A model generated the notes under the pieces. That model ran no database searches and was not told the DNA's origin. It was given only the letters and a program-made list of their open reading frames with translations. This document shows positions 1 to 64,000 of a stretch of DNA of 64,000 nucleotides, piece after piece; the first letter of the stretch is position 1; every line of letters starts with the position of its first letter. A program made the translations under genes and the position numbers. The DNA comes from Kineobactrum salinum (GTDB lineage: Bacteria > Pseudomonadota > Gammaproteobacteria > Pseudomonadales > Halieaceae): assembly GCF_010669285.1 (NCBI RefSeq), contig NZ_CP048711.1, positions 372,001 through 436,000 of the forward strand, given 5' to 3'.

Positions 1-896
1 GCCACCGCGTCGACCCCCTTGGCCACCACCCGTGGTGCTGCCATGCGGCTGTCATCGTAGCGCAGCGCCACCGCATAGTGGGTGGGGTTGGTCACAATCA
101 CATCGGCCTCCGGCACCTTGCTCATCATGCGGGAGCGGGCCACCGTTTGTTGCTGGGAGCGAATACGCGCCTTGAGTTGGGGATCGCCCTCGGATTCCTT
201 GTGCTCGCGCTTGATCTCTTCCTTACTCATGCGCAGCTTCTTGGCGTGGCTCCACAGCTGATAGGGTACGTCGATCAGGATCACCACCACCAGGACCAGC
301 ACCATCAGCGCGCAGGCGGTGACCGCCAGTTGCACCGCATTGAACAGGGCCATCGCGATGGGCTGGTCCATCAGCGCCATGAATTCGCCGCGCTTCGCCG
401 CCAGATAGAACACTACGACCGAACCCACCAGCACTGATTTGGCAATCGCCTTGCCCAGCTCAGCCAGGGCCTGGCTGGAAAACAGGCGTTTGAGACCCTT
501 CACGGGATTGAGTTTGGACAATTTCGGCTGCATTGACTTGGCGGACAATGACCAGCCGCCCAGCAACATGGGGGCCGTCAGGGCCAGCAATGTTAGCAAC
601 ATAAACAGGGGTAACAGGGTGTAGAGGGAGCGTTCCACCAGATCGGCGGCATGCATCAACATCCGGGTCGGCTCGAAGGCGTGACGTCGCTCGAACAGAA
701 AGGCCTGTTCCATCACCAGCCCGAGATGGTGGGCGAAGCTGCCTCCCAGCGACCAGAGCCCGCCTACACCGCCCAGCAACAGCAGGAAGGTGGCCAATTC
801 CCGGGAACGGGGAACCTGCCCCTCTTCGCGCGCCTTTTCGATGCGTCGCGGAGTGGCGGCTTCGGTCTTGTCCTGGTCGCTGGTTTCATCAGCCAT
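1..896 (-). CDS. flhB: Flagellar export switch protein FlhB (3' end cut by window)
   Basis: FlhB is the inner-membrane export-gate component that switches the flagellar type III system from rod/hook to filament substrates. About 298 codons are visible. They start with MADETSDQDKTEAATPRR, whose charged KTEAATPRR stretch is typical of FlhB/YscU N-termini. Several hydrophobic segments follow, then the NPTH autocleavage motif close to the window edge. The last part of the cytoplasmic domain lies outside the window. It is the last visible gene of the cheYZ side of the locus; flhA would be expected next. The start is the ATG at 896. Confidence 0.96.
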   Translation of the reverse strand, partial: MADETSDQDKTEAATPRRIEKAREEGQVPRSRELATFLLLLGGVGGLWSLGGSFAHHLGLVMEQAFLFERRHAFEPTRMLMHAADLVERSLYTLLPLFMLLTLLALTAPMLLGGWSLSAKSMQPKLSKLNPVKGLKRLFSSQALAELGKAIAKSVLVGSVVVFYLAAKRGEFMALMDQPIAMALFNAVQLAVTACALMVLVLVVVILIDVPYQLWSHAKKLRMSKEEIKREHKESEGDPQLKARIRSQQQTVARSRMMSKVPEADVIVTNPTHYAVALRYDDSRMAAPRVVAKGVDAV

Positions 897-1056
897 GATG
901 GGGCATAACTCGGGTGCTGGGTCAGGTCACACCCGTCATTGTCGGCAATAATGCTTCCGGTCGATGCGCCAATAAGCGCTGACTATGGCCTTCTATTCAC
1001 CCCACCGCCCTGTTCGCCCCAACCACTGCCGGGTTGGCAGGAGCCGGGCTGCGGCA

Positions 1057-1737
1057 TCAGAATCCCAGGTCGTCCAGCAGTGAATCGACCTGGTCCTGGC
1101 TACTGACCACATCCTCACCGTCTGTCTTGATCTGGGGCCCGTTCACCAGGCTGACATCGATCTTGCCTGCCTCGGGGTCATCCAGCCGGCGCTGCAACTC
1201 ACCGCGCTCATGCCCTTCCGGAACGCTGTCCAGCAACACCTGCAGCAACTGGTGCTCCACTTCCTGGATCACGCCCATCATCTTTTTGATGACCTGGCCG
1301 GTAAGATCCTGGAAATCCTGCGCCATCATGATTTCCAGCAGTTCCTGGTTCGTGGCCCTGGTGACTTCCGGCACAGAACCGAGAAAGCCGCGGGTCTCCT
1401 GCACCAGCTCCCGCGCCTGCTCCAGCTCGATGGGATTTTCAAACCAGGCCTGCCACTGTTCATCCAGGGCCTTGGCCCGAACCTCGATATCGTTCTGTAA
1501 CGGCTGCGCCCGGTCAATCGCATTGAGAGCGCGCTCGGCTGCCTGTTCAGTCATGGAAGCGACGTAATTGAGCCGCTCTCTGGCATCGGGAATAGCCTGT
1601 GCGGCCTTCTCGACTTCCTTGTCCAGTCCAAGTTCACGCATCGACTCGCGCAGCATCCGGGTCAACTGACCAATCCTCTGTACCAGTTCATCCCCGGTGC
1701 CAGCAGCGGAGCTTGCTTGCTGAGCTGTCCCACTCAT
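1057..1737 (-). CDS. cheZ: Protein phosphatase CheZ
   Basis: CheZ dephosphorylates CheY-P and terminates the tumble signal. The 226-aa product is the usual length. The long helical hairpin includes [18 protein letters not shown], which holds the catalytic Asp/Gln region (QDLTGQ), and the protein ends in a CheY-binding amphipathic tail ([13 protein letters not shown]). The chosen ATG at 1737 has an AGGAG ribosome site about 7 nt upstream; an upstream in-frame extension into cheY is unlikely. It lies just downstream of cheY, the standard cheYZ pair. Confidence 0.95.
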
Positions 1738-1771
1738 AATACCTACTCCTGTAAGGAACCATTCCCGCTCG

Positions 1772-2158
1772 TTACTTGCCGAGCTTCTCGAATATCTTGT
1801 TGAGTTTTTCTTCGAGCGTGGCAGCAGTAAAGGGCTTGACCACGTAACCATTGGCACCGGCCTGGGCCGCCGCGATGATATTTTCCTTCTTCGCCTCGGC
1901 GGTCACCATCAATACCGGCAAGGACTTCAGGACGCCATCCTCACGAATCTGCTTGAGCATCTCCAGGCCATCCAGATTGGGCATGTTCCAGTCCGAGACC
2001 ACGAACTCGAACTTGCCACCACGCAGCTTGGCGAGAGCATCCTGCCCATCCTCTGCTTCATCCACATTGGTAAACCCCAGCTCCTTGAGCAGGCTGCGTA
2101 CGATGCGTCGCATGGTGGGAAAATCATCCACCACCAGAATACTCATATTCTTGTCCAT
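1772..2158 (-). CDS. cheY: Chemotaxis response regulator CheY
   Basis: Single-domain receiver (128 aa) that is phosphorylated by CheA and binds FliM at the motor switch. Seen: the acidic pair in SILVVDDF, the phospho-acceptor Asp in VVSDWNMPN, the switch Thr in VLMVTAEA and the conserved Lys in YVVKPF. Start at 2158 ([12 protein letters not shown]) gives the canonical CheY length; longer in-frame starts reach back toward the MCP gene and are not supported. It is followed by cheZ with a 34-bp gap. Confidence 0.97.
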
Positions 2159-2214
2159 TACTGTCTCTGCCTCCTCGAATCTTGCAATGTGGTCGAGCCG
2201 CTGCCGCAGGCTCC

Positions 2215-3972
2215 CTAGAAATCTTCCCAATCGTCCGAACCCACGGCTTTCAACCGCGACCCACTCTTGGCACTCTGTTCGTGCTGGGCGTTATCGCGGA
2301 CACCAAAGCCGGCGTGATCCTCGGCAGCTTTTGCTTCGTCGGATTCGTGTTCTTTGTCGTGGCTTTCCTGCTGCTCATTGGACCGTCGCGCAGACCGGTC
2401 GGCCGCGATCTCTGCCTGGCCCACCCGGAATATCGCCACCGCCTTCTCGAGTTGCCGCGCCTGCTCTTCCAGTGATGCCGCAGCTGCCGCGGCTTCCTGT
2501 ACCAGCGAAGCGTTCTGCTGGGTGACCTCGTCCATCTGTGTCACCGCCTGGCTCACCTGGTTGATGCCGCCGCTCTGTTCCTGCGAGGCCGCAGAGATCT
2601 CGTCCATGATGTCCGTGACCCGCTTCACTGCGGTGACCACATCCCGCATCGTCTCGCCGGCCTGTGACACCAGAGTGGAACCCTGTTCCACCTGCACTGC
2701 AGAACTCTCGATCAACTGCTTGATCTGCCGCGCCGCGTCCGCACTGTTACCGGCCAGGTTGCGCACTTCACCGGCCACCACCGCGAAACCGCGGCCCTGC
2801 TCACCGGCCCGGGCGGCTTCCACCGACGCATTGAGGGCCAGAATATTGGTCTGGAAGGCGATGGAATCGATCATGCCTGTGATGTCCGCGATCTTCTTCG
2901 AACTATCGGCAATACCGTGCATGGTGGTGATCACCTTGTCGACCACTTCGCCGCCGCGGCTCGCCGTGCTGGAGGCGTCGTTGGCCAGGCCACTGGCCTG
3001 CCTGGCGTTGTCGGCATTCTGTTGAACGGTGGCCGTCAGTTGCTCCATGCTGGTTGCCGTTTCCTGCAGCGAAGCGGCCTGCTGTTCAGTGCGCGAGGAC
3101 AGGTCGCTGTTACCGCTGGATATCTGGGTAGCGCCCACGAAGATGGAATTGCTGCTATCGCGCACGTCGAGAATGATCCGGCCCAGGCTGTCCTGCATGT
3201 CGTGCATCGCCGCAAACAGCTGACCGATCTCATTTTTGCCCGGCACCACGATCTCCTCGGTCAGATCTGCACCGGCAATACGCTTGAGACTGTTCGCCGC
3301 CACGGCAATGGGACGGATGATCACTGCGCGCATGCCCAGGAAGATCAGCACTACCATCACCGCAGTAAACAGGAGCGCGCCAAATTCGAGCTTGGTAAAC
3401 ATTGCGATCTGGGTTTCAAAACCGGTAATTTCATCCCGCACCGCCCCGCTGGCGTACTCAACAAATCCGGTCAGGTTCTCACGCAGTTCATCCGAGACCG
3501 GCAGCAGGATCTCACGCAGCAGGCTGAAATCCTCATAGTCGCCCGCAGTAAGGCTGTCATGCTGCTCGCGCACCAACTCTACCAGTTCAGTGAAGGTGGC
3601 ATTGAGGGCCTGCGCGCGCTCCTCCACCTCAGGTGATTTCGGGGCTTCCATGAAGCGGGCAAAATGTGCCTCCGCACTCTCGAGCAGGCCGGTTGCAACC
3701 GCCAGTTGCCGCTCGGCCTGCAGGCCCTGGTCCTTGGCGACGTAGGCGCCGGCAACGTCCAGCGTAACCCGGGCCTCGTTGAGCAGATTCGCACCGCGGT
3801 TGACCTCGTTCAGCTGCCCGACATTGATCATGTCCACATTCTGCAGTGCCTTCTTCGCCTCGCTACCGCTCAGCAAGCCAATGCCGGAAATCAGGCCAAT
3901 CAGCAACACAAAGGTAAACAGAATAACGCCTACAGCCACGTTGAGTTTGAGGTTGTGAATGAATTTCATCAT
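2215..3972 (-). CDS. Methyl-accepting chemotaxis protein with C-terminal CheR/CheB tether
   Basis: Transmembrane chemoreceptor, 585 aa. TM1 is about residues 11-35 and a helical periplasmic ligand domain (four-helix-bundle, Tar type) about 36-196. TM2 is about 197-219 and HAMP about 220-266. A long methyl-accepting coiled coil follows, with the conserved signalling hairpin around [20 protein letters not shown]. The protein ends in DWEDF after a flexible linker, matching the NWETF-type pentapeptide that tethers CheR and CheB in Tar/Tsr. It sits between cheB and cheY, the only receptor in the window. The ligand is not predictable. Confidence 0.93.
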
Positions 3973-4031
3973 GCCGGCATTACCTTTCCTAACGGATTGA
4001 ATTTATGCATCAACTGTTTGCTACTGCCCGC

Positions 4032-5099
4032 TCATACCCGCTGGGCACGACCGGATTCAGCCACCAGCGCCATCAGGCGCGGGGCAATATCGTCGAGATG
4101 CAGGACCTCACCGGCGCCCCCGCGGGCAATCGCCTCGCGGGGCATGCCGAAGACCAGGCAGCTCTCTTCGTCCTGCGCCAGGGTCGCCGACCCCGACTGA
4201 AACATTTCCAGCAGGCCGGCAGCACCGTCCTTGCCCATGCCGGTCAGCAGTGCTCCGATCGCATTGCGGCCAGCGTTGACTGCGCCGGAATGAAATAGCA
4301 CATCGACCGACGGACGGTGCCGGTTTACCGGTGGCCCCTTGTCCAGCGTCACCTGGTAATTGGCGCCGCTGCGGACCAGTTTCATGTGTGAATCGCCCGG
4401 GGCGATATACACATGACCCGGCAGTACCCGCTCGCCGTCTTCAGCTTCCTTCACCGTTACCGCACACAGACCATCCAACCGCTGCGCGAAGGATTTGGTG
4501 AAGCCGCCCGGCATATGCTGCACGATCAAGGTCGCGGGCGCATTCGCCGGCAGTCTCACCAGCACTTCCCGCAGCGCTTCGGTGCCGCCGGTGGAAGCGC
4601 CCAACAGCAGCAACTTCTCGCTGGAAATCATCGGCGCCTTCAGGCGCTCGAGCGGCGCCTTGTCCCGTGGCTCCGTGCGACGGGGACGAGACCGCGCTGC
4701 GGCACGAATCTTCTCGGCTATCAGGCCACTGTAATCCTGCATGCCGTTGCGGATCCCCAGCATTGGCTTTTCCAGAAAATCCACGGCCCCCAGCTCCAGC
4801 GCCCGCAGGGTCACTTCCGAGCCCGCCTGGGTCAGAGACGACACCATCAACACCGGCATCGGCCGCAGCCGCATCAGGCGTTCCAGAAAATCCAGCCCGT
4901 CCATCCGCGGCATTTCCACATCCAGGGTCAGGACATCCGGACTGTGCAGTTTGATCAGGTCCCGGGCGACCAGGGGATCCTGCGCCACTGCAACCACTTC
5001 CATGTCGGAATGACTATTGACGATCTCGCGCATCAGGTCACGAATCAGTGCCGAGTCGTCAACGCACAACACGCGGATTTTGCCGGAACTCAAGCTCAT
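4032..5099 (-). CDS. cheB: Protein-glutamate methylesterase/deamidase CheB
   Basis: CheB removes methyl groups from receptors and deamidates receptor glutamines when phosphorylated by CheA. The N-terminal receiver domain has VDDSALIRD and the phospho-Asp in [12 protein letters not shown]. The C-terminal methylesterase has the catalytic Ser in GASTGGTEA, His in VQHMPGGFT and Asp in [10 protein letters not shown]. Length is about 355 aa. Start is ambiguous: the ATG at 5099 directly abuts AAAGGAG with no spacing, whereas a TTG two codons later (5093) has an ideal 6-nt gap. It follows cheR and precedes the MCP. Confidence 0.95.
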
Positions 5100-5183
5100 C
5101 TCCTTTCTTGGCGGCCGCGCCTGGCCGGCGTGGCGCTGCTGCAAGAGCATACATTCAGATTATCGGCAGCGACCGCGCCGGCT

Positions 5184-6047
5184 TTAGCTTTTGTCGGCGA
5201 CAGTGTAGACAGTCTGTCCGCGCAACTTGAAGCAGTCACTGATATAGGAAAAGCTCTCCGAATGTCCCGCGAACAACAGGCCACCGGGTTTGAGAAATGG
5301 TACGAAGCGTTCCAGAATTCGCACCTGTGTCGCCTTGTCGAAATAAATCATTACATTACGACAGAAAATGGCATCGAACTGCCCCTGCACCGCCCAGTTG
5401 TCCGCGATCAGATTCAGGGGCTGGAATACGACCCGGGCGGCAAGTTCGGGACGTATGCGGGCGAAACCGGAGTGATCGCCTGCGCCCTTCAGGAAAAAGC
5501 GTTTTATGCGCGTCTCGGACAGTTTGCCGACATCCACCATCGGATAAATGCCCTGCTCGGCCTTGAACAGGGCATCGGTATCGATGTCAGTGGCCAGCAC
5601 TTCCGGTTCCGCCCGGCTACCGAGGGTTTCCATCAGCGTCATCGCGATCGAGTAGGGCTCCTCTCCGGTCGACGCCGCCGTACACCAGATCCTTACCCGC
5701 CCGCTGCGGCTCGCCACATGCTCTCCCAACAACGGGAAGTGATGGTTCTCGCGAAAGAAGGACGTCAGGTTGGTGGTCAGGGAATTGGTGAACGTTTCCC
5801 ATTCGGGCGAACCCGGGTTGAGCTCCAAGCGATCAATATAGTCGCGAAAACTGGCAAGGCCAAGTTGGCGCAGCCTGCGCGCCAACCGCCCATAGACCAT
5901 CTCGATCTTGTGCTCGGCGAGCACGATACCGGCACGGCGATATATCAGCTGGCGTATGCGGCTGAAATCCGCATCGCTAAACTGCACATCCCGTGACAGC
6001 GGAGGGGGCGATGGCGAAATCGCGGATTTGTCATTGAGTTCCGCCAC
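5184..6047 (-). CDS. cheR: Chemotaxis protein methyltransferase CheR
   Basis: CheR uses S-adenosylmethionine to methylate receptor glutamates. The 287-aa protein has the N-terminal helical domain and the SAM-binding core with IWCTAASTGEEPYS, the DIDTDAL acidic loop and FDAIFCRNVMIYF. Start is a GTG at 6047 preceded by GGGGAG at good spacing. The stop codon of the small upstream orf lies 1 nt before this GTG, which suggests translational coupling. No cheD is present beside it. Confidence 0.95.
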   Translation of the reverse strand: MAELNDKSAISPSPPPLSRDVQFSDADFSRIRQLIYRRAGIVLAEHKIEMVYGRLARRLRQLGLASFRDYIDRLELNPGSPEWETFTNSLTTNLTSFFRENHHFPLLGEHVASRSGRVRIWCTAASTGEEPYSIAMTLMETLGSRAEPEVLATDIDTDALFKAEQGIYPMVDVGKLSETRIKRFFLKGAGDHSGFARIRPELAARVVFQPLNLIADNWAVQGQFDAIFCRNVMIYFDKATQVRILERFVPFLKPGGLLFAGHSESFSYISDCFKLRGQTVYTVADKS

Positions 6048-6048
6048 A

Positions 6049-6279
6049 TCAGCTCCCCATCGCCTTGACTTCCGGCGGCGCCATTCCGACTAAAACCGGA
6101 TTGACGCAGGCGGCATGCCTCTTCAGATCGCTGTGGCGAATCAGCACGCTCTCGTCAGAAAGGACATGCTCTCGCCAGATAACCGGTTGCTTGGTACGCA
6201 TTATTATCTCTAAATCGAGTGAACCTGATGGCAACCGGGCGCCTGGCAAGATCGCCGCAGTCTGCGCACCGATGGCCAC
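6049..6279 (-). CDS. Small hypothetical protein between cheW and cheR
   Basis: A 76-aa reading frame that exactly fills the cheW-cheR gap: it starts at a GTG 3 nt after the cheW stop and ends 1 nt before the cheR start. An internal ATG at 6201 (MRTKQPVIWREH) would give a 50-aa product. I recognise no domain; it has one Cys, a basic centre and no signal peptide or membrane segment. It is not CheD, which is usually found after cheR and has a different sequence. The fit to the gap is the main support. Ribosome-site evidence is weak, so it may be untranslated spacer. Confidence 0.4.
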   Translation of the reverse strand: MAIGAQTAAILPGARLPSGSLDLEIIMRTKQPVIWREHVLSDESVLIRHSDLKRHAACVNPVLVGMAPPEVKAMGS

Positions 6280-6282
6280 TTG

Positions 6283-6780
6283 CTATTCGGCAGCCTTTTC
6301 GACCAGGGCCATCTCGTCACTGGTGAGCAGTTTTTCGATGTCCACCAGGACCAGCATGCGATCTTCGAGATTGCCCAGACCGCTGAGATAATCCACTGGC
6401 ATACTGACGCCAAACTCGGGCGCTGGCTTGATCTGGTCGGGTTTCAGTGTCATTACATCGGAGACGCCGTCGACGACGATGCCCACCACGCGGTCTTCGA
6501 TATTGACCACAATCACCACCGTCTGCGTGTTGTACTCGATGTCGGTCAGGCGGAATTTTATCCGCAGGTCAACTATCGGCACGATCACACCGCGCAGATT
6601 GGCTACCCCCTTGATGAAATCCGGTGCGTTGGCAATGCGGGTGACATTCTCGTAGCCGCGTATTTCCTGCACTTTCAGGATATCGACGGCGTATTCTTCC
6701 CCGCCCAGGGAAAACACCAGAAACTCCTTGTCGTGTGCGGTGCTGTCCGCGGCAACACGGGCGGCGCTGAATTGATTCAT
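6283..6780 (-). CDS. cheW: Chemotaxis coupling protein CheW
   Basis: CheW links receptors to the CheA kinase. The 165-aa protein is a single CheW/SH3-like domain after a short N-terminal tail: [41 protein letters not shown] and a C-terminal [11 protein letters not shown] strand. The ATG overlaps the cheA stop codon (ATGA), so the two are translationally coupled, as usual for cheA-cheW. Confidence 0.97.
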
Positions 6781-8890
6781 GACAGTTCTACCTCCTTGAG
6801 GGACTTTGTCTCGGTTCTGTTGGCATCAAAGGGACCGCCCTTGCGCTTGCGCTGACTCAAGCGATGCAGATCGGCGATATCGAGGATCAGGGCAACACTG
6901 CCGTCACCCAGAATGGTGGCGGCTGACACACCCGGCACTTTGCGATAGTTGGTCTCCAGATTCTTGACCACGACCTGCTGCTGTCCGATCAGCTCATCCA
7001 CCAGCAGCGCGTAACGCTTGCCCTCCCCCTGTACCACCACGGTAATGCCCTCGGTGGGTTCGGTGCCGGCATCGACAATATCCAGGGCCTGGTGCACAGC
7101 GATCAGCGGCAGGTAGTCCTCGCGGATTTTCAGCAGCAGATCGCCTCCGGTCATCGCGTAGAGGTCCTCCTTGCGTGGCTGTAGCGATTCGATCACGGCG
7201 CTCACTGGCAGGATGAACACCTCCGCTCCCACCCGTATGGACATGCCATCGAGAATCGCCAGCGTCAGCGGCAGTACGATACGTGTGCGAGTGCCTCTGC
7301 CGGTCTCGGACAGAATCTCCACGTGGCCACCCATGGCCTGGATATTGCGCTTGACTACATCCATGCCGACACCGCGGCCGGAGACATCGCTGACTTCAAC
7401 CGCAGTGGAAAAGCCCGGTGCGAAAATCAGCTGCCAGACATCCTCGTCACTCATGTTGTCGGACACGGCAATGCCGCTGGACCGGGCTTTTTCCAGTATT
7501 TTTTCGCGGTTCAGACCGGCGCCGTCATCGATCACCTCGATCAGGATATTGCCGCCCTGATGCTGGGCCGACAAAGTCAGCTGACCCACCCGGGGCTTGC
7601 CCGCCGCCTCACGGGTGGCCGGATCTTCGATGCCATGATCCAGACTGTTGCGAACCAGGTGGGTGAGCGGATCGATAATGCGCTCCGTAAGCCCCTTGTC
7701 CAGTTCGGTCGACTTGCCCTCGGTGACCAGTTCGATTTCCTTGTCGAGCTTGGCGGCCAGATCCCGGGTCAAGCGGGGGAAGCGGCTGAAGACATAGTCC
7801 ATTGGCACCATGCGGATCGACATCACCGCTTCCTGCAGATCGCGCGCATTGCGCTGCAGCAGGTTCAGGCCCGTAGCCATGCGGCTGGCTGCCGTGCCGG
7901 CCACATCGTCGGTCATCTCGTTGAGCATCGACTGGGTGATGATGAGTTCGCCCACCAGGTTGATTATCTGATCGACCTTGGTCACCGGCACCCGTATGGA
8001 GGTCGTCTCGGATCCGCCCTTGGCAGCAGCGGCAGGCTTCGCAGGTGTGGCAGGGGTAGCCACCTTCGCTGCCGGCGTCGCCTCGGAATCTTCCGGTGGC
8101 CCGGCCTCCGCCGCCACCGCCGGAGCCGTGGCAGGCGTTGTGGCCGGGATAGCCTGCTCTGCGGCCAACGCCCGTATTTCCAGTTGTTCCGGCTCGGCGA
8201 TAAAACACATTACCGCTTCGATATCATCTGCGCTGGCCGTCGAAGCCATGATCACGCGGTAGCGTTCACTGTCGCCATCGCGGGAGATGATCTCGCCGAG
8301 CTGGCCCAGTTCGGACACCAGCAGGTCGCGGTCCTTTTCCTCCACGCCCAGCAGAATGACCTCAAGCCTGTTACCCGCGCCCGCGTCTTGCGAGGCATCT
8401 TCAGCCTGCTCCGGGACCGCTGCAGCTTCCGTTTCCGGCTGCGGCGCAGTGGCGGTATCTGCAGCAGGCGGCGCAGCCGCGGGGATTGCCGTGCCCGGCT
8501 CCCCAATCTCTTCCAACGCCAACTGCTGCAACACTTTGCATATGCGCTCGAAGGCCTCCGGGTCAGGCTCCTCGCCGGCCCGGTAGGCATCCATTTGATC
8601 CTGTAACATATCCTTGGTTTCCAGAAAGATATCGACAATATCCCGGCGCAGGGTCAGCTCGCCATGACGCGTATGATCGAGCAGGTTTTCCAGCAAATGG
8701 GTGGTGCGCTGCAACAGATCAAGACCAAATGTTCCCGCCCCTCCCTTGATGGAATGGGCGGCCCTGAAGATGGCATTGAGATGCTCGGGGTCCGGCGCAT
8801 CCAGATCCAGCCCAACAGCAATTGCTCCATCTCGTCGAGAAGCTCCTGGGCTTCCTCGAAAAAAGTGTCAAAAAATTCGCTGATGTCCAT
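6777..8890 (-). CDS. cheA: Chemotaxis histidine kinase CheA (one frameshift)
   Basis: CheA autophosphorylates on its HPt histidine and passes phosphate to CheY and CheB. Reading starts [18 protein letters not shown] at 8890. A -1 shift at the C triplet near 8811-8813 (G run on the coding strand) moves the frame, after which [15 protein letters not shown] and [14 protein letters not shown] (phospho-His) follow. Adding one base gives about 704 aa: HPt, Ala/Pro linkers, dimerisation helix, ATPase (N-box [13 protein letters not shown]1 VIDDGAGL, G2 GRGVGMD) and C-terminal CheW-like domain. Taken literally, only an HPt-less protein from an internal TTG at 8714 could be made. It lies 1 nt after motB. 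Confidence 0.93.
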
Positions 8891-8891
8891 G

Positions 8892-9775
8892 CTATTCCTG
8901 AATTGTCTCTGCAACCGCCTGCAAGCCACCACTGCCCAACAGGGGATCCAGCCGATCCCTGATCAGCGCCGCAGCTTCACTGGTAAGCACAACCAGGGTG
9001 ATACGCCGGTTGACTGCGTCGCCCGGATCACTGCCTGGCGCAGGTACGCGATCACCCATGCCGGTGACACGCAACAGTTTCTCATCACCAAAGCCACCCG
9101 CGACCAGCTCTCTGCGGGAGGCATTGGCACGATCAGCGGACAATTCCCAGTTGCTGTACCCCCTGAAACCACTGGCATAGGGCACGCTGTCCGTGTGACC
9201 GCTGATACTGAGGCGGTTGGGCATCTCATTCAGCAGCGGAGCCAGTAAGTGCAGCAGGTCTCGCATGTACACCGCCACCTGATCACTGCCGGTCTGGAAC
9301 ATGGGCCGCTCGTCGGTATCCACCAACTGGATACGCAAGCCGTAGGGGTCATGTCAAACCGCATCTGGCCGCGCAGGTCACGCAGTTCCGGATCGGCCTG
9401 GATGGCCGTCTCGATCCGGCGCTGCAAATCGATGAACTGGCGTTGTATATCGGTAGCGCGGGTCGACATACGCATCTCTGTGCGCTGCCGCTCGCCGTCA
9501 ACATGAGTGGGATCCGCGCCGCCCCCGGGTATCACACTGGTACTGGACATGCTCCTGTCGCCCCCGGCCAATGCCACTGACAGGGGAGTGCGGAAATACT
9601 CCGCCACACTTTTCAATTCCTGTGGGCTTGCACTGGAAAGGATCCACAGCACCAAAAACAGCGCCATCAGCGCCGTCATGAAATCCGCCAGCGCAATTTT
9701 CCAGCTGCCGCCGTGGCCATGCACTATCACCTTGCGGCGCCGGCGAATAACGATGGGACGCGCGTTCTCGCTCAT
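8892..9775 (-). CDS. motB: Stator protein MotB (one frameshift)
   Basis: MotB anchors the proton-channel stator to peptidoglycan. The N-terminus has the single TM with the ion-carrying Asp (ALADFMTALMALFLVLW); the C-terminal OmpA-like domain has ISGHTDSVPY, NWELSADRA and DAVNRRITLVV. The two halves are in different frames. At the G run 9345-9348 one base appears missing, so that MRFDMTP should continue as YGLRIQLVDTDERP. Restoring it gives 294 aa, the normal size. The start overlaps the motA stop (ATGA). Confidence 0.93.
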
Positions 9776-10647
9776 GCGGCTTGCGATTCCGGTGACCGGG
9801 TGGCACGCACATGCTCCTCCAGTTCGGAGAAACTCGGCCGTTCAGCGGTATGCAGAGCCTTGCGGCCAAATTCCACCGCCAGCTGCGGCGCATAGCCGTT
9901 GAGCGTTGCCAGCAAGGTTACCCGGATGCACTGCAGCATCTTGACGGCCTCGTGAACCTGGCGATCAATCCTGCTGGCCAGAGGATTGACGAAGCCGTAG
10001 GCCAGCAGAATGCCGAGGAAGGTACCTACCAGGGCATGGGCAATCATCAGCCCCATCTGCTCCACCCCGCCATCGACCGTACTGAGCGCGCGAACCACCC
10101 CCAGCACCGCGGCAACAATGCCGAAGGCCGGCAGCGCATCGCCCACCTTGCCCAGGGCATCGGCAGGTATATGGGCTTCGTGCTCGAAGGCCTCGATCTC
10201 ATGCAGCATCAACTCATCGATTTCCATCGGATCCATGCCGCCACTGACCATCAGCCGCAGATAGTCTCTGAGAAACTCCATGATCATCGGATCCGCGAGA
10301 ATGCGGGGATACTGAGTGAAAATGGCGCTCTCTTCGGGGTTTTCGACGTCCCGCTCAATCGCCAGCATGCCACCGCGACGCATCTTCGCCAACAGCGTGT
10401 ACTGCAATGCCATCAGCTCCATGTAGATTTCCCGGTCGTAGCCGTTGGTACGTTTGAGCTTGCCCGCGGTCTTCAGCGTCGCCTTGATGGCCTTGCCGTT
10501 GTTCGAGGCAATGAACGCGCCCAGCGCGGCGCCACAGATCATCACTATTTCCGTGGGCTGCACCAGCGGCCCCAGGCTTCCACCGGCGAGCACGAAGCCG
10601 CCGAAAACCGAAACAGCGACTATCAGGAATCCTAAGGGTATCAACAC
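9772..10647 (-). CDS. motA: Stator protein MotA
   Basis: MotA forms the ion channel ring that works on FliG. The 291-aa protein has four membrane segments and the MRRGG...ERDVENPEES cytoplasmic loop, whose charged residues contact FliG. The conserved Pro in PAFGIVAAVLGVV and a C-terminal TM (GTFLGILLAYGFVNP) are present. The start is GTG at 10647 with AAGGAT upstream. A sigma28 promoter match lies 43-69 bp upstream, so motAB-cheAW is likely FliA-dependent. A second, different stator pair is encoded at 23.8-25.3 kb. Confidence 0.95.
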   Translation of the reverse strand: MLIPLGFLIVAVSVFGGFVLAGGSLGPLVQPTEIVMICGAALGAFIASNNGKAIKATLKTAGKLKRTNGYDREIYMELMALQYTLLAKMRRGGMLAIERDVENPEESAIFTQYPRILADPMIMEFLRDYLRLMVSGGMDPMEIDELMLHEIEAFEHEAHIPADALGKVGDALPAFGIVAAVLGVVRALSTVDGGVEQMGLMIAHALVGTFLGILLAYGFVNPLASRIDRQVHEAVKMLQCIRVTLLATLNGYAPQLAVEFGRKALHTAERPSFSELEEHVRATRSPESQAA

Positions 10648-10689
10648 AACCGGTATCCTTGTTTGCGACGTGGATAGCTACTTGACCTA

Positions 10690-10716
10690 CTATCGGCCCA
10701 AAGGCACAGGGCTTGA
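10690..10716 (-). promoter_or_regulatory. Sigma28 (FliA) promoter of motAB-che
   Basis: Minus strand reads TCAAGCCC, 11 bp, GCCGATAG. This differs from the enterobacterial FliA consensus (TAAAGTTT-N11-GCCGATAA) mainly in the second base of the -35. Spacing is exact and it is correctly placed 43 bp before the motA GTG. Confidence 0.75.
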
Positions 10717-10762
10717 GGCTGAGGAGCAGAATCTTTGCCGCGGACCACCCCCTGCGTCACAA

Positions 10763-10796
10763 CGCAATCGGGCGCCCGCGAAGGCGCCCGATTGCG
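10763..10796 (-). terminator. Strong hairpin after flhC, possible terminator
   Basis: A perfect 14-bp stem (CGCAATCGGGCGCC and its complement) with a 6-nt loop lies 20 bp past the flhC stop and before the motA promoter. The minus-strand 3' side is followed by only a short T-rich stretch (TTGTG), so it may be a weak or Rho-assisted terminator, or a processing/stability hairpin separating flhDC from motA. Confidence 0.45.
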
Positions 10797-10815
10797 TGCC
10801 GGACACTGATCCTGC

Positions 10816-11370
10816 TCAGGCGCTACGGCAATTCGCAAGCTGTCGGTCCAGCACCGACTGGGCGGTCTTGCCCGCCCGCGAGGGCGGCTGGCAGATACCG
10901 CAGACATAATCCTTGTTCGGAGTGTGTGCATGCATCACGAAATGGCCGCTGCAGCGGGTGCATTCAGACATCTCGAACATCCTGCTCTCGAAGAAGCGCA
11001 CCAGGGTCCAGGCCCGGGTCAACCCCAGCACCGGCTCCAGGTCCTCCAGCGCGAGCTGTTCCAGGTACAGCCGGTAGGCTTTGGTGAACCCCTCCATCCG
11101 CCCGCACTGAAGTACTTCGGTAAGCTGCCGATAATAGTTGTAGAACAGGGACGAATGAATATTGGGCTGCCAGGTGATAAACCAGTCGGTCGAGAACGGC
11201 AGCATGCCCTTGGGCGGGGACATGCCGCGCACTTCCTTGTAGAGCCGAATCAGGCGTCCCCTGCTCAGGTCGGTCTCGGTTTCCAGTACCTGCAGCCGCG
11301 CCCCGAGCTCGATCAGCTCGATGGCCAACTGTACCTGTTGCATCTCCGCAACCAGACTTTTACCGGCCAT
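10816..11370 (-). CDS. flhC: Flagellar master regulator subunit FlhC
   Basis: FlhC with FlhD forms the FlhD4C2 activator that turns on class-2 flagellar genes with sigma70. The 184-aa protein matches FlhC throughout. The four-Cys zinc site is visible as CTRCSGHF and CGICQPP near the C-terminus, and the DNA-contacting body has SRGRLIRLYKEVRGMSPPKG. The start lies 3 bp after the flhD stop, so they form one operon. Confidence 0.96.
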   Translation of the reverse strand: MAGKSLVAEMQQVQLAIELIELGARLQVLETETDLSRGRLIRLYKEVRGMSPPKGMLPFSTDWFITWQPNIHSSLFYNYYRQLTEVLQCGRMEGFTKAYRLYLEQLALEDLEPVLGLTRAWTLVRFFESRMFEMSECTRCSGHFVMHAHTPNKDYVCGICQPPSRAGKTAQSVLDRQLANCRSA

Positions 11371-11373
11371 GAG

Positions 11374-11712
11374 TTATCGAGCCTCCGCTGCGGGCCGCGA
11401 GGTAATCGGCGTGACTGTGGCCATCAGCAGCGAGGCGTGGATCCCGCCCATGCCCTGATCGCGTTCATTGTCGACCAGCTGTGAAACCTGTTCGGAGTCT
11501 TCAAGACAGAGACGAAACAGGAACTGGTTGTTGCGCGCCAGCTGGCCCAGCTGCCTGGTCGAGAGGGACAGCAGTTGTGAGCCCATCGCATCGTCGATCT
11601 TCAGACGCATCAGCGCCATTGTGTAATCCGCTTTCAGCAAACGCTGGGCGACCAGCAGGTAGGTCAGGTTAAGGTCCTGGATCTCCGCCAGATCCTCATT
11701 GAAGTTACTCAT
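11374..11712 (-). CDS. flhD: Flagellar master regulator subunit FlhD
   Basis: FlhD is the partner of FlhC; it does not bind DNA strongly alone but stabilises the complex. The 112-aa protein has the typical helical body: EIQDLNLTYLLVAQRLL, DYTMALMRLKID and LARNNQFLFRLCL. The AUG is preceded by an A-rich AAAAAGGG ribosome site. A short upstream frame ends across this start. The roughly 400-nt leader carries a predicted c-di-GMP riboswitch, so expression of the whole flagellar hierarchy may be set here. Confidence 0.96.
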   Translation of the reverse strand: MSNFNEDLAEIQDLNLTYLLVAQRLLKADYTMALMRLKIDDAMGSQLLSLSTRQLGQLARNNQFLFRLCLEDSEQVSQLVDNERDQGMGGIHASLLMATVTPITSRPAAEAR

Positions 11713-11887
11713 TGCAGTGCCCTTTTTTTTTCATCATCCGAAGCCTATGCTCCCCAATCCCGCCGCTTCCAGAGAATTGCCTTGACGCGCAAAACCTGTC
11801 TGGCTGCGGCTTCCCCAAAACTGGACGCGTTACCTGGGTGAATGAAGCCGGAAGGGTTGTCTGCGGGATCGATACTTTATCGCGCAT
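11705..11887 (-). CDS. Possible leader peptide overlapping the flhD start
   Basis: A 60-aa frame starts at an ATG (11887) with AGGAAG at good spacing. It ends in a TAA that overlaps codons 2-3 of flhD, so ribosomes finishing it would end on the flhD AUG. No homology is recognised, and the frame lies between the riboswitch aptamer and flhD. It could be a translational-coupling leader or a chance frame; the ribosome site and overlap are the only support. Confidence 0.3.
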   Translation of the reverse strand: MRDKVSIPQTTLPASFTQVTRPVLGKPQPDRFCASRQFSGSGGIGEHRLRMMKKKGHCNE

Positions 11888-11965
11888 TATCTTCCTGGTT
11901 CCGCTCGAGCCGGCAGCTGATGAACGGGGGCGCGACAAACAGAGACGCGGGCGGGTGGCCCGGTA

Positions 11966-12056
11966 TGATATGCTGCGGTTCCTCGATCATGGGATGCTGG
12001 CACCCTTTAGACAGGTAACTTTGCGTCACCGCCTTTCGGCGGTTTTGCCACTTCAA
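11966..12056 (-). promoter_or_regulatory. c-di-GMP-I (GEMM) riboswitch in the flhDC leader
   Basis: On the minus strand the aptamer core runs from 12051 to 11970. In order it has GGCAAAACC, a 6-bp hairpin ACCGCC/GGCGGU closed by a GAAA tetraloop, GUGACGCAAAG, then UUACCUGUCUAAAGG. A third stem closes with UCGAGGAACCGC. A flanking P1 is formed by UGCU and AGCA together with GUGG and CCGC. GAAA loop, GACGCAAAG and the CUAA receptor-like strand in this order are the hallmarks of the Vc2/GEMM-I class. The core ends about 258 nt before the flhD AUG. No clear U-tract terminator follows, so the output could be translational, Rho-dependent or through the leader frame. Confidence 0.82.
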
Positions 12057-12126
12057 GCACCCAACAGGCAGCAATCCCGCGAGGTGCCAAACAGCGCTTC
12101 CACTCCTGAATCGCTGTATGGGAACC

Positions 12127-12155
12127 TTTGTACCGGGACCAGGAGTAGCTGACAA
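12127..12155 (-). promoter_or_regulatory. flhDp: Sigma70-like promoter of flhDC
   Basis: Minus strand: TTGTCA (12155-12150), 17-bp spacer, TACAAA (12132-12127), predicting a start near 12120, about 65 nt before the riboswitch core. The -35 has one mismatch and the -10 two. Its spacing to the CRP-like site supports it. Confidence 0.5.
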
Positions 12156-12172
12156 CGAAGCTATGGCGCAAA

Positions 12173-12188
12173 CGTGAGACCGGTCACA
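12173..12188. promoter_or_regulatory. CRP/Vfr-type operator before flhDC
   Basis: TGTGA-CCGGTC-TCACG on the minus strand matches the TGTGA-N6-TCACA CRP palindrome in 9 of 10 positions. Its centre lies about 60-61 bp upstream of the start predicted from the adjacent promoter, the class-I activator position. CRP activates flhDC in Escherichia coli, which fits. Confidence 0.55.
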
Positions 12189-12209
12189 AAAACTCTGTGA
12201 TTCGCGGCA

Positions 12210-12512
12210 TCAAAGCCGTTCGGACTCCTCGGCAGCAGCAGTGTCGCCAAGCTCGCCGACCCAGACCAGCAGTTCGGCGATGACCTGGTACAACTTCGGG
12301 GGAATCTGTTCGTCGATGTCCAGCTGCATCAACAGGGCAACCAGTTCCGGGGCGCCGTGGACATAGATACCCTGGCGTCCTGCCTCCGCGATGATACGGT
12401 CTGCCAGTTCACCGTAGCCGCGGGCGACGATGCGGGGTGCCGCCTCACCCTCGCCATAGGCCAGAGCCACCGCCCGCTTGCGGGGCCGGTCAGTGCTGTC
12501 ATGATCGTTCAT
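12210..12512 (-). CDS. FlhB C-terminal-domain-like protein (FhlB/FlhX type)
   Basis: A 100-aa protein resembling only the cytoplasmic C-terminal domain of FlhB: AVALAYGEGEAAPRIVARGYGELADRII and the later PELVALLMQLDIDEQIPPKLYQVIAELLVWV. It lacks membrane helices and the NPTH cleavage motif. Such stand-alone domains can substitute for, or modulate, cleaved FlhB in substrate switching. Its start overlaps the stop of the FliK-like gene (ATGA), so the two are probably co-translated; this pairing supports a hook-length/export-switch role. Confidence 0.8.
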   Translation of the reverse strand: MNDHDSTDRPRKRAVALAYGEGEAAPRIVARGYGELADRIIAEAGRQGIYVHGAPELVALLMQLDIDEQIPPKLYQVIAELLVWVGELGDTAAAEESERL

Positions 12513-13813
12513 GAGCGTTCGCCAGTGGTGGCGAGATGCAATACCACGGCGTCAAAACCCACCCGGGAGAGCCGGGTTTCGAGCTCATCGCGATTGGCCT
12601 CCAGCCGCTGCAGCAACACCGGATCGGCGCTGGCCAGAGTCATCGCCAGGCGCTGCTCCGACAGCTGCAGAGAAACCCGGATTTCACCCAGATTGACGAT
12701 CTCGAGTACCAGCTCGGTACGCCAGCCAGCCTCCTCCTCCGACTGCTCAGGCTCCGCCTCCGCCGGTGTCTGCCAGTCCTGCTGCGCGGCGGGCAGTTGG
12801 ATCATCAGCGCCATGAACACTCCCGACCAGACATCACCCTCCCAGCGCAATACCGGCATCGCCAGCATCTCCAACTGCTGGCGTACCACACTCTGCAGCG
12901 GTTCGCTGACAGGTGCGACCGACTCCGGCCGGGCTCTGGCGGACTCCTGGCCAACCGCAGCAGGCCGTTCCCCCGCAATTTCGGGCACACCAGCACTGCG
13001 CTCCGCCTGCTGTACTTCGGGCGCGCCCGCCGGCGGCACCACAGCTATTTGCGGTATCGCCGGCGGAGGCCGGGTGCCCGGCTGGGCCGTAGCCGGAACC
13101 TGGGGCATGGTATAGGTTGGGCTCTCAACCCCCGGGCGGAAACTGACATCAGGGGCCGTCACAGCAGCACCCATAACGGCAGTCGCCAGGCCGGCGCGGA
13201 CATTGCCGGCCGCGGTGCCCGAGGCAAATGGCGGCAGTGGTCCGGCGGCCGCTGCTGCCGCACGACCGCTGCCGGCCTGGGCCCGGCCGGCTTCCAGCCC
13301 GGCCTCGGCCATGCGCTGCATCTGCGGCTCGCGCTCCAGCTGCGCTCGCGGCAGACTGCCTTTGTACCAGCGTTGCAAATGGGATTCATAGAACAGGCCG
13401 CTGCTGTCAACGCTCGACTTGAGCCTGGCTGCCAGTTCGGCCGGTTGCGGCGTTTCACCTGCGGCCAGCAATGGAGCGGACGCCCTCAGAACCGATGGCG
13501 GCGCGGGAAACCGCGCCAGTACATCGGCGATCGCCCGAGCCCCGGAACTGAAATGCGTACGTGTGGACGACTGCCCCGGCTCTCCGCTGACAGACGCGCC
13601 AGAGGCAGCAGTGCCGCGGGAACCTGTCTGCGCGGGTGCCGCAATCGTGGGCGCGCGGGGGTCCAGCCGGGAATCGCTGTGAACCGCCTGGGGCGCCGTG
13701 CCCGGCAGCATCGGCCTCACCGGTTCGTTCAGTTCGCGGGCAGAGGCAAGGTCGACCGGCTTGCCCAGAACCTGGTGCAGCAAGGTATCGAGTATCGGCG
13801 TGATGCCACTCAC
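12509..13813 (-). CDS. Second FliK-like hook-length control protein
   Basis: A 434-aa protein with a long Ala/Pro/Gly-rich, low-complexity N-terminal and central part and a C-terminal Flg_hook-like domain (ELVLEIVNLGEIRVSLQLSEQRLAM is the recognisable strand region). It starts with GTG at 13813 just after fliT. The canonical fliK is at 31.8 kb in the fliFGHIJ operon, so this is a paralogue. It is paired by overlap with an FhlB-like gene, mirroring the FliK-FlhB partnership. It may act in export switching; direct function is inferred. Confidence 0.72.
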   Translation of the reverse strand: MSGITPILDTLLHQVLGKPVDLASARELNEPVRPMLPGTAPQAVHSDSRLDPRAPTIAAPAQTGSRGTAASGASVSGEPGQSSTRTHFSSGARAIADVLARFPAPPSVLRASAPLLAAGETPQPAELAARLKSSVDSSGLFYESHLQRWYKGSLPRAQLEREPQMQRMAEAGLEAGRAQAGSGRAAAAAAGPLPPFASGTAAGNVRAGLATAVMGAAVTAPDVSFRPGVESPTYTMPQVPATAQPGTRPPPAIPQIAVVPPAGAPEVQQAERSAGVPEIAGERPAAVGQESARARPESVAPVSEPLQSVVRQQLEMLAMPVLRWEGDVWSGVFMALMIQLPAAQQDWQTPAEAEPEQSEEEAGWRTELVLEIVNLGEIRVSLQLSEQRLAMTLASADPVLLQRLEANRDELETRLSRVGFDAVVLHLATTGERS

Positions 13814-13815
13814 GG

Positions 13816-14256
13816 TCAGCTGTCGTCAGCAGATCCGTCGGCAGGCGCCGCGGGTGCATCGGCGGGACCGTAGGTACGATTGAGACTGCTTTTGCGCCGA
13901 TTGACACCAATCATCGCACCCAGCTCATCGCGTCGGGCCAGCAGGTGGTTGCGAATCTTGATATCATTGTCGAGAATCAGTTCGAGCAGATCCGCCTTGC
14001 GGTTGCGCTGCTGTTCATCAAAAACAACATTCCGCTCCAGCCGCACCAGCTCTTCGACATCGATCACGTAGCGTGATTCACGCTCCATCAGCGCATCCCA
14101 GTCGCCCTGCTTCGCCCGGGACAGCATGGTACGAGTGGAAACCAGCAACGATTCGTACACGGCCAACACATCTTCCGCCGTGGCTGGCGCGGTTTCGCGC
14201 TGTCCTGGAGGAGCCCCGGGAGACCCCGGTGGTTTTTCCATATCACGCACCAGCAT
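13816..14256 (-). CDS. fliT: Flagellar chaperone FliT
   Basis: FliT is the export chaperone for FliD and, in enterics, an inhibitor of FlhDC. About 146 aa, helical: AEDVLAVYESLLVSTRTMLSRAKQGDW, then ERESRYVIDVEELVRLE, and NHLLARRDELGAMIG. Position directly after fliS supports the call. Start is uncertain: the ATG at 14256, a nearby GTG, or the ATG at 14241 (MEKPPG) are all possible; none has a strong ribosome site. Confidence 0.78.
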   Translation of the reverse strand: MLVRDMEKPPGSPGAPPGQRETAPATAEDVLAVYESLLVSTRTMLSRAKQGDWDALMERESRYVIDVEELVRLERNVVFDEQQRNRKADLLELILDNDIKIRNHLLARRDELGAMIGVNRRKSSLNRTYGPADAPAAPADGSADDS

Positions 14257-14257
14257 C

Positions 14258-14692
14258 CTAGCGCCCGCTCTCTGGGTGGGAGAGTTCGATCTTGCCGATA
14301 TCAAGCCAGGCAGAACCTATGTCATCCAGCAGGCGCGAAGCCTGATCCAGGGACGCTTCGTCATTGTGCATATTCGCTGCCAGCAGCAACCTGCCTATGT
14401 AATCATAGAGTGCGGCAAGGTTTTCCGCCAGTTCTCCGCCCTTGTCCCTGTCCAGAGCCGACAACAGCCCATTGTTGACGATATCCAGGGCCTTGGACAA
14501 CGCCTGGCCCTTGGCGGCGGCGTTGCCTTGCTGCATCTGCAGGCGCGCGGTGCGAATGGAACTCTGGGCGCCGTCGAACAGCATCGCTATCAAACGGTGC
14601 GGACTGGCCGACAGGACACCGCTTTCGACGCTGACCCGCGCGTAGCTGCCGGCGCCCCGGCTGTAGGCAGCTGCTCTTTGTGCTGTGCTCAT
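14258..14692 (-). CDS. fliS: Flagellin export chaperone FliS
   Basis: FliS binds the flagellin C-terminus and keeps it unfolded before export. The 144-aa protein carries the family pattern: YARVSVESGVLSASPHRLIAMLFDGA, then LDIVNNGLLSALDRDKGGELAENLAALYDYI in the helical bundle. It lies between fliD and fliT, with 178 bp separating it from fliD and almost no gap to fliT. Confidence 0.95.
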   Translation of the reverse strand: MSTAQRAAAYSRGAGSYARVSVESGVLSASPHRLIAMLFDGAQSSIRTARLQMQQGNAAAKGQALSKALDIVNNGLLSALDRDKGGELAENLAALYDYIGRLLLAANMHNDEASLDQASRLLDDIGSAWLDIGKIELSHPESGR

Positions 14693-14870
14693 CTGTGTGA
14701 TTCTCCTGTAACTGTATGCCTGTCGCCGCCCGATGTCTGGCGTGGGGGTGGCCGATATGGACTCCGGCTGCCCGCTACCGGCAAAGTGTTGACAATAGCG
14801 GCCCTTGCGAAGAAATTTTGTTCCGCGTCACCGCGAGCTGGCGTGTGACAGCCCTGGCCCGAATACCCGA

Positions 14871-16223
14871 TTAATTATCGCGCCCCAACTGGGTGTTCAT
14901 CATGTCGAATTGCTGGGTCAGGTAGGAACTGACCGAGTTCATGTTGGCTACCATCGCATCGAGCTGGCCAAACTGCTTGCGGTAGCGCTCGATGGTCGAG
15001 GCAATGCTGCTTTCGGCACGCTCGTAACGGCGTTCCAGCGACTCCATGCTGGTCGTGAGTCCGCTGGTTGCGTTGTCGATCAACCCCTTGTCCTCGACCA
15101 TGGTTTCCAGAACGCCGTTGATCCGGCCGGCGAAACCACCGGTCTCGCTGTCGCCGGCAAAGAATGCGGCCAGATCATCGCTGCCTGTTGCCAGCAGCTC
15201 GTCAATCGTCGCTTCATCCATGACCAGGGTACCGTCCAGCTGACGGGTTATGCCCAGATCGCTCAAAATACCGAGTTCTCCGCCCTCCTCCGCGGTACCC
15301 AGCGCCACCCGCAAACGCGAATCCACTGAGCGCAGCGTGCTGTTGCCCAGCAAAGTGCCTGCGGTACCGCTCTCCTGGTCGTAGCCGGTCAGGCTGTCAA
15401 TGGTCTTTTGCAGGCTGTTATAGCTGGTGACAAAATTTTCGATGGCGGTCTTGATGGCCCCCTTGTCCTGTTCCACCTCCAGCGTGACATCACCGGTATC
15501 GACCAATTCCAGCGTCACGCCCTGAATGGCACCCTCCACGGTATTGGTCTGGCTCTGGATGTTGATGCCATTGACCGTCAGTTGGGCATTGGCGGCAGTA
15601 ATCTCAGTACCTGCATCCAGGGTCAAACTTCCGCCCAGGGCGCCGAAATCAACTGCGCTGATTGCCGCCTCGGTGCCTGTTTCGCTGGAGGCCAGCACCA
15701 GCCGGTAAGGCTGTGCCCCCCCGTCGTTGACAATGGACGCCGCCACGCCACCATCAGCGGCGTTGATCGCATCCCGGATCGCTTCCAGCGAACTGTCACC
15801 CGCCGGGATATCCACATCCAGCGTGTCGCCATTGGCGAGGGAAACACTGATTGTGCCCGCCCCCAGCGCAGCGCTGCTGTCCGCAACGCCCTGGGTGGCA
15901 ATGCTGTAACCGCGAGCCTTGTCGGTAATGCTGATCTGGTAGCTGCCCGCCATGGTATCGCCGCCGGTCGCGGCCGTCGCAGCCTCCCCCGACACAGTGG
16001 ACTTCATGGTCGCAAAGGCCTCGGCATCGTTGAGCTTCGCAGCAGCACTCTGGAACTGGGTCAGTGCGCTCTCCAGCCGGCCGAAGGCCGAGATTTTCGC
16101 CTGATGGCCCTGCCGCTGCTGGACCAGAGGCTCCAGGCGCTGCCGTTCCGCTGACTCCAATTGATCCAGAAGCCCGGTCAGGTCCAGGCCCGAGCCTACC
16201 CCCAGTGCTGAAATACTCGCCAT
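14871..16223 (-). CDS. fliD: Filament cap protein FliD
   Basis: FliD forms the filament-capping pentamer that helps flagellin fold at the tip. The 450-aa product starts MASISALGVGSGLDLTGLL, the typical FliD N-terminus, followed by heptad-rich helices. Variable central domains and a C-terminal coiled coil ending near MDTMNTQLGRD-like sequence follow. The chosen ATG at 16223 has AGGGAAG upstream. A near-perfect sigma28 promoter lies about 92 bp upstream, as expected for a late gene. Confidence 0.94.
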   Translation of the reverse strand: MASISALGVGSGLDLTGLLDQLESAERQRLEPLVQQRQGHQAKISAFGRLESALTQFQSAAAKLNDAEAFATMKSTVSGEAATAATGGDTMAGSYQISITDKARGYSIATQGVADSSAALGAGTISVSLANGDTLDVDIPAGDSSLEAIRDAINAADGGVAASIVNDGGAQPYRLVLASSETGTEAAISAVDFGALGGSLTLDAGTEITAANAQLTVNGINIQSQTNTVEGAIQGVTLELVDTGDVTLEVEQDKGAIKTAIENFVTSYNSLQKTIDSLTGYDQESGTAGTLLGNSTLRSVDSRLRVALGTAEEGGELGILSDLGITRQLDGTLVMDEATIDELLATGSDDLAAFFAGDSETGGFAGRINGVLETMVEDKGLIDNATSGLTTSMESLERRYERAESSIASTIERYRKQFGQLDAMVANMNSVSSYLTQQFDMMNTQLGRDN

Positions 16224-16314
16224 GATGCTTCCCTGTTCGCCGGTTGTACCATTGTGCTCTTTGTCCTGCCTGCGCAAACCGCAGATAAGCTGTCACAGAG
16301 CGCCCTATTTACAG

Positions 16315-16341
16315 CTATCGGCCTGGAGGCGCGGGGCTTTA
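16315..16341 (-). promoter_or_regulatory. Sigma28 promoter of fliDST
   Basis: Minus strand TAAAGCCC, 11 bp, GCCGATAG: full match in the TAAAG core and seven of eight in the -10. The gap between fliD and the ycgR-like stop also contains an A/T-rich tract near 16375-16455 with no further recognised signal. Confidence 0.85.
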
Positions 16342-16511
16342 GCCAGGCATCAGCAATTTCCCGATAATCACCATAACCATGGAACTAAAAGCTTATATTT
16401 CAAATAGTTAAATCCCATTCTTTATGTCAAATATAAGAATTACCACGATATATCTGCCCCCTACCTCGCTCAGCGACCGGGGAGCCGGGGTTATTTATCG
16501 GGACTGCATCC

Positions 16512-18208
16512 CTAATAGAACAGTGCCCCCGGGCGCGCCGTTGCAAGGATCGCTTGTGGCTCTCCCAGACGCAGCAAGGTGCCCTCTTCCACCAGCTCAC
16601 CCAGGTTGTCAGGGGGCCTTCGGATGCGGCCAGCTGTACCCGGGCAGGCCGGCCTTCACTGTCCAGCCGCTGCACCCAGGCCAGCTCTCCTGCGGGATAG
16701 CGCAGCAGTGTGCCCACCGGCAACTCGCCAAAATGTTCGAAGTAGCGCGTCACCCAGCGGGCGTCAAACTGCTGCGGACGCTGTTCAAGAAAATCCCTGA
16801 TCCGGTCCACCGTCATGCCCGGGCCGGCGGGCCCGGGACGACTCAGGCGGTCCGCGATCTTCACTACAGCGGCGAGGCGGGTCAGTTCGTGCAGCTGATC
16901 GCCCTGCCACTGGCGGGGATAGCCGCTGCCGTCCAGGCGCTCATTGGCGCCTTCAACCACTGCCTGGATAACGGTGACCGACAGCCAGTGGCAGGCTTCC
17001 AGCTGCGGCAGGATCAGCTCGACATGAGCCTGGTATTGCCGCTCTTGATCCGCACTGCGATCAGGGTTCTGTAACAGCTCCACCGGCAACAACGCCTTGC
17101 CGAGATCGTGCACCAGGGCACTCGCTGCCAGTGCCTTCTGCACTTCCCGCGGCATCTTGAAGGCGCGACCAATGTCGACCAGCCGCACCGCAACGCACAG
17201 ACTGTGCTGCACCAGTTGCGGTTCGCGGCCCAGGCACTGCAACGCAAACAGCACGGCCTCGCGATCCTCCTCCAGCAGTGCCAGCAGCCGGTCAGCCGCA
17301 TGCGAGAGCGGCACGGAACCCACCGGCCGGCCATCGCGCAACTCCAGAACCTGCTGGTCCAGGAAACCGGCTACCCGGGCAAGCCGCCGCGTCATCGGCG
17401 TGGCATAGCGCAGGGCGTGACGCAGCCCCACCGTCGGCGCCGAGCTGTTGGCCTGGAACAATTGCGAGGGCGCCAGCGAGGTCGCCTCGACACTGGCACT
17501 GCGGGCGGCCTCGCGCTCGATCTCACGGACAAAAAACCACAGCTGACGGTCCTGGTCCACGCTGCGCGGCTCAAAGGCGAAGCCCACCGCCAATACCTCG
17601 CGTTCAGCATCGGTCATATGGTGCCGCGGCGTTGCCCTGATCACGAATCGCAGACCGTTGGGAAAACAGAATTCCAGTTCCAGTGGCGACTGGTTCAGCG
17701 CCACCAGTTCACTCATGTTGGGCAGCACCTCGACCAGGCAGCCGTTCATGGACAGGTCGCGCAAATCGCCCTGGAAGGTAGCCGGGTTATTCAGGTCCCG
17801 CAGCAGCACACCGACCTCCATCCCCAGCCGCGGTGTCGCCCGGTAGTCGTCACGACGCTGAAACAGATGCAGCTCTGTGGGATAATTGCAATGGCATTGC
17901 ATCCGCCCCTCGACCTCGTCGAATTGACTGACGGTCAGCATGGGGGTTCGCACCATGCCTTCGAGGCCCTGCCCCAGCAGGCGCAGTCCCGTTCCCCGCT
18001 GCAGCGGCGCGACCACTTCACGGATAGCGGACACATCCAGCACCAGCGCCTCTCCCGGTATTGTCTTTGCCAGCACCACCGGCAGCGGCTCGCTACCGGG
18101 CTTGTCCAACACCAGCGAGGCAGCCCCCGGCTGGGTCAGCTTTTCCAGCATCTCTTCTATTTCAAGCGGATTGCCGATGGTGATAGCACCACCCTCTTGC
18201 TCTATCAT
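16512..18208 (-). CDS. YcgR-PilZ protein fused to an HD-GYP-like domain (one frameshift near the 3' end)
   Basis: Predicted c-di-GMP-responsive motor protein. Residues 1-110 resemble the YcgR N-terminal domain. PilZ follows with the RxxxR-type motif RRDDYR (118-123) and DLSMNG (151-156). An HD-GYP-like domain covers about 325-500, with HDLGK at 367-371 and ANERLDGSGYP at 421-431. Canonical HD-GYP has HHE at the latter site; AN replaces both histidines, so phosphodiesterase activity is doubtful. At the G run 16612-16616 one base seems missing. Restoring it gives a C-terminus DNLGELVEEGTLLRL and a TAG at 16512 (about 565 aa); unrepaired, translation runs to 16427. A sigma28 promoter precedes it. 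Confidence 0.82.
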
Positions 18209-18278
18209 CCTGGGGCCCCGGTCGCGTCAGCCAGAATACAGGGAAGCAGATACACATATGCACTGCGGTTGATCATGT

Positions 18279-18305
18279 CTATCGGCCGCGCCTGCCGCGC
18301 CTTTA
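18279..18305 (-). promoter_or_regulatory. Sigma28 promoter of the YcgR-HD-GYP gene
   Basis: Minus strand TAAAGGCG, 11 bp, GCCGATAG, about 70 bp before the ATG at 18208. YcgR of Escherichia coli is also FliA-dependent, so the placement fits the predicted role as a flagellar brake. Confidence 0.85.
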
Positions 18306-18451
18306 GTCGCGCGTAGCGGCAGCCGATACTATAAAGGCTGTCATATCAAGCTCTGTTCATACTATTGCCACCGCGAATAACGATATAGAGCATTGGTGTT
18401 CCCTACGACAGAGATTGTTCCATCAGTCTACTACACAGGTAGAGACATTGG

Positions 18452-18545
18452 CCGGGGTGCGGTGTTCAAGACCGTATGCAGCAGGGATGCTGCATCCGAG
18501 CCTCCATGGACGGATTCACGGCGTGTCTTGAACACCGCACCCCGG
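18452..18545. repeat. Structured hairpin repeat, copy A
   Basis: A 94-bp element: perfect 21-bp inverted arms (CCGGGGTGCGG... at 18452-18472 and its complement at 18525-18545) enclose a 52-nt core. The core has an internal 8-bp stem ATGCAGCA/TGCTGCAT, a second small hairpin around CCTCC/GGACGG and the end TTCACGGCGT. Copy B at 47.9 kb has the same core length and layout but different arms. Reading frames through it (for example FKTVCSRDAASEPP) are spurious. Confidence 0.88.
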
Positions 18546-18763
18546 GTGATGGCTCGGCGGTCGAAGTGTCAGGCTTCCCGCCCGACAATCCAGTACGTGA
18601 CCAAATAAAAAATATGTAACAGCAACGGGGTATATAGAGACAGCAATGCATCGCGCCCTGGCGGGCTCGATCACCGCGACCGCCTGCCACCACCGACAGG
18701 CATTTATTAGCCACAGGCCGGAACGGTCCCCGAGGCCAATAACAAAGATTCCGAATAAATTTC
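18546..18763. other. Non-coding stretch upstream of the fliC promoter
   Basis: Together with 18209-18451 this makes a 690-bp intergenic region between the divergent ycgR-like gene and fliC. Apart from the hairpin repeat and the two sigma28 promoters, I see an A/T-rich patch (ACCAAATAAAAAATATG near 18599) and no supportable gene. Confidence 0.5.
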
Positions 18764-18790
18764 TAAAGCTGCCCGGCGCACCGCCGAAAT
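18764..18790 (+). promoter_or_regulatory. fliCp: Sigma28 promoter of fliC
   Basis: TAAAGCTG, 11 bp, GCCGAAAT on the plus strand; the -10 differs from GCCGATAA at two positions. It predicts a leader of about 100 nt before the flagellin ATG at 18902. Confidence 0.82.
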
Positions 18791-18901
18791 TAGGGGTAAC
18801 GGCACATGGCGCCGTTGCGGTGGCCCCACAATCAGCCCAGCTGACCACAAGGACCCGCCGGTAACCTCGAACGAACCAGTCTACTAGAAAAGGACATCGT
18901 T

Positions 18902-20095
18902 ATGTCAGTAATCAACACCAACATCACCGCTATGATCGGTCAGCAGAATCTGGGCAAATCCCAGAGCGCCCTGCAGACCTCCATGGAAAGGCTGTCGTCT
19001 GGGCTGCGTATCAACAGCGCCAAAGACGATGCCGCCGGCCAGGCAATCGCCAACCGGATGACTGCCCAGATCACTGGTCTGTCACAGGCCCAGCGCAACG
19101 CCAACGACGGTATTTCTGTCGCGCAGACCGCTGAAGGCGCCCTGAACCAGGTCAACGACAACCTGCAGCGCATTCGTGAGCTGGCGGTTCAATCCCAGAA
19201 TGGCACCAACTCCACGGATGACCTGAAATCCATCCAGGCTGAAATCAACCAGCGCCTGACCGAAATCGACCGCATCTCCGAGCAGACCGACTTCAACGGC
19301 GTGAAAGTCCTGGCCGATGACCAGACCCTGAGCATCCAGGTTGGCGCCAACGACGGCGAGCGCATCGACATCTCCCTGAGCGAAATCACCTCCAGCACCC
19401 TGAACCTGGGCAGCTTCAACGTCAACGGCCCGCAGGGTGCGCTGACTGCTCAGACTGGCGGCACCACTGCCGAAATGCAGGATGCCTACGGTGACACCAC
19501 TGCAATCGCCGACACCACCGTGGCTGAGAGCACCGGCGGTGACCTGGCGGCACGCCTGGGCGTTGCGGCTGGCAGCGTTGTCTTCACCGGCACCGCGCAG
19601 ACCGACGAGGCTGGCAACTTCTACGCCGAAGTGACCATCACAGCCAACAGTGTTGCCGAATCCAACTCGCTGAAAGCGCTTGGCTTCGACCTGGATAACG
19701 GCGCCTCCGGCACCTTCTACATCGCTGTTGAGCCCAGCGAAGCGGCCACCGCCGGCACCACCGCCGCGTTCAGCCTGGACACCGCCAACCTGAGCCTGTC
19801 TGACCTCAGCGCCGGCCGCACCTCCAACCCGATGGCAGCCCTGGACTCAGCGCTGGAATCGGTAGACGAGCTGCGCTCCGACCTGGGTGCGATCCAGAAC
19901 CGCTTCGAGTCTGCGATCGACAACCTGCAGACCAACCAGACCAACCTGTCAGCAGCCCGCTCGCGGATTGAAGACGCCGACTACGCTGTCGAAGTCTCCA
20001 ACATGACCCGCGCGCAGATCCTGCAGCAGGCTGGCACCTCGGTTCTGGCCCAGGCCAACCAGGTTCCGCAGAACGTCCTGTCACTGCTGGGCTAA
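18902..20095 (+). CDS. fliC: Flagellin
   Basis: Filament subunit, 397 aa. The N-terminal D0/D1 is typical: MSVINTNITAMIGQQNL, SGLRINSAKDDAAGQAIANR and the NDGISVAQTAEGAL region. The C-terminal D1/D0 has ARSRIEDADYAVEVSNMTRAQI in pieces and ends in VPQNVLSLLG. The central variable region (about 170-300) is short and Thr/Ser-rich, giving possible O-glycosylation sites. The ribosome site is AAAGGAC before the ATG. Only one flagellin gene is in the window. The next gene is an O-GlcNAc-transferase-like enzyme. Confidence 0.97.
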   Translation: MSVINTNITAMIGQQNLGKSQSALQTSMERLSSGLRINSAKDDAAGQAIANRMTAQITGLSQAQRNANDGISVAQTAEGALNQVNDNLQRIRELAVQSQNGTNSTDDLKSIQAEINQRLTEIDRISEQTDFNGVKVLADDQTLSIQVGANDGERIDISLSEITSSTLNLGSFNVNGPQGALTAQTGGTTAEMQDAYGDTTAIADTTVAESTGGDLAARLGVAAGSVVFTGTAQTDEAGNFYAEVTITANSVAESNSLKALGFDLDNGASGTFYIAVEPSEAATAGTTAAFSLDTANLSLSDLSAGRTSNPMAALDSALESVDELRSDLGAIQNRFESAIDNLQTNQTNLSAARSRIEDADYAVEVSNMTRAQILQQAGTSVLAQANQVPQNVLSLLG

Positions 20096-20129
20096 CCCCC
20101 ACGGTACAGGCGAGGCTCTGAGCCTCACG

Positions 20130-20158
20130 AAAAGGGCGCCTTTTGGCGCCCTTTTCTT
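20130..20158 (+). terminator. Rho-independent terminator after fliC
   Basis: AAAGGGCGCC, loop TTTT, GGCGCCCTTT, then CTTTT: a 10-bp perfect stem with a U-rich tail, 35 bp past the fliC stop. A small GAGGCT/AGCCTC hairpin precedes it. Confidence 0.93.
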
Positions 20159-20221
20159 TTGTTCACTCCCCTTGGCGCTGCGGTAGGCTGACTAAAATCT
20201 CCCTGACAGTCAGATCAGACC

Positions 20222-23200
20222 ATGGCGAAACAGCTGCGCAAGACGGGCGTTGCCCGACACTCCACCAGAACCGTCTCCCGCAAGCTGCGAGAGCAGCTCA
20301 TCGGCCACTACCAGGCCCGTGCCTGGGATCGGGCCTCCGCGCTGGCAGTGCAATTGACTCGCGACTATCCCGGGGATGCCTTCGCCTGGAAATCACTGGG
20401 CTCGGTGCTGCTGGAATCCGGTGACTGGGTGCGGTCGCTGGAGCCGCTGGACCAGGCCCTGCAGCTGGATCCGCAAGACCCCGAACTGCACAATACGCGG
20501 GCCCAGGCCCTGTACCGGCTGGGCCGGGCGGTGGAGGCTGTTGATCACCTGGAAACGGCGCTGAAGCTGAAGCCGCGCCTGAAGCAGGCGCGGCTGCTGC
20601 TGATCAAGCTGTACAATGACGCCGGCGGTTTCAACGAAGCGCTGGCCCATGTCGCAACCGCCGAACAGCACTTCCCCGGCGACGATGAAGTGCTTGCCCG
20701 CAAGGCCCATGCCCTGGCCAAGCTGACCCGCTTCGGCGAAAGTATCCAGACCCACGAGGAACTGGTCGCCAATTTCCCCGACGACCCAGTGCACCTGTCC
20801 AACCTGGCCAGCGCCTACCGCAGCGTCGGTCGCTTTGAAGAGGCAGAAGCGCAGTACCTGCGCGCATTGTCGCTCGCTCCCCAGCAGGACAAGACGTATT
20901 CCAATTACCTGATGGCGATGCACTACAATCCGGCCCACTCAGCGCAAGCCCTGTTCGATGCCCATCGGCAGTGGCAGGACAGGTTCGCGCCCGAGCAGGC
21001 GCCGGTCCGGCCCCGGCCGGCGGACCGCTCCCCCGGCCGGCGCCTGCGGGTCGGCATGATTTCAGCCGGTTTCCGGATCCACCCGGTGGGGCAGATGATT
21101 ACCTCAGCGGTAGAGCAGCTGCCCAGGGACCAGTTCGAACTGTACGCTTACACCATGAGTGACCAGGTCGATGTACTGACCACCCGCATGCAGGACCGGG
21201 TGGACCGCTGGCAGTCGGTGACTCACCTGGCCGAGGACCGGCTGGCACAGCTGATCCGCAACGACGGTATCGATATCCTGCTGGACCTGTGCGGTCACAC
21301 CGAAGGTTGCCGGTTGCGGGCGATAGCCCAGGAGCCCGCGCCACTGCAGGTGAAGTGGGTGGGGGGCCTGATCAACACCACTGGCCTTAGGGCAATGGAC
21401 TACCTGATTTCCGATGCGGTGGAAACACCACCGGGTGCGGATGAATTCTACATTGAAAAATTGATCCGCATGCCGGATGACTATATCTGCTATATGCCCC
21501 GCGGCAACGCCCCCGATGTGGCTCCGCCACCCGCCGCCAGCAATGGAGTCATCACCTTCGGCTGCTTCAATAATCCCTCCAAGATCAACGAAATACTGCT
21601 GGATCAGTGGGCACAGATCCTGCTTCAACTGCCGGGCAGCCAGCTGTTTCTGAAGGGCATGCAGTTCGACAGCGAGGAGTTCCGGGAACGCACATTGTCC
21701 GTGCTGGCACAGCTTGGGATCGACCGCGGCCGCGTAATCCTGGAGGGGCACTCAGACCACTACCAGTTGTTGCAGGCCTACAACCGGGTGGACATCGCGC
21801 TGGATTCCTGGCCCTATTCCGGTGGCCTCACCACCTGCGAGGCACTGCTGATGGGGGTGCCGGTCATTACCCTGCCGGGCCCCAGTTTCGCCGGACGCCA
21901 CTCCGCCAGTCACCTGACCCACGCCGGGCTGCCGGAGCTGGTGGTGGACAGCTGGGAGCGCTACCGTGAACTGGCACTGGATCTGGCATCCAGCCTCGAC
22001 AACCTCAGCGTCATCCGCGCTCAACTGCGGCAGCAACTCACCCGCTCCCCGGTATGTGATTACCGGCGCTTCGGTGCCAACCTGGCCGCGGCCCTGCGCG
22101 CCATCTGGCGGCGCTACTGCGAAGACAAGGCACCGGCTGCACTGGACTTCGACCATCAGGGCCAGCTCTGGTTTGAAGGCGACTCCGTGCCGACGGCAAG
22201 CGCAGCTGTCGCGCCGGCGACTGCCTCCGTCAGCGACTTCCAGTGGCAACTCGACGGTCGAGTCGTGGTGCTGGACAATGGCGCCAAACTGTTCCGGGAC
22301 CGTGGCTTCGCCGCATTGCGCCAGCTCAATGCCTTTACCGTCATCGGCTTTGATCCCGCGAGCCAGGTGGAACAGCCAGAACAGTACAGTGACGAGGACC
22401 AGCTGCAACTGTTCCCGCATGCAGTGCTGGGCGACGGCCAGCCGACCATGCTGCATGCCTGCCTGGACCCGGAGCTGAGCAGTACGCTGCCACCACTGGC
22501 GGATACCGCGCTGCCAGCGGCACTGCGCCAGGGCGCCCGTGTGTTGACCCAACTGCCGATCAGCACACTCCGTCTGGACAGCATTGAAGGCCTGGATGGT
22601 CTCGACTGGTTGATCCTGGATCAACGCAGTGACAACAGCACGATATTGCAACATGGCGCGCAGTCACTGCAGGATACTCTGCTGCTGCAGGTCGGCGTCG
22701 CCTTTCAGCCCACCCACCGGGGCCAGACCACACTGGCGGAGCTCAACGACAAGGTCGCGGCGCTCGGCTTCCGCTTTTACCGCTTCAACGACATGCGCTA
22801 TCACAGCCACTGGCCTGCTGATGCAGCGCCGCAGCCTGATGTAGGCACCGAACTGGCCAGCGCCGACGTGTTGTACCTGCCCTCCCCCGAGCGCATGGCG
22901 ACACTCAGCGACAGCCAGCGCCTGAAGCTGGCCTTCCTGCTGCACGCCGTATTCGATATCCGCGATCTCAGCTACAGTCTGCTCAATGACCAGGATCCGG
23001 AACTGGCCGCGAGCTATCTGCGGCAGATGCAGGTTGCCGACACGAAGCCGGGCAACCCCGCGGCGGTGGCTTCGACTTTTACGGAACCCGCGCCGGAGAC
23101 ACTGGAACTGCCCGACAAACCCTTCATGACAGACGCCGAGGCCGGCCTGTTCCGGCGCTATCTGGAACAGGCGCAGGAATATTTTGAATACGGCTCGGGT

Positions 23201-23680
23201 GGCTCAACAGTCTGGGCTGTGGAACAGGGTCTGGTCGTGCGGGGCGTGGAAAGTGACCAGCAATGGGTCACGGCGCTGCAGGCGCGTCTGGGCGAGCGCT
23301 GCCAGGTGACCGCCGTGGACATTGGCCCCACCCGCGAATGGGGCTTTCCGACCTCGCTGGATCATCAGGACCAGTTCCCGGCCTACAGCCTGGCGATCGA
23401 GCAGCATGCCAGGGCTTTCGACCTGATCCTGGTGGATGGCCGGTTCCGGGTGGCGAGCACCCTCGCCGCAATCCGGCACCTGCGCACCCACCACAGCCAT
23501 TGCGAAGACGCCAGGATATTCATTCACGATTTCTGGAACCGGACCCAGTATCACGCTGTGCTGGAATTCCTCGACACGGTGGAGCAGTGCGAAAGCGCGG
23601 GCGTGTTCCAGCTGCGCAAGGACCTGGATCCGGTGCGCCTCGATGCGCTCTGGCAACAGTATGCAAAAGTACCCATCTAA
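20222..23680 (+). CDS. TPR/OGT (SPINDLY-type) glycosyltransferase fused to two methyltransferase-like domains
   Basis: Predicted protein O-glycosyltransferase, 1152 aa, cytoplasmic. TPR repeats occupy about 25-225. The GT41/OGT-type catalytic region spans about 236-640, with LLDLCGHTEGCRL, VKWVGGLINTTGLRAMDYL, FGCFNNPSKI and ALDSWPYSGGLTTCEALL. An FkbM-like region lies at about 675-930 (DGLDWLILDQ, TLLLQVGVAFQP). The C-terminal part, about 960-1152, looks like a class-I SAM methyltransferase, with YFEYGSGGSTVW near 987, then VRGVESD and FDLILVDGRF. Placement directly after fliC and before stator genes suggests flagellin glycosylation plus modification of the sugar; substrate is inferred. A weak TAAAAT -10-like box is at 20193-20198. 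Confidence 0.85.
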   Translation: MAKQLRKTGVARHSTRTVSRKLREQLIGHYQARAWDRASALAVQLTRDYPGDAFAWKSLGSVLLESGDWVRSLEPLDQALQLDPQDPELHNTRAQALYRLGRAVEAVDHLETALKLKPRLKQARLLLIKLYNDAGGFNEALAHVATAEQHFPGDDEVLARKAHALAKLTRFGESIQTHEELVANFPDDPVHLSNLASAYRSVGRFEEAEAQYLRALSLAPQQDKTYSNYLMAMHYNPAHSAQALFDAHRQWQDRFAPEQAPVRPRPADRSPGRRLRVGMISAGFRIHPVGQMITSAVEQLPRDQFELYAYTMSDQVDVLTTRMQDRVDRWQSVTHLAEDRLAQLIRNDGIDILLDLCGHTEGCRLRAIAQEPAPLQVKWVGGLINTTGLRAMDYLISDAVETPPGADEFYIEKLIRMPDDYICYMPRGNAPDVAPPPAASNGVITFGCFNNPSKINEILLDQWAQILLQLPGSQLFLKGMQFDSEEFRERTLSVLAQLGIDRGRVILEGHSDHYQLLQAYNRVDIALDSWPYSGGLTTCEALLMGVPVITLPGPSFAGRHSASHLTHAGLPELVVDSWERYRELALDLASSLDNLSVIRAQLRQQLTRSPVCDYRRFGANLAAALRAIWRRYCEDKAPAALDFDHQGQLWFEGDSVPTASAAVAPATASVSDFQWQLDGRVVVLDNGAKLFRDRGFAALRQLNAFTVIGFDPASQVEQPEQYSDEDQLQLFPHAVLGDGQPTMLHACLDPELSSTLPPLADTALPAALRQGARVLTQLPISTLRLDSIEGLDGLDWLILDQRSDNSTILQHGAQSLQDTLLLQVGVAFQPTHRGQTTLAELNDKVAALGFRFYRFNDMRYHSHWPADAAPQPDVGTELASADVLYLPSPERMATLSDSQRLKLAFLLHAVFDIRDLSYSLLNDQDPELAASYLRQMQVADTKPGNPAAVASTFTEPAPETLELPDKPFMTDAEAGLFRRYLEQAQEYFEYGSGGSTVWAVEQGLVVRGVESDQQWVTALQARLGERCQVTAVDIGPTREWGFPTSLDHQDQFPAYSLAIEQHARAFDLILVDGRFRVASTLAAIRHLRTHHSHCEDARIFIHDFWNRTQYHAVLEFLDTVEQCESAGVFQLRKDLDPVRLDALWQQYAKVPI

Positions 23681-23708
23681 GTCACTCACCATCGGCAGCG
23701 ATGCACGC

Positions 23709-23735
23709 TCAAGTTACTGCGGCCGCCGCCGATAC
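23709..23735 (+). promoter_or_regulatory. Sigma28 promoter of motA2B2-flaG
   Basis: TCAAGTTA, 11 bp, GCCGATAC on the plus strand, in the gap after the glycosyltransferase and 34 bp before the motA2 ATG. The TCAAG -35 variant is the same as at motAB. Confidence 0.75.
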
Positions 23736-23768
23736 TCCTGTTAACTGCTATTTTTGTGTGGATGCGCG

Positions 23769-24590
23769 ATGAATCCCTCGACGATCATCGGCATGGTGAG
23801 CAGCGTTTTCCTGCTGGCTACTGTGTTGCTGTTTACTGCCGAATCACCCCTGAGTTTTGTCAATCTGCCGGGCCTGGCCATTGTTGTCACCGGCACGCTG
23901 GCGGCGACATTCATCAGCTATCCGATGGCCGAAGTACTGCATGTGGTGCGGCTGGTGGCCATCGTGTTCCGGCGGGAGAACATCTACACGGGTGACGATA
24001 TCCGCGAACTGGTGGAACTGTCCAGACTCTGGTTCAAGGGCAAGGCCCGGGAGGTGGAAAAGGCCCTGGAAAACACACGCAACCCCTTCCTGCGCACCGG
24101 TATCGAGCTGGTCATCGCCAACACCCGGGAAGAGGAAATTCTGGAGTTGTTGCGCTGGCGCATCGCCCGCCTGAAGGCGCGGGAGCATGCCGAGGCCCAG
24201 ATCTTCCGCACCATGGCGGTGTATGCCCCCGCCTTTGGCATGATCGGCACACTGGTGGGACTGGTAAACATGCTGGCCGTGATGGACCGCGGCAGCATGC
24301 ATATCATTGGCCCGCACATGGCGGTCGCACTGCTGACCACCTTCTATGGGATCCTGCTCGCCAATGTGCTGTTCAAGCCGATCGCAGTCAAGCTGGAACG
24401 GCGTACGGAAAAACGCCTGATCGCGATGAACATGGTGCTGGAAGGGGTTTCGCTGATGTCCCGGCGCAGGTCACCGTCGTTTATCGAGGCCACCATGCAC
24501 TCCTTCATGACCACCTATGAAGACGAGATTCGCGACGCCCCGCCTTCGTCGCGCGAGGACGAGATACCCGCGTCCCAGGTCCAAGGCTAG
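23769..24590 (+). CDS. Second stator channel protein, MotA/PomA family
   Basis: A 273-aa MotA/TolQ/ExbB-superfamily protein, distinct from the MotA at 10 kb. It has an N-terminal TM (IIGMVSSVFLLATVLLFTA), TM2 after VNLPGLAIVVTGTLAATFISYP, the cytoplasmic loop and the paired TMs APAFGMIGTLVGLVNML and HMAVALLTTFYGILLANVLF. This layout resembles PomA/MotC. Start is the ATG at 23769; an upstream GTG at 23754 is less likely. It is followed 1 nt later by motB2. Ion specificity (H+ or Na+) cannot be read with confidence. Confidence 0.9.
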   Translation: MNPSTIIGMVSSVFLLATVLLFTAESPLSFVNLPGLAIVVTGTLAATFISYPMAEVLHVVRLVAIVFRRENIYTGDDIRELVELSRLWFKGKAREVEKALENTRNPFLRTGIELVIANTREEEILELLRWRIARLKAREHAEAQIFRTMAVYAPAFGMIGTLVGLVNMLAVMDRGSMHIIGPHMAVALLTTFYGILLANVLFKPIAVKLERRTEKRLIAMNMVLEGVSLMSRRRSPSFIEATMHSFMTTYEDEIRDAPPSSREDEIPASQVQG

Positions 24591-24591
24591 C

Positions 24592-25338
24592 ATGCTTCCC
24601 GTCAGCGCTGCCTATGATGACCTGATGCCGGACCCGCCCAGTGGCGAGGAAGAGAGCTGGTTGCTGAGCTATCTGGATGTCCTGACCCTGATCCTGACCC
24701 TGTTTGTTCTGCTGCTGTCATTCGCCAACTGGGAGCCGTTGGGCAGCGACACGCCACCGGTGGAAGCGGCAGTGGCAGAGGCGACTCCCGGGGAAACCGT
24801 AACACTGCCGGTCATCGCGCCGCTGCCGAGTGCCGCTGGCGATGGCTTGCTGCCCGCACACGATGGCCTGCTGACCCAGCAACAGGCCATCGCCGACAAT
24901 ATCGAAACCCTGGCGCTGGAAGGCGTGGAAGCCACGCCCGGACTCGAGGGCATGACACTGCGCATTGCCGACCACCTGTTGTTTGCCAGCGGCCAGGCCA
25001 ATCTGACCGCCGGTGGCAAGAAGGTGATACTCAAGCTGCTGCCGCTGCTGGAGCGCTACCCGGGCGAGATATCGATCGAAGGTCATACCGATGATGTGCC
25101 GATCCAGACCGAGCGCTTCCCCTCCAATTGGGAGCTGGCCTCGGGCCGGGCCATTGCAGTACTTCGATTTCTGGTCGGCAGGGACCTGGCGCCGGAGCGC
25201 CTGCGGGCTATCGGCTACGCCGACATGAGACCGCTGGAGTCCAACGACAGCAGCGCCGGACGCGCCGCCAACCGGCGTGTCGAGCTGGTATTGCGGGAGC
25301 CACCCACGGACCGCAGGAGAGCTGATGCAGGACAATAA
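24592..25338 (+). CDS. Second stator anchor protein, MotB/PomB family
   Basis: A 248-aa partner of the preceding MotA-like protein. One TM carries the ion-binding Asp (WLLSYLDVLTLILTLFVLLL). The C-terminal OmpA-like peptidoglycan-binding domain has FASGQANLTAGGKKV, IEGHTDDVPIQT, NWELASGRA and AANRRVELVL. Reading is continuous, unlike the first motB. The start at 24592 lies 1 nt after the motA2 stop. It is probably transcribed from the sigma28 promoter before motA2. Confidence 0.92.
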   Translation: MLPVSAAYDDLMPDPPSGEEESWLLSYLDVLTLILTLFVLLLSFANWEPLGSDTPPVEAAVAEATPGETVTLPVIAPLPSAAGDGLLPAHDGLLTQQQAIADNIETLALEGVEATPGLEGMTLRIADHLLFASGQANLTAGGKKVILKLLPLLERYPGEISIEGHTDDVPIQTERFPSNWELASGRAIAVLRFLVGRDLAPERLRAIGYADMRPLESNDSSAGRAANRRVELVLREPPTDRRRADAGQ

Positions 25339-25365
25339 ATTCACTACAACACAGGGAAGGCCCCC

Positions 25366-25725
25366 ATGAGCACATCATTATCAGTCAGCAGCCTGACCCC
25401 GGCACCAGCCGCGCTGGACGGGTCCCGGCGCCAGCAACTTGAACGGGTTGTGGCCCAACTGCCGCTGGGTTCAGGGGCACAGACGGGTACCGGCGCACGT
25501 TCGCCCGGACCGGAAGAACTGCTGGCGCCGGTGCAGCAGATCAACGCCACCCTGAAAAATCACGGGGTCAAGTTCGAGCTGAGCGGTGAACCGCCGCAGA
25601 CCGTGGCCCGCATCGTCGACCTGGATACCGGCGACCTCATCCGCCAGATACCCTCGGAGGAGGTGCTGGTGGTTGCAGAACGGTTGGAGGAAGTGCGCGG
25701 GCTACTGTTCAACGAACAGACCTGA
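25366..25725 (+). CDS. flaG: FlaG family protein
   Basis: FlaG affects filament length in polar flagella; mechanism is not well defined. The 119-aa protein has a variable Ala/Pro-rich N-terminus and the FlaG core: VQQINATLKNHGVKFELSG followed by TVARIVDLDTGDLIRQIPSEEVL. FlaG usually sits beside flagellin and fliD; here it follows the second stator genes. It ends convergently with fliE, with an 81-bp gap that shows no clear terminator. Confidence 0.87.
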   Translation: MSTSLSVSSLTPAPAALDGSRRQQLERVVAQLPLGSGAQTGTGARSPGPEELLAPVQQINATLKNHGVKFELSGEPPQTVARIVDLDTGDLIRQIPSEEVLVVAERLEEVRGLLFNEQT

Positions 25726-25806
25726 TTGCCGCCAGCATTCGTCCAGCGCGGCAGTTGTACCGGTCAACCCGGCAGCTGAGCTGTGCGCGGCGCCCATGAC
25801 CAGTGA

Positions 25807-26142
25807 TCAGACCTGCATGTTCATGACGTCTTTGTAGGCCGTCACCAGCCGGTTGCGCAGCTGCACCCCCAGTTCAAACGCGACACTGGCTTTCTGTCCG
25901 TCCATCATCACCTGGTGCAGTTCCACGCCGGGGTCTCCCGCCTGGAAGGCCCGGGTCTGGGCGGCGGCAGTCTGGCCCAGACTGTTGATACGGTTGACCG
26001 CACCATAGAGTGCATCGGCGAAGCCCTCCTGTCCTACAGCAGTATTGATCTGGCTGCCCTTGCCCTCAATGGCGCCGGCCTGGGCCTGGTTGGCCAGTGC
26101 CTGCATCTGGCTCAGGGCCGACTGAATTCCCGGGGTGCTCAT
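25807..26142 (-). CDS. fliE: Basal-body protein FliE
   Basis: FliE connects the MS ring to the proximal rod. The 111-aa protein has the conserved C-terminal half: FADALYGAVNRINSLGQTAA, GDPGVELHQVMMDGQKASVAFELGV and the end NRLVTAYKDVMNMQV. It is divergent from fliF, with about 255 bp of shared regulatory DNA between them. Confidence 0.95.
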   Translation of the reverse strand: MSTPGIQSALSQMQALANQAQAGAIEGKGSQINTAVGQEGFADALYGAVNRINSLGQTAAAQTRAFQAGDPGVELHQVMMDGQKASVAFELGVQLRNRLVTAYKDVMNMQV

Positions 26143-26282
26143 AGCGGAATATCCTGCTGGTATCGAAATCAGGGCTCATCGTAGCAAGACCGTGGCGGGC
26201 ACCATACGGCCAATTAGCCACAAAAATCCGGGCTGTTCTTCCCTTTACTGTCAGGAGCACTGCGCATAATAGGCCTCGTCAC

Positions 26283-26307
26283 AGTACCGCCGGATTGCCG
26301 GCAGTAC
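26283..26307. repeat. Inverted repeat in the fliE-fliF divergent region
   Basis: AGTACCGCCGG, ATTG-type centre, CCGGCAGTACT: an imperfect palindrome of about 25 bp with a single C/A mismatch. It may be an operator or an RNA hairpin; no regulator can be named. The rest of 26143-26397 holds presumed FlhDC-dependent promoters that I cannot place with confidence. Confidence 0.5.
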
Positions 26308-26397
26308 TTTCGCAGCCAATGAAACTGTTGCCATGTTCGCCGTCCTGCCCGGCAGACACAGAACTTGCAGCAGGCCCTGTTGCCCAGAGGGAGATGC

Positions 26398-28128
26398 ATG
26401 AGCAACGGCCCGTCCGCCATTGACGGCACTAAACAGGATACGCCCCAGGCCAGCGCCACAATACCTCCGTGGCTGGCGCAACTGCGACGCAATCCCCTGA
26501 TACCCCTGCTGATCGGCGGCGCGGCCGTGATCGCCGTGGTCACTGCGCTGTTTCTGTGGGCCAGTGCACCGGAATACCGTGTCCTCTACAGCAACCTGGG
26601 GGAAGCCGACGGCGGCCGCATCATCACCGAACTCGAACAACGCGCCGTCCCCTACCGTTTTGGCGCCGGCGGCCAGACCCTGCTGGTGCCGGCCGACCAG
26701 GTCCACAGCCTGCGCCTGAGACTGGCTGAACAGGGCCTGCCCCGCGGCGGCAATGTCGGCTTCGAGATCATGGACAACCAGGCCTTCGGGGTCAGCCAGT
26801 TCAGCGAACAGGTAAACTTTCAGCGCGGCCTGGAGGGCCAGCTGGCCGGCTCCATCGAAGCCCTGGGTCCGGTTGCCCGGGCCCGGGTCCATCTGGCCAT
26901 GGCGCGGCCGTCGGTGTTTGTGCGCGACCACAAGCCGGCCAAGGCTTCGGTGGTGCTTACCCTGCAACCGGGCCGCGCGCTGGGCGAAGGCCAGGTCAGC
27001 GCCATTGTGCATCTGGTATCCAGCGCGGTACCTGAGCTTGCCGTGGAAGATATCACCGTGGTGGACCAGCACGGCGCCCTGCTGTCCCGCACCGGTTCCA
27101 TCGGCGGCGATGACCTGGATGGCACCCAGCTGGATTTCACCCGCGACATCGAACGCAATTACCGGCAGCGGATAGAAGCCATTCTCAGCCCGATACTCGG
27201 CAGCAGCAATGTCCGCGCCCAGGTGACCGCCCAGGTAGACTTTGCCAGCCGCGAGGAAACCGCAGAGAGCTACCGTCCCAACCAGGACGACAATGAGGCA
27301 GCGGTCCGCAGCGCCCAGACCCGCACCTCCTTCAGCAGCGGTGATGGTGTGGCCCGCGGCGTGCCCGGCGCGCTGAGCAATACCCCACCCGGCGCCGCCC
27401 CCTCACCCGTGGAACTGCCACCCGCCGATGAAGACGGTGAGCAGGAAGGCAACGAGAACAACAGGGGCCCGGACAACCTGCAGCGGGAAGACGTGTTCAA
27501 CTATGAAGTGGACCGCAACATCGTCCATACCCAGCACCGCCGCGGCCGCATCGAACGCCTGTCGGTAGCCGTAGTGGTCAACTACCGCGACGGTCTCAAC
27601 GAAGAGGGCGAAAGCGTACAGCAGCCCATTACCGAGGCGGAGCTGGAGCAGATTTCACGCCTGGTCCGGCAGGCCATGGGCTTTTCGGAAGCCCGTGGCG
27701 ATGCCCTGGAGATCGTCAACAGCCCGTTTACCGAGTCCAAAGAAGAAATCATCGTCGAAGAGTGGTGGCAGTCGGCCGAGATCCAGCGTCTGGCCCTGAC
27801 CCTGGGCCGCTACCTGCTGGTCGCGTTGCTGGCCCTGTTCCTGTACTTCCTGCTGCTGCGGCCGCTGATCCGGAAATACACTGCCGCACAACCGGCCCCG
27901 GCCGTTACCGAAGAACCGCGGCTGCGCGCCACGGTAGGCGACGATGACCAGGCCAGCGGGGGCGAGGAGTCCGGCGATCCGGAAGATGGCACCTACGACG
28001 TGCCCAGGGGACGCCGCAGGAAATCGTCCGGCTACGAACAGAACCTCGCCGATCTGCAGCTGATGGCCACCGAGGATCCCGCCATGCTCGCGATGATCGT
28101 GCGCAACTGGATTGCCAAATATGAGTAA
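26398..28128 (+). CDS. fliF: MS-ring protein FliF
   Basis: FliF forms the inner-membrane MS ring around the export gate. 576 aa. The first TM is about residues 33-55 ([19 protein letters not shown]), followed by ring-building motifs ([17 protein letters not shown]). The β-collar region is next and a second TM lies near the C-terminus ([19 protein letters not shown]). An acidic/basic FliG-binding tail ends the protein. Start ATG 26398 has GGGAG 5 nt upstream. The stop overlaps fliG. Confidence 0.97.
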
Positions 28129-29137
28129 CGTCAAAGTCGACCCGTCTAAAATGAGCGGCACGCGCCGCGCGGCCATCTTGCTGCTGGCCCTGGAGGAAGA
28201 CTGCGCCGCCGAAATCTTCAAGCATCTTTCGGCGCGCGAAGTACAGGAGCTGGGCAAGGAGATGGCCGTCCTGGGTCAGGTATCCCACGCCGAGATGAAA
28301 CACGTGCTGGAGGAGTTCTTCAAGGAATCCTCTGAATACGCGGCCCTGAACCTGCACACCAGCGACCATATTCGCGCGGTGCTGACCAAGGCGCTGGGCA
28401 CCGAGCGCGCTTCCAGCATTATCGAGGACATTCTGGAACACAGCGGCACCAACTCCGGTATCGACGCCCTCAATATCATGGAGGCCTCGATCGTCGCGGA
28501 AATGATCCGCGACGAGCACCCTCAGATTATCGCCACCATTCTGGTGCATCTGGAGCGGCGCCAGGCCGCGGATGTACTGGAGCTGTTCGATGAGAAACTG
28601 CGCAACGATGTGGTATTGCGGGTCGCCACCTTCAGCGGCGTGCAACCGGCGGCGCTGCAGGAACTGACCGAGGTGCTGGGCGGCATGCTCGACGGCCAGA
28701 ACCTCAAGCGCAGCAAGATGGGCGGGGTGCGCACCGCGGCCGAGATACTCAACCTGATGAACTCCAGCCAGGAAGAAGCGGTGATCGACAATGTCCGCGC
28801 CCACAACGAGTCGCTGGCCCAGAAGATCATCGACGAAATGTTCCTGTTCGAAAACCTGGTGGACCTGGACGATCGCGGTATCCAGCTGCTGCTGAAGGAA
28901 ATCAACACCAACTCCCTGATGGTGGCGCTCAAGAGTGCCCCGAAGGAGGTGGTGGACAAGTTCCTCAACAACATGTCCCAGCGCGCCGCCGATCTGTTGC
29001 GCGAGGACATGCAGGCCTCCGGCCCGGTCCGCGTCTCGCATGTGGAAAACGAGCAGAAGGCCATACTGCAGGTGGTCAGGCGCCTCGCCGACAGTGGCGA
29101 GATCGTGCTGACCGGTGGGGACGACAGTTATGTCTGA
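28121..29137 (+). CDS. fliG: Motor switch protein FliG
   Basis: FliG couples stator movement to rotor rotation. 338 aa, full length: N-terminal FliF-binding domain ([24 protein letters not shown] in part), middle domain with [13 protein letters not shown], and C-terminal torque domain with [22 protein letters not shown] in part, carrying the charged ridge. The start overlaps the fliF stop by 8 bp and the end overlaps fliH, giving a translationally coupled run. Confidence 0.97.
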
Positions 29138-29894
29138 GTCCCGTTCCAGCCGCCCGGCCAGAAGCAGTGCCCACTGGCAGCGCTGGCGCATGGGCGAGCT
29201 GGGCACCGCAAGCCCTGCTCCTGCCGGGGGCCCGGATGGCGAGAGCGGCAGCGATGGCGGGTTCGAACCCTCCCTGCAGCAGCGCGCCAACCAGCAGCGC
29301 GCCGAATTCGAGGCACTGTGCCAGCAGACCCTCGCCACTGCCCGCAGCGAGGGCTACCAGGAGGGTTTTGAGTCCGGCCGCGAGGCCGGCTACAACGAAG
29401 GCCTGGAACAGGGACGGCTCGCCGGCGAACAGGAATTGCAGGCCCAGGCCCGGGTCGCCCTGGCTCCCCTCGCCGAGCTGTTGCAGACCTTTCACGAGGC
29501 CCTGCAGCAACTGGATGACAGCGTCGCCGACGAACTGGTGGAACTGGCCATGGAAACCGGCCGCCAGCTCGCCGGCGAGGCGCTCAAATCCAGGCCTACC
29601 CAGGTGCTGAACCTGGTGCGCAAATTGTTGCACAAGGAGCCCCTGCTCAGCGGCCAGCCGCGCCTGTGGCTGCACCCTGCCGATCACAAGCTCGTGGCCA
29701 GGGAGCTGGGGGCTGAATTCGAGGCGGCCGGCTGGGCACTGCAACCCGACGATCAGATCAATCGCGGCGACTGCCGGGTCACCAGCGTCAGCGGAGAGCT
29801 GGATGCAACCCAGGACAGCCGCTGGCGCATGTTGCTGGGCCAGATCCGTCGCCCCCGGCGCCGCCAGACCAGCAGTGAAGGTGCAGCCAAGTGA
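29130..29894 (+). CDS. fliH: Flagellar export ATPase regulator FliH
   Basis: FliH dimerises and holds the FliI ATPase at the export gate through FliN. 254 aa. Seen: a disordered N-terminus, then a GxxxG-rich helix ([22 protein letters not shown] in overlapping pieces) typical of FliH, and a C-terminal FliI-binding domain with [12 protein letters not shown] and NRGDCRVTS. It overlaps fliG at the 5' end and fliI at the 3' end. Confidence 0.94.
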
Positions 29895-31279
29895 GCACTA
29901 CAGCCGTCTTGAACCCCCACCAGGCCAGCTGGCGCCAGAGTATCAGCAAGGTGCGCAACCGCATTGTCAGCACCCCGGATTACCTGGTCAGCGGACGCAT
30001 CATCCGCGCTACCGGCCTGGTGCTGGAAGCGCTGGGCCTGAAAGTGCCGATGGGTGCCGGTTGCCGGATAGAACTGTCCCCCGGCGCCGCCGAGGGCCGC
30101 TTCGCAGACGCCGAGGTGGTCGGCTTCGCCGGCGACCGGGTCTACCTGATGCCACTGCAGGAGCTGAGCGGCCTCGCCCCCGGTGCGCGGGTGTTTCCGC
30201 TGGGCGATGATACCGGCTCGGGAGAGCGGCGCTTTCCGCTGGGCGACGCGCTGCTGGGCCGGGTGGTGGATGGCAGTGGCCAGCCGCTGGACGATGCCGG
30301 CCCGCTGCTGGAGGTCGCCCGCGGCTCGCTGTCGTCACCTGCTTTGAATCCGCTGGCGAGGGCTCCCATCGACACCCAGATCGACGTCGGCATTCGCGCC
30401 ATCAATGCCCTGCTGGCCGTCGGCCGCGGCCAGCGGATGGGTCTGTTCGCCGGCTCCGGCGTGGGCAAGTCGGTACTGCTGGGCATGATGGCCCGCCACA
30501 CCAAGGCCGATGTGATCGTGGTGGGCCTGATCGGCGAACGCGGCCGCGAGGTCAAGGATTTTATCGACAACATCCTCGGCGAAGAGGGCCTGCGGCGCTC
30601 AGTGGTGGTGGCCGCTCCCGCCGACACCTCTCCCCTGCAACGGCTGCACGGCGCCTCCTATGCCACCCGCCTGGCCGAGCACTTCCGCGACAGCGGCCGC
30701 AGTGTACTGCTGATCATGGATTCCCTGACCCGCTTCGCGATGGCCCAGCGCGAGATCGCGCTGGCAATCGGCGAGCCACCGGCCACCAAGGGCTACCCGC
30801 CGTCGGTATTCGCCAAATTGCCGGCACTGGTGGAACGGGCCGGCAACGGCCGGCCGGGAGGCGGATCCATTACCGCGTTTTATACCGTCTTGACCGAGGG
30901 CGACGACCAGCAGGATCCGATTGCGGATGCCGCCCGCGCCATTCTCGACGGCCACATCGTATTGTCGCGGCAACTGGCGGAAGCGGGTCACTATCCGGCC
31001 ATCGATATTGAGGCCTCGATCAGCCGGGCGATGACCGCGATAGTACCGGACCAGCATCAACAACTGACCCAGGCCTTCAAGCAGATGTTCTCCCGCTACC
31101 ACCGCAACCGCGACCTGATCAGTGTGGGTGCCTACAGCCCGGGTCACGACCCGCAACTCGATCAGGCGGTACAACTGTATCCGCAGCTGGAGCGCTTCCT
31201 GCAACAATCCATGAATGAACAGGCAGGCATCACCGACTCACAGCAGGCGATGGCCTCTGTTCTGGGAGCCCAGCCATGA
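29891..31279 (+). CDS. fliI: Flagellar export ATPase FliI
   Basis: FliI is the F1-beta-like ATPase of flagellar type III export. 462 aa. Walker A is [14 protein letters not shown] near residue 190; Walker B region [19 protein letters not shown]; the [14 protein letters not shown] stretch and [16 protein letters not shown] are family landmarks. The start is GTG, overlapping the fliH stop; the 3' end overlaps fliJ by an ATGA. Confidence 0.97.
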
Positions 31280-31746
31280 ATGCCGTCAAACGCAGCCCGC
31301 TCGACACGCTGATAGAACTGACCCGGCAGTCCCGCGACGGCGCCGGCAAGTCGCTGGCCGACGACCGCAAGCGCAGTCTCGAAACCATCTCCCAATTGGA
31401 AACCCTGGCCGACTACCGGCAGGAATATGCCAACCAGCTGCAGGACATGCTGCGCCGGGGCACCGACACCGCCATGCTGCACAACTACCAGCAGTTTCTG
31501 AGAACCCTGGATGCCGCCATTGCCCGGGCCCGGGAGACGCTGTCCCAGCAGGAGCAACGCGTGGCCAGCAGTCGCCAGCAATGGCAGCAACAGCAGCAAC
31601 AGCTATCGTCCTATGACACCCTCGCGGGCCGCCGGGCACAGCAACAGCGCCGGCAGGAACAGCGGCGGGAACAGGTACAGAGCGACGAACTCACCAGCAA
31701 CATGAGTGCGCGCCAGCGCCAACAATCCGATCCACAGGATCAGTAG
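31276..31746 (+). CDS. fliJ: Flagellar export protein FliJ
   Basis: FliJ is the small coiled-coil stalk of the FliI ring. 156 aa, nearly all helical with Gln/Arg/Glu-rich heptads ([31 protein letters not shown]). Position between fliI and fliK and an ATGA overlap with fliI support the call. The C-terminal poly-Gln/Arg region is highly charged. Confidence 0.93.
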
Positions 31747-31754
31747 GAGTCATC

Positions 31755-33070
31755 ATGGAAATCACCGCCCTGCTTTCACAACGCGCCGCTTCTGTGTCCT
31801 CCTCCCCGGCGGAAGACAGTGCCGGCGGTTTTGCCAATGTGCTGCAATCCGTGGCGGCCCGCTCGCCCGCCGGCGGACACGCCGCGCCGGGGTCTGCTGC
31901 GCCAATGCCGCGGGTGCCGGCTGATGCCGGCAGCTCCGGTTCCCGGCTGCCGCTGCAGTTCACGATCGGCGAGTTGCAGGATCTGCCCCCCGCCCTGGCA
32001 ACCGCGACTGACGCTGCTGAGCCGGCCGCTGGCGACACCGCCCCGGGCGGCGACGAGATGGTTGCCACAGCCACCGATCTGGTGCCGGAAGTCGCAGCTC
32101 TCGCCGATCCCGGGGCGCTCTCGCAGGCTGCCGCCGCCATCAGGACTGAGTCCGTCAAGCCTGGAGGCCCAGCGACAGAGGGACCTCAGGCCCCGCTTCG
32201 GCCAGAGCCCGCTGCCGGCGGGACGGCGGCTGGATCCGGACCGTTGCCGGACGCGATGGTGATTGCGGCTACCGCGGCCCCGCCAGCGCCGGCAATGCCA
32301 GCCGACAGACTCCAGACGCCGGCCGTACCGGCCGCCCGCGGCGCGCTGCCTGAGACCCGGCCCGGCGCGGCGCATTTCACCACCGCCAGTTCGAATCTCA
32401 ACCCCAGCCCGGCCCAGACCATGGAAGCCTCACTGACCCCAACCACTGCGGCGACAAGCACCACCCCGGCACCCGGCAGCGGCCTGCCGCTGCCGGACGT
32501 GGACTGGAGCCGCAACAGCCAGGCCGAACCGCAGCGTGGGCCCACCGAATCTGTCGGCAGCACCGCGCTGAGCAGTTCGGCCCTCGCCGGCACCAGCAGC
32601 AGCGCGCCACAGCCGGCAATGTCATCGCTGCTGCAGGCCACGCTGAGCGCACCGGTCGCCAGCCCGGCCTGGCAGCAGCAATTGGGCAACCAGTTGACCG
32701 GCCTGGCCCAGCGCGGGCGGCAACAGATAGAACTGCACCTCAACCCCGCCGACCTGGGCCCGCTGTCGGTGTCCCTGAAAATGGACGACCAGGGGCCCAG
32801 GCCCAGTTCCTGTCAGCCCACGCTACCGTGCGCGCAGCAGTGGAACAGGCGATTCCCCAGTTGCGGGAGGCACTTGCCGAGCAGGGAATCGCGCTGGGTG
32901 AGACCTCCGTCGGCGAACAACAGCAACAGGGTTCCGAGCAGTCCGGCAGCGGCCAGGGCCCGGCTGCTACCGCTGCGGTGACGGGTGCGGGAGAAGCTGC
33001 TGACCCGGCCACTGAGGCCGCGGCCACCGGGCTGGCGGCCGATCTGTCAGGCGTGGATATCTACGCCTGA
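31755..33070 (+). CDS. fliK: Hook-length control protein FliK (one frameshift)
   Basis: FliK measures hook length and triggers the FlhB switch. It has a long Ala/Pro/Thr-rich ruler region followed by the C-terminal domain (QIELHLNPADLGPLSVSLKM). At the G run 32792-32795 (CAGGGGCCC) one base seems missing. Adding it continues as AQAQFLSAHATVRAAVEQAI and on to a TGA at 33070, giving about 438 aa. Without repair the frame runs to 32981 with a nonsense C-terminus. The Q-rich tail (GEQQQQGSEQ) is common in FliK. Confidence 0.9.
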
Positions 33071-33208
33071 CAGCGACGAGCAAAGCGAGCCCAAACCGGG
33101 GGAATAAGCCAGAAATACCGGTCTATTCTCCCCATCACGGCCGCCCCGCCAGGGGCATACTGACCCCGTTGATTTCGACCCTTCCGCTTCGATACAAGAC
33201 GCATACAC

Positions 33209-33685
33209 ATGGCAAATACACAAAATGATTCGCAGAAACACAAGTGGCTGATTATTGTGCTGCTGCTCCTCACATCCGCGCTGGCGGGGACCAACATCTA
33301 CCTGCTGTTGCCCGGCGACAAGGTGGCGGAGCCGGGCGAAGAGGCGGTTGAAGCCGTCGAACCCGAGACCCCGCTGTTCGTCGAGATCGCACCGTTCACC
33401 GTCAACCTGCAGAGCGACAATTATGGCAACCGGCTGCTGTATACCGGTGTATCGCTGCAGGTCGGCGACGAAGCCACCAGGGACCTGCTGCTCCAGCATA
33501 TGCCGCAGCTGCGCAGCCGCCTGCTTACCCTGATATCGGGACAGCAAGCGGAAGCGCTGATCTCGCCGCAGGGCAAGAGCGAACTGGTAGCCATGGTGCT
33601 CAATATGGTACAGAACGACCTGATTGCAGGACAGCCGGAACTCGCGGTGCGCGACGTGCTGTTCACCGAATTCATCGTCCAGTAA
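33209..33685 (+). CDS. fliL: Flagellar basal-body-associated protein FliL
   Basis: FliL is a single-pass inner-membrane protein that associates with stators. 158 aa: TM about residues 13-34 (LIIVLLLLTSALAGTNIYLLL) and the periplasmic domain with FVEIAPFTVNLQSDNYGNR-type strand and DVLFTEFIVQ at the end. A 138-bp gap with imperfect inverted repeats (GGGGGAATA...TATTCTCCCC) precedes it, so it may have its own promoter or a processed leader. fliM follows 18 bp downstream. Confidence 0.94.
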   Translation: MANTQNDSQKHKWLIIVLLLLTSALAGTNIYLLLPGDKVAEPGEEAVEAVEPETPLFVEIAPFTVNLQSDNYGNRLLYTGVSLQVGDEATRDLLLQHMPQLRSRLLTLISGQQAEALISPQGKSELVAMVLNMVQNDLIAGQPELAVRDVLFTEFIVQ

Positions 33686-33703
33686 GCGAGCCGGCCTTCT
33701 CCC

Positions 33704-34744
33704 ATGTCCCAGGATGATCTTTTATCGCAGGAAGAAATCGACGCCCTGCTGAGCGGCGACAGTGGCGACGGCAATGGCGGCGAGGAAAAAAGCACGGAAC
33801 CGCGGATCAAGCCCTATGATCCGGCCTCCCAACAGCGGGTCATCCGCGAACGCCTGCAAACCCTCGACATCATCAACGAGCGATTTGCGCGCCACTTCCG
33901 AATGAGCCTGTTCAATCTGTTGCGGCGCAGCGCGGACATTACGGTCGAGTCCGTGCGCTACCAGAGTTACAAGGATTTTGCCCGCAACGTGCCGGTACCC
34001 ACCAATATCAACCTGATCGCGATGAAGCCGCTGCGGGGCACGGCCCTGCTGGTATTTCCACCCAGCCTGGTGTTCATGGTGGTGGACAACCTGTTTGGTG
34101 GTGATGGCCGCTTCGTCACCAAGTCGGAGGGGCGCGAGTTCACCAACACCGAGCAACGCATTATCCGCCGGCTGCTGGATCTCGCCATCGATGCCTACCA
34201 GGAAGCCTGGCAGTCAGTGTACACACTGAACCTCAGTTACCTGCGCTCTGAAATCCAGGCCAAGTTTGCCAACATCACCAACTCCCCCAATGAAATCGTG
34301 GTCAATACCACCTTTCACCTGGAAGTGGGCAATCTCGCCAGCGACTTCCAGATCTGCATGCCCTACTCGATGATCGAGCCGCTGCGCGACCTGCTCACCA
34401 ACCCGGCGATAGACGGCTCCAACGACCACACCTGGAGCCAGCGCATGGCGGGGGAACTGCGCCAGTCCGAGATTGAACTGGTTGCCGACTTCGCCGAGTT
34501 GTCCAGCACCATTGGCGAGGTGACCTCGCTCAAGGTCGGTGACGTGCTGCCCATGGATCTGCCCGGCACCGTCATCGCCCGTGTCGACGGCGTGCCCGTC
34601 ATGGCCTGTGAATACGGCAATCGCAACAACCAGCGGGCGCTGCGGGTAGTCCGCATGATCGATCACATCCCCACAGACACCGGGCAGGACACCATCTTTG
34701 TCAAAGGATCCGTGCCACCCTCGAAGGAATCCGAAAATGACTGA
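33704..34744 (+). CDS. fliM: Motor switch protein FliM
   Basis: FliM is the CheY-P receptor of the switch. 346 aa. The N-terminal CheY-binding helix LLSQEEIDALLSG is intact. The middle domain has ERFARHFRMSLFNLLRRSADI and the conserved GGDGRF. The C-terminal SpoA-like domain precedes the end. The 3' end overlaps fliN by 8 bp. Confidence 0.97.
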   Translation: MSQDDLLSQEEIDALLSGDSGDGNGGEEKSTEPRIKPYDPASQQRVIRERLQTLDIINERFARHFRMSLFNLLRRSADITVESVRYQSYKDFARNVPVPTNINLIAMKPLRGTALLVFPPSLVFMVVDNLFGGDGRFVTKSEGREFTNTEQRIIRRLLDLAIDAYQEAWQSVYTLNLSYLRSEIQAKFANITNSPNEIVVNTTFHLEVGNLASDFQICMPYSMIEPLRDLLTNPAIDGSNDHTWSQRMAGELRQSEIELVADFAELSSTIGEVTSLKVGDVLPMDLPGTVIARVDGVPVMACEYGNRNNQRALRVVRMIDHIPTDTGQDTIFVKGSVPPSKESEND

Positions 34745-35225
34745 TCCCAAAAAACCCGACCCGAAAGCGGCCGAGAAAGCGGTCGAGGACGACTGGGCCG
34801 ACGCCATGAACGAGCAGGAAACCGCCGAGCCTGAAGCTGCCGGAGAGGACCCCTGGGCCGCTGCGCTGGCGGAACAAGAGCCAGAGCCAGCCGCCGGCGA
34901 GGCGCAGTCCGCTGACGAGCGCGTGTTCAAGCCGCTGGAAAAGGGCGTGGACAACGTCAAGGTACGCGATCTCGAAATGATCATGGACATCCCGGTCAAG
35001 TTTACTGTGGAGCTGGGACGCACCCGTATCACGATCAAGCAACTGCTGGAGCTGGCCCAGGGCTCGGTGGTCGAACTGGACGGCCTGGCGGGCGAGCCGA
35101 TGGATATCCTGATCAATGGCTATCTTATCGCCCAGGGCGAAGTCGTGGTGGTCGAGGACCGCTACGGCATCCGGATCACCGAAATCATCACACCCTCAGA
35201 GCGGGTCCAGAAACTCAACCGATGA
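34737..35225 (+). CDS. fliN: Motor switch protein FliN
   Basis: FliN forms the C-ring base and docks FliH. 162 aa. An acidic/Ala-rich N-terminal extension is followed by the SpoA domain: LEMIMDIPVKFTVELGRTRI, LLELAQGSVVELDGLAGEP and GEVVVVEDRYGIRITEI. ATG at 34737 lies inside the fliM end; the alternative GTG or TTG upstream is not needed. Confidence 0.96.
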   Translation: MTDPKKPDPKAAEKAVEDDWADAMNEQETAEPEAAGEDPWAAALAEQEPEPAAGEAQSADERVFKPLEKGVDNVKVRDLEMIMDIPVKFTVELGRTRITIKQLLELAQGSVVELDGLAGEPMDILINGYLIAQGEVVVVEDRYGIRITEIITPSERVQKLNR

Positions 35226-35626
35226 ACAGCCCCGCCGCAGGTAGTGAGGCGGTGCTGGGCCTGGCCACATTCGGCAAGACCGCCGCCGCGCTGGCCCTGG
35301 TGATCGTCGCTATTTTTCTTTGTGCCGCACTGGTCAGGCGTATCGGTCCGGGCCGCCAGGGGCGCGGCAATGTCCTGCGGGTGGTCAGCAGCGCCGCGGT
35401 CGGAACCCGGGAACGGGTCGTGGTAGTCGAAATCGACAATACCTGGCTGGTACTGGGCGTGGCCAGCGGCCAGGTCAACACATTGCACACACTGCCCGCC
35501 CCTCCCGATGAGGACGGCGGCAAGGCGGCAGCGCCCGGCGCAGAGGCCGGCTTTCCCGCCCGTCTCGCCCAGGCGCTGAAACACAACGCCGGCAAAACCC
35601 TGGGCCGTTCCGGAGACGGGGCGTGA
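35222..35626 (+). CDS. fliO: Flagellar export protein FliO
   Basis: FliO helps assemble the FliP ring. 134 aa, one TM ([19 protein letters not shown]) and the short cytoplasmic part with [20 protein letters not shown] and [11 protein letters not shown], the usual FliO signature. It overlaps fliN at the start and fliP at the end. Confidence 0.9.
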
Positions 35627-36374
35627 AGCGACACTCCGGTCTGCAACTGCTGTTGCTGTTGATCCTGCTGTTGTTGCCCCAGGCCAGCTTCGCCCAGGCG
35701 GAACTGCCCGGCATAGTCAGCAGCCCCACCGCTGATGGCGGCCAGCAATGGTCGATCAAGCTGCAGACCCTGTTGCTGCTCAGCAGCCTGGCATTTCTGC
35801 CCGCGATGCTGCTGATGATGACCTGCTTCACGCGCATCATCATTGTGCTGGGCCTGCTGCGCATTGCGATGGGTACCCAGTCCGCTCCCCCCAACCAGGT
35901 GTTGCTGGGCCTCACCCTGTTTCTGACTTTCTTCGTGATGTCACCGGTGCTGAGCCAGGTCTATGAAGAGGCCTGGCAGCCACTGACCCGCGAGGAGATC
36001 AGCCTGGAACAATTCTTCAGCGTCGGCAGCCAGCCCTTCAGGGAATTCATGATGGCGCAGACCCGGGAGCCGGACCTGGCGCTGTTCGCCAGGCTGGCTG
36101 AGGTCGGCGCCATGCAGGGGCCGCAGGACGTGCCGATGCGGGTACTGCTGCCCGCCTTTGTCACCAGCGAGCTGAAAACCGCCTTCCAGATCGGTTTTAC
36201 CATTTTCGTTCCATTCTTGATTATCGACCTGGTGGTCGCGAGTGTGTTGATGGCGCTGGGCATGATGATGGTGCCCCCGCCACCATCTCCCTACCGTTCA
36301 AGTTGATGCTGTTTGTGCTGGTCGATGGCTGGCAATTGATCATCGGTTCGCTCGCGGAGAGCTTCTTTATCTGA
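35623..36374 (+). CDS. fliP: Flagellar export gate protein FliP (one frameshift)
   Basis: FliP forms the core of the export gate with FliQ and FliR. It has a signal-like N-terminus, then [39 protein letters not shown] and [20 protein letters not shown]. At the C run 36274-36278 one base seems missing; restoring it gives [20 protein letters not shown] and LAESFFI to a TGA at 36374 (about 250 aa). As written the frame stops at 36306, 23 residues early, removing a gate helix. The start is GTG. Confidence 0.93.
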
Positions 36375-36413
36375 CCGGACCGCCGGTACCGGCGCCCAGG
36401 AGAACAGTGTGTC

Positions 36414-36683
36414 ATGACTCCCGAAACTGTAATGAGCCTGGCCTATCAAGGCATGCTGGTGGCACTGATGCTGGCCGGCCCGCTATTGCTGACCGCGCTG
36501 GCTATCGGCCTGCTGGTGAGCCTGTTTCAGGCCGCCACCCAGATCAACGAGATGACCCTGTCCTTCATCCCCAAGATCCTGGGGGTGTTCGGCGCGCTGG
36601 TGTTGATGGGCCCCTGGTTGCTGCAGCTGATTACCGATTTCACCCGCGATCTGCTGTTGAATATTCCACTGATGCTGTCCTGA
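36414..36683 (+). CDS. fliQ: Flagellar export gate protein FliQ
   Basis: FliQ, 89 aa with two TM helices (GMLVALMLAGPLLLTALAIG and IPKILGVFGALVLMGPWLL), and the family loop FQAATQINEMTLSFIPKI. It stands between fliP and fliR in the standard fliPQR order. Confidence 0.96.
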   Translation: MTPETVMSLAYQGMLVALMLAGPLLLTALAIGLLVSLFQAATQINEMTLSFIPKILGVFGALVLMGPWLLQLITDFTRDLLLNIPLMLS

Positions 36684-36695
36684 CGACCCGCGCCG

Positions 36696-37487
36696 ATGAT
36701 TGAGGTCAGCTTTGAACAGCTCCATACCTGGCTGACATTGTTCCTGTGGCCGTTCACCCGCATTACCGGCTTTGTGATGGCCTGCCCGCTGTGGGGTCAC
36801 AGCTCGGTACCGAACCAGGTCAAGCTCGGGCTGGCGGCGATAATCTCTGTGGTACTCGCCCCCGTACTGCCGCCGCTGCCGGATATCCCGATCTATTCCT
36901 GGGCCGGAGTTGGCATCATGGTGGAGCAGCTGCTGGTCGGAGTTGCGATGGGGCTGGCCCTGCATGTGATGTTCGCAGCAGTGCAGGCTGCCGGCGAATT
37001 CATTGGCCTGCAAATGGGGCTGGGCTTTGCCACCTTCGTCGCGCCGGAGACCGGTGCCAACACGATGATTCTGTCGCGGCTGTTCCACATGATCACGCTG
37101 TTGATGTTCCTGGCAGTGGACGGCCACCTGATCGCGCTGGAGATATTGACCAGCAGCTTCAATACCTTGCCGGTGGGCCTGCTGGGCCTGAACACCGGGG
37201 CCTTTGAATTGTTGGTGCGATTCGGGGGCACCATCTTTGTCGCCGGCATGCTGCTGGCCCTGCCACTGGTGGGTTCGCTGCTGATCGTCAATCTTTCCCT
37301 GGGCATCCTCAACCGCTCGGCGCCGCAGCTGACCGTGTTCTCGGTGGGGTTTCCTACTTCGCTGCTGCTGGGCATGTTCCTGCTGACCGTACTGATGACT
37401 GACTTCGGCCGCTTCCTGCGGAACCTGTTCACTCAGGGGCTGGGCTTCATGGAGCAACTGCTGCAGCTCATGGCGCCTCTGCCCTGA
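36696..37487 (+). CDS. fliR: Flagellar export gate protein FliR
   Basis: FliR, 263 aa, a multi-TM gate component that completes the FliPQR helical assembly. Landmarks: FLWPFTRITGFVMACPLWG, VPNQVKLGLAAIISVV, QMGLGFATFVAPETG and LLIVNLSLGILNRSAPQLTV-type sequence. It ends 25 bp before the convergent flgL; flhB is not adjacent (it is at the left edge of the window). Confidence 0.96.
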   Translation: MIEVSFEQLHTWLTLFLWPFTRITGFVMACPLWGHSSVPNQVKLGLAAIISVVLAPVLPPLPDIPIYSWAGVGIMVEQLLVGVAMGLALHVMFAAVQAAGEFIGLQMGLGFATFVAPETGANTMILSRLFHMITLLMFLAVDGHLIALEILTSSFNTLPVGLLGLNTGAFELLVRFGGTIFVAGMLLALPLVGSLLIVNLSLGILNRSAPQLTVFSVGFPTSLLLGMFLLTVLMTDFGRFLRNLFTQGLGFMEQLLQLMAPLP

Positions 37488-37512
37488 GCCGCTGACTGCT
37501 TGCCGCCGCTTT

Positions 37513-38709
37513 TCAGAGGTAGTCGAACAGCGACAGACTCTTGATGTCCACGAAGGATTTTTGGGCCGCCTGCAGGCCCACCTGGCGCAGGGTGTATTCG
37601 GATATCGCTTCCACGTAGTCCAGGTCCACCAGGTCCGACAGGGTCTGCTCGTAGTTGAGCTCGCGGTTGCCGGCAACCGTATCCAGGATGTCCACTTCAT
37701 TCAGCCGTGCACCGACCGATGCGCGGGTGGTGAGCACGTTGTCCAGACTGTTGTCAAACTCACGCATGACGGTACTGACCGTGTTTTGCAGCGCGGCCTT
37801 CTCGGCATCGGTGGCAGCGGGATTCTCCAGTACCGCCAGCGCCTTCTCGAAGCTGCGGAACAGGTCGGTATTCATATTCACTGCCCGGTCCACAGTAATG
37901 CTGTCGCCATTCGCAGGCTCACCTGCCAGCGTCAGTGACAGCCCGCCAAAAATCAGCGGCGCCCCGTCGCCGTAGGGCTGGGCGGCTCCGCCGTTGATGG
38001 AGTAGGTGGTGTTCGGGCCCGCCACCGTGAAGTCGATGGTAAAGGCATTGCCGTAGTCGGGGTCGCCCACATCGACAATATTGGGGCCCTTGAAGGTGAT
38101 ATTGCCGCTGTTGCCGTCATCGGCCTGGGCGACATAACCGGCACCGCTGTCCACGCTGCGGAAAATGGCCTCGCCGCTGTCTGCCACATCCAGCAGGCGG
38201 GACGCATCGATACGCTGTTGCCGGGTATTGCCGTCGCCCACGTAATTGACACTGCCATCCGGGTTGCGCACGAAAGGCTCGCTGCTGTCCTGATAGCCGC
38301 CAAACAGGTAGCGGCCATTGCCGTCGGTGGCATTGGCCTGGCCGACCACGGTCTCGTAGATACCGCGCAGGGTACTCGCGGTCGAGGCCCGATCGGCATC
38401 CGTGAGGGTACCGCTGGCCGCCTGGATCATCAGCGTCTTGGCACTGACCACCGCGTCGCTGACGCTGTTGAGAATGCTCTCCTGCTGGGACAGCGCGTTG
38501 CGGGCGCTGATCCGGGCGTCGGTGTACTGCTGATTTACCGCCTGGGCCTGGGATACCCGCACGGCACGCGAGGCGGCCTGGGGATCATCGGAGGGATTCA
38601 CCACCCGGCGGCCGGTCGCCATCTGCTGCCCCACCTTCAGAAATTCGCCCTGCTGGCGGTTCATGGAGCTCATGCTCTGCTCGAACATAGTGACAGTGCT
38701 GATACGCAT
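37513..38709 (-). CDS. flgL: Hook-filament junction protein FlgL
   Basis: FlgL joins hook-associated FlgK to the filament. 398 aa. N-terminus MRISTVTMFEQSMSSMNRQQ, GRRVVNPSDDPQAASRAV and the C-terminal helix LSDLVDLDYVEAISEYTLRQ are flagellin-like D0/D1 features. Start at 38709 has GGGAG upstream. It lies 22 bp after flgK and is covered by the flgK sigma28 promoter. Confidence 0.95.
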   Translation of the reverse strand: MRISTVTMFEQSMSSMNRQQGEFLKVGQQMATGRRVVNPSDDPQAASRAVRVSQAQAVNQQYTDARISARNALSQQESILNSVSDAVVSAKTLMIQAASGTLTDADRASTASTLRGIYETVVGQANATDGNGRYLFGGYQDSSEPFVRNPDGSVNYVGDGNTRQQRIDASRLLDVADSGEAIFRSVDSGAGYVAQADDGNSGNITFKGPNIVDVGDPDYGNAFTIDFTVAGPNTTYSINGGAAQPYGDGAPLIFGGLSLTLAGEPANGDSITVDRAVNMNTDLFRSFEKALAVLENPAATDAEKAALQNTVSTVMREFDNSLDNVLTTRASVGARLNEVDILDTVAGNRELNYEQTLSDLVDLDYVEAISEYTLRQVGLQAAQKSFVDIKSLSLFDYL

Positions 38710-38731
38710 GGATCGGATCTCCCGGACTTGG

Positions 38732-40351
38732 TTAGCGCAGGCCCAACAGGGCATCGATGATGACGGTGCCGGTCTCGATGACCTTGGCATTGGCCTGGTA
38801 ATACTGTTGATAGCGCAGCAGGTTGGCCGCTTCCTCGTCCAGGTTGACGCCCGAGTCGGATTGCTGCACTGCCCGCAGCTGCTCACTCAAGCCCTGCTGG
38901 GCACTGCGATTCAACTGAATGATATTGGTGCGGTTGCCGACATCGCCGACCAGCCCTGCGTAACCCTGGTTCAGGGTCGCGTTCCCACCTACCAGCGCTG
39001 CGTCCTGCAGCTTCTGCAGCGCCAGCGCGTTTTCATTGTCGCCGCTGCCGGTGCCCAGTCCCGCCGCTATCTGGGCGGTTTCGGTAACTTCGACCTCCAT
39101 GGCTGCCGCCACCACCCGGGTAGGCTGGACTTCAAAGCGATCGCCGTCCACCAGGCCGCCCGGGGTAGCGATTGTCGCCAATACCCCTCCAAAACTGAGC
39201 TGGTCGCTGGCGTCCAGTGTGGCGGTAGTGGTGTCGCCTCCAGGCCGGGTTGTGATCTGGAACTGGCCCGTGGCCGCATCGAGTACCCGCAATTCATAGT
39301 CGCGGCCGGTGAGCTGGGCAATGTCGTCGAATTCGGCACTGATGGTAGCGGTACCGGCGTTGGTCTCATTAGTAAATGCGCGCGGCGCGCCGATGCTGAA
39401 GAAGTCCGCGCCCGGATCGCCATTGAGGTCGATACCGAGCTGGTGCTGCGCATTGAATCCCGCCACCAGCGACACGGCCAGCTGACCGACCTGATTCTGG
39501 GTCTTGTCCAGGGTTTCACTGCGGAAACTGAGCAAGCCTCCCAATGCCCCGCCCTTGAATACCGAGTCTTTCATTTCCACCAGGTTGCCGGCTGAATCCT
39601 GATAACCTATTACAGTGCGGGTGGGATCGGCAGCGGCGCTGACCGCCTCCAGACCGAAGCTGCGGGTGCCCGCCACCAGCGGCTGGCCATTGCCGATGGA
39701 CAGGTTGTAGGTACCGCTTTCCTGCACCGTTAGCCGCACATCGACGCGCTCGTTCAGCTCGGCCACCAGGTGATCGCGCTGGTTGAGCAGACTGTTGGGG
39801 GCGTCGCCGGTTCTGGCCTTGGCCAACGCGATCTCGCGGTTCAGGTTGGCGATCTGGTCCGCGGTGTTGTTGATCTGGGTAATCTCGTCGCTGATCTGGC
39901 CGTCGATACCGCGCTGCATGTCCTGCAGATAGCTGTCAAAGGAGCGGAACTGCGCGCTTAGCGCCTCGGCGGCACCGATCACGCCCTGACGGGCGGCGGG
40001 GTCCGAGGGAGTGCTCACTAGATCCTCCAGCGAGGAAAAGAAATTCTGCAACAAGGCGGACAGACCCGCATCGCCATCGGCCAGCAGATTGTCGATCTGG
40101 CTGACCTGCGTTTCGTAGGCCTGCAGCGAGCTGGTCTTGGTGTTCGCCGCGTTCAGCTGCTCGGCAATATACTGATTGAACTGGCGCTGGATATCCTCGA
40201 CCTTGACGCCATTGCCGACCTGGCTCTCGCCCAGGATGGTGATCTCCCGGTTGTAGCCGGGCGTGTACACATTGGAGATATTGTTGCTGGTGGTACTGAG
40301 CGCGTTCTGGGCCGCATTCAAACCGCTGAGACCGATGGAAAAAATACTCAT
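38732..40351 (-). CDS. flgK: Hook-associated protein FlgK
   Basis: FlgK is the first hook-filament junction protein. 539 aa. Typical N-terminus MSIFSIGLSGLNAAQNALST with SNNISNVYTPGYNRE, and C-terminus VNLDEEAANLLRYQQYYQAN then VIIDALLGLR. Long variable central region. A strong sigma28 promoter lies 27 bp before the ATG. It is the first gene of the flgKL pair, as in enterics. Confidence 0.96.
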   Translation of the reverse strand: MSIFSIGLSGLNAAQNALSTTSNNISNVYTPGYNREITILGESQVGNGVKVEDIQRQFNQYIAEQLNAANTKTSSLQAYETQVSQIDNLLADGDAGLSALLQNFFSSLEDLVSTPSDPAARQGVIGAAEALSAQFRSFDSYLQDMQRGIDGQISDEITQINNTADQIANLNREIALAKARTGDAPNSLLNQRDHLVAELNERVDVRLTVQESGTYNLSIGNGQPLVAGTRSFGLEAVSAAADPTRTVIGYQDSAGNLVEMKDSVFKGGALGGLLSFRSETLDKTQNQVGQLAVSLVAGFNAQHQLGIDLNGDPGADFFSIGAPRAFTNETNAGTATISAEFDDIAQLTGRDYELRVLDAATGQFQITTRPGGDTTTATLDASDQLSFGGVLATIATPGGLVDGDRFEVQPTRVVAAAMEVEVTETAQIAAGLGTGSGDNENALALQKLQDAALVGGNATLNQGYAGLVGDVGNRTNIIQLNRSAQQGLSEQLRAVQQSDSGVNLDEEAANLLRYQQYYQANAKVIETGTVIIDALLGLR

Positions 40352-40377
40352 GATAACTTTCCTCAAGACTGCTGGGA

Positions 40378-40404
40378 CTATCGGCCATCAGCGCAGATTC
40401 TTTA
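40378..40404 (-). promoter_or_regulatory. Sigma28 promoter of flgKL
   Basis: Minus strand TAAAGAAT, 11 bp, GCCGATAG, in the 80-bp flgJ-flgK gap. flgKL also has a FliA promoter in Escherichia coli/Salmonella. Confidence 0.87.
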
Positions 40405-40431
40405 GCGGGTTGCCCCGTTCCGGGAGCCTGT

Positions 40432-40767
40432 TCAGCTCCCCGCCTGGTCGGTGGGCACGGCGGGACTGTCGCTGCTCAGTTGCCGGATCAACTGGTCTGC
40501 CAGCCCCAGTCCGCGGCCGGCCATATGCTGGGACATCTGCTGATCAAACAGTGACTCATAGAAGCGGGTTTGCTGACTGTCCAGCAAGCCGGAACGGGGC
40601 GAGGCCTCGCGCATCGCCACCATCAGCTTGTTCAGGAACAGCGCCTCGAACTGGTTGGCCGCCTGTTTCAGGCCCTCGCCGGGGTCACTGCGATTGGTCT
40701 GTTTCAGACGCTCCAGGCCGCCCACGTCCAGCGCGAAACTGCCCGCCATATTGACGCTGTCACTCAT
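40432..40767 (-). CDS. flgJ: FlgJ rod-binding domain protein, no muramidase domain
   Basis: A 111-aa protein containing only the N-terminal rod-scaffold domain of FlgJ: LKQAANQFEALFLNKLMVAMREA and FYESLFDQQMSQHMA. The C-terminal glucosaminidase domain of enteric FlgJ (about 200 further residues) is absent, and the 80-bp gap to flgK leaves no room for it. A separate hydrolase must open the peptidoglycan, or FlgJ acts only as a scaffold. Its start overlaps the flgI stop. Confidence 0.9.
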   Translation of the reverse strand: MSDSVNMAGSFALDVGGLERLKQTNRSDPGEGLKQAANQFEALFLNKLMVAMREASPRSGLLDSQQTRFYESLFDQQMSQHMAGRGLGLADQLIRQLSSDSPAVPTDQAGS

Positions 40768-41870
40768 CAGATAATCTCCAGTTCAGCCCGCAGCGAGCCG
40801 GCGGCCTTCAGGGCCTCCAGAATCGACATCAGGTCCTGGGCATTGGTACCCAGTGCATTGAGCGCGTCCACCACTTCCATCAGGTCCGCGCCTTCCACCA
40901 TCCGCAGGGTGCCGGGCTGTTGCTGGATATCGATGTCACTGTCGGGTACTACCACTGTCTCACCCTCGCCGAAGGGGGCCGGCTGGCTGACGCCAAACGC
41001 CGTATCGATCACAATGGACAGGTTGCCGTGGGACACCGCAGCCGCCCGCAGCGATACCCGGCGGTTCAGCACCACCGAGCCGGTGCGGGAATTGATCACC
41101 ACCCGTGCCGGCGAATCCATGGGGTTGACGTCGAGGCTTTCCACCCGCGCCATGAAAGCCACCCGCTGGTTCGGGTCGCCGGGGCCAGCCAGCTGGATGA
41201 CCCGGCTGTCCAGCGCGCTGGCGACAGCGTAGCCAAACTCATCATTGATCGCCCGCACTACCCGCTGGGCAGTACCGAAATCCGCTTCCCGCAGTTGCAG
41301 TTCAAGACTGCCGCCGTTGGCCCCCAGCATGGACGGCACTGCCCGCTCCACCGTCGCGCCCGCGCTGATACGGCCCGACGCCTGCTGGTTGATCTGGACG
41401 CTGCTGCCGCCCGCCTCGGCCCCCGCGCCCCCCACCAGCAGGTTACCCTGGGCCAAGGCATAGGTGGCGCCGTCGGCACCTTTCAGGGGCGCCATCAACA
41501 GGGTTCCGCCACGCAGGCTGCGGGCGTTGCCGATGGAGGAGACCACGACATCAATCTGTTGGCCCGGCCGTACGAAGGGCGGCAAGCGGGCCGTTACCAT
41601 CACCGCGGCGACGTTGCGCAACTGCATGTTGGTACCTGGCGGAATGGTAATGCCCAGCTGGGAAAACATGTTGACCAGGCTCTGGGTGGTAAACGGGGTC
41701 TGGGTGGTCTGGTCGCCGGTGCCATCGAGCCCCACCACCAGGCCATAGCCCACCAGCGCATTGCCGCGTACGCCGGCAAAATCCGCCAGCTCTCGCAGTT
41801 GTTCGCCGCGGGCGGGTGCATTTGCCACCAGTATCAACAGGCCAATCATCAGGCATCGTGCCCAGCGCAT
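40767..41870 (-). CDS. flgI: Flagellar P-ring protein FlgI
   Basis: FlgI forms the periplasmic P ring (bushing). 367 aa with a signal peptide ([22 protein letters not shown]). Family sequences: [35 protein letters not shown] and [21 protein letters not shown]. The ATG at 41870 is preferred over the one at 41888 because AGGGAGA is 7 nt upstream and the signal peptide then begins correctly. Confidence 0.96.
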
Positions 41871-41887
41871 GGTATTCTCCCTGGCCA

Positions 41888-42571
41888 TCAGAACGGCGAG
41901 ACGTTGAGGAAGAAGCGCTGCAGCCAGCCCATGTTCTGCGCTTCATTGATGTAGCCGTCGCCGACGTATTCGATACGGGCGTCGGCCACCTGGGTCGACA
42001 ACACGGTGTTGGCAGCAGTCACCGTATAGGGATCCACCATGCCGGAGAAGCGGATAAATTCCGTCCCCTGATTGATCGCAATCTGCTTTTCACCGCGCAC
42101 CTGCAGGTTGCCGTTGGGGATGACGTTCACCACTGTTACCGTCAAGGTACCGGTGAAGGTGTTGTTGGCGCTGGCGCCGCCGCCGCCCAGGAACTGGTTG
42201 TCGCCGGTGATATCGAAACCGTAATCGAGCAGGTCCTCCAAGCCCTTGGGCACGCCATCGGGTGTCAGCGAGCCGCTGCCGGTGCGGTTGGCATTGCTCT
42301 GTGAGTTCTTGCTGGCACTGACCTGCTCATTCATCACGATCGTGATCACATCGCCCGCAGCGCGCGGGCGGCGGTCCTCGAACAGGGGCCGATAGCCCGC
42401 CTGGACCTGGAATATCGAGCCATTGGCGGGCCGCGCGACCGGGTCCGGCAGCGCTATTGGCGCTGGCGCCGGCACCACCGAGGTGCGCGGCAGCTGGCCA
42501 CAGGCACTCACCAGCAGCAGAGTGATCAGTACCAGCAGGCGCAAACTACCCTTACAGTGTAGAAAATTCAC
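41888..42571 (-). CDS. flgH: Flagellar L-ring lipoprotein FlgH
   Basis: FlgH forms the outer-membrane L ring. 227 aa; a lipobox LLVSAC-G marks the cleaved lipoprotein signal. Core features: [23 protein letters not shown] in part, and the end [20 protein letters not shown]. It lies 19 bp after flgG. Confidence 0.95.
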
Positions 42572-42590
42572 GAGCGGGGACTCCCGATTG

Positions 42591-43373
42591 TCAGAGCTGG
42601 CTCAGACGCGACAACATCTCGTCGGAGGTCTGCACCGCCTTGCTGTTGATCTCGTAGGCGCGCTGGGTCTGGATCATGTTGACCATCTCCTCGACGACAT
42701 TCACGTTCGAGGTCTCAACGTAGGCCTGGTAAAGAATACCGGCGCCATTCAGGCCCGGCAGGCTCTCGGTGCGGATACCGGAGGCATCGGTTTCCAGATA
42801 CAGGTTCTCACCGATACTCTCCAGCCCGGCCGGATTGACAAAGGTCGACAGCGACATCTGCCCGACCTCGTTGGTCTGGGTGGTGCCGGGTTCCGTCACC
42901 GAGACGATGCCGTCCCGGCCGATGGTGATCGACAGCGCATTGTCGGGAATGACCACGGCCGGCTCCAGCGGATAGCCGCTGGAAGTCACCATCTGCCCGT
43001 TCTGGTCGAGCTGGAAGCTGCCATCACGGGTAAAGGCAGTGCTGCCATCGGGCATCAGGACCTGGAAAAAACCGTTGCCATTGATGGCCAGGTCGCGGGA
43101 ATTGCCGGTGTTTTCCAGACCGCCCTGGCTGTGCAGGCGCTCGGTGGCGACCGGACGTACGCCGGTCCCCACCTGCAGACCGGAGGGCAGTGTGTTCTGG
43201 ATATCGTTGCGGGCACCGGGCTGGCGCAGGTTCTGGTACAGCAGATCCTCAAACACGGCTCGCGACTTCTTGAAGCCGTTGGTGCTGACGTTCGCCAGGT
43301 TGTTGGAGATGACGTCCATCTTGACCTGCTGGGATTCGAGACCCGTCTTCGCAGTCCACAGGGATTTGATCAC
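42591..43373 (-). CDS. flgG: Distal rod protein FlgG
   Basis: FlgG, 260 aa, builds the distal rod. Landmarks: [56 protein letters not shown] and the C-terminal [20 protein letters not shown]. Reading is continuous and the length is normal. Confidence 0.96.
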
Positions 43374-43393
43374 GGTATCCTACCTCTCGGCTA

Positions 43394-44152
43394 TCAGCTT
43401 TGCAGGGACAACAGACTGTTGCCCTGCTGTGCATTGGTGTTGGCGTCGTCGATCACTTTCATTTGCATTTCGTAGCGACGCGCACTGTTAATCATGGCAA
43501 CCATGGATTCGACCGCGCTGACATTGGAGCCCTCCAGCGCGCCGGACATCAGCCTGGCATTTTCATCTGCGGGCAGATCAGGCACTTCCCCCTCGGCATT
43601 GGGCAGCGCGCGGAACAGTCCGTCGATGCCACGCAGCAGGCCGTTTTCCACCGGTGTGACGAGCTTCAGACGGCCCACTTCGACGATCGCATCGGGATCC
43701 TCGCCGGCGCCGATCGCACTGATGGTGCCATCGGCGCCCAGTGACAGAGCGGAGCCCAGCGGCACCACCAGCGGGCCGCCGTCACCAATGACCGGCTTGC
43801 CGGCGCTGGTAATCATGCCGTTCCCGTCCACCTGCAGATCGCCGCGGCGGGTATAGGCCTCGCTGCCATCATCCGCCTGCACCGCCAGCCAGGCGCCATC
43901 CTGCAGGGCGACGTCCAGGTCGCGGCCGGTGGCGTTGACAGGACCGGCACTGAAATCAGAACCGGGGGTACTGGCCGCCACCGAAACCCGGGTCGGCAGC
44001 AGACCGTCGCCCTGCACCGGCACCGAGCGCATCGCGTTCAGCTGGGCCCGGAAACCGGAGGTGCTGACGTTGGCGAGGTTGTTGCTGACCACCGCCTGCT
44101 GATCAAAACTCTGCTTGGCGCCACTCATGGCTGTATAGAGAATGCGATCCAT
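43394..44152 (-). CDS. flgF: Proximal rod protein FlgF
   Basis: FlgF, 252 aa. N-terminus MDRILYTAMSGAKQSFDQQA with [19 protein letters not shown]-terminus GSNVSAVESMVAMINSARRYE. It stands between flgE and flgG as expected and is a member of the rod/hook family sharing the SxNxAN-type motif. Confidence 0.95.
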   Translation of the reverse strand: MDRILYTAMSGAKQSFDQQAVVSNNLANVSTSGFRAQLNAMRSVPVQGDGLLPTRVSVAASTPGSDFSAGPVNATGRDLDVALQDGAWLAVQADDGSEAYTRRGDLQVDGNGMITSAGKPVIGDGGPLVVPLGSALSLGADGTISAIGAGEDPDAIVEVGRLKLVTPVENGLLRGIDGLFRALPNAEGEVPDLPADENARLMSGALEGSNVSAVESMVAMINSARRYEMQMKVIDDANTNAQQGNSLLSLQS

Positions 44153-44165
44153 GATTCAGGCCCTG

Positions 44166-45355
44166 TTAGCGCAGGTTCACTGCGTTTTGCAGGACTTCGT
44201 CCTGGACCTTGATGGTCTGGGTGTTGGCCTGATAGGTGCGCTGGGCGATGATCAGGTCCACCAGCTCCCGGGTCAGGTCGACATTGGATGACTCCAGTGC
44301 ACCGGCCTCGATATCGCCGAACAGGCCGGTACCGGCAAGGCCCACCAGAGCCTGGCCGGAGGCTCCCGTTTCCGCCCAGACGTTGTCACCCGCTGCCCGC
44401 AGTCCTTCAGGATTGCGGAAGTTGGCCAGTACGATGGTCCCCAGCACCTGGGACTGTTCGTTGGAATAGTTGCCCATCAGCTCGCCCGCTTCGTTGATGG
44501 TCACGCCCACCAGGCTACCGGCGGAGAAGCCATCCTGGTCGAGTGCATCCAGCGAAAAGTCATTGCCAAACTGGGTGGTGCCGTCAAAGTCGATCGGGAA
44601 GGTCAGTGGATCGACGCCCCCGGGAGAGCAAAGGCGTAATTGGGGAAGGTGCTGGCGCCATCGTCCAGGGTACCGTTGGTATTGAATACCAGTTCACCCA
44701 CATTGACCGTGTCGTCGGCCCCGTCCACTGCCACCCGGGTTTCCCAGGTGTTGTCGGCGGTCTTGGTGAAGTAGAGCGTCATCGTGTGCTGGATGCCCTG
44801 CGAGTCAAACGCGGTACCGGTGTTGGCGTAGGTATAGGTGTCGCCGTCGGCGGGGTCAAAGGGCACCACGCCGCGGTCAATGGTGTCCGAGCGGCCGTCC
44901 AGGTTGAGCGAAGCATCAACAGCGGTGGTCGGGACGGCGGCCAGGCCACCAGCCGGAACCTGCAGTTCGACGGGAGCACCGCCGGCACCGACGCCGGCAG
45001 GGAAGCCGGTCAGCCGAGCGCCCTGGGCGTTTTCCAGATAGCCCTCACGGGTCATCGTGAGCTGGCCATTGCGCGAATATACCGCTTCATCGTTCTGCGA
45101 AAAACGCAGAAACCCGGTGCCGCTGATCGCCAGGTCCAGGTTGCGGTTGGTGGTTTCGAGGGTGCCGTTGCTGAAGTCCTGCAGGATGGCTGATACCCGG
45201 GTACCCAGGCCCGCGCCAGCGCCGGCATACACATCGGCAAACTGCACACCCGCACCCTTGAAGCCCACTGTCTGCGAGTTGGCGATATTGTTGCCCACCA
45301 CGTCAAGGTTGGTGGCCGCAGCCTTGAGACCGCTAAGTGCCTGTGAAAAACCCAT
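44166..45355 (-). CDS. flgE: Hook protein FlgE (one frameshift)
   Basis: FlgE is the hook subunit. N-terminal part MGFSQALSGLKAAATNLDVV, NNIANSQTVGFKGAGVQF; C-terminal part SNVDLTRELVDLIIAQRTYQ and VQDEVLQNAVNLR. The halves are in different frames: at the C run near 44616-44620 a base seems missing, so ALPG should continue GVDPLTFPIDFDGTTQFGND. Restored length is about 396 aa, normal for FlgE. It is essential for the hook, so true loss would abolish motility. Confidence 0.93.
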
Positions 45356-45423
45356 ATTCCATCTCCTTGCTTGTACTAGCGTATGTTGGATCCGATCCCC
45401 GGATCAGGGGAAATGCATGAATC

Positions 45424-46104
45424 TCAGAGAATCTTGCGAATCTCGTCCAGTGCCACCTGGCCGGAAATGCCACCCAGGTCCAGCCGGGGACCATCGTCGC
45501 CGGTACTGATACCACTCACCAGCGCATAGTTGAGTACCGTACTGGCTACCCGGTCGCCCTCGGCAGTCGCCTCGACGCTGACCCGGTAGGCTCCCTCAGG
45601 AGCCAGGCTGCCATCGGTCATGGTGCCGTCCCAGGTCAGTGACTCGACTCCGGCGTCCATCGGGAAGGGCTCAAACCTGCGCACCACCTCACCGCCACCG
45701 CTATAGATAGTCACGGTCACGGCGTCGGCTGGCCGTGCCAGCTCAATCCCGATCGGGGTGGTGCTGCCCTCTTCACCGGCCAGTACACGATCACCCGGTA
45801 CCAACACGCCCTTGCCGATCAGGCCGGCGGCCTGCAGTGTCTGGCCCGCATCGATCTGGTCGTTGATCCCGGCCAGCGTAGTATTGAGCTCGGCGATGCC
45901 ACTGACCGTATTGATCTGTGCGATCTGGGAGGTCATCTCCGCATTTTCCATCGGGTTCATCGGATCCTGGTGCTTGAGCTGGGCCACCAGCAGGGTCATG
46001 AAACTTTCCTGCAACTCCGCCGCCTTGGCAGCCCCGCCCGCTGCGCCGGTGGTGGTGTTGAGCGAGTTCAGGACATTCGAATCAATGCTGCTTGTCGCCG
46101 GCAT
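45424..46104 (-). CDS. flgD: Hook capping protein FlgD
   Basis: FlgD is the hook cap scaffold. 226 aa with the conserved FLTLLVAQL-type segment (FMTLLVAQLKHQDPMNPMEN) and the hook-assembly domain (VESLTWDGTMTDGSLAPEGAY is the FLN-like part). The N-terminal disordered export region is [16 protein letters not shown]. Its start overlaps the flgC stop. Confidence 0.95.
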   Translation of the reverse strand: MPATSSIDSNVLNSLNTTTGAAGGAAKAAELQESFMTLLVAQLKHQDPMNPMENAEMTSQIAQINTVSGIAELNTTLAGINDQIDAGQTLQAAGLIGKGVLVPGDRVLAGEEGSTTPIGIELARPADAVTVTIYSGGGEVVRRFEPFPMDAGVESLTWDGTMTDGSLAPEGAYRVSVEATAEGDRVASTVLNYALVSGISTGDDGPRLDLGGISGQVALDEIRKIL

Positions 46105-46511
46105 CAGCTTTCTCCCAGAGTCAGTGTTTTCAGCATCAGCTGCTTGCTGGTATTGAGTACTTCGACATTGGCCTGATAGGACTTGGAGGCCGAGATCATG
46201 TTGATCATTTCATGTACCGGCTCGACATTGGGCATGGTCACGTAGCCGGCCTCGTCCGCCAGCGGATCGCCCGGACGGTATTCCTGACGCATCGGCGCGT
46301 TGTCCTCGATGACTCCGCTGACCCGCACACCGCCGATACCGGTGTTGTTCCTGTCCACCGTTTCAAACATGACCTGCCTGGCCCGGTAGGGTTCGCCGTC
46401 GGGACCGGCGACGCTGTCCGCATTGGCCAGGTTGCTGGCCGAGACATTCATGCGCTGTGCCTGGGCGGTCAGCGCGGATCCGGAAATATCAAAAATATTG
46501 AACATCGACAT
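46104..46511 (-). CDS. flgC: Proximal rod protein FlgC
   Basis: FlgC, 135 aa. [35 protein letters not shown] and the C-terminal [20 protein letters not shown] match the family. It is downstream of flgB with a 32-bp gap and overlaps flgD by one base. Confidence 0.96.
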
Positions 46512-46543
46512 ACTGCGTTCCTTCGGTTACTCGCCCATCCCGC

Positions 46544-46957
46544 TTATTCAGACTGCATGGCAGACTTGAGCCCCTGGATCCGGCTCTTGGCCATGGACAA
46601 TGCCGCCTGATAGCGTACGCTGTTGTCGGCAAAGGCCACCCGCTCGCGATCCATGTCGACGGTATTGCCATCCAGGCTTGGCTGGTCCGGCACCCGGTAC
46701 AGCAGATTCTGCGCGCCGGACGACTGCAGCCCGCCCTCGATATGGCGGGCAGAGGTCGTGCTCAGCGCCAGTCCACGATTGCCATTGCCGTCAGGTCCCG
46801 CGGCCCGCGCCAGCTCTTCGGCGAAGTGGAAGTCCCGCGCCTTGTAGTTGGGCGTATCGGCATTGGCGATATTGGTGGCCAGGACCTGTTGCCGTTGGTG
46901 CCGCAGGCCCAGTGCCTGCTGATAGAAGTCCAGGGACCCGGCGATTTTGTCGATCAT
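46544..46957 (-). CDS. flgB: Proximal rod protein FlgB
   Basis: FlgB, 137 aa. Conserved VLATNIANADTPNYKARDFHF-type region and C-terminal YQAALSMAKSRIQGLKSAM. It is the first gene of the flgBCDEFGHIJ operon, divergent from flgA. The start may be the ATG at 46957 or at 46963 (MHMIDK); GGAG lies upstream of both. Confidence 0.94.
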   Translation of the reverse strand: MIDKIAGSLDFYQQALGLRHQRQQVLATNIANADTPNYKARDFHFAEELARAAGPDGNGNRGLALSTTSARHIEGGLQSSGAQNLLYRVPDQPSLDGNTVDMDRERVAFADNSVRYQAALSMAKSRIQGLKSAMQSE

Positions 46958-47130
46958 GTGCATTGACTCCGAATTGCCAGCGCTTTGCAGCAGAATCAAG
47001 AGTAAAGCCGATGCCGTCATCTCAAAATCGCAAACAGACCCGTATTTGTTGTCTATTTCTCTTTTTCGTCGGGCAGCACCAGGCCCTACACTAGCCGGCA
47101 GGTTCACAATTCCGGTATCTGCCCAGGTCC

Positions 47131-47859
47131 ATGAAATATTTCGCCCACATCGTCCGGCCCGCCGCGACCCGTCTGCGCCCCATCTGGCTACTACTGATGC
47201 TGCTGGCTTGCAGTGTGCCGGCCATTGCGGGGCAACAGCAGGAAATGGCGGAACAGCGGCAGGTAATGGATGCCGTACACCACTTCCTGCGGCAGCACAC
47301 CCGGTCGCTGGGAGAACAGGTAGAGATCGAGGTCGTCCCGCCGCGGGTCAACTTTCCCGCCTGCCCGAACCCCCAGCCCTTCCTGCCCGGGCGTGAGCAG
47401 GCCCGCTGGGGCCGCCTGTCGGTAGGTGTGCGCTGTGGCGACGATGAGCGGCTGCGCTACCTGCAGGCACAGGTCAGTGTCATCAGTCGCTATTGGGTCA
47501 CCTCCCGCGCGCTGGACAAGGACACACCGCTGGATGCCTCGGTGCTTACCCAGCAGACTGGCGACCTGGGACGCCTGCCCCGGCAGGTGATCCGCAATCT
47601 GGACGATATCGAGGGCACGGTAACGCGCAGACCACTGGCAGCTGGCACGGTACTGCAGCAGGCGCTGCTGCGGGTGCCTCCGCTGGTTGAGAGGCGCCAG
47701 GCGGTAACCGTGGAAGCTGCCGGCAGCGGCTTCCGCATCTCCCGTCAGGGACGTGCCATGGACGCCGGCGCCAGGGGTGACAGGATCCGCATCCGGCTGC
47801 CCAACCGCGAGGTTCTGCAGGCAGCGGTTATCGGTCCGGGGCGGGTTGCTGTAAACTAG
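47131..47859 (+). CDS. flgA: P-ring assembly chaperone FlgA
   Basis: FlgA is the periplasmic chaperone for FlgI. 242 aa with a signal peptide (PIWLLLMLLACSVPAIAG). The C-terminal SAF-like domain has VTSRALDKDTPLDASVLTQQ, RPLAAGTVLQQALLR, and GDRIRIRLPNREVLQAAVI. It is divergent from flgB; the 173-bp gap between them is A/T-rich near 47020-47070 and presumably carries FlhDC-dependent promoters that I cannot place. Confidence 0.94.
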   Translation: MKYFAHIVRPAATRLRPIWLLLMLLACSVPAIAGQQQEMAEQRQVMDAVHHFLRQHTRSLGEQVEIEVVPPRVNFPACPNPQPFLPGREQARWGRLSVGVRCGDDERLRYLQAQVSVISRYWVTSRALDKDTPLDASVLTQQTGDLGRLPRQVIRNLDDIEGTVTRRPLAAGTVLQQALLRVPPLVERRQAVTVEAAGSGFRISRQGRAMDAGARGDRIRIRLPNREVLQAAVIGPGRVAVN

Positions 47860-47892
47860 TATTGGGTACTCGCTGTAAACAGGCCCTGAAGT

Positions 47893-48078
47893 GAATGGCA
47901 CTTACTTGAGGGTTTCGGGACTTCGTAGCCCGGTCGACATCCTGGGAGGGTGCTTTCGAGACACGCCGTGAACCCTTCCGTGGGGGCTCGGATGCGACAT
48001 CCATGTCGCATACGGTCTCGAAAGCACCCTCCCAGGACGCCGACCTTCTACCGGAGCGAGCTAAACTAAGTGCCATTC
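47893..48078. repeat. Structured hairpin repeat, copy B, with outer inverted repeats
   Basis: Nested palindrome between flgA and flgM. The outer arms GAATGGCACTTA (47893-47904) and its complement (48067-48078) enclose a GGTCG/CGACC pair and perfect 23-bp inner arms (47940-47962 and 48015-48037). The 52-nt core is in reverse orientation to copy A. Its internal stem is ATGCGACA/TGTCGCAT where copy A has ATGCAGCA/TGCTGCAT, with the same flanking CGTATGC and TTCACGGCGT. Confidence 0.88.
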
Positions 48079-48082
48079 GCCC

Positions 48083-48109
48083 TAAAGTGATGAGCTACAG
48101 TGCCGATAT
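48083..48109 (+). promoter_or_regulatory. Sigma28 promoter of flgMN
   Basis: TAAAGTGA, 11 bp, GCCGATAT, 25 bp before the flgM ATG and directly after the repeat. flgM is also transcribed by FliA in enterics, closing the feedback loop. Confidence 0.87.
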
Positions 48110-48134
48110 AGAGGCTATATGATATCTACCGGAG

Positions 48135-48425
48135 ATGATCACATTGAAAATTAACGGCTATTCCTCTCCCACGCAGGCCGGCCAGGCCGCCCCGGGCAGG
48201 AACGAAGGCAAAACCGCCGCAGCGCCCAGCAGTGCAGCTGCTTCCCCTGCCGCGGTGACGCACCTGAGCTCTTCCACCGGAGACACCAGCAGGGACGTCG
48301 ACACTGCGCGGGTCGCGGAAATTCGCCAGGCAATTGCAGAGGGCCGCCTGGAATTTCGTGCCGACCTGATCGCGGACAAGCTGATCGCCAGCGTCCAGGA
48401 CCTGCTGGACCAGGATCAACAGTGA
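48135..48425 (+). CDS. flgM: Anti-sigma28 factor FlgM
   Basis: FlgM holds FliA until the hook is complete and FlgM is exported. 96 aa: flexible Ala/Ser-rich N-terminal half and the conserved C-terminal sigma-binding helices (RVAEIRQAIAEGRLEFRADL, IADKLIASVQDLL). The ATG abuts GGAG with no spacing; a TTG three codons later has better spacing, so the exact start is open. It overlaps flgN. Confidence 0.93.
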   Translation: MITLKINGYSSPTQAGQAAPGRNEGKTAAAPSSAAASPAAVTHLSSSTGDTSRDVDTARVAEIRQAIAEGRLEFRADLIADKLIASVQDLLDQDQQ

Positions 48426-48871
48426 GCCTGGAGCCGCACCTCGAAAGCCAAAAGGCGCGCCTTGAGCGCCTGCGGGTGCTGCTGACCCGCGAACAGGGCC
48501 TGCTTACTGAAGGCCAGGTCAGCAGCGAGGAACTGGCCACCGTCGCCAGCGAAAAACAGCGCGAGCTGAAAGAAATTGAGGCCTTCGAAGCGCAGCGGCG
48601 CAAGGCCCAGCAACGTCTCGGCTATGGCATGGGACGCTCTGGAGCCCGACAGGCAGCCATCCAGGCCGGCTGTCCTGAGCTGTGGGCGACCATCGAGCAG
48701 CTGGCCACGGAAGTCGGCCGCCTCAACCAGCTCAATGGCAAATTGATCCATCTGCGGCTGGAAAACAACCAGCGCATGCTGAATTTTCTCCAGGAAGCTG
48801 CCGGCGCAGGCCTCTATGGCCCCGATGGCCAGGCGGGATTGCGAGTGGGTCAAGTGGACTCCCGGGTCTGA
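48422..48871 (+). CDS. flgN: Flagellar chaperone FlgN
   Basis: FlgN is the export chaperone for FlgK and FlgL. 149 aa, all helical: LRVLLTREQGLLTEGQVSSE, LATEVGRLNQLNGKLIHLRL and NNQRMLNFLQEAAG, the last matching the family's C-terminal motif. GTG start overlaps the flgM stop, as in most flgMN pairs. Confidence 0.92.
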   Translation: MSLEPHLESQKARLERLRVLLTREQGLLTEGQVSSEELATVASEKQRELKEIEAFEAQRRKAQQRLGYGMGRSGARQAAIQAGCPELWATIEQLATEVGRLNQLNGKLIHLRLENNQRMLNFLQEAAGAGLYGPDGQAGLRVGQVDSRV

Positions 48872-48972
48872 ACAACTGCGACCGACGACAATCCTGATCA
48901 TAGTTTGCCACCTTTTGCGGAGCGGCGCGCGCTCGGCAAGGCGCCGGCCCGGCCTGGTGAAAATGGAGAGAA

Positions 48973-50220
48973 TTGTCAGTGATTGACGTGCAGGAACTGG
49001 CCAACACCCCTCCCCTCGATATATTGCTGAGCTGTCAGCCGGTCTACACCCGCAACCAGGATGTGGCTGCCTTCTATCTGATGCTGCAACACACGGATGC
49101 CGACGGCATGATCGCGATGAGCGACATCCAGGCGCTGGTGCCGGTAGTGCTGGAGAACTATGCAAAACTGTTCCAGCACGGCAAGATCGGACCGGTTCCG
49201 TGCATTATCCGGATCACACCCCAGATCCTGTTCGATTCTGCATTGCTGGAACTGCCCCGCAAGCAACTGATCCTGGAGATCAGCGAGGCCGAATCGCTGC
49301 CGCCCGGGGAGCTGACCCGGCACCTGCAACAGCTCTCCGCGAACGGGCACCGCCTGGCGCTGGACTGCAGCACGCTGAATATAGCTGATGCCGACCAGCT
49401 CCTGGGGACCGTGCATATTGCGCGCCTGGACCTGGACAGACTGAACAGCGATGAATTGCAGCGAGCATTGAAAAGACTCAAGCGCGGCGGCATCGACATT
49501 CTGGCTCACAATATCTGCGACGAGGCACAGTTCCGGGATTGTGTCGAGCAGGGCTTTACCTATTACCACGGCCCATTCCTGGGCAAGCCTACACCGGTGC
49601 AAGGCCGAAAAATCGGTGGCAACAAAGTACTGCTGCTGCAATTGCTGGCGAAACTGCAGGATCCCGACGCCACCGTCACCAGTCTCGAGGCTATCGCGAT
49701 CAGGGACGCGACTCTCACCTACCGTCTTCTTCGAATTGTCAACGCCGCAGCCCTGGGATTTCGACGTAAAGTGGATACCCTGTCCGAGGCCATCACTCTG
49801 CTCGGCACAGAGGAGATCAAGCGCTGGGTCAATCTGTTTCTGGTCGAAAATGAGCCGGGCAAGCCCGGCGAGCTGACCCGCAACATGCTGGTGCGCGCCC
49901 GGATGTGCGAGATTCTGGCGCAACTGGGCAACCAGCCCAATCCGGTCAATTACTTCATCGTCGGTTTGCTGTCGCAGCTGGATGTGCTGATGGATATCAG
50001 CATGCCGGACCTGATGGAACAGGTGCCACTGGGCCCTGAAGTCAAACTCGCACTGCTGCAGCGTGCCGGTAGCCAGGGCGAAACACTGGCTGAAGTCGAG
50101 CGCTATGAGCAGGGCCGTTTCGATGAATTGCAGGATCTGTACAACAAGGCGTATTACGAGGTCGCCTACCGGCACGCCAGCGCCTGGGCCCGACAGGTCG
50201 AATTCGAGCTTCATGGCTGA
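48973..50220 (+). CDS. EAL-HDOD protein with degenerate EAL domain
   Basis: A 415-aa YuxH/CdgJ-like protein. The N-terminal half (about 1-200) is an EAL-fold domain (LSCQPVYTRNQDVAAFYLML, ISEAESLPPGELTRHL, HGPFLGKP). The catalytic Glu of the EAL signature is replaced (FYLML), and the DDFGTG segment is absent, so it is probably a non-catalytic sensor. The C-terminal half is an HDOD domain (ATVTSLEAIAIRDATLTYRL, LLGTEEIKRWVNLFLV). The start is TTG at 48973 with GGAGAG 4 nt upstream. Relatives affect motility and c-di-GMP signalling; the position after flgN supports a motility link. Confidence 0.85.
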   Translation: MSVIDVQELANTPPLDILLSCQPVYTRNQDVAAFYLMLQHTDADGMIAMSDIQALVPVVLENYAKLFQHGKIGPVPCIIRITPQILFDSALLELPRKQLILEISEAESLPPGELTRHLQQLSANGHRLALDCSTLNIADADQLLGTVHIARLDLDRLNSDELQRALKRLKRGGIDILAHNICDEAQFRDCVEQGFTYYHGPFLGKPTPVQGRKIGGNKVLLLQLLAKLQDPDATVTSLEAIAIRDATLTYRLLRIVNAAALGFRRKVDTLSEAITLLGTEEIKRWVNLFLVENEPGKPGELTRNMLVRARMCEILAQLGNQPNPVNYFIVGLLSQLDVLMDISMPDLMEQVPLGPEVKLALLQRAGSQGETLAEVERYEQGRFDELQDLYNKAYYEVAYRHASAWARQVEFELHG

Positions 50221-50415
50221 ATACAAGCGCGCGGAGGCACTCTGCGCTGCGATCGCCCTTCCTACCCGCCCTACCTACATTTTTCTTCTACGGTCATAAA
50301 GTCCCGGCGACGGCGGCCGATAACTTTATTGAGCAGTTGGCATCACGCGACCAGGCGGAAGCACCTTGGTCCGGTCCGGTCGCCATTGACTTGACCCAAG
50401 AGAGGAGCCCTGACT

Positions 50416-50775
50416 ATGTCAGTTACACTCGAAAATCCCCTTACCGCGGCGCCGCGGCGTGCGCCGCTGATCACTCTGGCACTGGCCGCGCTGGCCCTTG
50501 TCGCCGCAAGCCCGGCAGTTGTCGCCTGTGACCAGCCCGCGTTCAGTTACCAGATCCCCGACGGCAAGTCCGCGGATGAAGCTGCGATGGCCGCGGCCCA
50601 GCAGGCGGTTAAATCCTACGTCGAGGCCGGTGAGAGTTTCATCAGCTGCCTGGAGCAGGACGGCAGTGTCAACTCGGGTAACCTGGCCCGCCTGCGCAAT
50701 TCCACCATTGATGACATGGAGCAGATCGCCGCCAAGTTCAACCGACAGCTGCGCCAGTATCGAAAGGCCAACTGA
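50416..50775 (+). CDS. Small exported hypothetical protein
   Basis: A 119-aa protein with a signal peptide (APLITLALAALALVAASPAVVA) and a mature helical part with two Cys (VVACDQPAFSY and SFISCLEQDG). No family name can be given with confidence; similar small periplasmic proteins with a CLE(Q/...) motif are common in proteobacteria. An AGAGGAG ribosome site precedes the ATG (positions 50401-50406). Likely a periplasmic protein of unknown function. Confidence 0.72.
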   Translation: MSVTLENPLTAAPRRAPLITLALAALALVAASPAVVACDQPAFSYQIPDGKSADEAAMAAAQQAVKSYVEAGESFISCLEQDGSVNSGNLARLRNSTIDDMEQIAAKFNRQLRQYRKAN

Positions 50776-51179
50776 TCTCATGCCCTCCCTCTTTTGCCGC
50801 ATTGGCGGGCCCACAAACCGCGCTCTGCCTTGTTGCCTGCTCTCGACATAAGCCCGCCACCACGCCTGCGCCGGTCTGGCCTGCCCTGGACCGGCTGGCA
50901 GTCCGCCCTGAATCGGCGCGAGAGGAAGGAGTTGACAACACCTTCCTGCAAGCTGATTTCCAGCCTGGAGACCGGCCATCGGCAGTTGAACCGGTACCTG
51001 TCCGGGCCGGCAGGTAGCAGTCGCGTTAGCGCCCGATTCTGCTATCATCAGTTGACGGGTGGTTCATGGCGAATCGGCGACGGGGCCGGCGGGGAGCGAA
51101 TTGAAGCCTACAGTCAGTACAGGCGCGAGCATCCAGCCAGCAGCATCCCGAGGCGTCTGTAGACAAGGCTTTTGATATC
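50776..51179. other. Intergenic region, no supported gene
   Basis: About 400 bp before the GGDEF-EAL gene. One frame (50802-51017) resembles a short lipoprotein (ALCLVAC-S followed by a Pro-rich mature part) but has no start codon with a ribosome site and no full signal peptide. If the C triplet after the ATG at 50780 were one base shorter, the two would join. Otherwise I see no hairpin terminator or promoter I would defend. Confidence 0.4.
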
Positions 51180-53354
51180 ATGGAATTTTCGCATTCAAAG
51201 CACGGTCGAGCCGCCGATTGGGGCCATCACCCGCTGCCTGCAGGCGTGATTCTGGCTGTGGATGACGACCCGGGCAGCCTGCTGCTGGCATCTGAATACT
51301 TCGGCTCCGAAGGCTATCGCGTTGACACCGCCCTCAGCGGCGACGACGCGCTGGCGCGCATCGAACAGATCCAGCCGGACATCATTTTGCTGGACATTAT
51401 CATGCCGGGCATGGATGGCTACGAGGTATGCCGCCGTATCAGGCGCATGCCGCATTTCAAGAGCACCCCCATCATCATCCTCACCTCGCTGGACAACAGC
51501 GATGCCGAGCAGCGCGCCTACGATATAGGCGCCTGGGATTTCGTCACCAAACCAATCCACTGGCCGACACTCAAACACCGGGTGCAGTTTGCGCTGCGTG
51601 CATCCCGCGCCATGATGGCGGAAAGATCGGCGGACCGGTTTGCGCGCGTGATCAACCAGTCTCCGAATGAAGTGTTGATATTCGACTCGGTATCGCTGCT
51701 GGTGCTGGACGAGAACGTCAGTGCGCTAAGGAATCTCGGCTACAGCAAGGAAGAACTCAAGAATCTGAGTTTCATCCAGACCCTGCACGGCGAGACACCG
51801 GAGTCGCTGGAATCCATTTTGCAGCAGGTGAGATTGCGCCAGCAGGAAAAATTCAAGTTCCAGATGCAGCGCAAGGACGGTTCAACCTACTCGACCGAGG
51901 CCACGCTACTGTACTCTGTCGAAGAGGATCCCCGAGTCTATGTAGCAATCCTACAGGATACCAGTGAAAAACACCGTATCGAAGAAGAACTTCACCGACT
52001 GTCCTTCTACGATGAATTGACGGGCCTGGCAAACCGGCGCCTGCTCGAAGACCAGGCCGGCCAGTTGTTGTCCATGGCCCAGCGCAATGGCCATCGCTGC
52101 GCGGTCTGCATTCTCGACCTGGACGGGATCCGGCACATCAATGACGCGCTGGGACCCGCGGTCGGAGACCTGTTGCTGCAGCAGATCTCGCAGCGGCTCG
52201 CAGACGTGGTGCGGCGGTTTGACCTGATAGCGCGTGACGAATCGTCCTCTCCGGCAAACTCCGGCACGCAGCTGGCACGTTTTGGCGGCGACGAGTTTGT
52301 GCTGGTACTGAGCGATTTCGACAACCCCCTGGACCCCGCCAAGGCTGCAGAGCGCATTCTGGAGGCCGTGGCCCTGCCCTGCCTGATCCAGGACAATCAA
52401 CTGAGCCTGACCGCGTCCATGGGTATCTCGCTGTACCCGGACGACGGCGACAACCTGGATGAACTGGTGCAGCGCGCCCACACCGCGATGTACGCTGCCA
52501 AGCGCGCCGGCAAAAATCGCTACTCCTTCTTCACCGAAGAAAACAACCGCAATCTGATCAGCCGGATGCAACTGGAAGCGGAGCTGCGGGCCGCTATCGA
52601 GAACGAGGAGTTCGAGCTGCACTACCAGCCCCTGGTCGACACTGCCCTGCAGCGGGTAACCGGCGCGGAATGCCTGCTGCGCTGGCGTCACCCCGACGGC
52701 ATGCGTTTTCCCGACCAGTTTATTCCGCTGGCCGAGGAGACCGGGCTGATCCTGCCGATTGGCGAGTGGGTGCTGCGCGAGACCGTCGCCCAGCTGAACC
52801 GGTGGGCCGACGTTATCGGCGAGGATTTCGGGCTCTCGGTCAATATTTCCAGCTTGCAGATCCGTGAACAGCGTTTTCTGGAACGCACCCGTGAACTGCT
52901 GAAGGCGAACCCGATAGCAGATGGCCACCTGATTTTCGAGCTCACGGAAAGCTCTCTGATAGAAGACGTGGAGGGCACGATCCGGTGGTTGCGCGACATC
53001 GAGAGTCTGGGCATTCGCATTGCGATCGACGACTTCGGTACCGGCTATTCCTCGCTCAACTACCTGGTAAGACTGCCGGTCTATTGCATCAAGATCGACC
53101 GCGTCTTCGTCAACAACGTCGACCACGACCGCGATCAGGCAGCCATCGTCCTGGCCATCTTCCAGATGGCCAGGGCCCTGCGGATCGAGGTAGTCGTCGA
53201 GGGGGTGGAAACCCGGGAGCAGCTCGCTACACTGACCGCCATGGGCTCCTGCGGCATCCAGGGCTGGCTGGTGAGCAAGGCGCTTCCGGTCGACCGTTTC
53301 GAGCAATTTCTGCAGGAATTTCCACCCTCGGAGCTGCCGGCTCCCGCACTCTGA
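51180..53354 (+). CDS. REC-PAS-GGDEF-EAL protein (c-di-GMP turnover)
   Basis: A 724-aa response-regulator-type diguanylate cyclase/phosphodiesterase. REC is about 22-140 (AVDDDPGS, phospho-Asp in ILLDIIMPG, FVTKPIHW). A PAS-like region follows, about 155-275. GGDEF is about 290-460 with intact RFGGDEF. EAL is about 475-715 with ECLLRW for the EALxRW motif (Glu kept), SVNISSLQ, DDFGTGYSS and VEGVET, so EAL activity is likely. No RxxD inhibitory site precedes GGDEF. A 15-residue insert (DESSSPANSGTQLAR) separates DLIAR from FGGDEF. It may tune flagellar or adhesive behaviour with the neighbouring EAL-HDOD gene. Confidence 0.93.
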   Translation: MEFSHSKHGRAADWGHHPLPAGVILAVDDDPGSLLLASEYFGSEGYRVDTALSGDDALARIEQIQPDIILLDIIMPGMDGYEVCRRIRRMPHFKSTPIIILTSLDNSDAEQRAYDIGAWDFVTKPIHWPTLKHRVQFALRASRAMMAERSADRFARVINQSPNEVLIFDSVSLLVLDENVSALRNLGYSKEELKNLSFIQTLHGETPESLESILQQVRLRQQEKFKFQMQRKDGSTYSTEATLLYSVEEDPRVYVAILQDTSEKHRIEEELHRLSFYDELTGLANRRLLEDQAGQLLSMAQRNGHRCAVCILDLDGIRHINDALGPAVGDLLLQQISQRLADVVRRFDLIARDESSSPANSGTQLARFGGDEFVLVLSDFDNPLDPAKAAERILEAVALPCLIQDNQLSLTASMGISLYPDDGDNLDELVQRAHTAMYAAKRAGKNRYSFFTEENNRNLISRMQLEAELRAAIENEEFELHYQPLVDTALQRVTGAECLLRWRHPDGMRFPDQFIPLAEETGLILPIGEWVLRETVAQLNRWADVIGEDFGLSVNISSLQIREQRFLERTRELLKANPIADGHLIFELTESSLIEDVEGTIRWLRDIESLGIRIAIDDFGTGYSSLNYLVRLPVYCIKIDRVFVNNVDHDRDQAAIVLAIFQMARALRIEVVVEGVETREQLATLTAMGSCGIQGWLVSKALPVDRFEQFLQEFPPSELPAPAL

Positions 53355-53412
53355 ACGCCGCCCGCTCCGGCGAACACACAACCCGGACAGGCAACCGGAA
53401 ACAGGAGTTATT

Positions 53413-54033
53413 GTGTCAATTCGCTTTCTTCGCAGGCGGCGCCGGTCGCTGTCAAAACTCGCCTGGGGACTGATACCGCTGGCCCTGATCGTCGCCACAC
53501 TGCTGCTGTTGCGCCCCTCCGGCTCCGATGACGGCAGCGCGGACATTAGCCTGGTCGCCAGCTATCCCGATGCCGAGCTGTGGGCGGTTAATCCCGGACT
53601 GCGCCCCGGCGCTGCCGGGCAGGAGTTTGTGGCGCCCAACAGCGCACGACGCAACCGGGTATTGCAACGGCTCGGTCAGTTTCGGGCTGATTACCGGCAG
53701 TCTGCTCCCTTCCTGACAATAAGCCACAGTGCCGGCTCGCCGGCCCGGCGCCAATTCGCCCGGGAGCTCGCAGGGGTTCTGGCCCAGCACGATCTTGGCG
53801 CCGCGGGCGCCGGGCCGGCTCCGGCGGAGGCAGAGAGAGAGGCCGACATCATCGTGCGCGCCGCCCGGCGCGACCAGAACATTGTTCGGGCCCTGCTGCA
53901 GGCGCTTTCGCCCTACTATTCTGCGCATGTACTCCTGTTATTCGACGAATCCATCAGGCTCGACAGACTGAGCCTGCACATCGCCGGTGACCCCACATTC
54001 ACCCGCGAAGGGCTTGCGATCTTCCCGCGATAA
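53413..54033 (+). CDS. Membrane-anchored hypothetical protein
   Basis: A 206-aa protein with a basic N-terminus and one TM (LAWGLIPLALIVATLLLLRP), then a soluble domain. No family recognised; segments such as SPARRQFARELAGVLAQHDL and RDQNIVRALLQALSPYYSAH look globular. The GTG start at 53413 has CAGGAG 7 nt upstream. It ends 36 bp before the convergent methyltransferase-esterase gene. Confidence 0.65.
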   Translation: MSIRFLRRRRRSLSKLAWGLIPLALIVATLLLLRPSGSDDGSADISLVASYPDAELWAVNPGLRPGAAGQEFVAPNSARRNRVLQRLGQFRADYRQSAPFLTISHSAGSPARRQFARELAGVLAQHDLGAAGAGPAPAEAEREADIIVRAARRDQNIVRALLQALSPYYSAHVLLLFDESIRLDRLSLHIAGDPTFTREGLAIFPR

Positions 54034-54069
54034 CTCCGGCGCTCACCGAGCTGCAGTGCAAACGGCCTG

Positions 54070-56094
54070 TCAAAGACCAAAGGGCCAGGTATCGGGCATC
54101 CCCTGCTGCTCCCGAAACCCCAGCGGTGTCACCGCGCCGGTTTCATCAAACCATATATAATCGTCGAACTGCTCCCCGAGGCGGGCGTGGAAATAGTGGC
54201 TGGCCCACTCCGTCGCAGGCCGGTAAATCACGCCGATGGCCCGCTCCGGGCGCTCCTCGACCAGCCTGCCACGCAGATCCGGGGCAACGTACCGGCGGCC
54301 CACCGGCACACTGAAGGCAGGAATACCGGTATCGTGGCAAAGCCGCTCCCAGCTGCCGGCCAGCGACGGCACCACCTTCATCACCTCCATTGCTCCGCCC
54401 CAATCGCTGGCGGCGGCAACCGTGCCACTGTGGGTCCCCATACCAACCAGGTAGGCATCGTCGCCAAAAGCCTGGCGACACAGCTGACCCAGGTTGTGCT
54501 GACCGCGCACCGACACTTCGGTAGCCCTGGCATCGCCGATATGGGAGTTATGCGCCCACACCACGATCTTCCCATTTTCACGATACTCCAGCAGTGAACG
54601 GAGGGTATCGAACATATGGCTGTCCCGGAGGTTCCAGGAGTCGGCAAGGCCGTCGTACAGGCTCCGGTAATACTGTTCGGCATTGGCCACCAGACGGGCA
54701 TTGTGCATCGCGTCCAGGAAGCTGTCGCCGTCCTGGGCCATGTATTCGAGCTGCCGCTCCATCATGGCGGTCAGGATATCCACCACTTCACTCTCGCACT
54801 CGCGGTAGCGGCCCGACATCGCAGCACGGCCATAGGTAGCAGGATCTTGTTGCCATGGTGTAAGACAACCATAGCGCTCGCGGGCGTCCCGGGCGGCGGC
54901 GGGGTCGATACGCTGCAGGTAGTTGATGACCTCATCCATGGAGGTATACATGCTGTACAGATCGAGGCCATAGAACCTCACTCGCGAACCGATGTCCGCA
55001 ATGCCGCCATTGTGTCGCCGCAGCCATTCGACGAATTCCTGAACCTGGGTATTGCGCCACATCCAGGTCGGAAAACGGCTGAACGCGCGCCACTCCGAAG
55101 GCGGCATCCTCAAATCGCGCACATAGTGATCTACACGGGCCGCATCGGGCCAATCCGCTTCCACTGCCACCCCGGTGTAATGCTTCTGTTCGATCAGTCG
55201 TTGTGTGAGACGGGCCCGGATACGATAAAACTCCTCGCTGCCGTGGCTCGCCTCGCCGATCAATACCACCCGGCTGTCGCCAATGCGCCTGAGCAAATTG
55301 TCCAGCTTGGTATCGCCGTCGAGCGGTTCCGCCGCGGCAGCCAGCAGTTGCGAAGTCGTAGCCGGCTGCTCGGATGCACCAAGGTTCCCGGCGCGCGGGC
55401 GCCGTCGATCGTTGTGCCGATGCGAGTCACCGGGCCAGCCCGCCTCGCCGATCAACGGCACGAACCGCACAGGTCCCAGTTCCTCCCGCTCAAATTCGTC
55501 TTCTCCGATGCGGGTCAGCCGGACCAGTCCCTGCATCGCTGCGCTGCCGACCGGCATGACCAGGCGGCCCCCGACACTCAATTGAAGCTTCAGCGGTTCG
55601 GGAATGGCCGGGGCGCCGGCAGCGACCACAATACCATCGAAGGGCCGGGCCGCCGGCCAGCCTACCGAGCCATCGCCGTGGATCACTTCGACATTGTCGT
55701 AACCGAGCTCGCGCAGCAGTTCGCTGGCCGCGGCCGCGAGTGCCGGTACCCGTTCAATGCTGTAGACCCTGCCAGCCATTTCCGCCAGAACCGCCGCGGC
55801 ATAGCCCGAACCGGTGCCCACATCCAGAACCCGGGCATCGGCCGGCAGTTGCAGGGCATTCAGCATCGACGCGACCACCCAGGGCTGGGAAATGGTCTGG
55901 TCACAGGCGATCGGCAGCGCTGTATCCTCGTAGGCAAATTCCCGCATATTGGCGGGCAGGAAGCGCTCCCGCGGTACCCGCCGCATCGCATTGAGAACCC
56001 GCTCATCGTCAATACCCCGCGCGGCCAGCTGCAGTTGCACCATGGCCTCACGCTGGGTCTCGCAATTACTGCTGTTGTCGTGGTTTGCACTCAT
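54070..56094 (-). CDS. Protein L-isoaspartate methyltransferase fused to an erythromycin-esterase-like domain
   Basis: A 674-aa fusion. Residues 1 to about 215 are PIMT: RVPRERFLPANMREFAYEDT-type substrate region, DVGTGSGYAAAVLAEM (SAM motif), IHGDGSVGW. Residues about 250-674 are the erythromycin esterase/EreA-like superfamily: GEASHGSEEFYRIRA, GVAVEADWPDA, WAHNSHIGDAR and GVIYRPATEWASHYF, where the conserved His/Glu residues are visible. PIMT repairs isoaspartyl residues; the esterase-like half has unknown substrate and need not confer drug resistance. Start ATG 56094 has GGAGGT 7 nt upstream. Confidence 0.86.
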   Translation of the reverse strand: MSANHDNSSNCETQREAMVQLQLAARGIDDERVLNAMRRVPRERFLPANMREFAYEDTALPIACDQTISQPWVVASMLNALQLPADARVLDVGTGSGYAAAVLAEMAGRVYSIERVPALAAAASELLRELGYDNVEVIHGDGSVGWPAARPFDGIVVAAGAPAIPEPLKLQLSVGGRLVMPVGSAAMQGLVRLTRIGEDEFEREELGPVRFVPLIGEAGWPGDSHRHNDRRRPRAGNLGASEQPATTSQLLAAAAEPLDGDTKLDNLLRRIGDSRVVLIGEASHGSEEFYRIRARLTQRLIEQKHYTGVAVEADWPDAARVDHYVRDLRMPPSEWRAFSRFPTWMWRNTQVQEFVEWLRRHNGGIADIGSRVRFYGLDLYSMYTSMDEVINYLQRIDPAAARDARERYGCLTPWQQDPATYGRAAMSGRYRECESEVVDILTAMMERQLEYMAQDGDSFLDAMHNARLVANAEQYYRSLYDGLADSWNLRDSHMFDTLRSLLEYRENGKIVVWAHNSHIGDARATEVSVRGQHNLGQLCRQAFGDDAYLVGMGTHSGTVAAASDWGGAMEVMKVVPSLAGSWERLCHDTGIPAFSVPVGRRYVAPDLRGRLVEERPERAIGVIYRPATEWASHYFHARLGEQFDDYIWFDETGAVTPLGFREQQGMPDTWPFGL

Positions 56095-56177
56095 GACCGG
56101 TACCTCCGTCACAACCGGCAAGGCCGCGCCCACCTCGCGCTGGGTTCAAGCGCCAGCGTCGCCTGCAAACCGCCGGC

Positions 56178-58277
56178 TCAATCCGCGAGTTGTTGCCAGC
56201 CGGGATCGGGCTCGAAGCGCGGCCCGTGACGCCCGGCCAGTTGCCGCAGGCGTTGTTCGACAACGTCCACGCCCCGCTGGCGCGCATAATGCAGCGGTCC
56301 CCCACGGAACGGGGCAAAGCCGGTCCCAAATATGACGGCCGCATCCAGGACGTCGGCGTCCTGTACCACCTGCTGACGCAGACAGGCAACGCAGGCATTG
56401 AGTAGCGGCAACAGCAGCCGGTCCGCGGTATCGGCCGGCGCCGGCGCGGTAGAATCTTTCTTTTCGGGACCGCCGTCATTCCAGCGGTACAGGCCCCGCC
56501 CCGCCTTGCGTCCGGTTTCGCCGTTTTCCACCTTGTCCCGCAACCAGGACGGAACCTCCAGCAAGGGCACACCGGTCAACTGCTGGCGCAGCATGTCGGC
56601 GACATCCACACAGATATCCAGCCCCACCTGATCCGCCATTTCCGCCGGCCCCATGGGCATGCCGAAATCGAGTGCCGCCCGGTCCAGGGTTTCCGGTGCC
56701 ATGCCTTCGTCCAGCATGCACATCGCTTCCAGGAGATAGGGCGTCAGCACCCGATTCACCAGGAAGCCCGGCGCACTCTGCACCGGTACCGGCAGACGGT
56801 CGATTGCCTTGGTGAAGGCCCTGGCGCGGGCCAGGCTGGCGTCGGACGCGCGATCATGAGCCACTACCTCCACCAGCTGCATGCGAGACACCGGGTTGAA
56901 AAAATGAAGGCCGACGAAGTTCTCCGGCCGTTCGATGTCCTCCCGCAACGTCTCCAGCGGGATGCTGGAGGTATTGGTGGCCAGCAATGCATCCGGTTTC
57001 ATCTGCTGCTGCAGCTGCGTATACACCGCCCTTTTGATCTCTGTTTTCTCGGGAACCGCTTCGATCAGCAGGTCGGCGTGACGCACACCATCGCCGGCCG
57101 GGTCGGGAATCAGGCGATCCAGTACCTCACGGGTAGCGGCCTCGCCGCGGTGCTTGCTCCGGCACAGTCCGGCGGCCCGCCGCACCGCATCGGCAATCGA
57201 ATCGGGCCGGGTATCGGCCAGTGTCACCCGCAGGCCCTGCAGCGCGCACCAGGCGGCAATATCGCCGCCCATGGCTCCCGCTCCCACCACATGCACCTGC
57301 GTCACCGCCGCCTGCTCGCCGCCAGCCTGCCGTTTCAGGGCTTCGCGCAGAAAGAATACCCGCACCAGGTTCTGGCCCGCCGTCGAGGTCACCAGCCGGG
57401 CAAAGGAGTCTGCCTCCGCCGCCTGCATGGCTGTCCGGTTGCCGCCGTGGCGGCGCCACAGCTCGATCAACTCGAACGGCGCCGGGTAATGCTCGGCCGA
57501 GACCCGCTGCCGGGTCTGGGCCACCATCCTTCGTGCCGCCAGATCCCGGCTCCAGCGCTGCTCCAGCAACTTGCAATAGCGCGGCCGCGATGCCCTCGCC
57601 AGGGCACCGTCAGCGGCAGCGCCTACCGCCGGACGCACATGGCGCTCGCAGGTGACCGCATCCACCAGGCCCAGCTTGCGGGCTCGCCCGGCGGGCACCG
57701 GTTTACCGGTGAGCATCAGTTTCATCGCCTGCAGTGGATTGATCTGGCGGCTGCTGCGGAAGGTGCCGCCCAGCCCCGGGTGCAGGCCCAACTGAACCTC
57801 CGGGAAACCGAGCATGGCGCCTTCGATGGCGATGCGGTAGTCGCAAGCCAGCGCCAACTCCAGTCCGCCGCCCAGACAGGCGCCGTGAAGCACGGCGATA
57901 CGCGGTATGGCGAGATTCTCAAAACCATCGACCACTTCGTGAGCCTGTTGCAACTGGCGTACGACGCTGTCGGCGCTGCGGGCGTCCCGGAACATGCCGA
58001 CATCCGCGCCCACACAAAACCCCGCCGGCTTGCCCGAACGCAGGACCAGTGCCCGCGGCGGACGCCGCCGCAGCTCGGCGGTAATCTCCGCCAGTTCCTC
58101 CAGGACCGCCTCGTCCAGGGTATTGACCGAACTGTCGCAGCGACTCAGCACCAGCCAGGCAATATCATCCTCATCCCGGGCCAGCCACCAGTGACGCCAG
58201 GCTGTGTCGGCGGCGAGGTCCACGGGGCCCAATTCCAACCGCCGCGGATTGAGCAGTGCAAGCACGTCGGTAGTCAT
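56178..58277 (-). CDS. Fatty-acid oxidation protein, FadB/FadJ-like (enoyl-CoA hydratase/3-hydroxyacyl-CoA dehydrogenase)
   Basis: A 699-aa multifunctional beta-oxidation enzyme. The N-terminal crotonase domain has GFCVGADVGMFRD, HGACLGGGLELALACDY and FPEVQLGLHPGLGGT with the two catalytic Glu positions. The NAD domain has VVGAGAMGGDIAAWCA. The 3-hydroxyacyl-CoA dehydrogenase part has HFFNPVSRMQLVEVV and GFLVNRVLTPYL. It overlaps the upstream thiolase stop (ATGA), forming a FadIJ-like pair that would carry three steps of beta-oxidation. Confidence 0.92.
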   Translation of the reverse strand: MTTDVLALLNPRRLELGPVDLAADTAWRHWWLARDEDDIAWLVLSRCDSSVNTLDEAVLEELAEITAELRRRPPRALVLRSGKPAGFCVGADVGMFRDARSADSVVRQLQQAHEVVDGFENLAIPRIAVLHGACLGGGLELALACDYRIAIEGAMLGFPEVQLGLHPGLGGTFRSSRQINPLQAMKLMLTGKPVPAGRARKLGLVDAVTCERHVRPAVGAAADGALARASRPRYCKLLEQRWSRDLAARRMVAQTRQRVSAEHYPAPFELIELWRRHGGNRTAMQAAEADSFARLVTSTAGQNLVRVFFLREALKRQAGGEQAAVTQVHVVGAGAMGGDIAAWCALQGLRVTLADTRPDSIADAVRRAAGLCRSKHRGEAATREVLDRLIPDPAGDGVRHADLLIEAVPEKTEIKRAVYTQLQQQMKPDALLATNTSSIPLETLREDIERPENFVGLHFFNPVSRMQLVEVVAHDRASDASLARARAFTKAIDRLPVPVQSAPGFLVNRVLTPYLLEAMCMLDEGMAPETLDRAALDFGMPMGPAEMADQVGLDICVDVADMLRQQLTGVPLLEVPSWLRDKVENGETGRKAGRGLYRWNDGGPEKKDSTAPAPADTADRLLLPLLNACVACLRQQVVQDADVLDAAVIFGTGFAPFRGGPLHYARQRGVDVVEQRLRQLAGRHGPRFEPDPGWQQLAD

Positions 58278-59655
58278 GGGTCGGACCTCTCCAGCAACAT
58301 TGCGCCGCCCTGGCCGCCGCCGATGCATTCGGTGGCCACACCCAGGCGCCGGTCGAGGCGCTGCAGGGTATTGGCCAGATGCAGCACAATCCGGTTGCCG
58401 CTCGTGCCCACCGGATGCCCCAGGCTGATGGCGCCGCCGTCGACATTGAGACGGTCGAGTTCGGGTGCGCCTGGCGGCTGCTCCAGGCCCAGTGCCTCAC
58501 GGCAAAATTGCGCGCTGTTCCACGCTTTCAGGCAGGCCAGAACCTGAGCGGCAAACGCTTCATTGATTTCCCACAGATCGACATCGGACATTTCCAGTGC
58601 CTGCCGTTGCAACAACCGGGTAGCACTGAGTACCGGCCCCAGCCCCATGATGGCAGGGTCCAGCGCGGACCAGTGGCTGTCCACGATACGGGCCCGGGGC
58701 GTGAGCGCGTGGCGCTCGACGGCCGGCCCGGAGGCCAGCACCACCCAGCTGGCGCCGTCGCTTATCTGGGAACTGTTGCCTGCGGTCACTTGACCCCAGG
58801 GCTTTTCAAAGGTCGGTTTCAGCGCCGCCAACCGGGCACTGTCGGTATCCGGGCGCACCCCGTTGTCAAATTCATGGCAGCGGCCGTCAGGACTGAAGGC
58901 CGGAGTCACCTCATCCGCCAGGTAGCCCTGTTGCTGGGCCCGGGCCAGGCGGTGATGGCTGCCAGCGGCGTACGCATCCGCCTCAGCCCGGGAGATATCG
59001 AACAGATGGGCGAGCAATTCCGCGGTCTGGCCCATATTGAGTTCGACCACAGGATCGGTCAGCCCCTGCAGCAAGCCGATGACCGGCTTGAAGTGGGAAG
59101 GACGGAAGCGGCGCAGCAACTTGAGTTTGTCCGTGAGGGAGCGCGCACCGTTGAGGGCCGCCAACCAGTCGGTGGCCTGCGGTCCGAAATACAGCGGCGC
59201 ATGACTCAAGGCCTCGCTGCCGCCCGCCAGGACCAGATCGGCGCTGCCGTCGCGAATGGCACGAAAGCCGCGATCTATGGACAGCATGCCGGATCCACAG
59301 TTGATCTGCACGGTATAGGCAGGCATGGCCGGCCCCAGCCCCAACCTCAGCGCCGCGACCCGCGCCGGGTTCATCTCCCCGGCCAGTACGTTGACGCAGC
59401 CGAGAATCACCTCGTCAAATGCAGTGGGGAGAAACGGCTGCCGCAACAGCAGCGGCCCCCGCACTGTACCGCCAGATCCACCGGCGTAAACGGGCCGCGG
59501 CCACCTGCTGCCTTCAGAAACGGGGTGCGGGCACCGTCCACCAGGTAGACTGGCCGCCCCGGGACTGCTTGTTGATCTCCAGGGGTGTCGATGAACGCCT
59601 CCGGTATTTCCGCTGGCAGTCTCCTCGGTCTCCGAGGCGGCTGACTCGTTTGCAT
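58274..59655 (-). CDS. Acetyl-CoA acyltransferase, FadI-like thiolase (one frameshift)
   Basis: Thiolase that cleaves 3-ketoacyl-CoA. The catalytic Cys is in QINCGSGMLSID; the C-terminal His and Cys are in GGAISLGHPVGTSG and CIGGGQGGAML. The N-terminus (VYLVDGARTPFLKAAGGRGP) is in another frame: at the C run 59456-59460 one base appears missing, so that DLAVQCG continues as GPLLLRQPFLPTAFDEV. Restored length is about 460 aa. The start is the ATG at 59655 with no strong ribosome site, so the exact N-terminus is uncertain. Confidence 0.88.
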
Positions 59656-59746
59656 CGCGTTGCTTCAAACCTGATTGAGCGTACCTCCTGTTGCAAGCCA
59701 AGTCCGGGCGCCATCGCACACTGGCGGTCAGCCCCCGCTCCATTTG

Positions 59747-62227
59747 CTACACCAGCCAGCGCTCCCAGCCGCCGTAACGGTCCCTGACCCTGCCGCGGGG
59801 CACCGCGAGACCGGCAAGCGCGACCGCGCTCAGCAACGAAGCTCCCGTGGCCACCGCGCCCGCGTCATGGGCAAAGGGCGTAATCACGAGCACCACGGCC
59901 AACGGCAGCAACAGCCAGCGGACGGGCCGGGCTGATTCCGCCATCGCAATGACCCCAACCGTGATGACCAGGGCGCCCACCAGGTGGTCCCAGGCTGCCA
60001 TGGCACCATCGCTGCCCAGCGTGACCCGCGTGAACATCAGCCACAGGCCGATCAACAGGCACAGTCCCAGGTTCCATGGCAGGTTGACGCCGGTCACAAG
60101 CGTATCCCTGGCAATAAGGAGCGGCCGGCGCTCGAAATCGTCCCCCGGGCCGGCTTCGCCCTCATCGGTGTCGCCAGTGAAGAAAATCTTCAGCACAGGC
60201 GCCCCGGCCCGCTGGCGGCGGCGCAGAAACTGGCCAGTGGCAACAAACTCATTGAAGGCATAGGCGATCTGCAGCAGCATCAGTGCCGCCATCAGCAGAC
60301 ACAGGCTGCACCAGGTACCGATAATCAGGGGCTGGATAATGATGAACGTGATCGATACCACCCCCAGCGGCACGATCAACAGCCCGAAAGACGCCACCAG
60401 CCATGGCATGGTACGCCAGCGCCGGGTGCCACCGATCAGGCCTATCAGTACCTCGAGGGCATAGACCATCGCCCCCATTCCCGCGTCAGAGACCGGGAAA
60501 GACTCGGACAGCTCGGAACCAATAACGGCCTCGGTGCCGTTCAACTGTGGGGCGCCGGCCCCCGCGCCGGAAAAAAACGGATCCCAGACACCATCGATGT
60601 GGCCCAACTGCCAGGCCGCCAGGTAGCGGGCGACGAAGAAACCCACCAGCGCCAGTGCAATGACCGGCATGCGCTGCAGCCAGCTGGAAGGGTTGTGGTC
60701 CCAACCCGGCGGCGTTTCCGGCCCCATCGTCGCCGCCACCGGTGATATGCCGGGAGCGGGCCCAACAGCGGCGGCCAGGCCGATTACCAGCATTCCCACC
60801 AGCGTCCCGTTGAGATAACCGGCGGCACTTGCGGTGGCAAACAGTAGAGGTGCGAACATCAACCACAGCCCTATGGCAGCGCACACCCAGCGTGCCCAAG
60901 CCTGCCGCCAGGACAGCGACAGCGCAGCAAAACCTGTCAGGACCGCGCCGGCCGCAGTGTCGCTCCAGGCCAGTGCGGTGCCGGTATAGCCCAGCAACGG
61001 CGGCGAGCTCAGCAACCACAGGCCCAGCATCATATTGACGAAATGCGACCACAGGCCGCGGGCATGCTGACGGCGGAACTGTTGTTGATACTGCTGCAGC
61101 AGCCGCTCCGGATTGCGGCCCAGTGTATCCGCCTCAATCAGCCAGTCGGGCGGTGTGATGCCATTGGCTTCATACCAACCTCGCGGGTCGGCTTGCAGGC
61201 TGCCGACCAGCGCCTCCAGGCCGTCCATCAGGCGATGCCTGGGCTCCCAACCCAGCTGCTCACGGGCTCGACTGATGTCCAGCTCATAGTGGTCGCTGGC
61301 CAGATCAATCATGAAAGGCCGGATAAAAGGCTTCTCCCCCTTGTCGAAATAGTCCGGCACGACCGGCTCGGCCTTCTCCTCGACCCAGGCGCCGGTTTTG
61401 GCCACCGGCCGCGGCAGCGACAGCGTCGCCCAGTGGTCTTCGCCATGGATAAGCTCGCCCAGCCGCTGCTGCACCGCCTCATAACTGTCACTGTGCGGTT
61501 CACCGACAAGAATTTCATTCTCCGCTGGCAGTTGCCGCCGCCGTTCGATGGTGAGCCGGAAAGCTTCTATCATGTCTGCCTGGTGCAGGCAGGCCTGCCC
61601 CGTGCGGGTATCGCCGGCGTAGAGATGACTCTTCATGTTCGCCGCGTGGACACGGGCAATCTGGTGCGCCAACGTCGGGACGCAGGTCTTGTCATCATAG
61701 AGTCCGGCCAGCCGCAACAGGGTGTAGGGCATGGTCGCCCGTTCGCGAATTACCGCTTCGGTATCCGCCTTGGACTGGGGGTAAATCCAGCCCGGCGCCA
61801 GTGGAGTCTGCTCAGTGATTTTGGTACCCGGCTTGCCCGGCCGATGCACCAGCATGGTACTGGAATAGATAAAGCGCTCCACGGCAAAATCCGTCAGCGC
61901 CTCCAGCAGGTTGCGGGTACCCTCGATATTGACCTTGTCATACAGCGGTGAGTGCTCACCGGAAAAGTCGAAATAGGCGGCCAGATGCACCACCGCGGCC
62001 AGTTTGCGGCCGTGTTCTTCGGCTATGTTACGCATGACCTGACTGACGGAATCGGCGTCGGTCAGATCAAATTCGTAGCTGAAATCCGCTTCTGCAGCGT
62101 GCTTGATGTCCAGCGCAATAATGCGGTAGTCGCGGCGCAGGGCGCGGCTCAGGGCACTTCCTATGTTGCCGGCAGCACCGGTAATAAGTACAAAAGGTTT
62201 GTCGTTTACCTCGCTGGTGTCGACCAT
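59747..62227 (-). CDS. NAD-dependent epimerase fused to a membrane SPW/VKOR-like region
   Basis: An 826-aa fusion. Residues 1 to about 370 are an extended SDR (NAD-dependent epimerase/dehydratase): ITGAAGNIGSALS nucleotide-binding loop, VVHLAAYFDFSGE, active-site-like Tyr-Lys in GWIYPQSKADTE. The rest is membrane: SPW-like helices (MMLGLWLLSSPPLL, SDTAAGAVLTGFAALSLSWR), then a segment with WCSLC (CxxC) in LIIGTWCSLCLLMAALML, typical of vitamin K epoxide reductase-like thiol oxidoreductases, and another SPW-like part. It may couple a sugar/nucleotide-binding domain to membrane disulfide or quinone chemistry. The substrate is unknown. Confidence 0.85.
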   Translation of the reverse strand: MVDTSEVNDKPFVLITGAAGNIGSALSRALRRDYRIIALDIKHAAEADFSYEFDLTDADSVSQVMRNIAEEHGRKLAAVVHLAAYFDFSGEHSPLYDKVNIEGTRNLLEALTDFAVERFIYSSTMLVHRPGKPGTKITEQTPLAPGWIYPQSKADTEAVIRERATMPYTLLRLAGLYDDKTCVPTLAHQIARVHAANMKSHLYAGDTRTGQACLHQADMIEAFRLTIERRRQLPAENEILVGEPHSDSYEAVQQRLGELIHGEDHWATLSLPRPVAKTGAWVEEKAEPVVPDYFDKGEKPFIRPFMIDLASDHYELDISRAREQLGWEPRHRLMDGLEALVGSLQADPRGWYEANGITPPDWLIEADTLGRNPERLLQQYQQQFRRQHARGLWSHFVNMMLGLWLLSSPPLLGYTGTALAWSDTAAGAVLTGFAALSLSWRQAWARWVCAAIGLWLMFAPLLFATASAAGYLNGTLVGMLVIGLAAAVGPAPGISPVAATMGPETPPGWDHNPSSWLQRMPVIALALVGFFVARYLAAWQLGHIDGVWDPFFSGAGAGAPQLNGTEAVIGSELSESFPVSDAGMGAMVYALEVLIGLIGGTRRWRTMPWLVASFGLLIVPLGVVSITFIIIQPLIIGTWCSLCLLMAALMLLQIAYAFNEFVATGQFLRRRQRAGAPVLKIFFTGDTDEGEAGPGDDFERRPLLIARDTLVTGVNLPWNLGLCLLIGLWLMFTRVTLGSDGAMAAWDHLVGALVITVGVIAMAESARPVRWLLLPLAVVLVITPFAHDAGAVATGASLLSAVALAGLAVPRGRVRDRYGGWERWLV

Positions 62228-62601
62228 GGTTCAGGACCCTCATTCCAACAGGGAGCGTGAATTTGGCGGGCGCTGGCCCGTTTTTCGACTACTGTCCGGT
62301 ATAAATCAAGCAAAACTCCTGCCAGTGCCTGAGCACATCGCGCGCCCGAGGGCCCGCGGCCGCCATTGCGGCGCCGGGCGACGACCCGGAGCCGCGGGTA
62401 CGGTGGCGAACATTTCCCGGCAGAACCACAGGGGCTTGATCCACCTGACCGGCCCGGAAGCAGGAGTAAGCCATTTTGTGATGTAGTTCGCGTAAGCGGA
62501 TGAATATTCTTGATATTGTCAATTTCTACCGGTACTATTTCACATCCTTGGCAGCATTGTCTGTTCCGGTTCACTGCAACGCAAACGCCGATAGCCAATA
62601 A
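62228..62601. other. Divergent intergenic region
   Basis: About 374 bp between the epimerase gene and the outer-membrane-type gene. It holds a terminator-like hairpin (separate entry), a GC-rich stretch near 62340-62400 and an A/T-rich stretch at 62500-62560 that may contain the promoter of the rightward gene. No additional gene is supported. Confidence 0.45.
62267..62285 (+). terminator. Terminator-like hairpin
   Basis: CGGGC-GCTG-GCCCG followed by TTTTT on the plus strand. No rightward gene ends here, so it could terminate antisense transcription or be a chance hairpin in the epimerase leader. Confidence 0.35.
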
Positions 62602-63420
62602 GTGAAATCACGCCTCTATTTCGCCACCACGGCTCTGCTGCTGTCCCTGCCCGGCTCCCTGCTCGCTTCGGAGCTGGAACTGTCCTTCAAGAACCCGCTG
62701 CTGGATCTTTCCCTCGATTACCGGTTGCAGGGAGATTTTACCGACAATGACCTGGCACAGACCATTGACAGCTCCCTGCGCAGCCAGGAAATCAACGATC
62801 TGCTGCGGGTGGATGCGGTGCTTGAGGCCGACAGCGTCGTCAAAATACTGGGCGAAAGTTACCATCATCGACTGACGTCGGCGTTTACCCGGCCCGTCAC
62901 CCAATATGCGGATATCAACCTCGAATACCAATATATTCTGGACAAACCCTCCGCTTTCGCGATGGAACAGCAAATCACCGGCTACGCGCTGGGCCTGGAC
63001 GGCAGCCTGATCGATGGCCGGCTCAGCTTCCACAGCGATTATGGACAGACCGTTTACGATACCTCCCACACTGTGAAGCTGCTGAATTTCAATTCCCGGT
63101 ATCGGATCTGGTCAGACATGCATATCGACCTCAGCGGCGCAGTGAGGCAACAATATCCCTGGAATGATGCCGGCACCGCCCAGGAAGAACGGCGCTACGG
63201 TGTGGGCCTGCACTGGAGTCCGAGCCGCGACTACGCGTTTTCGGTTGAACTTGACGGCCTCGAGGATACCCGCGAGCAGCATTCTGTTTCCCACGGCAGC
63301 GGCCGTATTACCTGGACACCGCAATCCTACTGGCAGCTCGAACTGAGTTATGACACCCAACTCGCAGGCGACATGCAAAGCCTGATGCTGCACGCCCGGC
63401 TTGACCTCGGCAGCGGCTGA
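62602..63420 (+). CDS. Predicted outer-membrane beta-barrel protein
   Basis: A 272-aa protein with a signal peptide (MKSRLYFATTALLLSLPGSLLAS region, cleavage near LLAS). The mature part is rich in alternating aromatic/hydrophobic residues and short β-strand-like pieces: LDLSLDYRLQGDF, DINLEYQYIL, YGVGLHWSPSRDYAFSVEL, and the end LMLHARLDLG. No family name can be given. Start is GTG at 62602, with no good ribosome site visible, so the N-terminus is provisional. Confidence 0.7.
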   Translation: MKSRLYFATTALLLSLPGSLLASELELSFKNPLLDLSLDYRLQGDFTDNDLAQTIDSSLRSQEINDLLRVDAVLEADSVVKILGESYHHRLTSAFTRPVTQYADINLEYQYILDKPSAFAMEQQITGYALGLDGSLIDGRLSFHSDYGQTVYDTSHTVKLLNFNSRYRIWSDMHIDLSGAVRQQYPWNDAGTAQEERRYGVGLHWSPSRDYAFSVELDGLEDTREQHSVSHGSGRITWTPQSYWQLELSYDTQLAGDMQSLMLHARLDLGSG

Positions 63421-63445
63421 GGCAGACGCCACAGGAATTGAATCC

Positions 63446-64000
63446 TTACGCCGCCTTTCCCGAACTCGACAAGCTGATATCGCCCATAGTCAGAGCGAAC
63501 AGGTTCTTCGGGTCATCCAGTGTGGGGACCAGACCAACGGTGGTACCCACGCCATGCTCTGCGGCGCGATCAGCGATGAAACGCAACGCCGAATAGTCTT
63601 CAAGCGCGAACCCTACCGAATCAAAAATGGTAATCTCCCGGGGCGACGACCGTCCAGCTTTCTTGCCTGACAACACCTCCCACAGCAGCTCCACCGGATG
63701 GTCCTGTGGCAACTGCTGTATCTCGCCTTCAATCCTGGTCTGCGGCTCATATTCAACAAAAATGGTACCGGCACGCAACACCTCAGGATGCAGCTCTGTT
63801 TTGCCGGGGCAATCTCCGCCGATGGCATTAATGTGCATGCCGGGTTCAATCATGTGAGGTTCCAGAATCGTTGCCCATGCCTTGTCTGCAGTAACCGTGG
63901 TTACGATATCTACACCGCGCACACAATCCTCAGCAGATTTTGCGGGCACCACCTTGAGCGCAGGCACCACCGCAAGTTGCCTCTGCAGTTTATCCATTGC
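63446..64000 (-). CDS. Ornithine cyclodeaminase/mu-crystallin family protein (5' end cut by window)
   Basis: About 185 C-terminal residues of an OCD/mu-crystallin NAD(P)-binding enzyme: RGVDIVTTVTADKAW, PGMHINAIGGDCPGKTEL, TIFDSVGFALEDYSAL and VPTLDDPKNLFAL. Family members are about 330-350 aa, so the N-terminal half lies beyond the window. Substrate (ornithine, another amino acid or imine) cannot be determined here. Convergent with the preceding gene. Confidence 0.85.
   Translation of the reverse strand, partial: AMDKLQRQLAVVPALKVVPAKSAEDCVRGVDIVTTVTADKAWATILEPHMIEPGMHINAIGGDCPGKTELHPEVLRAGTIFVEYEPQTRIEGEIQQLPQDHPVELLWEVLSGKKAGRSSPREITIFDSVGFALEDYSALRFIADRAAEHGVGTTVGLVPTLDDPKNLFALTMGDISLSSSGKAA

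Follow-up and report, generated by a model that had tools for sequence, protein, structure and literature searches.

The flagellar master operon flhDC in the window (the whole stretch of 64,000 nucleotides that was analysed) is preceded by a c-di-GMP-I (GEMM-I) riboswitch aptamer, which lies on the same strand as flhD and 258 nt before it. This is a standard riboswitch class on a new target, flhDC, found so far in one genome, that of a marine Halieaceae bacterium. The arrangement probably constitutes a class I riboswitch in a leader of about 400 nt, transcribed from near 12120 and lowering flhDC expression at high c-di-GMP. The features on which this reading is built are as follows.

11971-12059, minus strand: c-di-GMP-I (GEMM-I) riboswitch aptamer (RF01051, 65.3 bits), consisting of P2 with a GAAA loop, the joining strand GACGCAAAG and P3 with the CUAA receptor side
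11374-11712, minus strand: flhD, the first gene of the putatively regulated operon (PF05247, 89.9 bits, E 1.5e-25)
10816-11370, minus strand: flhC (PF05280, 282.4 bits; 88% identity to FlhC of Parahaliea mediterranea)

The RF01051 model matches the minus strand from 12059 to 11971 over its full length (model positions 1-87 of 87) with 65.3 bits and an E value of 1.5e-10, the curated cut-off being 35 bits, and in the Rfam scan of the 64-kb window with 4227 families no family except c-di-GMP-I exceeded its cut-off. A GEMM-I aptamer upstream of flhD had been claimed in the preliminary description from the letters alone, and the search that it called for on the minus strand confirms it, flhD being the next gene on that strand; the GAAA-capped P2 and the CUAA-type strand named there are both present in the RF01051 alignment. 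flhD and flhC are the only same-strand genes just downstream of the aptamer. Nothing of weight speaks for the idea that the match is a chance likeness or that the aptamer serves a different gene. This idea, which the E value over 64 kb and 4227 families and the structure test on 28 copies described below effectively refute, was rejected and retains a negligible probability. Therefore, the aptamer in the flhDC leader is, on the strength of its sequence, a strongly supported, genuine class I c-di-GMP riboswitch, far beyond chance.

The genome (4.65 Mb, one contig) contains two GEMM-I copies, the one in the flhDC leader and one at 4170496. The latter (4170496-4170583, 81.7 bits) shares the aptamer class and is similar in sequence to the flhDC-leader copy, but a DUF4402 secreted protein is encoded 102 nt downstream of it, that is, a usual surface-type target. 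Downstream of several other copies in the family, too, are pilin-like, PilZ or secreted-protein genes. In three of the family loci (L035, L036 and L037) the aptamer ends at the apparent start codon of the downstream ORF, which suggests direct control of the translation start there.

As for the ligand, A47 of the Vc2 aptamer stacks between the two guanines of c-di-GMP and C92 pairs with one of them, and in the cGAMP riboswitch (GEMM-Ib) an A replaces G20. In Vc2 of V. cholerae the ligand-contact residues are G20, A47 and C92 (PMC4744006), and their equivalents in the flhDC leader, according to the Rfam alignment, are these.

12049, minus strand: G, equivalent to the ligand contact G20 of Vc2 (contact residues per PMC4744006)
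12022, minus strand: A, equivalent to the ligand contact A47 of Vc2, invariant in 28 family copies
11975, minus strand: C, equivalent to the ligand contact C92 of Vc2, in a column nearly invariant in the 28 copies

In the same alignment the interhelical C-G pair of Vc2 is kept as C 12025 and G 11984. Since 12049 is G instead of A, identity with the cGAMP riboswitch was rejected, and the G20/A rule predicts c-di-GMP and not cGAMP as the ligand that the flhDC-leader aptamer would bind. There are 40 GGDEF matches in the genome, so c-di-GMP is almost surely made in the host. Two c-di-GMP-related proteins are encoded near the putatively regulated genes, a REC-PAS-GGDEF-EAL protein (51180-53351, plus strand) near the edge of the flagellar cluster and a PilZ-HD protein (16430-18208, minus strand) beside fliD.

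As far as its sequence tells, the aptamer before flhDC is intact. Standard pairs occupy 21 of the 22 paired positions of the family model, several with both bases different from the family consensus. The one exception is an A-C mismatch at 12020/11977, a pair that 11 other family copies also fail to form. The structure was tested on an alignment of 28 GEMM-I copies, all from the bacterial family of the host: the Rfam structure gave 93.2% paired cells, compared with 28-45% when one side was slid, and 16 pairs showed a change on both sides. One P3 pair is G-C in 27 copies and a compensated U-A in the flhDC-leader copy alone, which, together with the intactness of the aptamer, argues for selection on structure.

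The proposed course of events is that transcription of flhDC probably starts near 12120, perhaps with the help of CRP, that the aptamer would fold first in the nascent RNA, that c-di-GMP binding would refold the 258 nt leading from the aptamer to flhD, and that flhDC expression would most likely go down at high c-di-GMP (an OFF switch). This would silence the class 2 and class 3 flagellar genes in their entirety, from the top of the hierarchy downwards. The sequence itself shows an intact aptamer upstream of flhDC and on its strand, as well as genes for c-di-GMP enzymes and for CRP; the start site, ligand binding, the switching step and the OFF direction are all parts that we infer. Two putative promoter elements lie upstream of the aptamer.

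12127-12155, minus strand: putative sigma70 promoter TTGTCA-17-TACAAA (9/12 match), with a predicted start near 12120
12173-12188, minus strand: putative CRP site TGTGACCGGTCTCACG (9/10 core bases)

The boxes TTGTCA (12155-12150) and TACAAA (12132-12127) stand 17 bp apart, just as described beforehand, and the leader has no second promoter-like site with a 9/12 match; shuffled sequences, however, give 0.24 such sites per leader, and a stricter promoter scan of the leader, in which this site was rejected, gave none. The start near 12120 likewise agrees with the boxes but depends on a weak consensus match. The near-consensus CRP palindrome said to lie near -61 is present with 9/10 core bases and a centre near -60 if the start is near 12120, and 0.009 such sites are expected in the leader, but over the whole window 2 were found against 1.6 expected. 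Neither the CRP-like site nor the promoter has a counterpart in the aligned relatives. The genome encodes a CRP orthologue 57% identical to that of E. coli, and because cAMP-CRP activates flhDC transcription in E. coli (PMC7247823), the placement near -60 is attractive. Promoter and CRP site are therefore plausible but weak, suggestive features of the sequence and possible rather than established.

The weak promoter match bears on a further explanation, according to which an intact aptamer exerts no control over flhDC, either because the main start lies downstream of it or because the platform is no longer responsive. Such a state has a precedent in Bc1 of Bacillus thuringiensis, which binds c-di-GMP while downstream expression is unchanged (PMC11218506), and it would fit the absence of a clear platform and of conservation of the arrangement. 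Against it, the leader has no better promoter-like site, and the intact aptamer has a compensated pair seen in this copy alone, so we regard it as improbable, the least likely of the explanations that accept a genuine aptamer at flhDC. A riboswitch that lowers flhDC remains the preferred reading, and the length of the leader is no objection to it: in Vc1 of V. cholerae 244 nt separate the start site from the start codon (PMC4744006), so long leaders are normal for class I riboswitches.

Control of flhDC by c-di-GMP is a sound inference, and the leader shows no clear expression platform. The candidate nearest to the aptamer is a terminator-like hairpin.

11948-11962, minus strand: terminator-like hairpin CGGGC-CACCC-GCCCG with the weak tail CGTCTCTGTTTG, immediately downstream of the aptamer (one such hairpin in the scan, against 1.0 in shuffled sequences)

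The leader scan thus revealed no intrinsic terminator after the aptamer better than chance, and the hairpin 11962-11948 is predicted both with and without the aptamer. Enforcing the aptamer shifts the predicted Shine-Dalgarno pairing to a modest extent and not consistently. Neither the intrinsic-terminator nor the Shine-Dalgarno-sequestration model gave a convincing result in the leader. The conserved GACGC strand could instead pair with GCGUC, which closely follows the hairpin, with a predicted probability of 0.0-0.5 depending on transcript length; such antitermination pairing would possibly suit an OFF switch, but the folding predictions for it are not convincing.

The direction of the response cannot be read from the riboswitch class alone, because the two class I riboswitches of V. 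cholerae respond in opposite ways, neither of them via termination (PMC6366702). The same observation speaks for an ON switch in which c-di-GMP raises flhDC, for example where flagella are needed for surface contact. Vc1 is an ON switch (PMC4744006), the terminator of an OFF switch is not visible in the flhDC leader, and other copies in the family are found before genes for pili and surface proteins, for which ON would be expected. High c-di-GMP generally opposes flagellar motility, so an ON switch would run contrary to a general rule and, in addition, to the tested flagellar GEMM-I riboswitch Cd1, and on these two grounds OFF is favoured and ON is considered unlikely, though somewhat less so than an aptamer that does not control flhDC.

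Cd1 (Cdi-1-3), which precedes the flgB operon of C. difficile and is an OFF switch, is of class I like the flhDC-leader riboswitch and governs flagellar genes early in the hierarchy (PMC6366702). It differs in that the operon behind it is structural and includes sigD, and in that it works by transcription termination, whereas the flhDC-leader aptamer stands before the genes of a gammaproteobacterial activator, FlhDC, and no good terminator is seen. Vc1 (gbpA) and Vc2 (tfoY/VC1722) of V. cholerae are likewise gammaproteobacterial class I riboswitches with identical contact residues and no terminator, Vc1 also having a long leader, but they act on a chitin-binding protein and a TfoX-type regulator and not on a flagellar master operon. 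The flhDC operon of E. coli has a long leader and is activated by cAMP-CRP (PMC7247823); its leader, which is under post-transcriptional control by CsrA and McaS (PMC3971182), differs in being controlled by proteins and small RNAs, with no known riboswitch, and the E. coli control genome gave no RF01051 match.

FlhD is present in 7 of the 140 genomes of the host's family, and GEMM-I near flhD is absent from the other six; the one other genome of the host's genus in the set has neither. In a wider scan with a GEMM-I model built from the 28 family copies, about 120 other flhD or flhC loci, nearest relatives included, gave no significant match besides the flhDC leader described here; the set took in flhD loci at family, order and class level together with 80 flhC loci in named genomes, among them Halomonas, Salinicola, Alloalcanivorax, Microbulbifer, Burkholderia and Pandoraea, some class-level ones being only weak FlhD-like matches and a few being duplicates. 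The model recovered 42 of 42 independent GEMM-I loci and is therefore sensitive enough for such a negative scan. No flhDC lay near the GEMM-I loci retrieved from 250 genomes in the family of G176 and from 144 in that of G303, 46 genomes in the family of G316 had no GEMM-I, and a plasmid search with the flhDC leader sequence gave no match. The association occurs in one genome only, which, as regards conservation of the link, counts against the preferred reading.

The Halieaceae flhD leaders L004, L007 and L008, which are devoid of GEMM-I, have in common a short hairpin, TAGGGATCGGGG...CCCCGGCCG, ahead of the ribosome site of flhD. Changes in its stem are compensated and it could be a CsrA/RsmA site; a weaker counterpart is found in the window at about 11770-11746 on the minus strand.

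The preliminary description knew of no GEMM riboswitch established for flhDC, and this statement has held so far: no report of a riboswitch at flhDC was found in the full-text literature searched (titles and opening abstracts), although subscription journals are mostly outside this literature and absence is not proven. In one paper (PMC11124144) flhD and the exact term c-di-GMP-I riboswitch both occur, in separate mentions. In a lineage of the Halieaceae GEMM-I may have been recruited into the flhDC leader, with CRP acting on the promoter, and a single leader would then combine two nucleotide second messengers in the decision on flagellum building; we hold this wider proposal tentatively, at a little under an even chance. 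In FlhDC bacteria c-di-GMP is known to act mainly via the motor, or via protein and small-RNA regulators. A riboswitch on flhDC would, if true, provide a direct route from c-di-GMP to the top of the flagellar hierarchy, and the "settle down" signal would reach the motility programme at its highest level, since flhDC starts all flagellum building. It would be a recent, lineage-limited rewiring.

Many flagellar and chemotaxis genes are found in the window, from cheZ (1060) to flgA (about 47856). Past flhC follow motA, motB and cheA, and on the upstream side of the leader lie a gene for an FlhB-like C-terminal fragment, fliK, fliT and fliS.

12210-12512, minus strand: gene for an FlhB-like C-terminal fragment, situated upstream of the leader (PF01312, 54.5 bits, matching profile positions 258-335 of 335)

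This gene is the immediate upstream neighbour of flhD. Its product, with 100 aa, corresponds to the C-terminal part of FlhB only, and a similar sequence is found upstream of flhD in those leaders of family relatives that were read. Elsewhere in the genome there is a weak FleQ-domain match, so FlhDC may not be the sole high-level flagellar regulator. The cluster has two motA/motB-type stator pairs (8892-10647, minus strand, and 23754-25335, plus strand), and the first motB is apparently broken up into overlapping ORFs (9775-9230 and 9338-8892) whose frames differ, which a frameshift or a sequencing error may explain. Furthermore, right after flagellin (18902-20092) lies a gene for a TPR and family-41 glycosyltransferase protein of 1152 aa (20222-23677, plus strand), a candidate flagellin glycosyltransferase.
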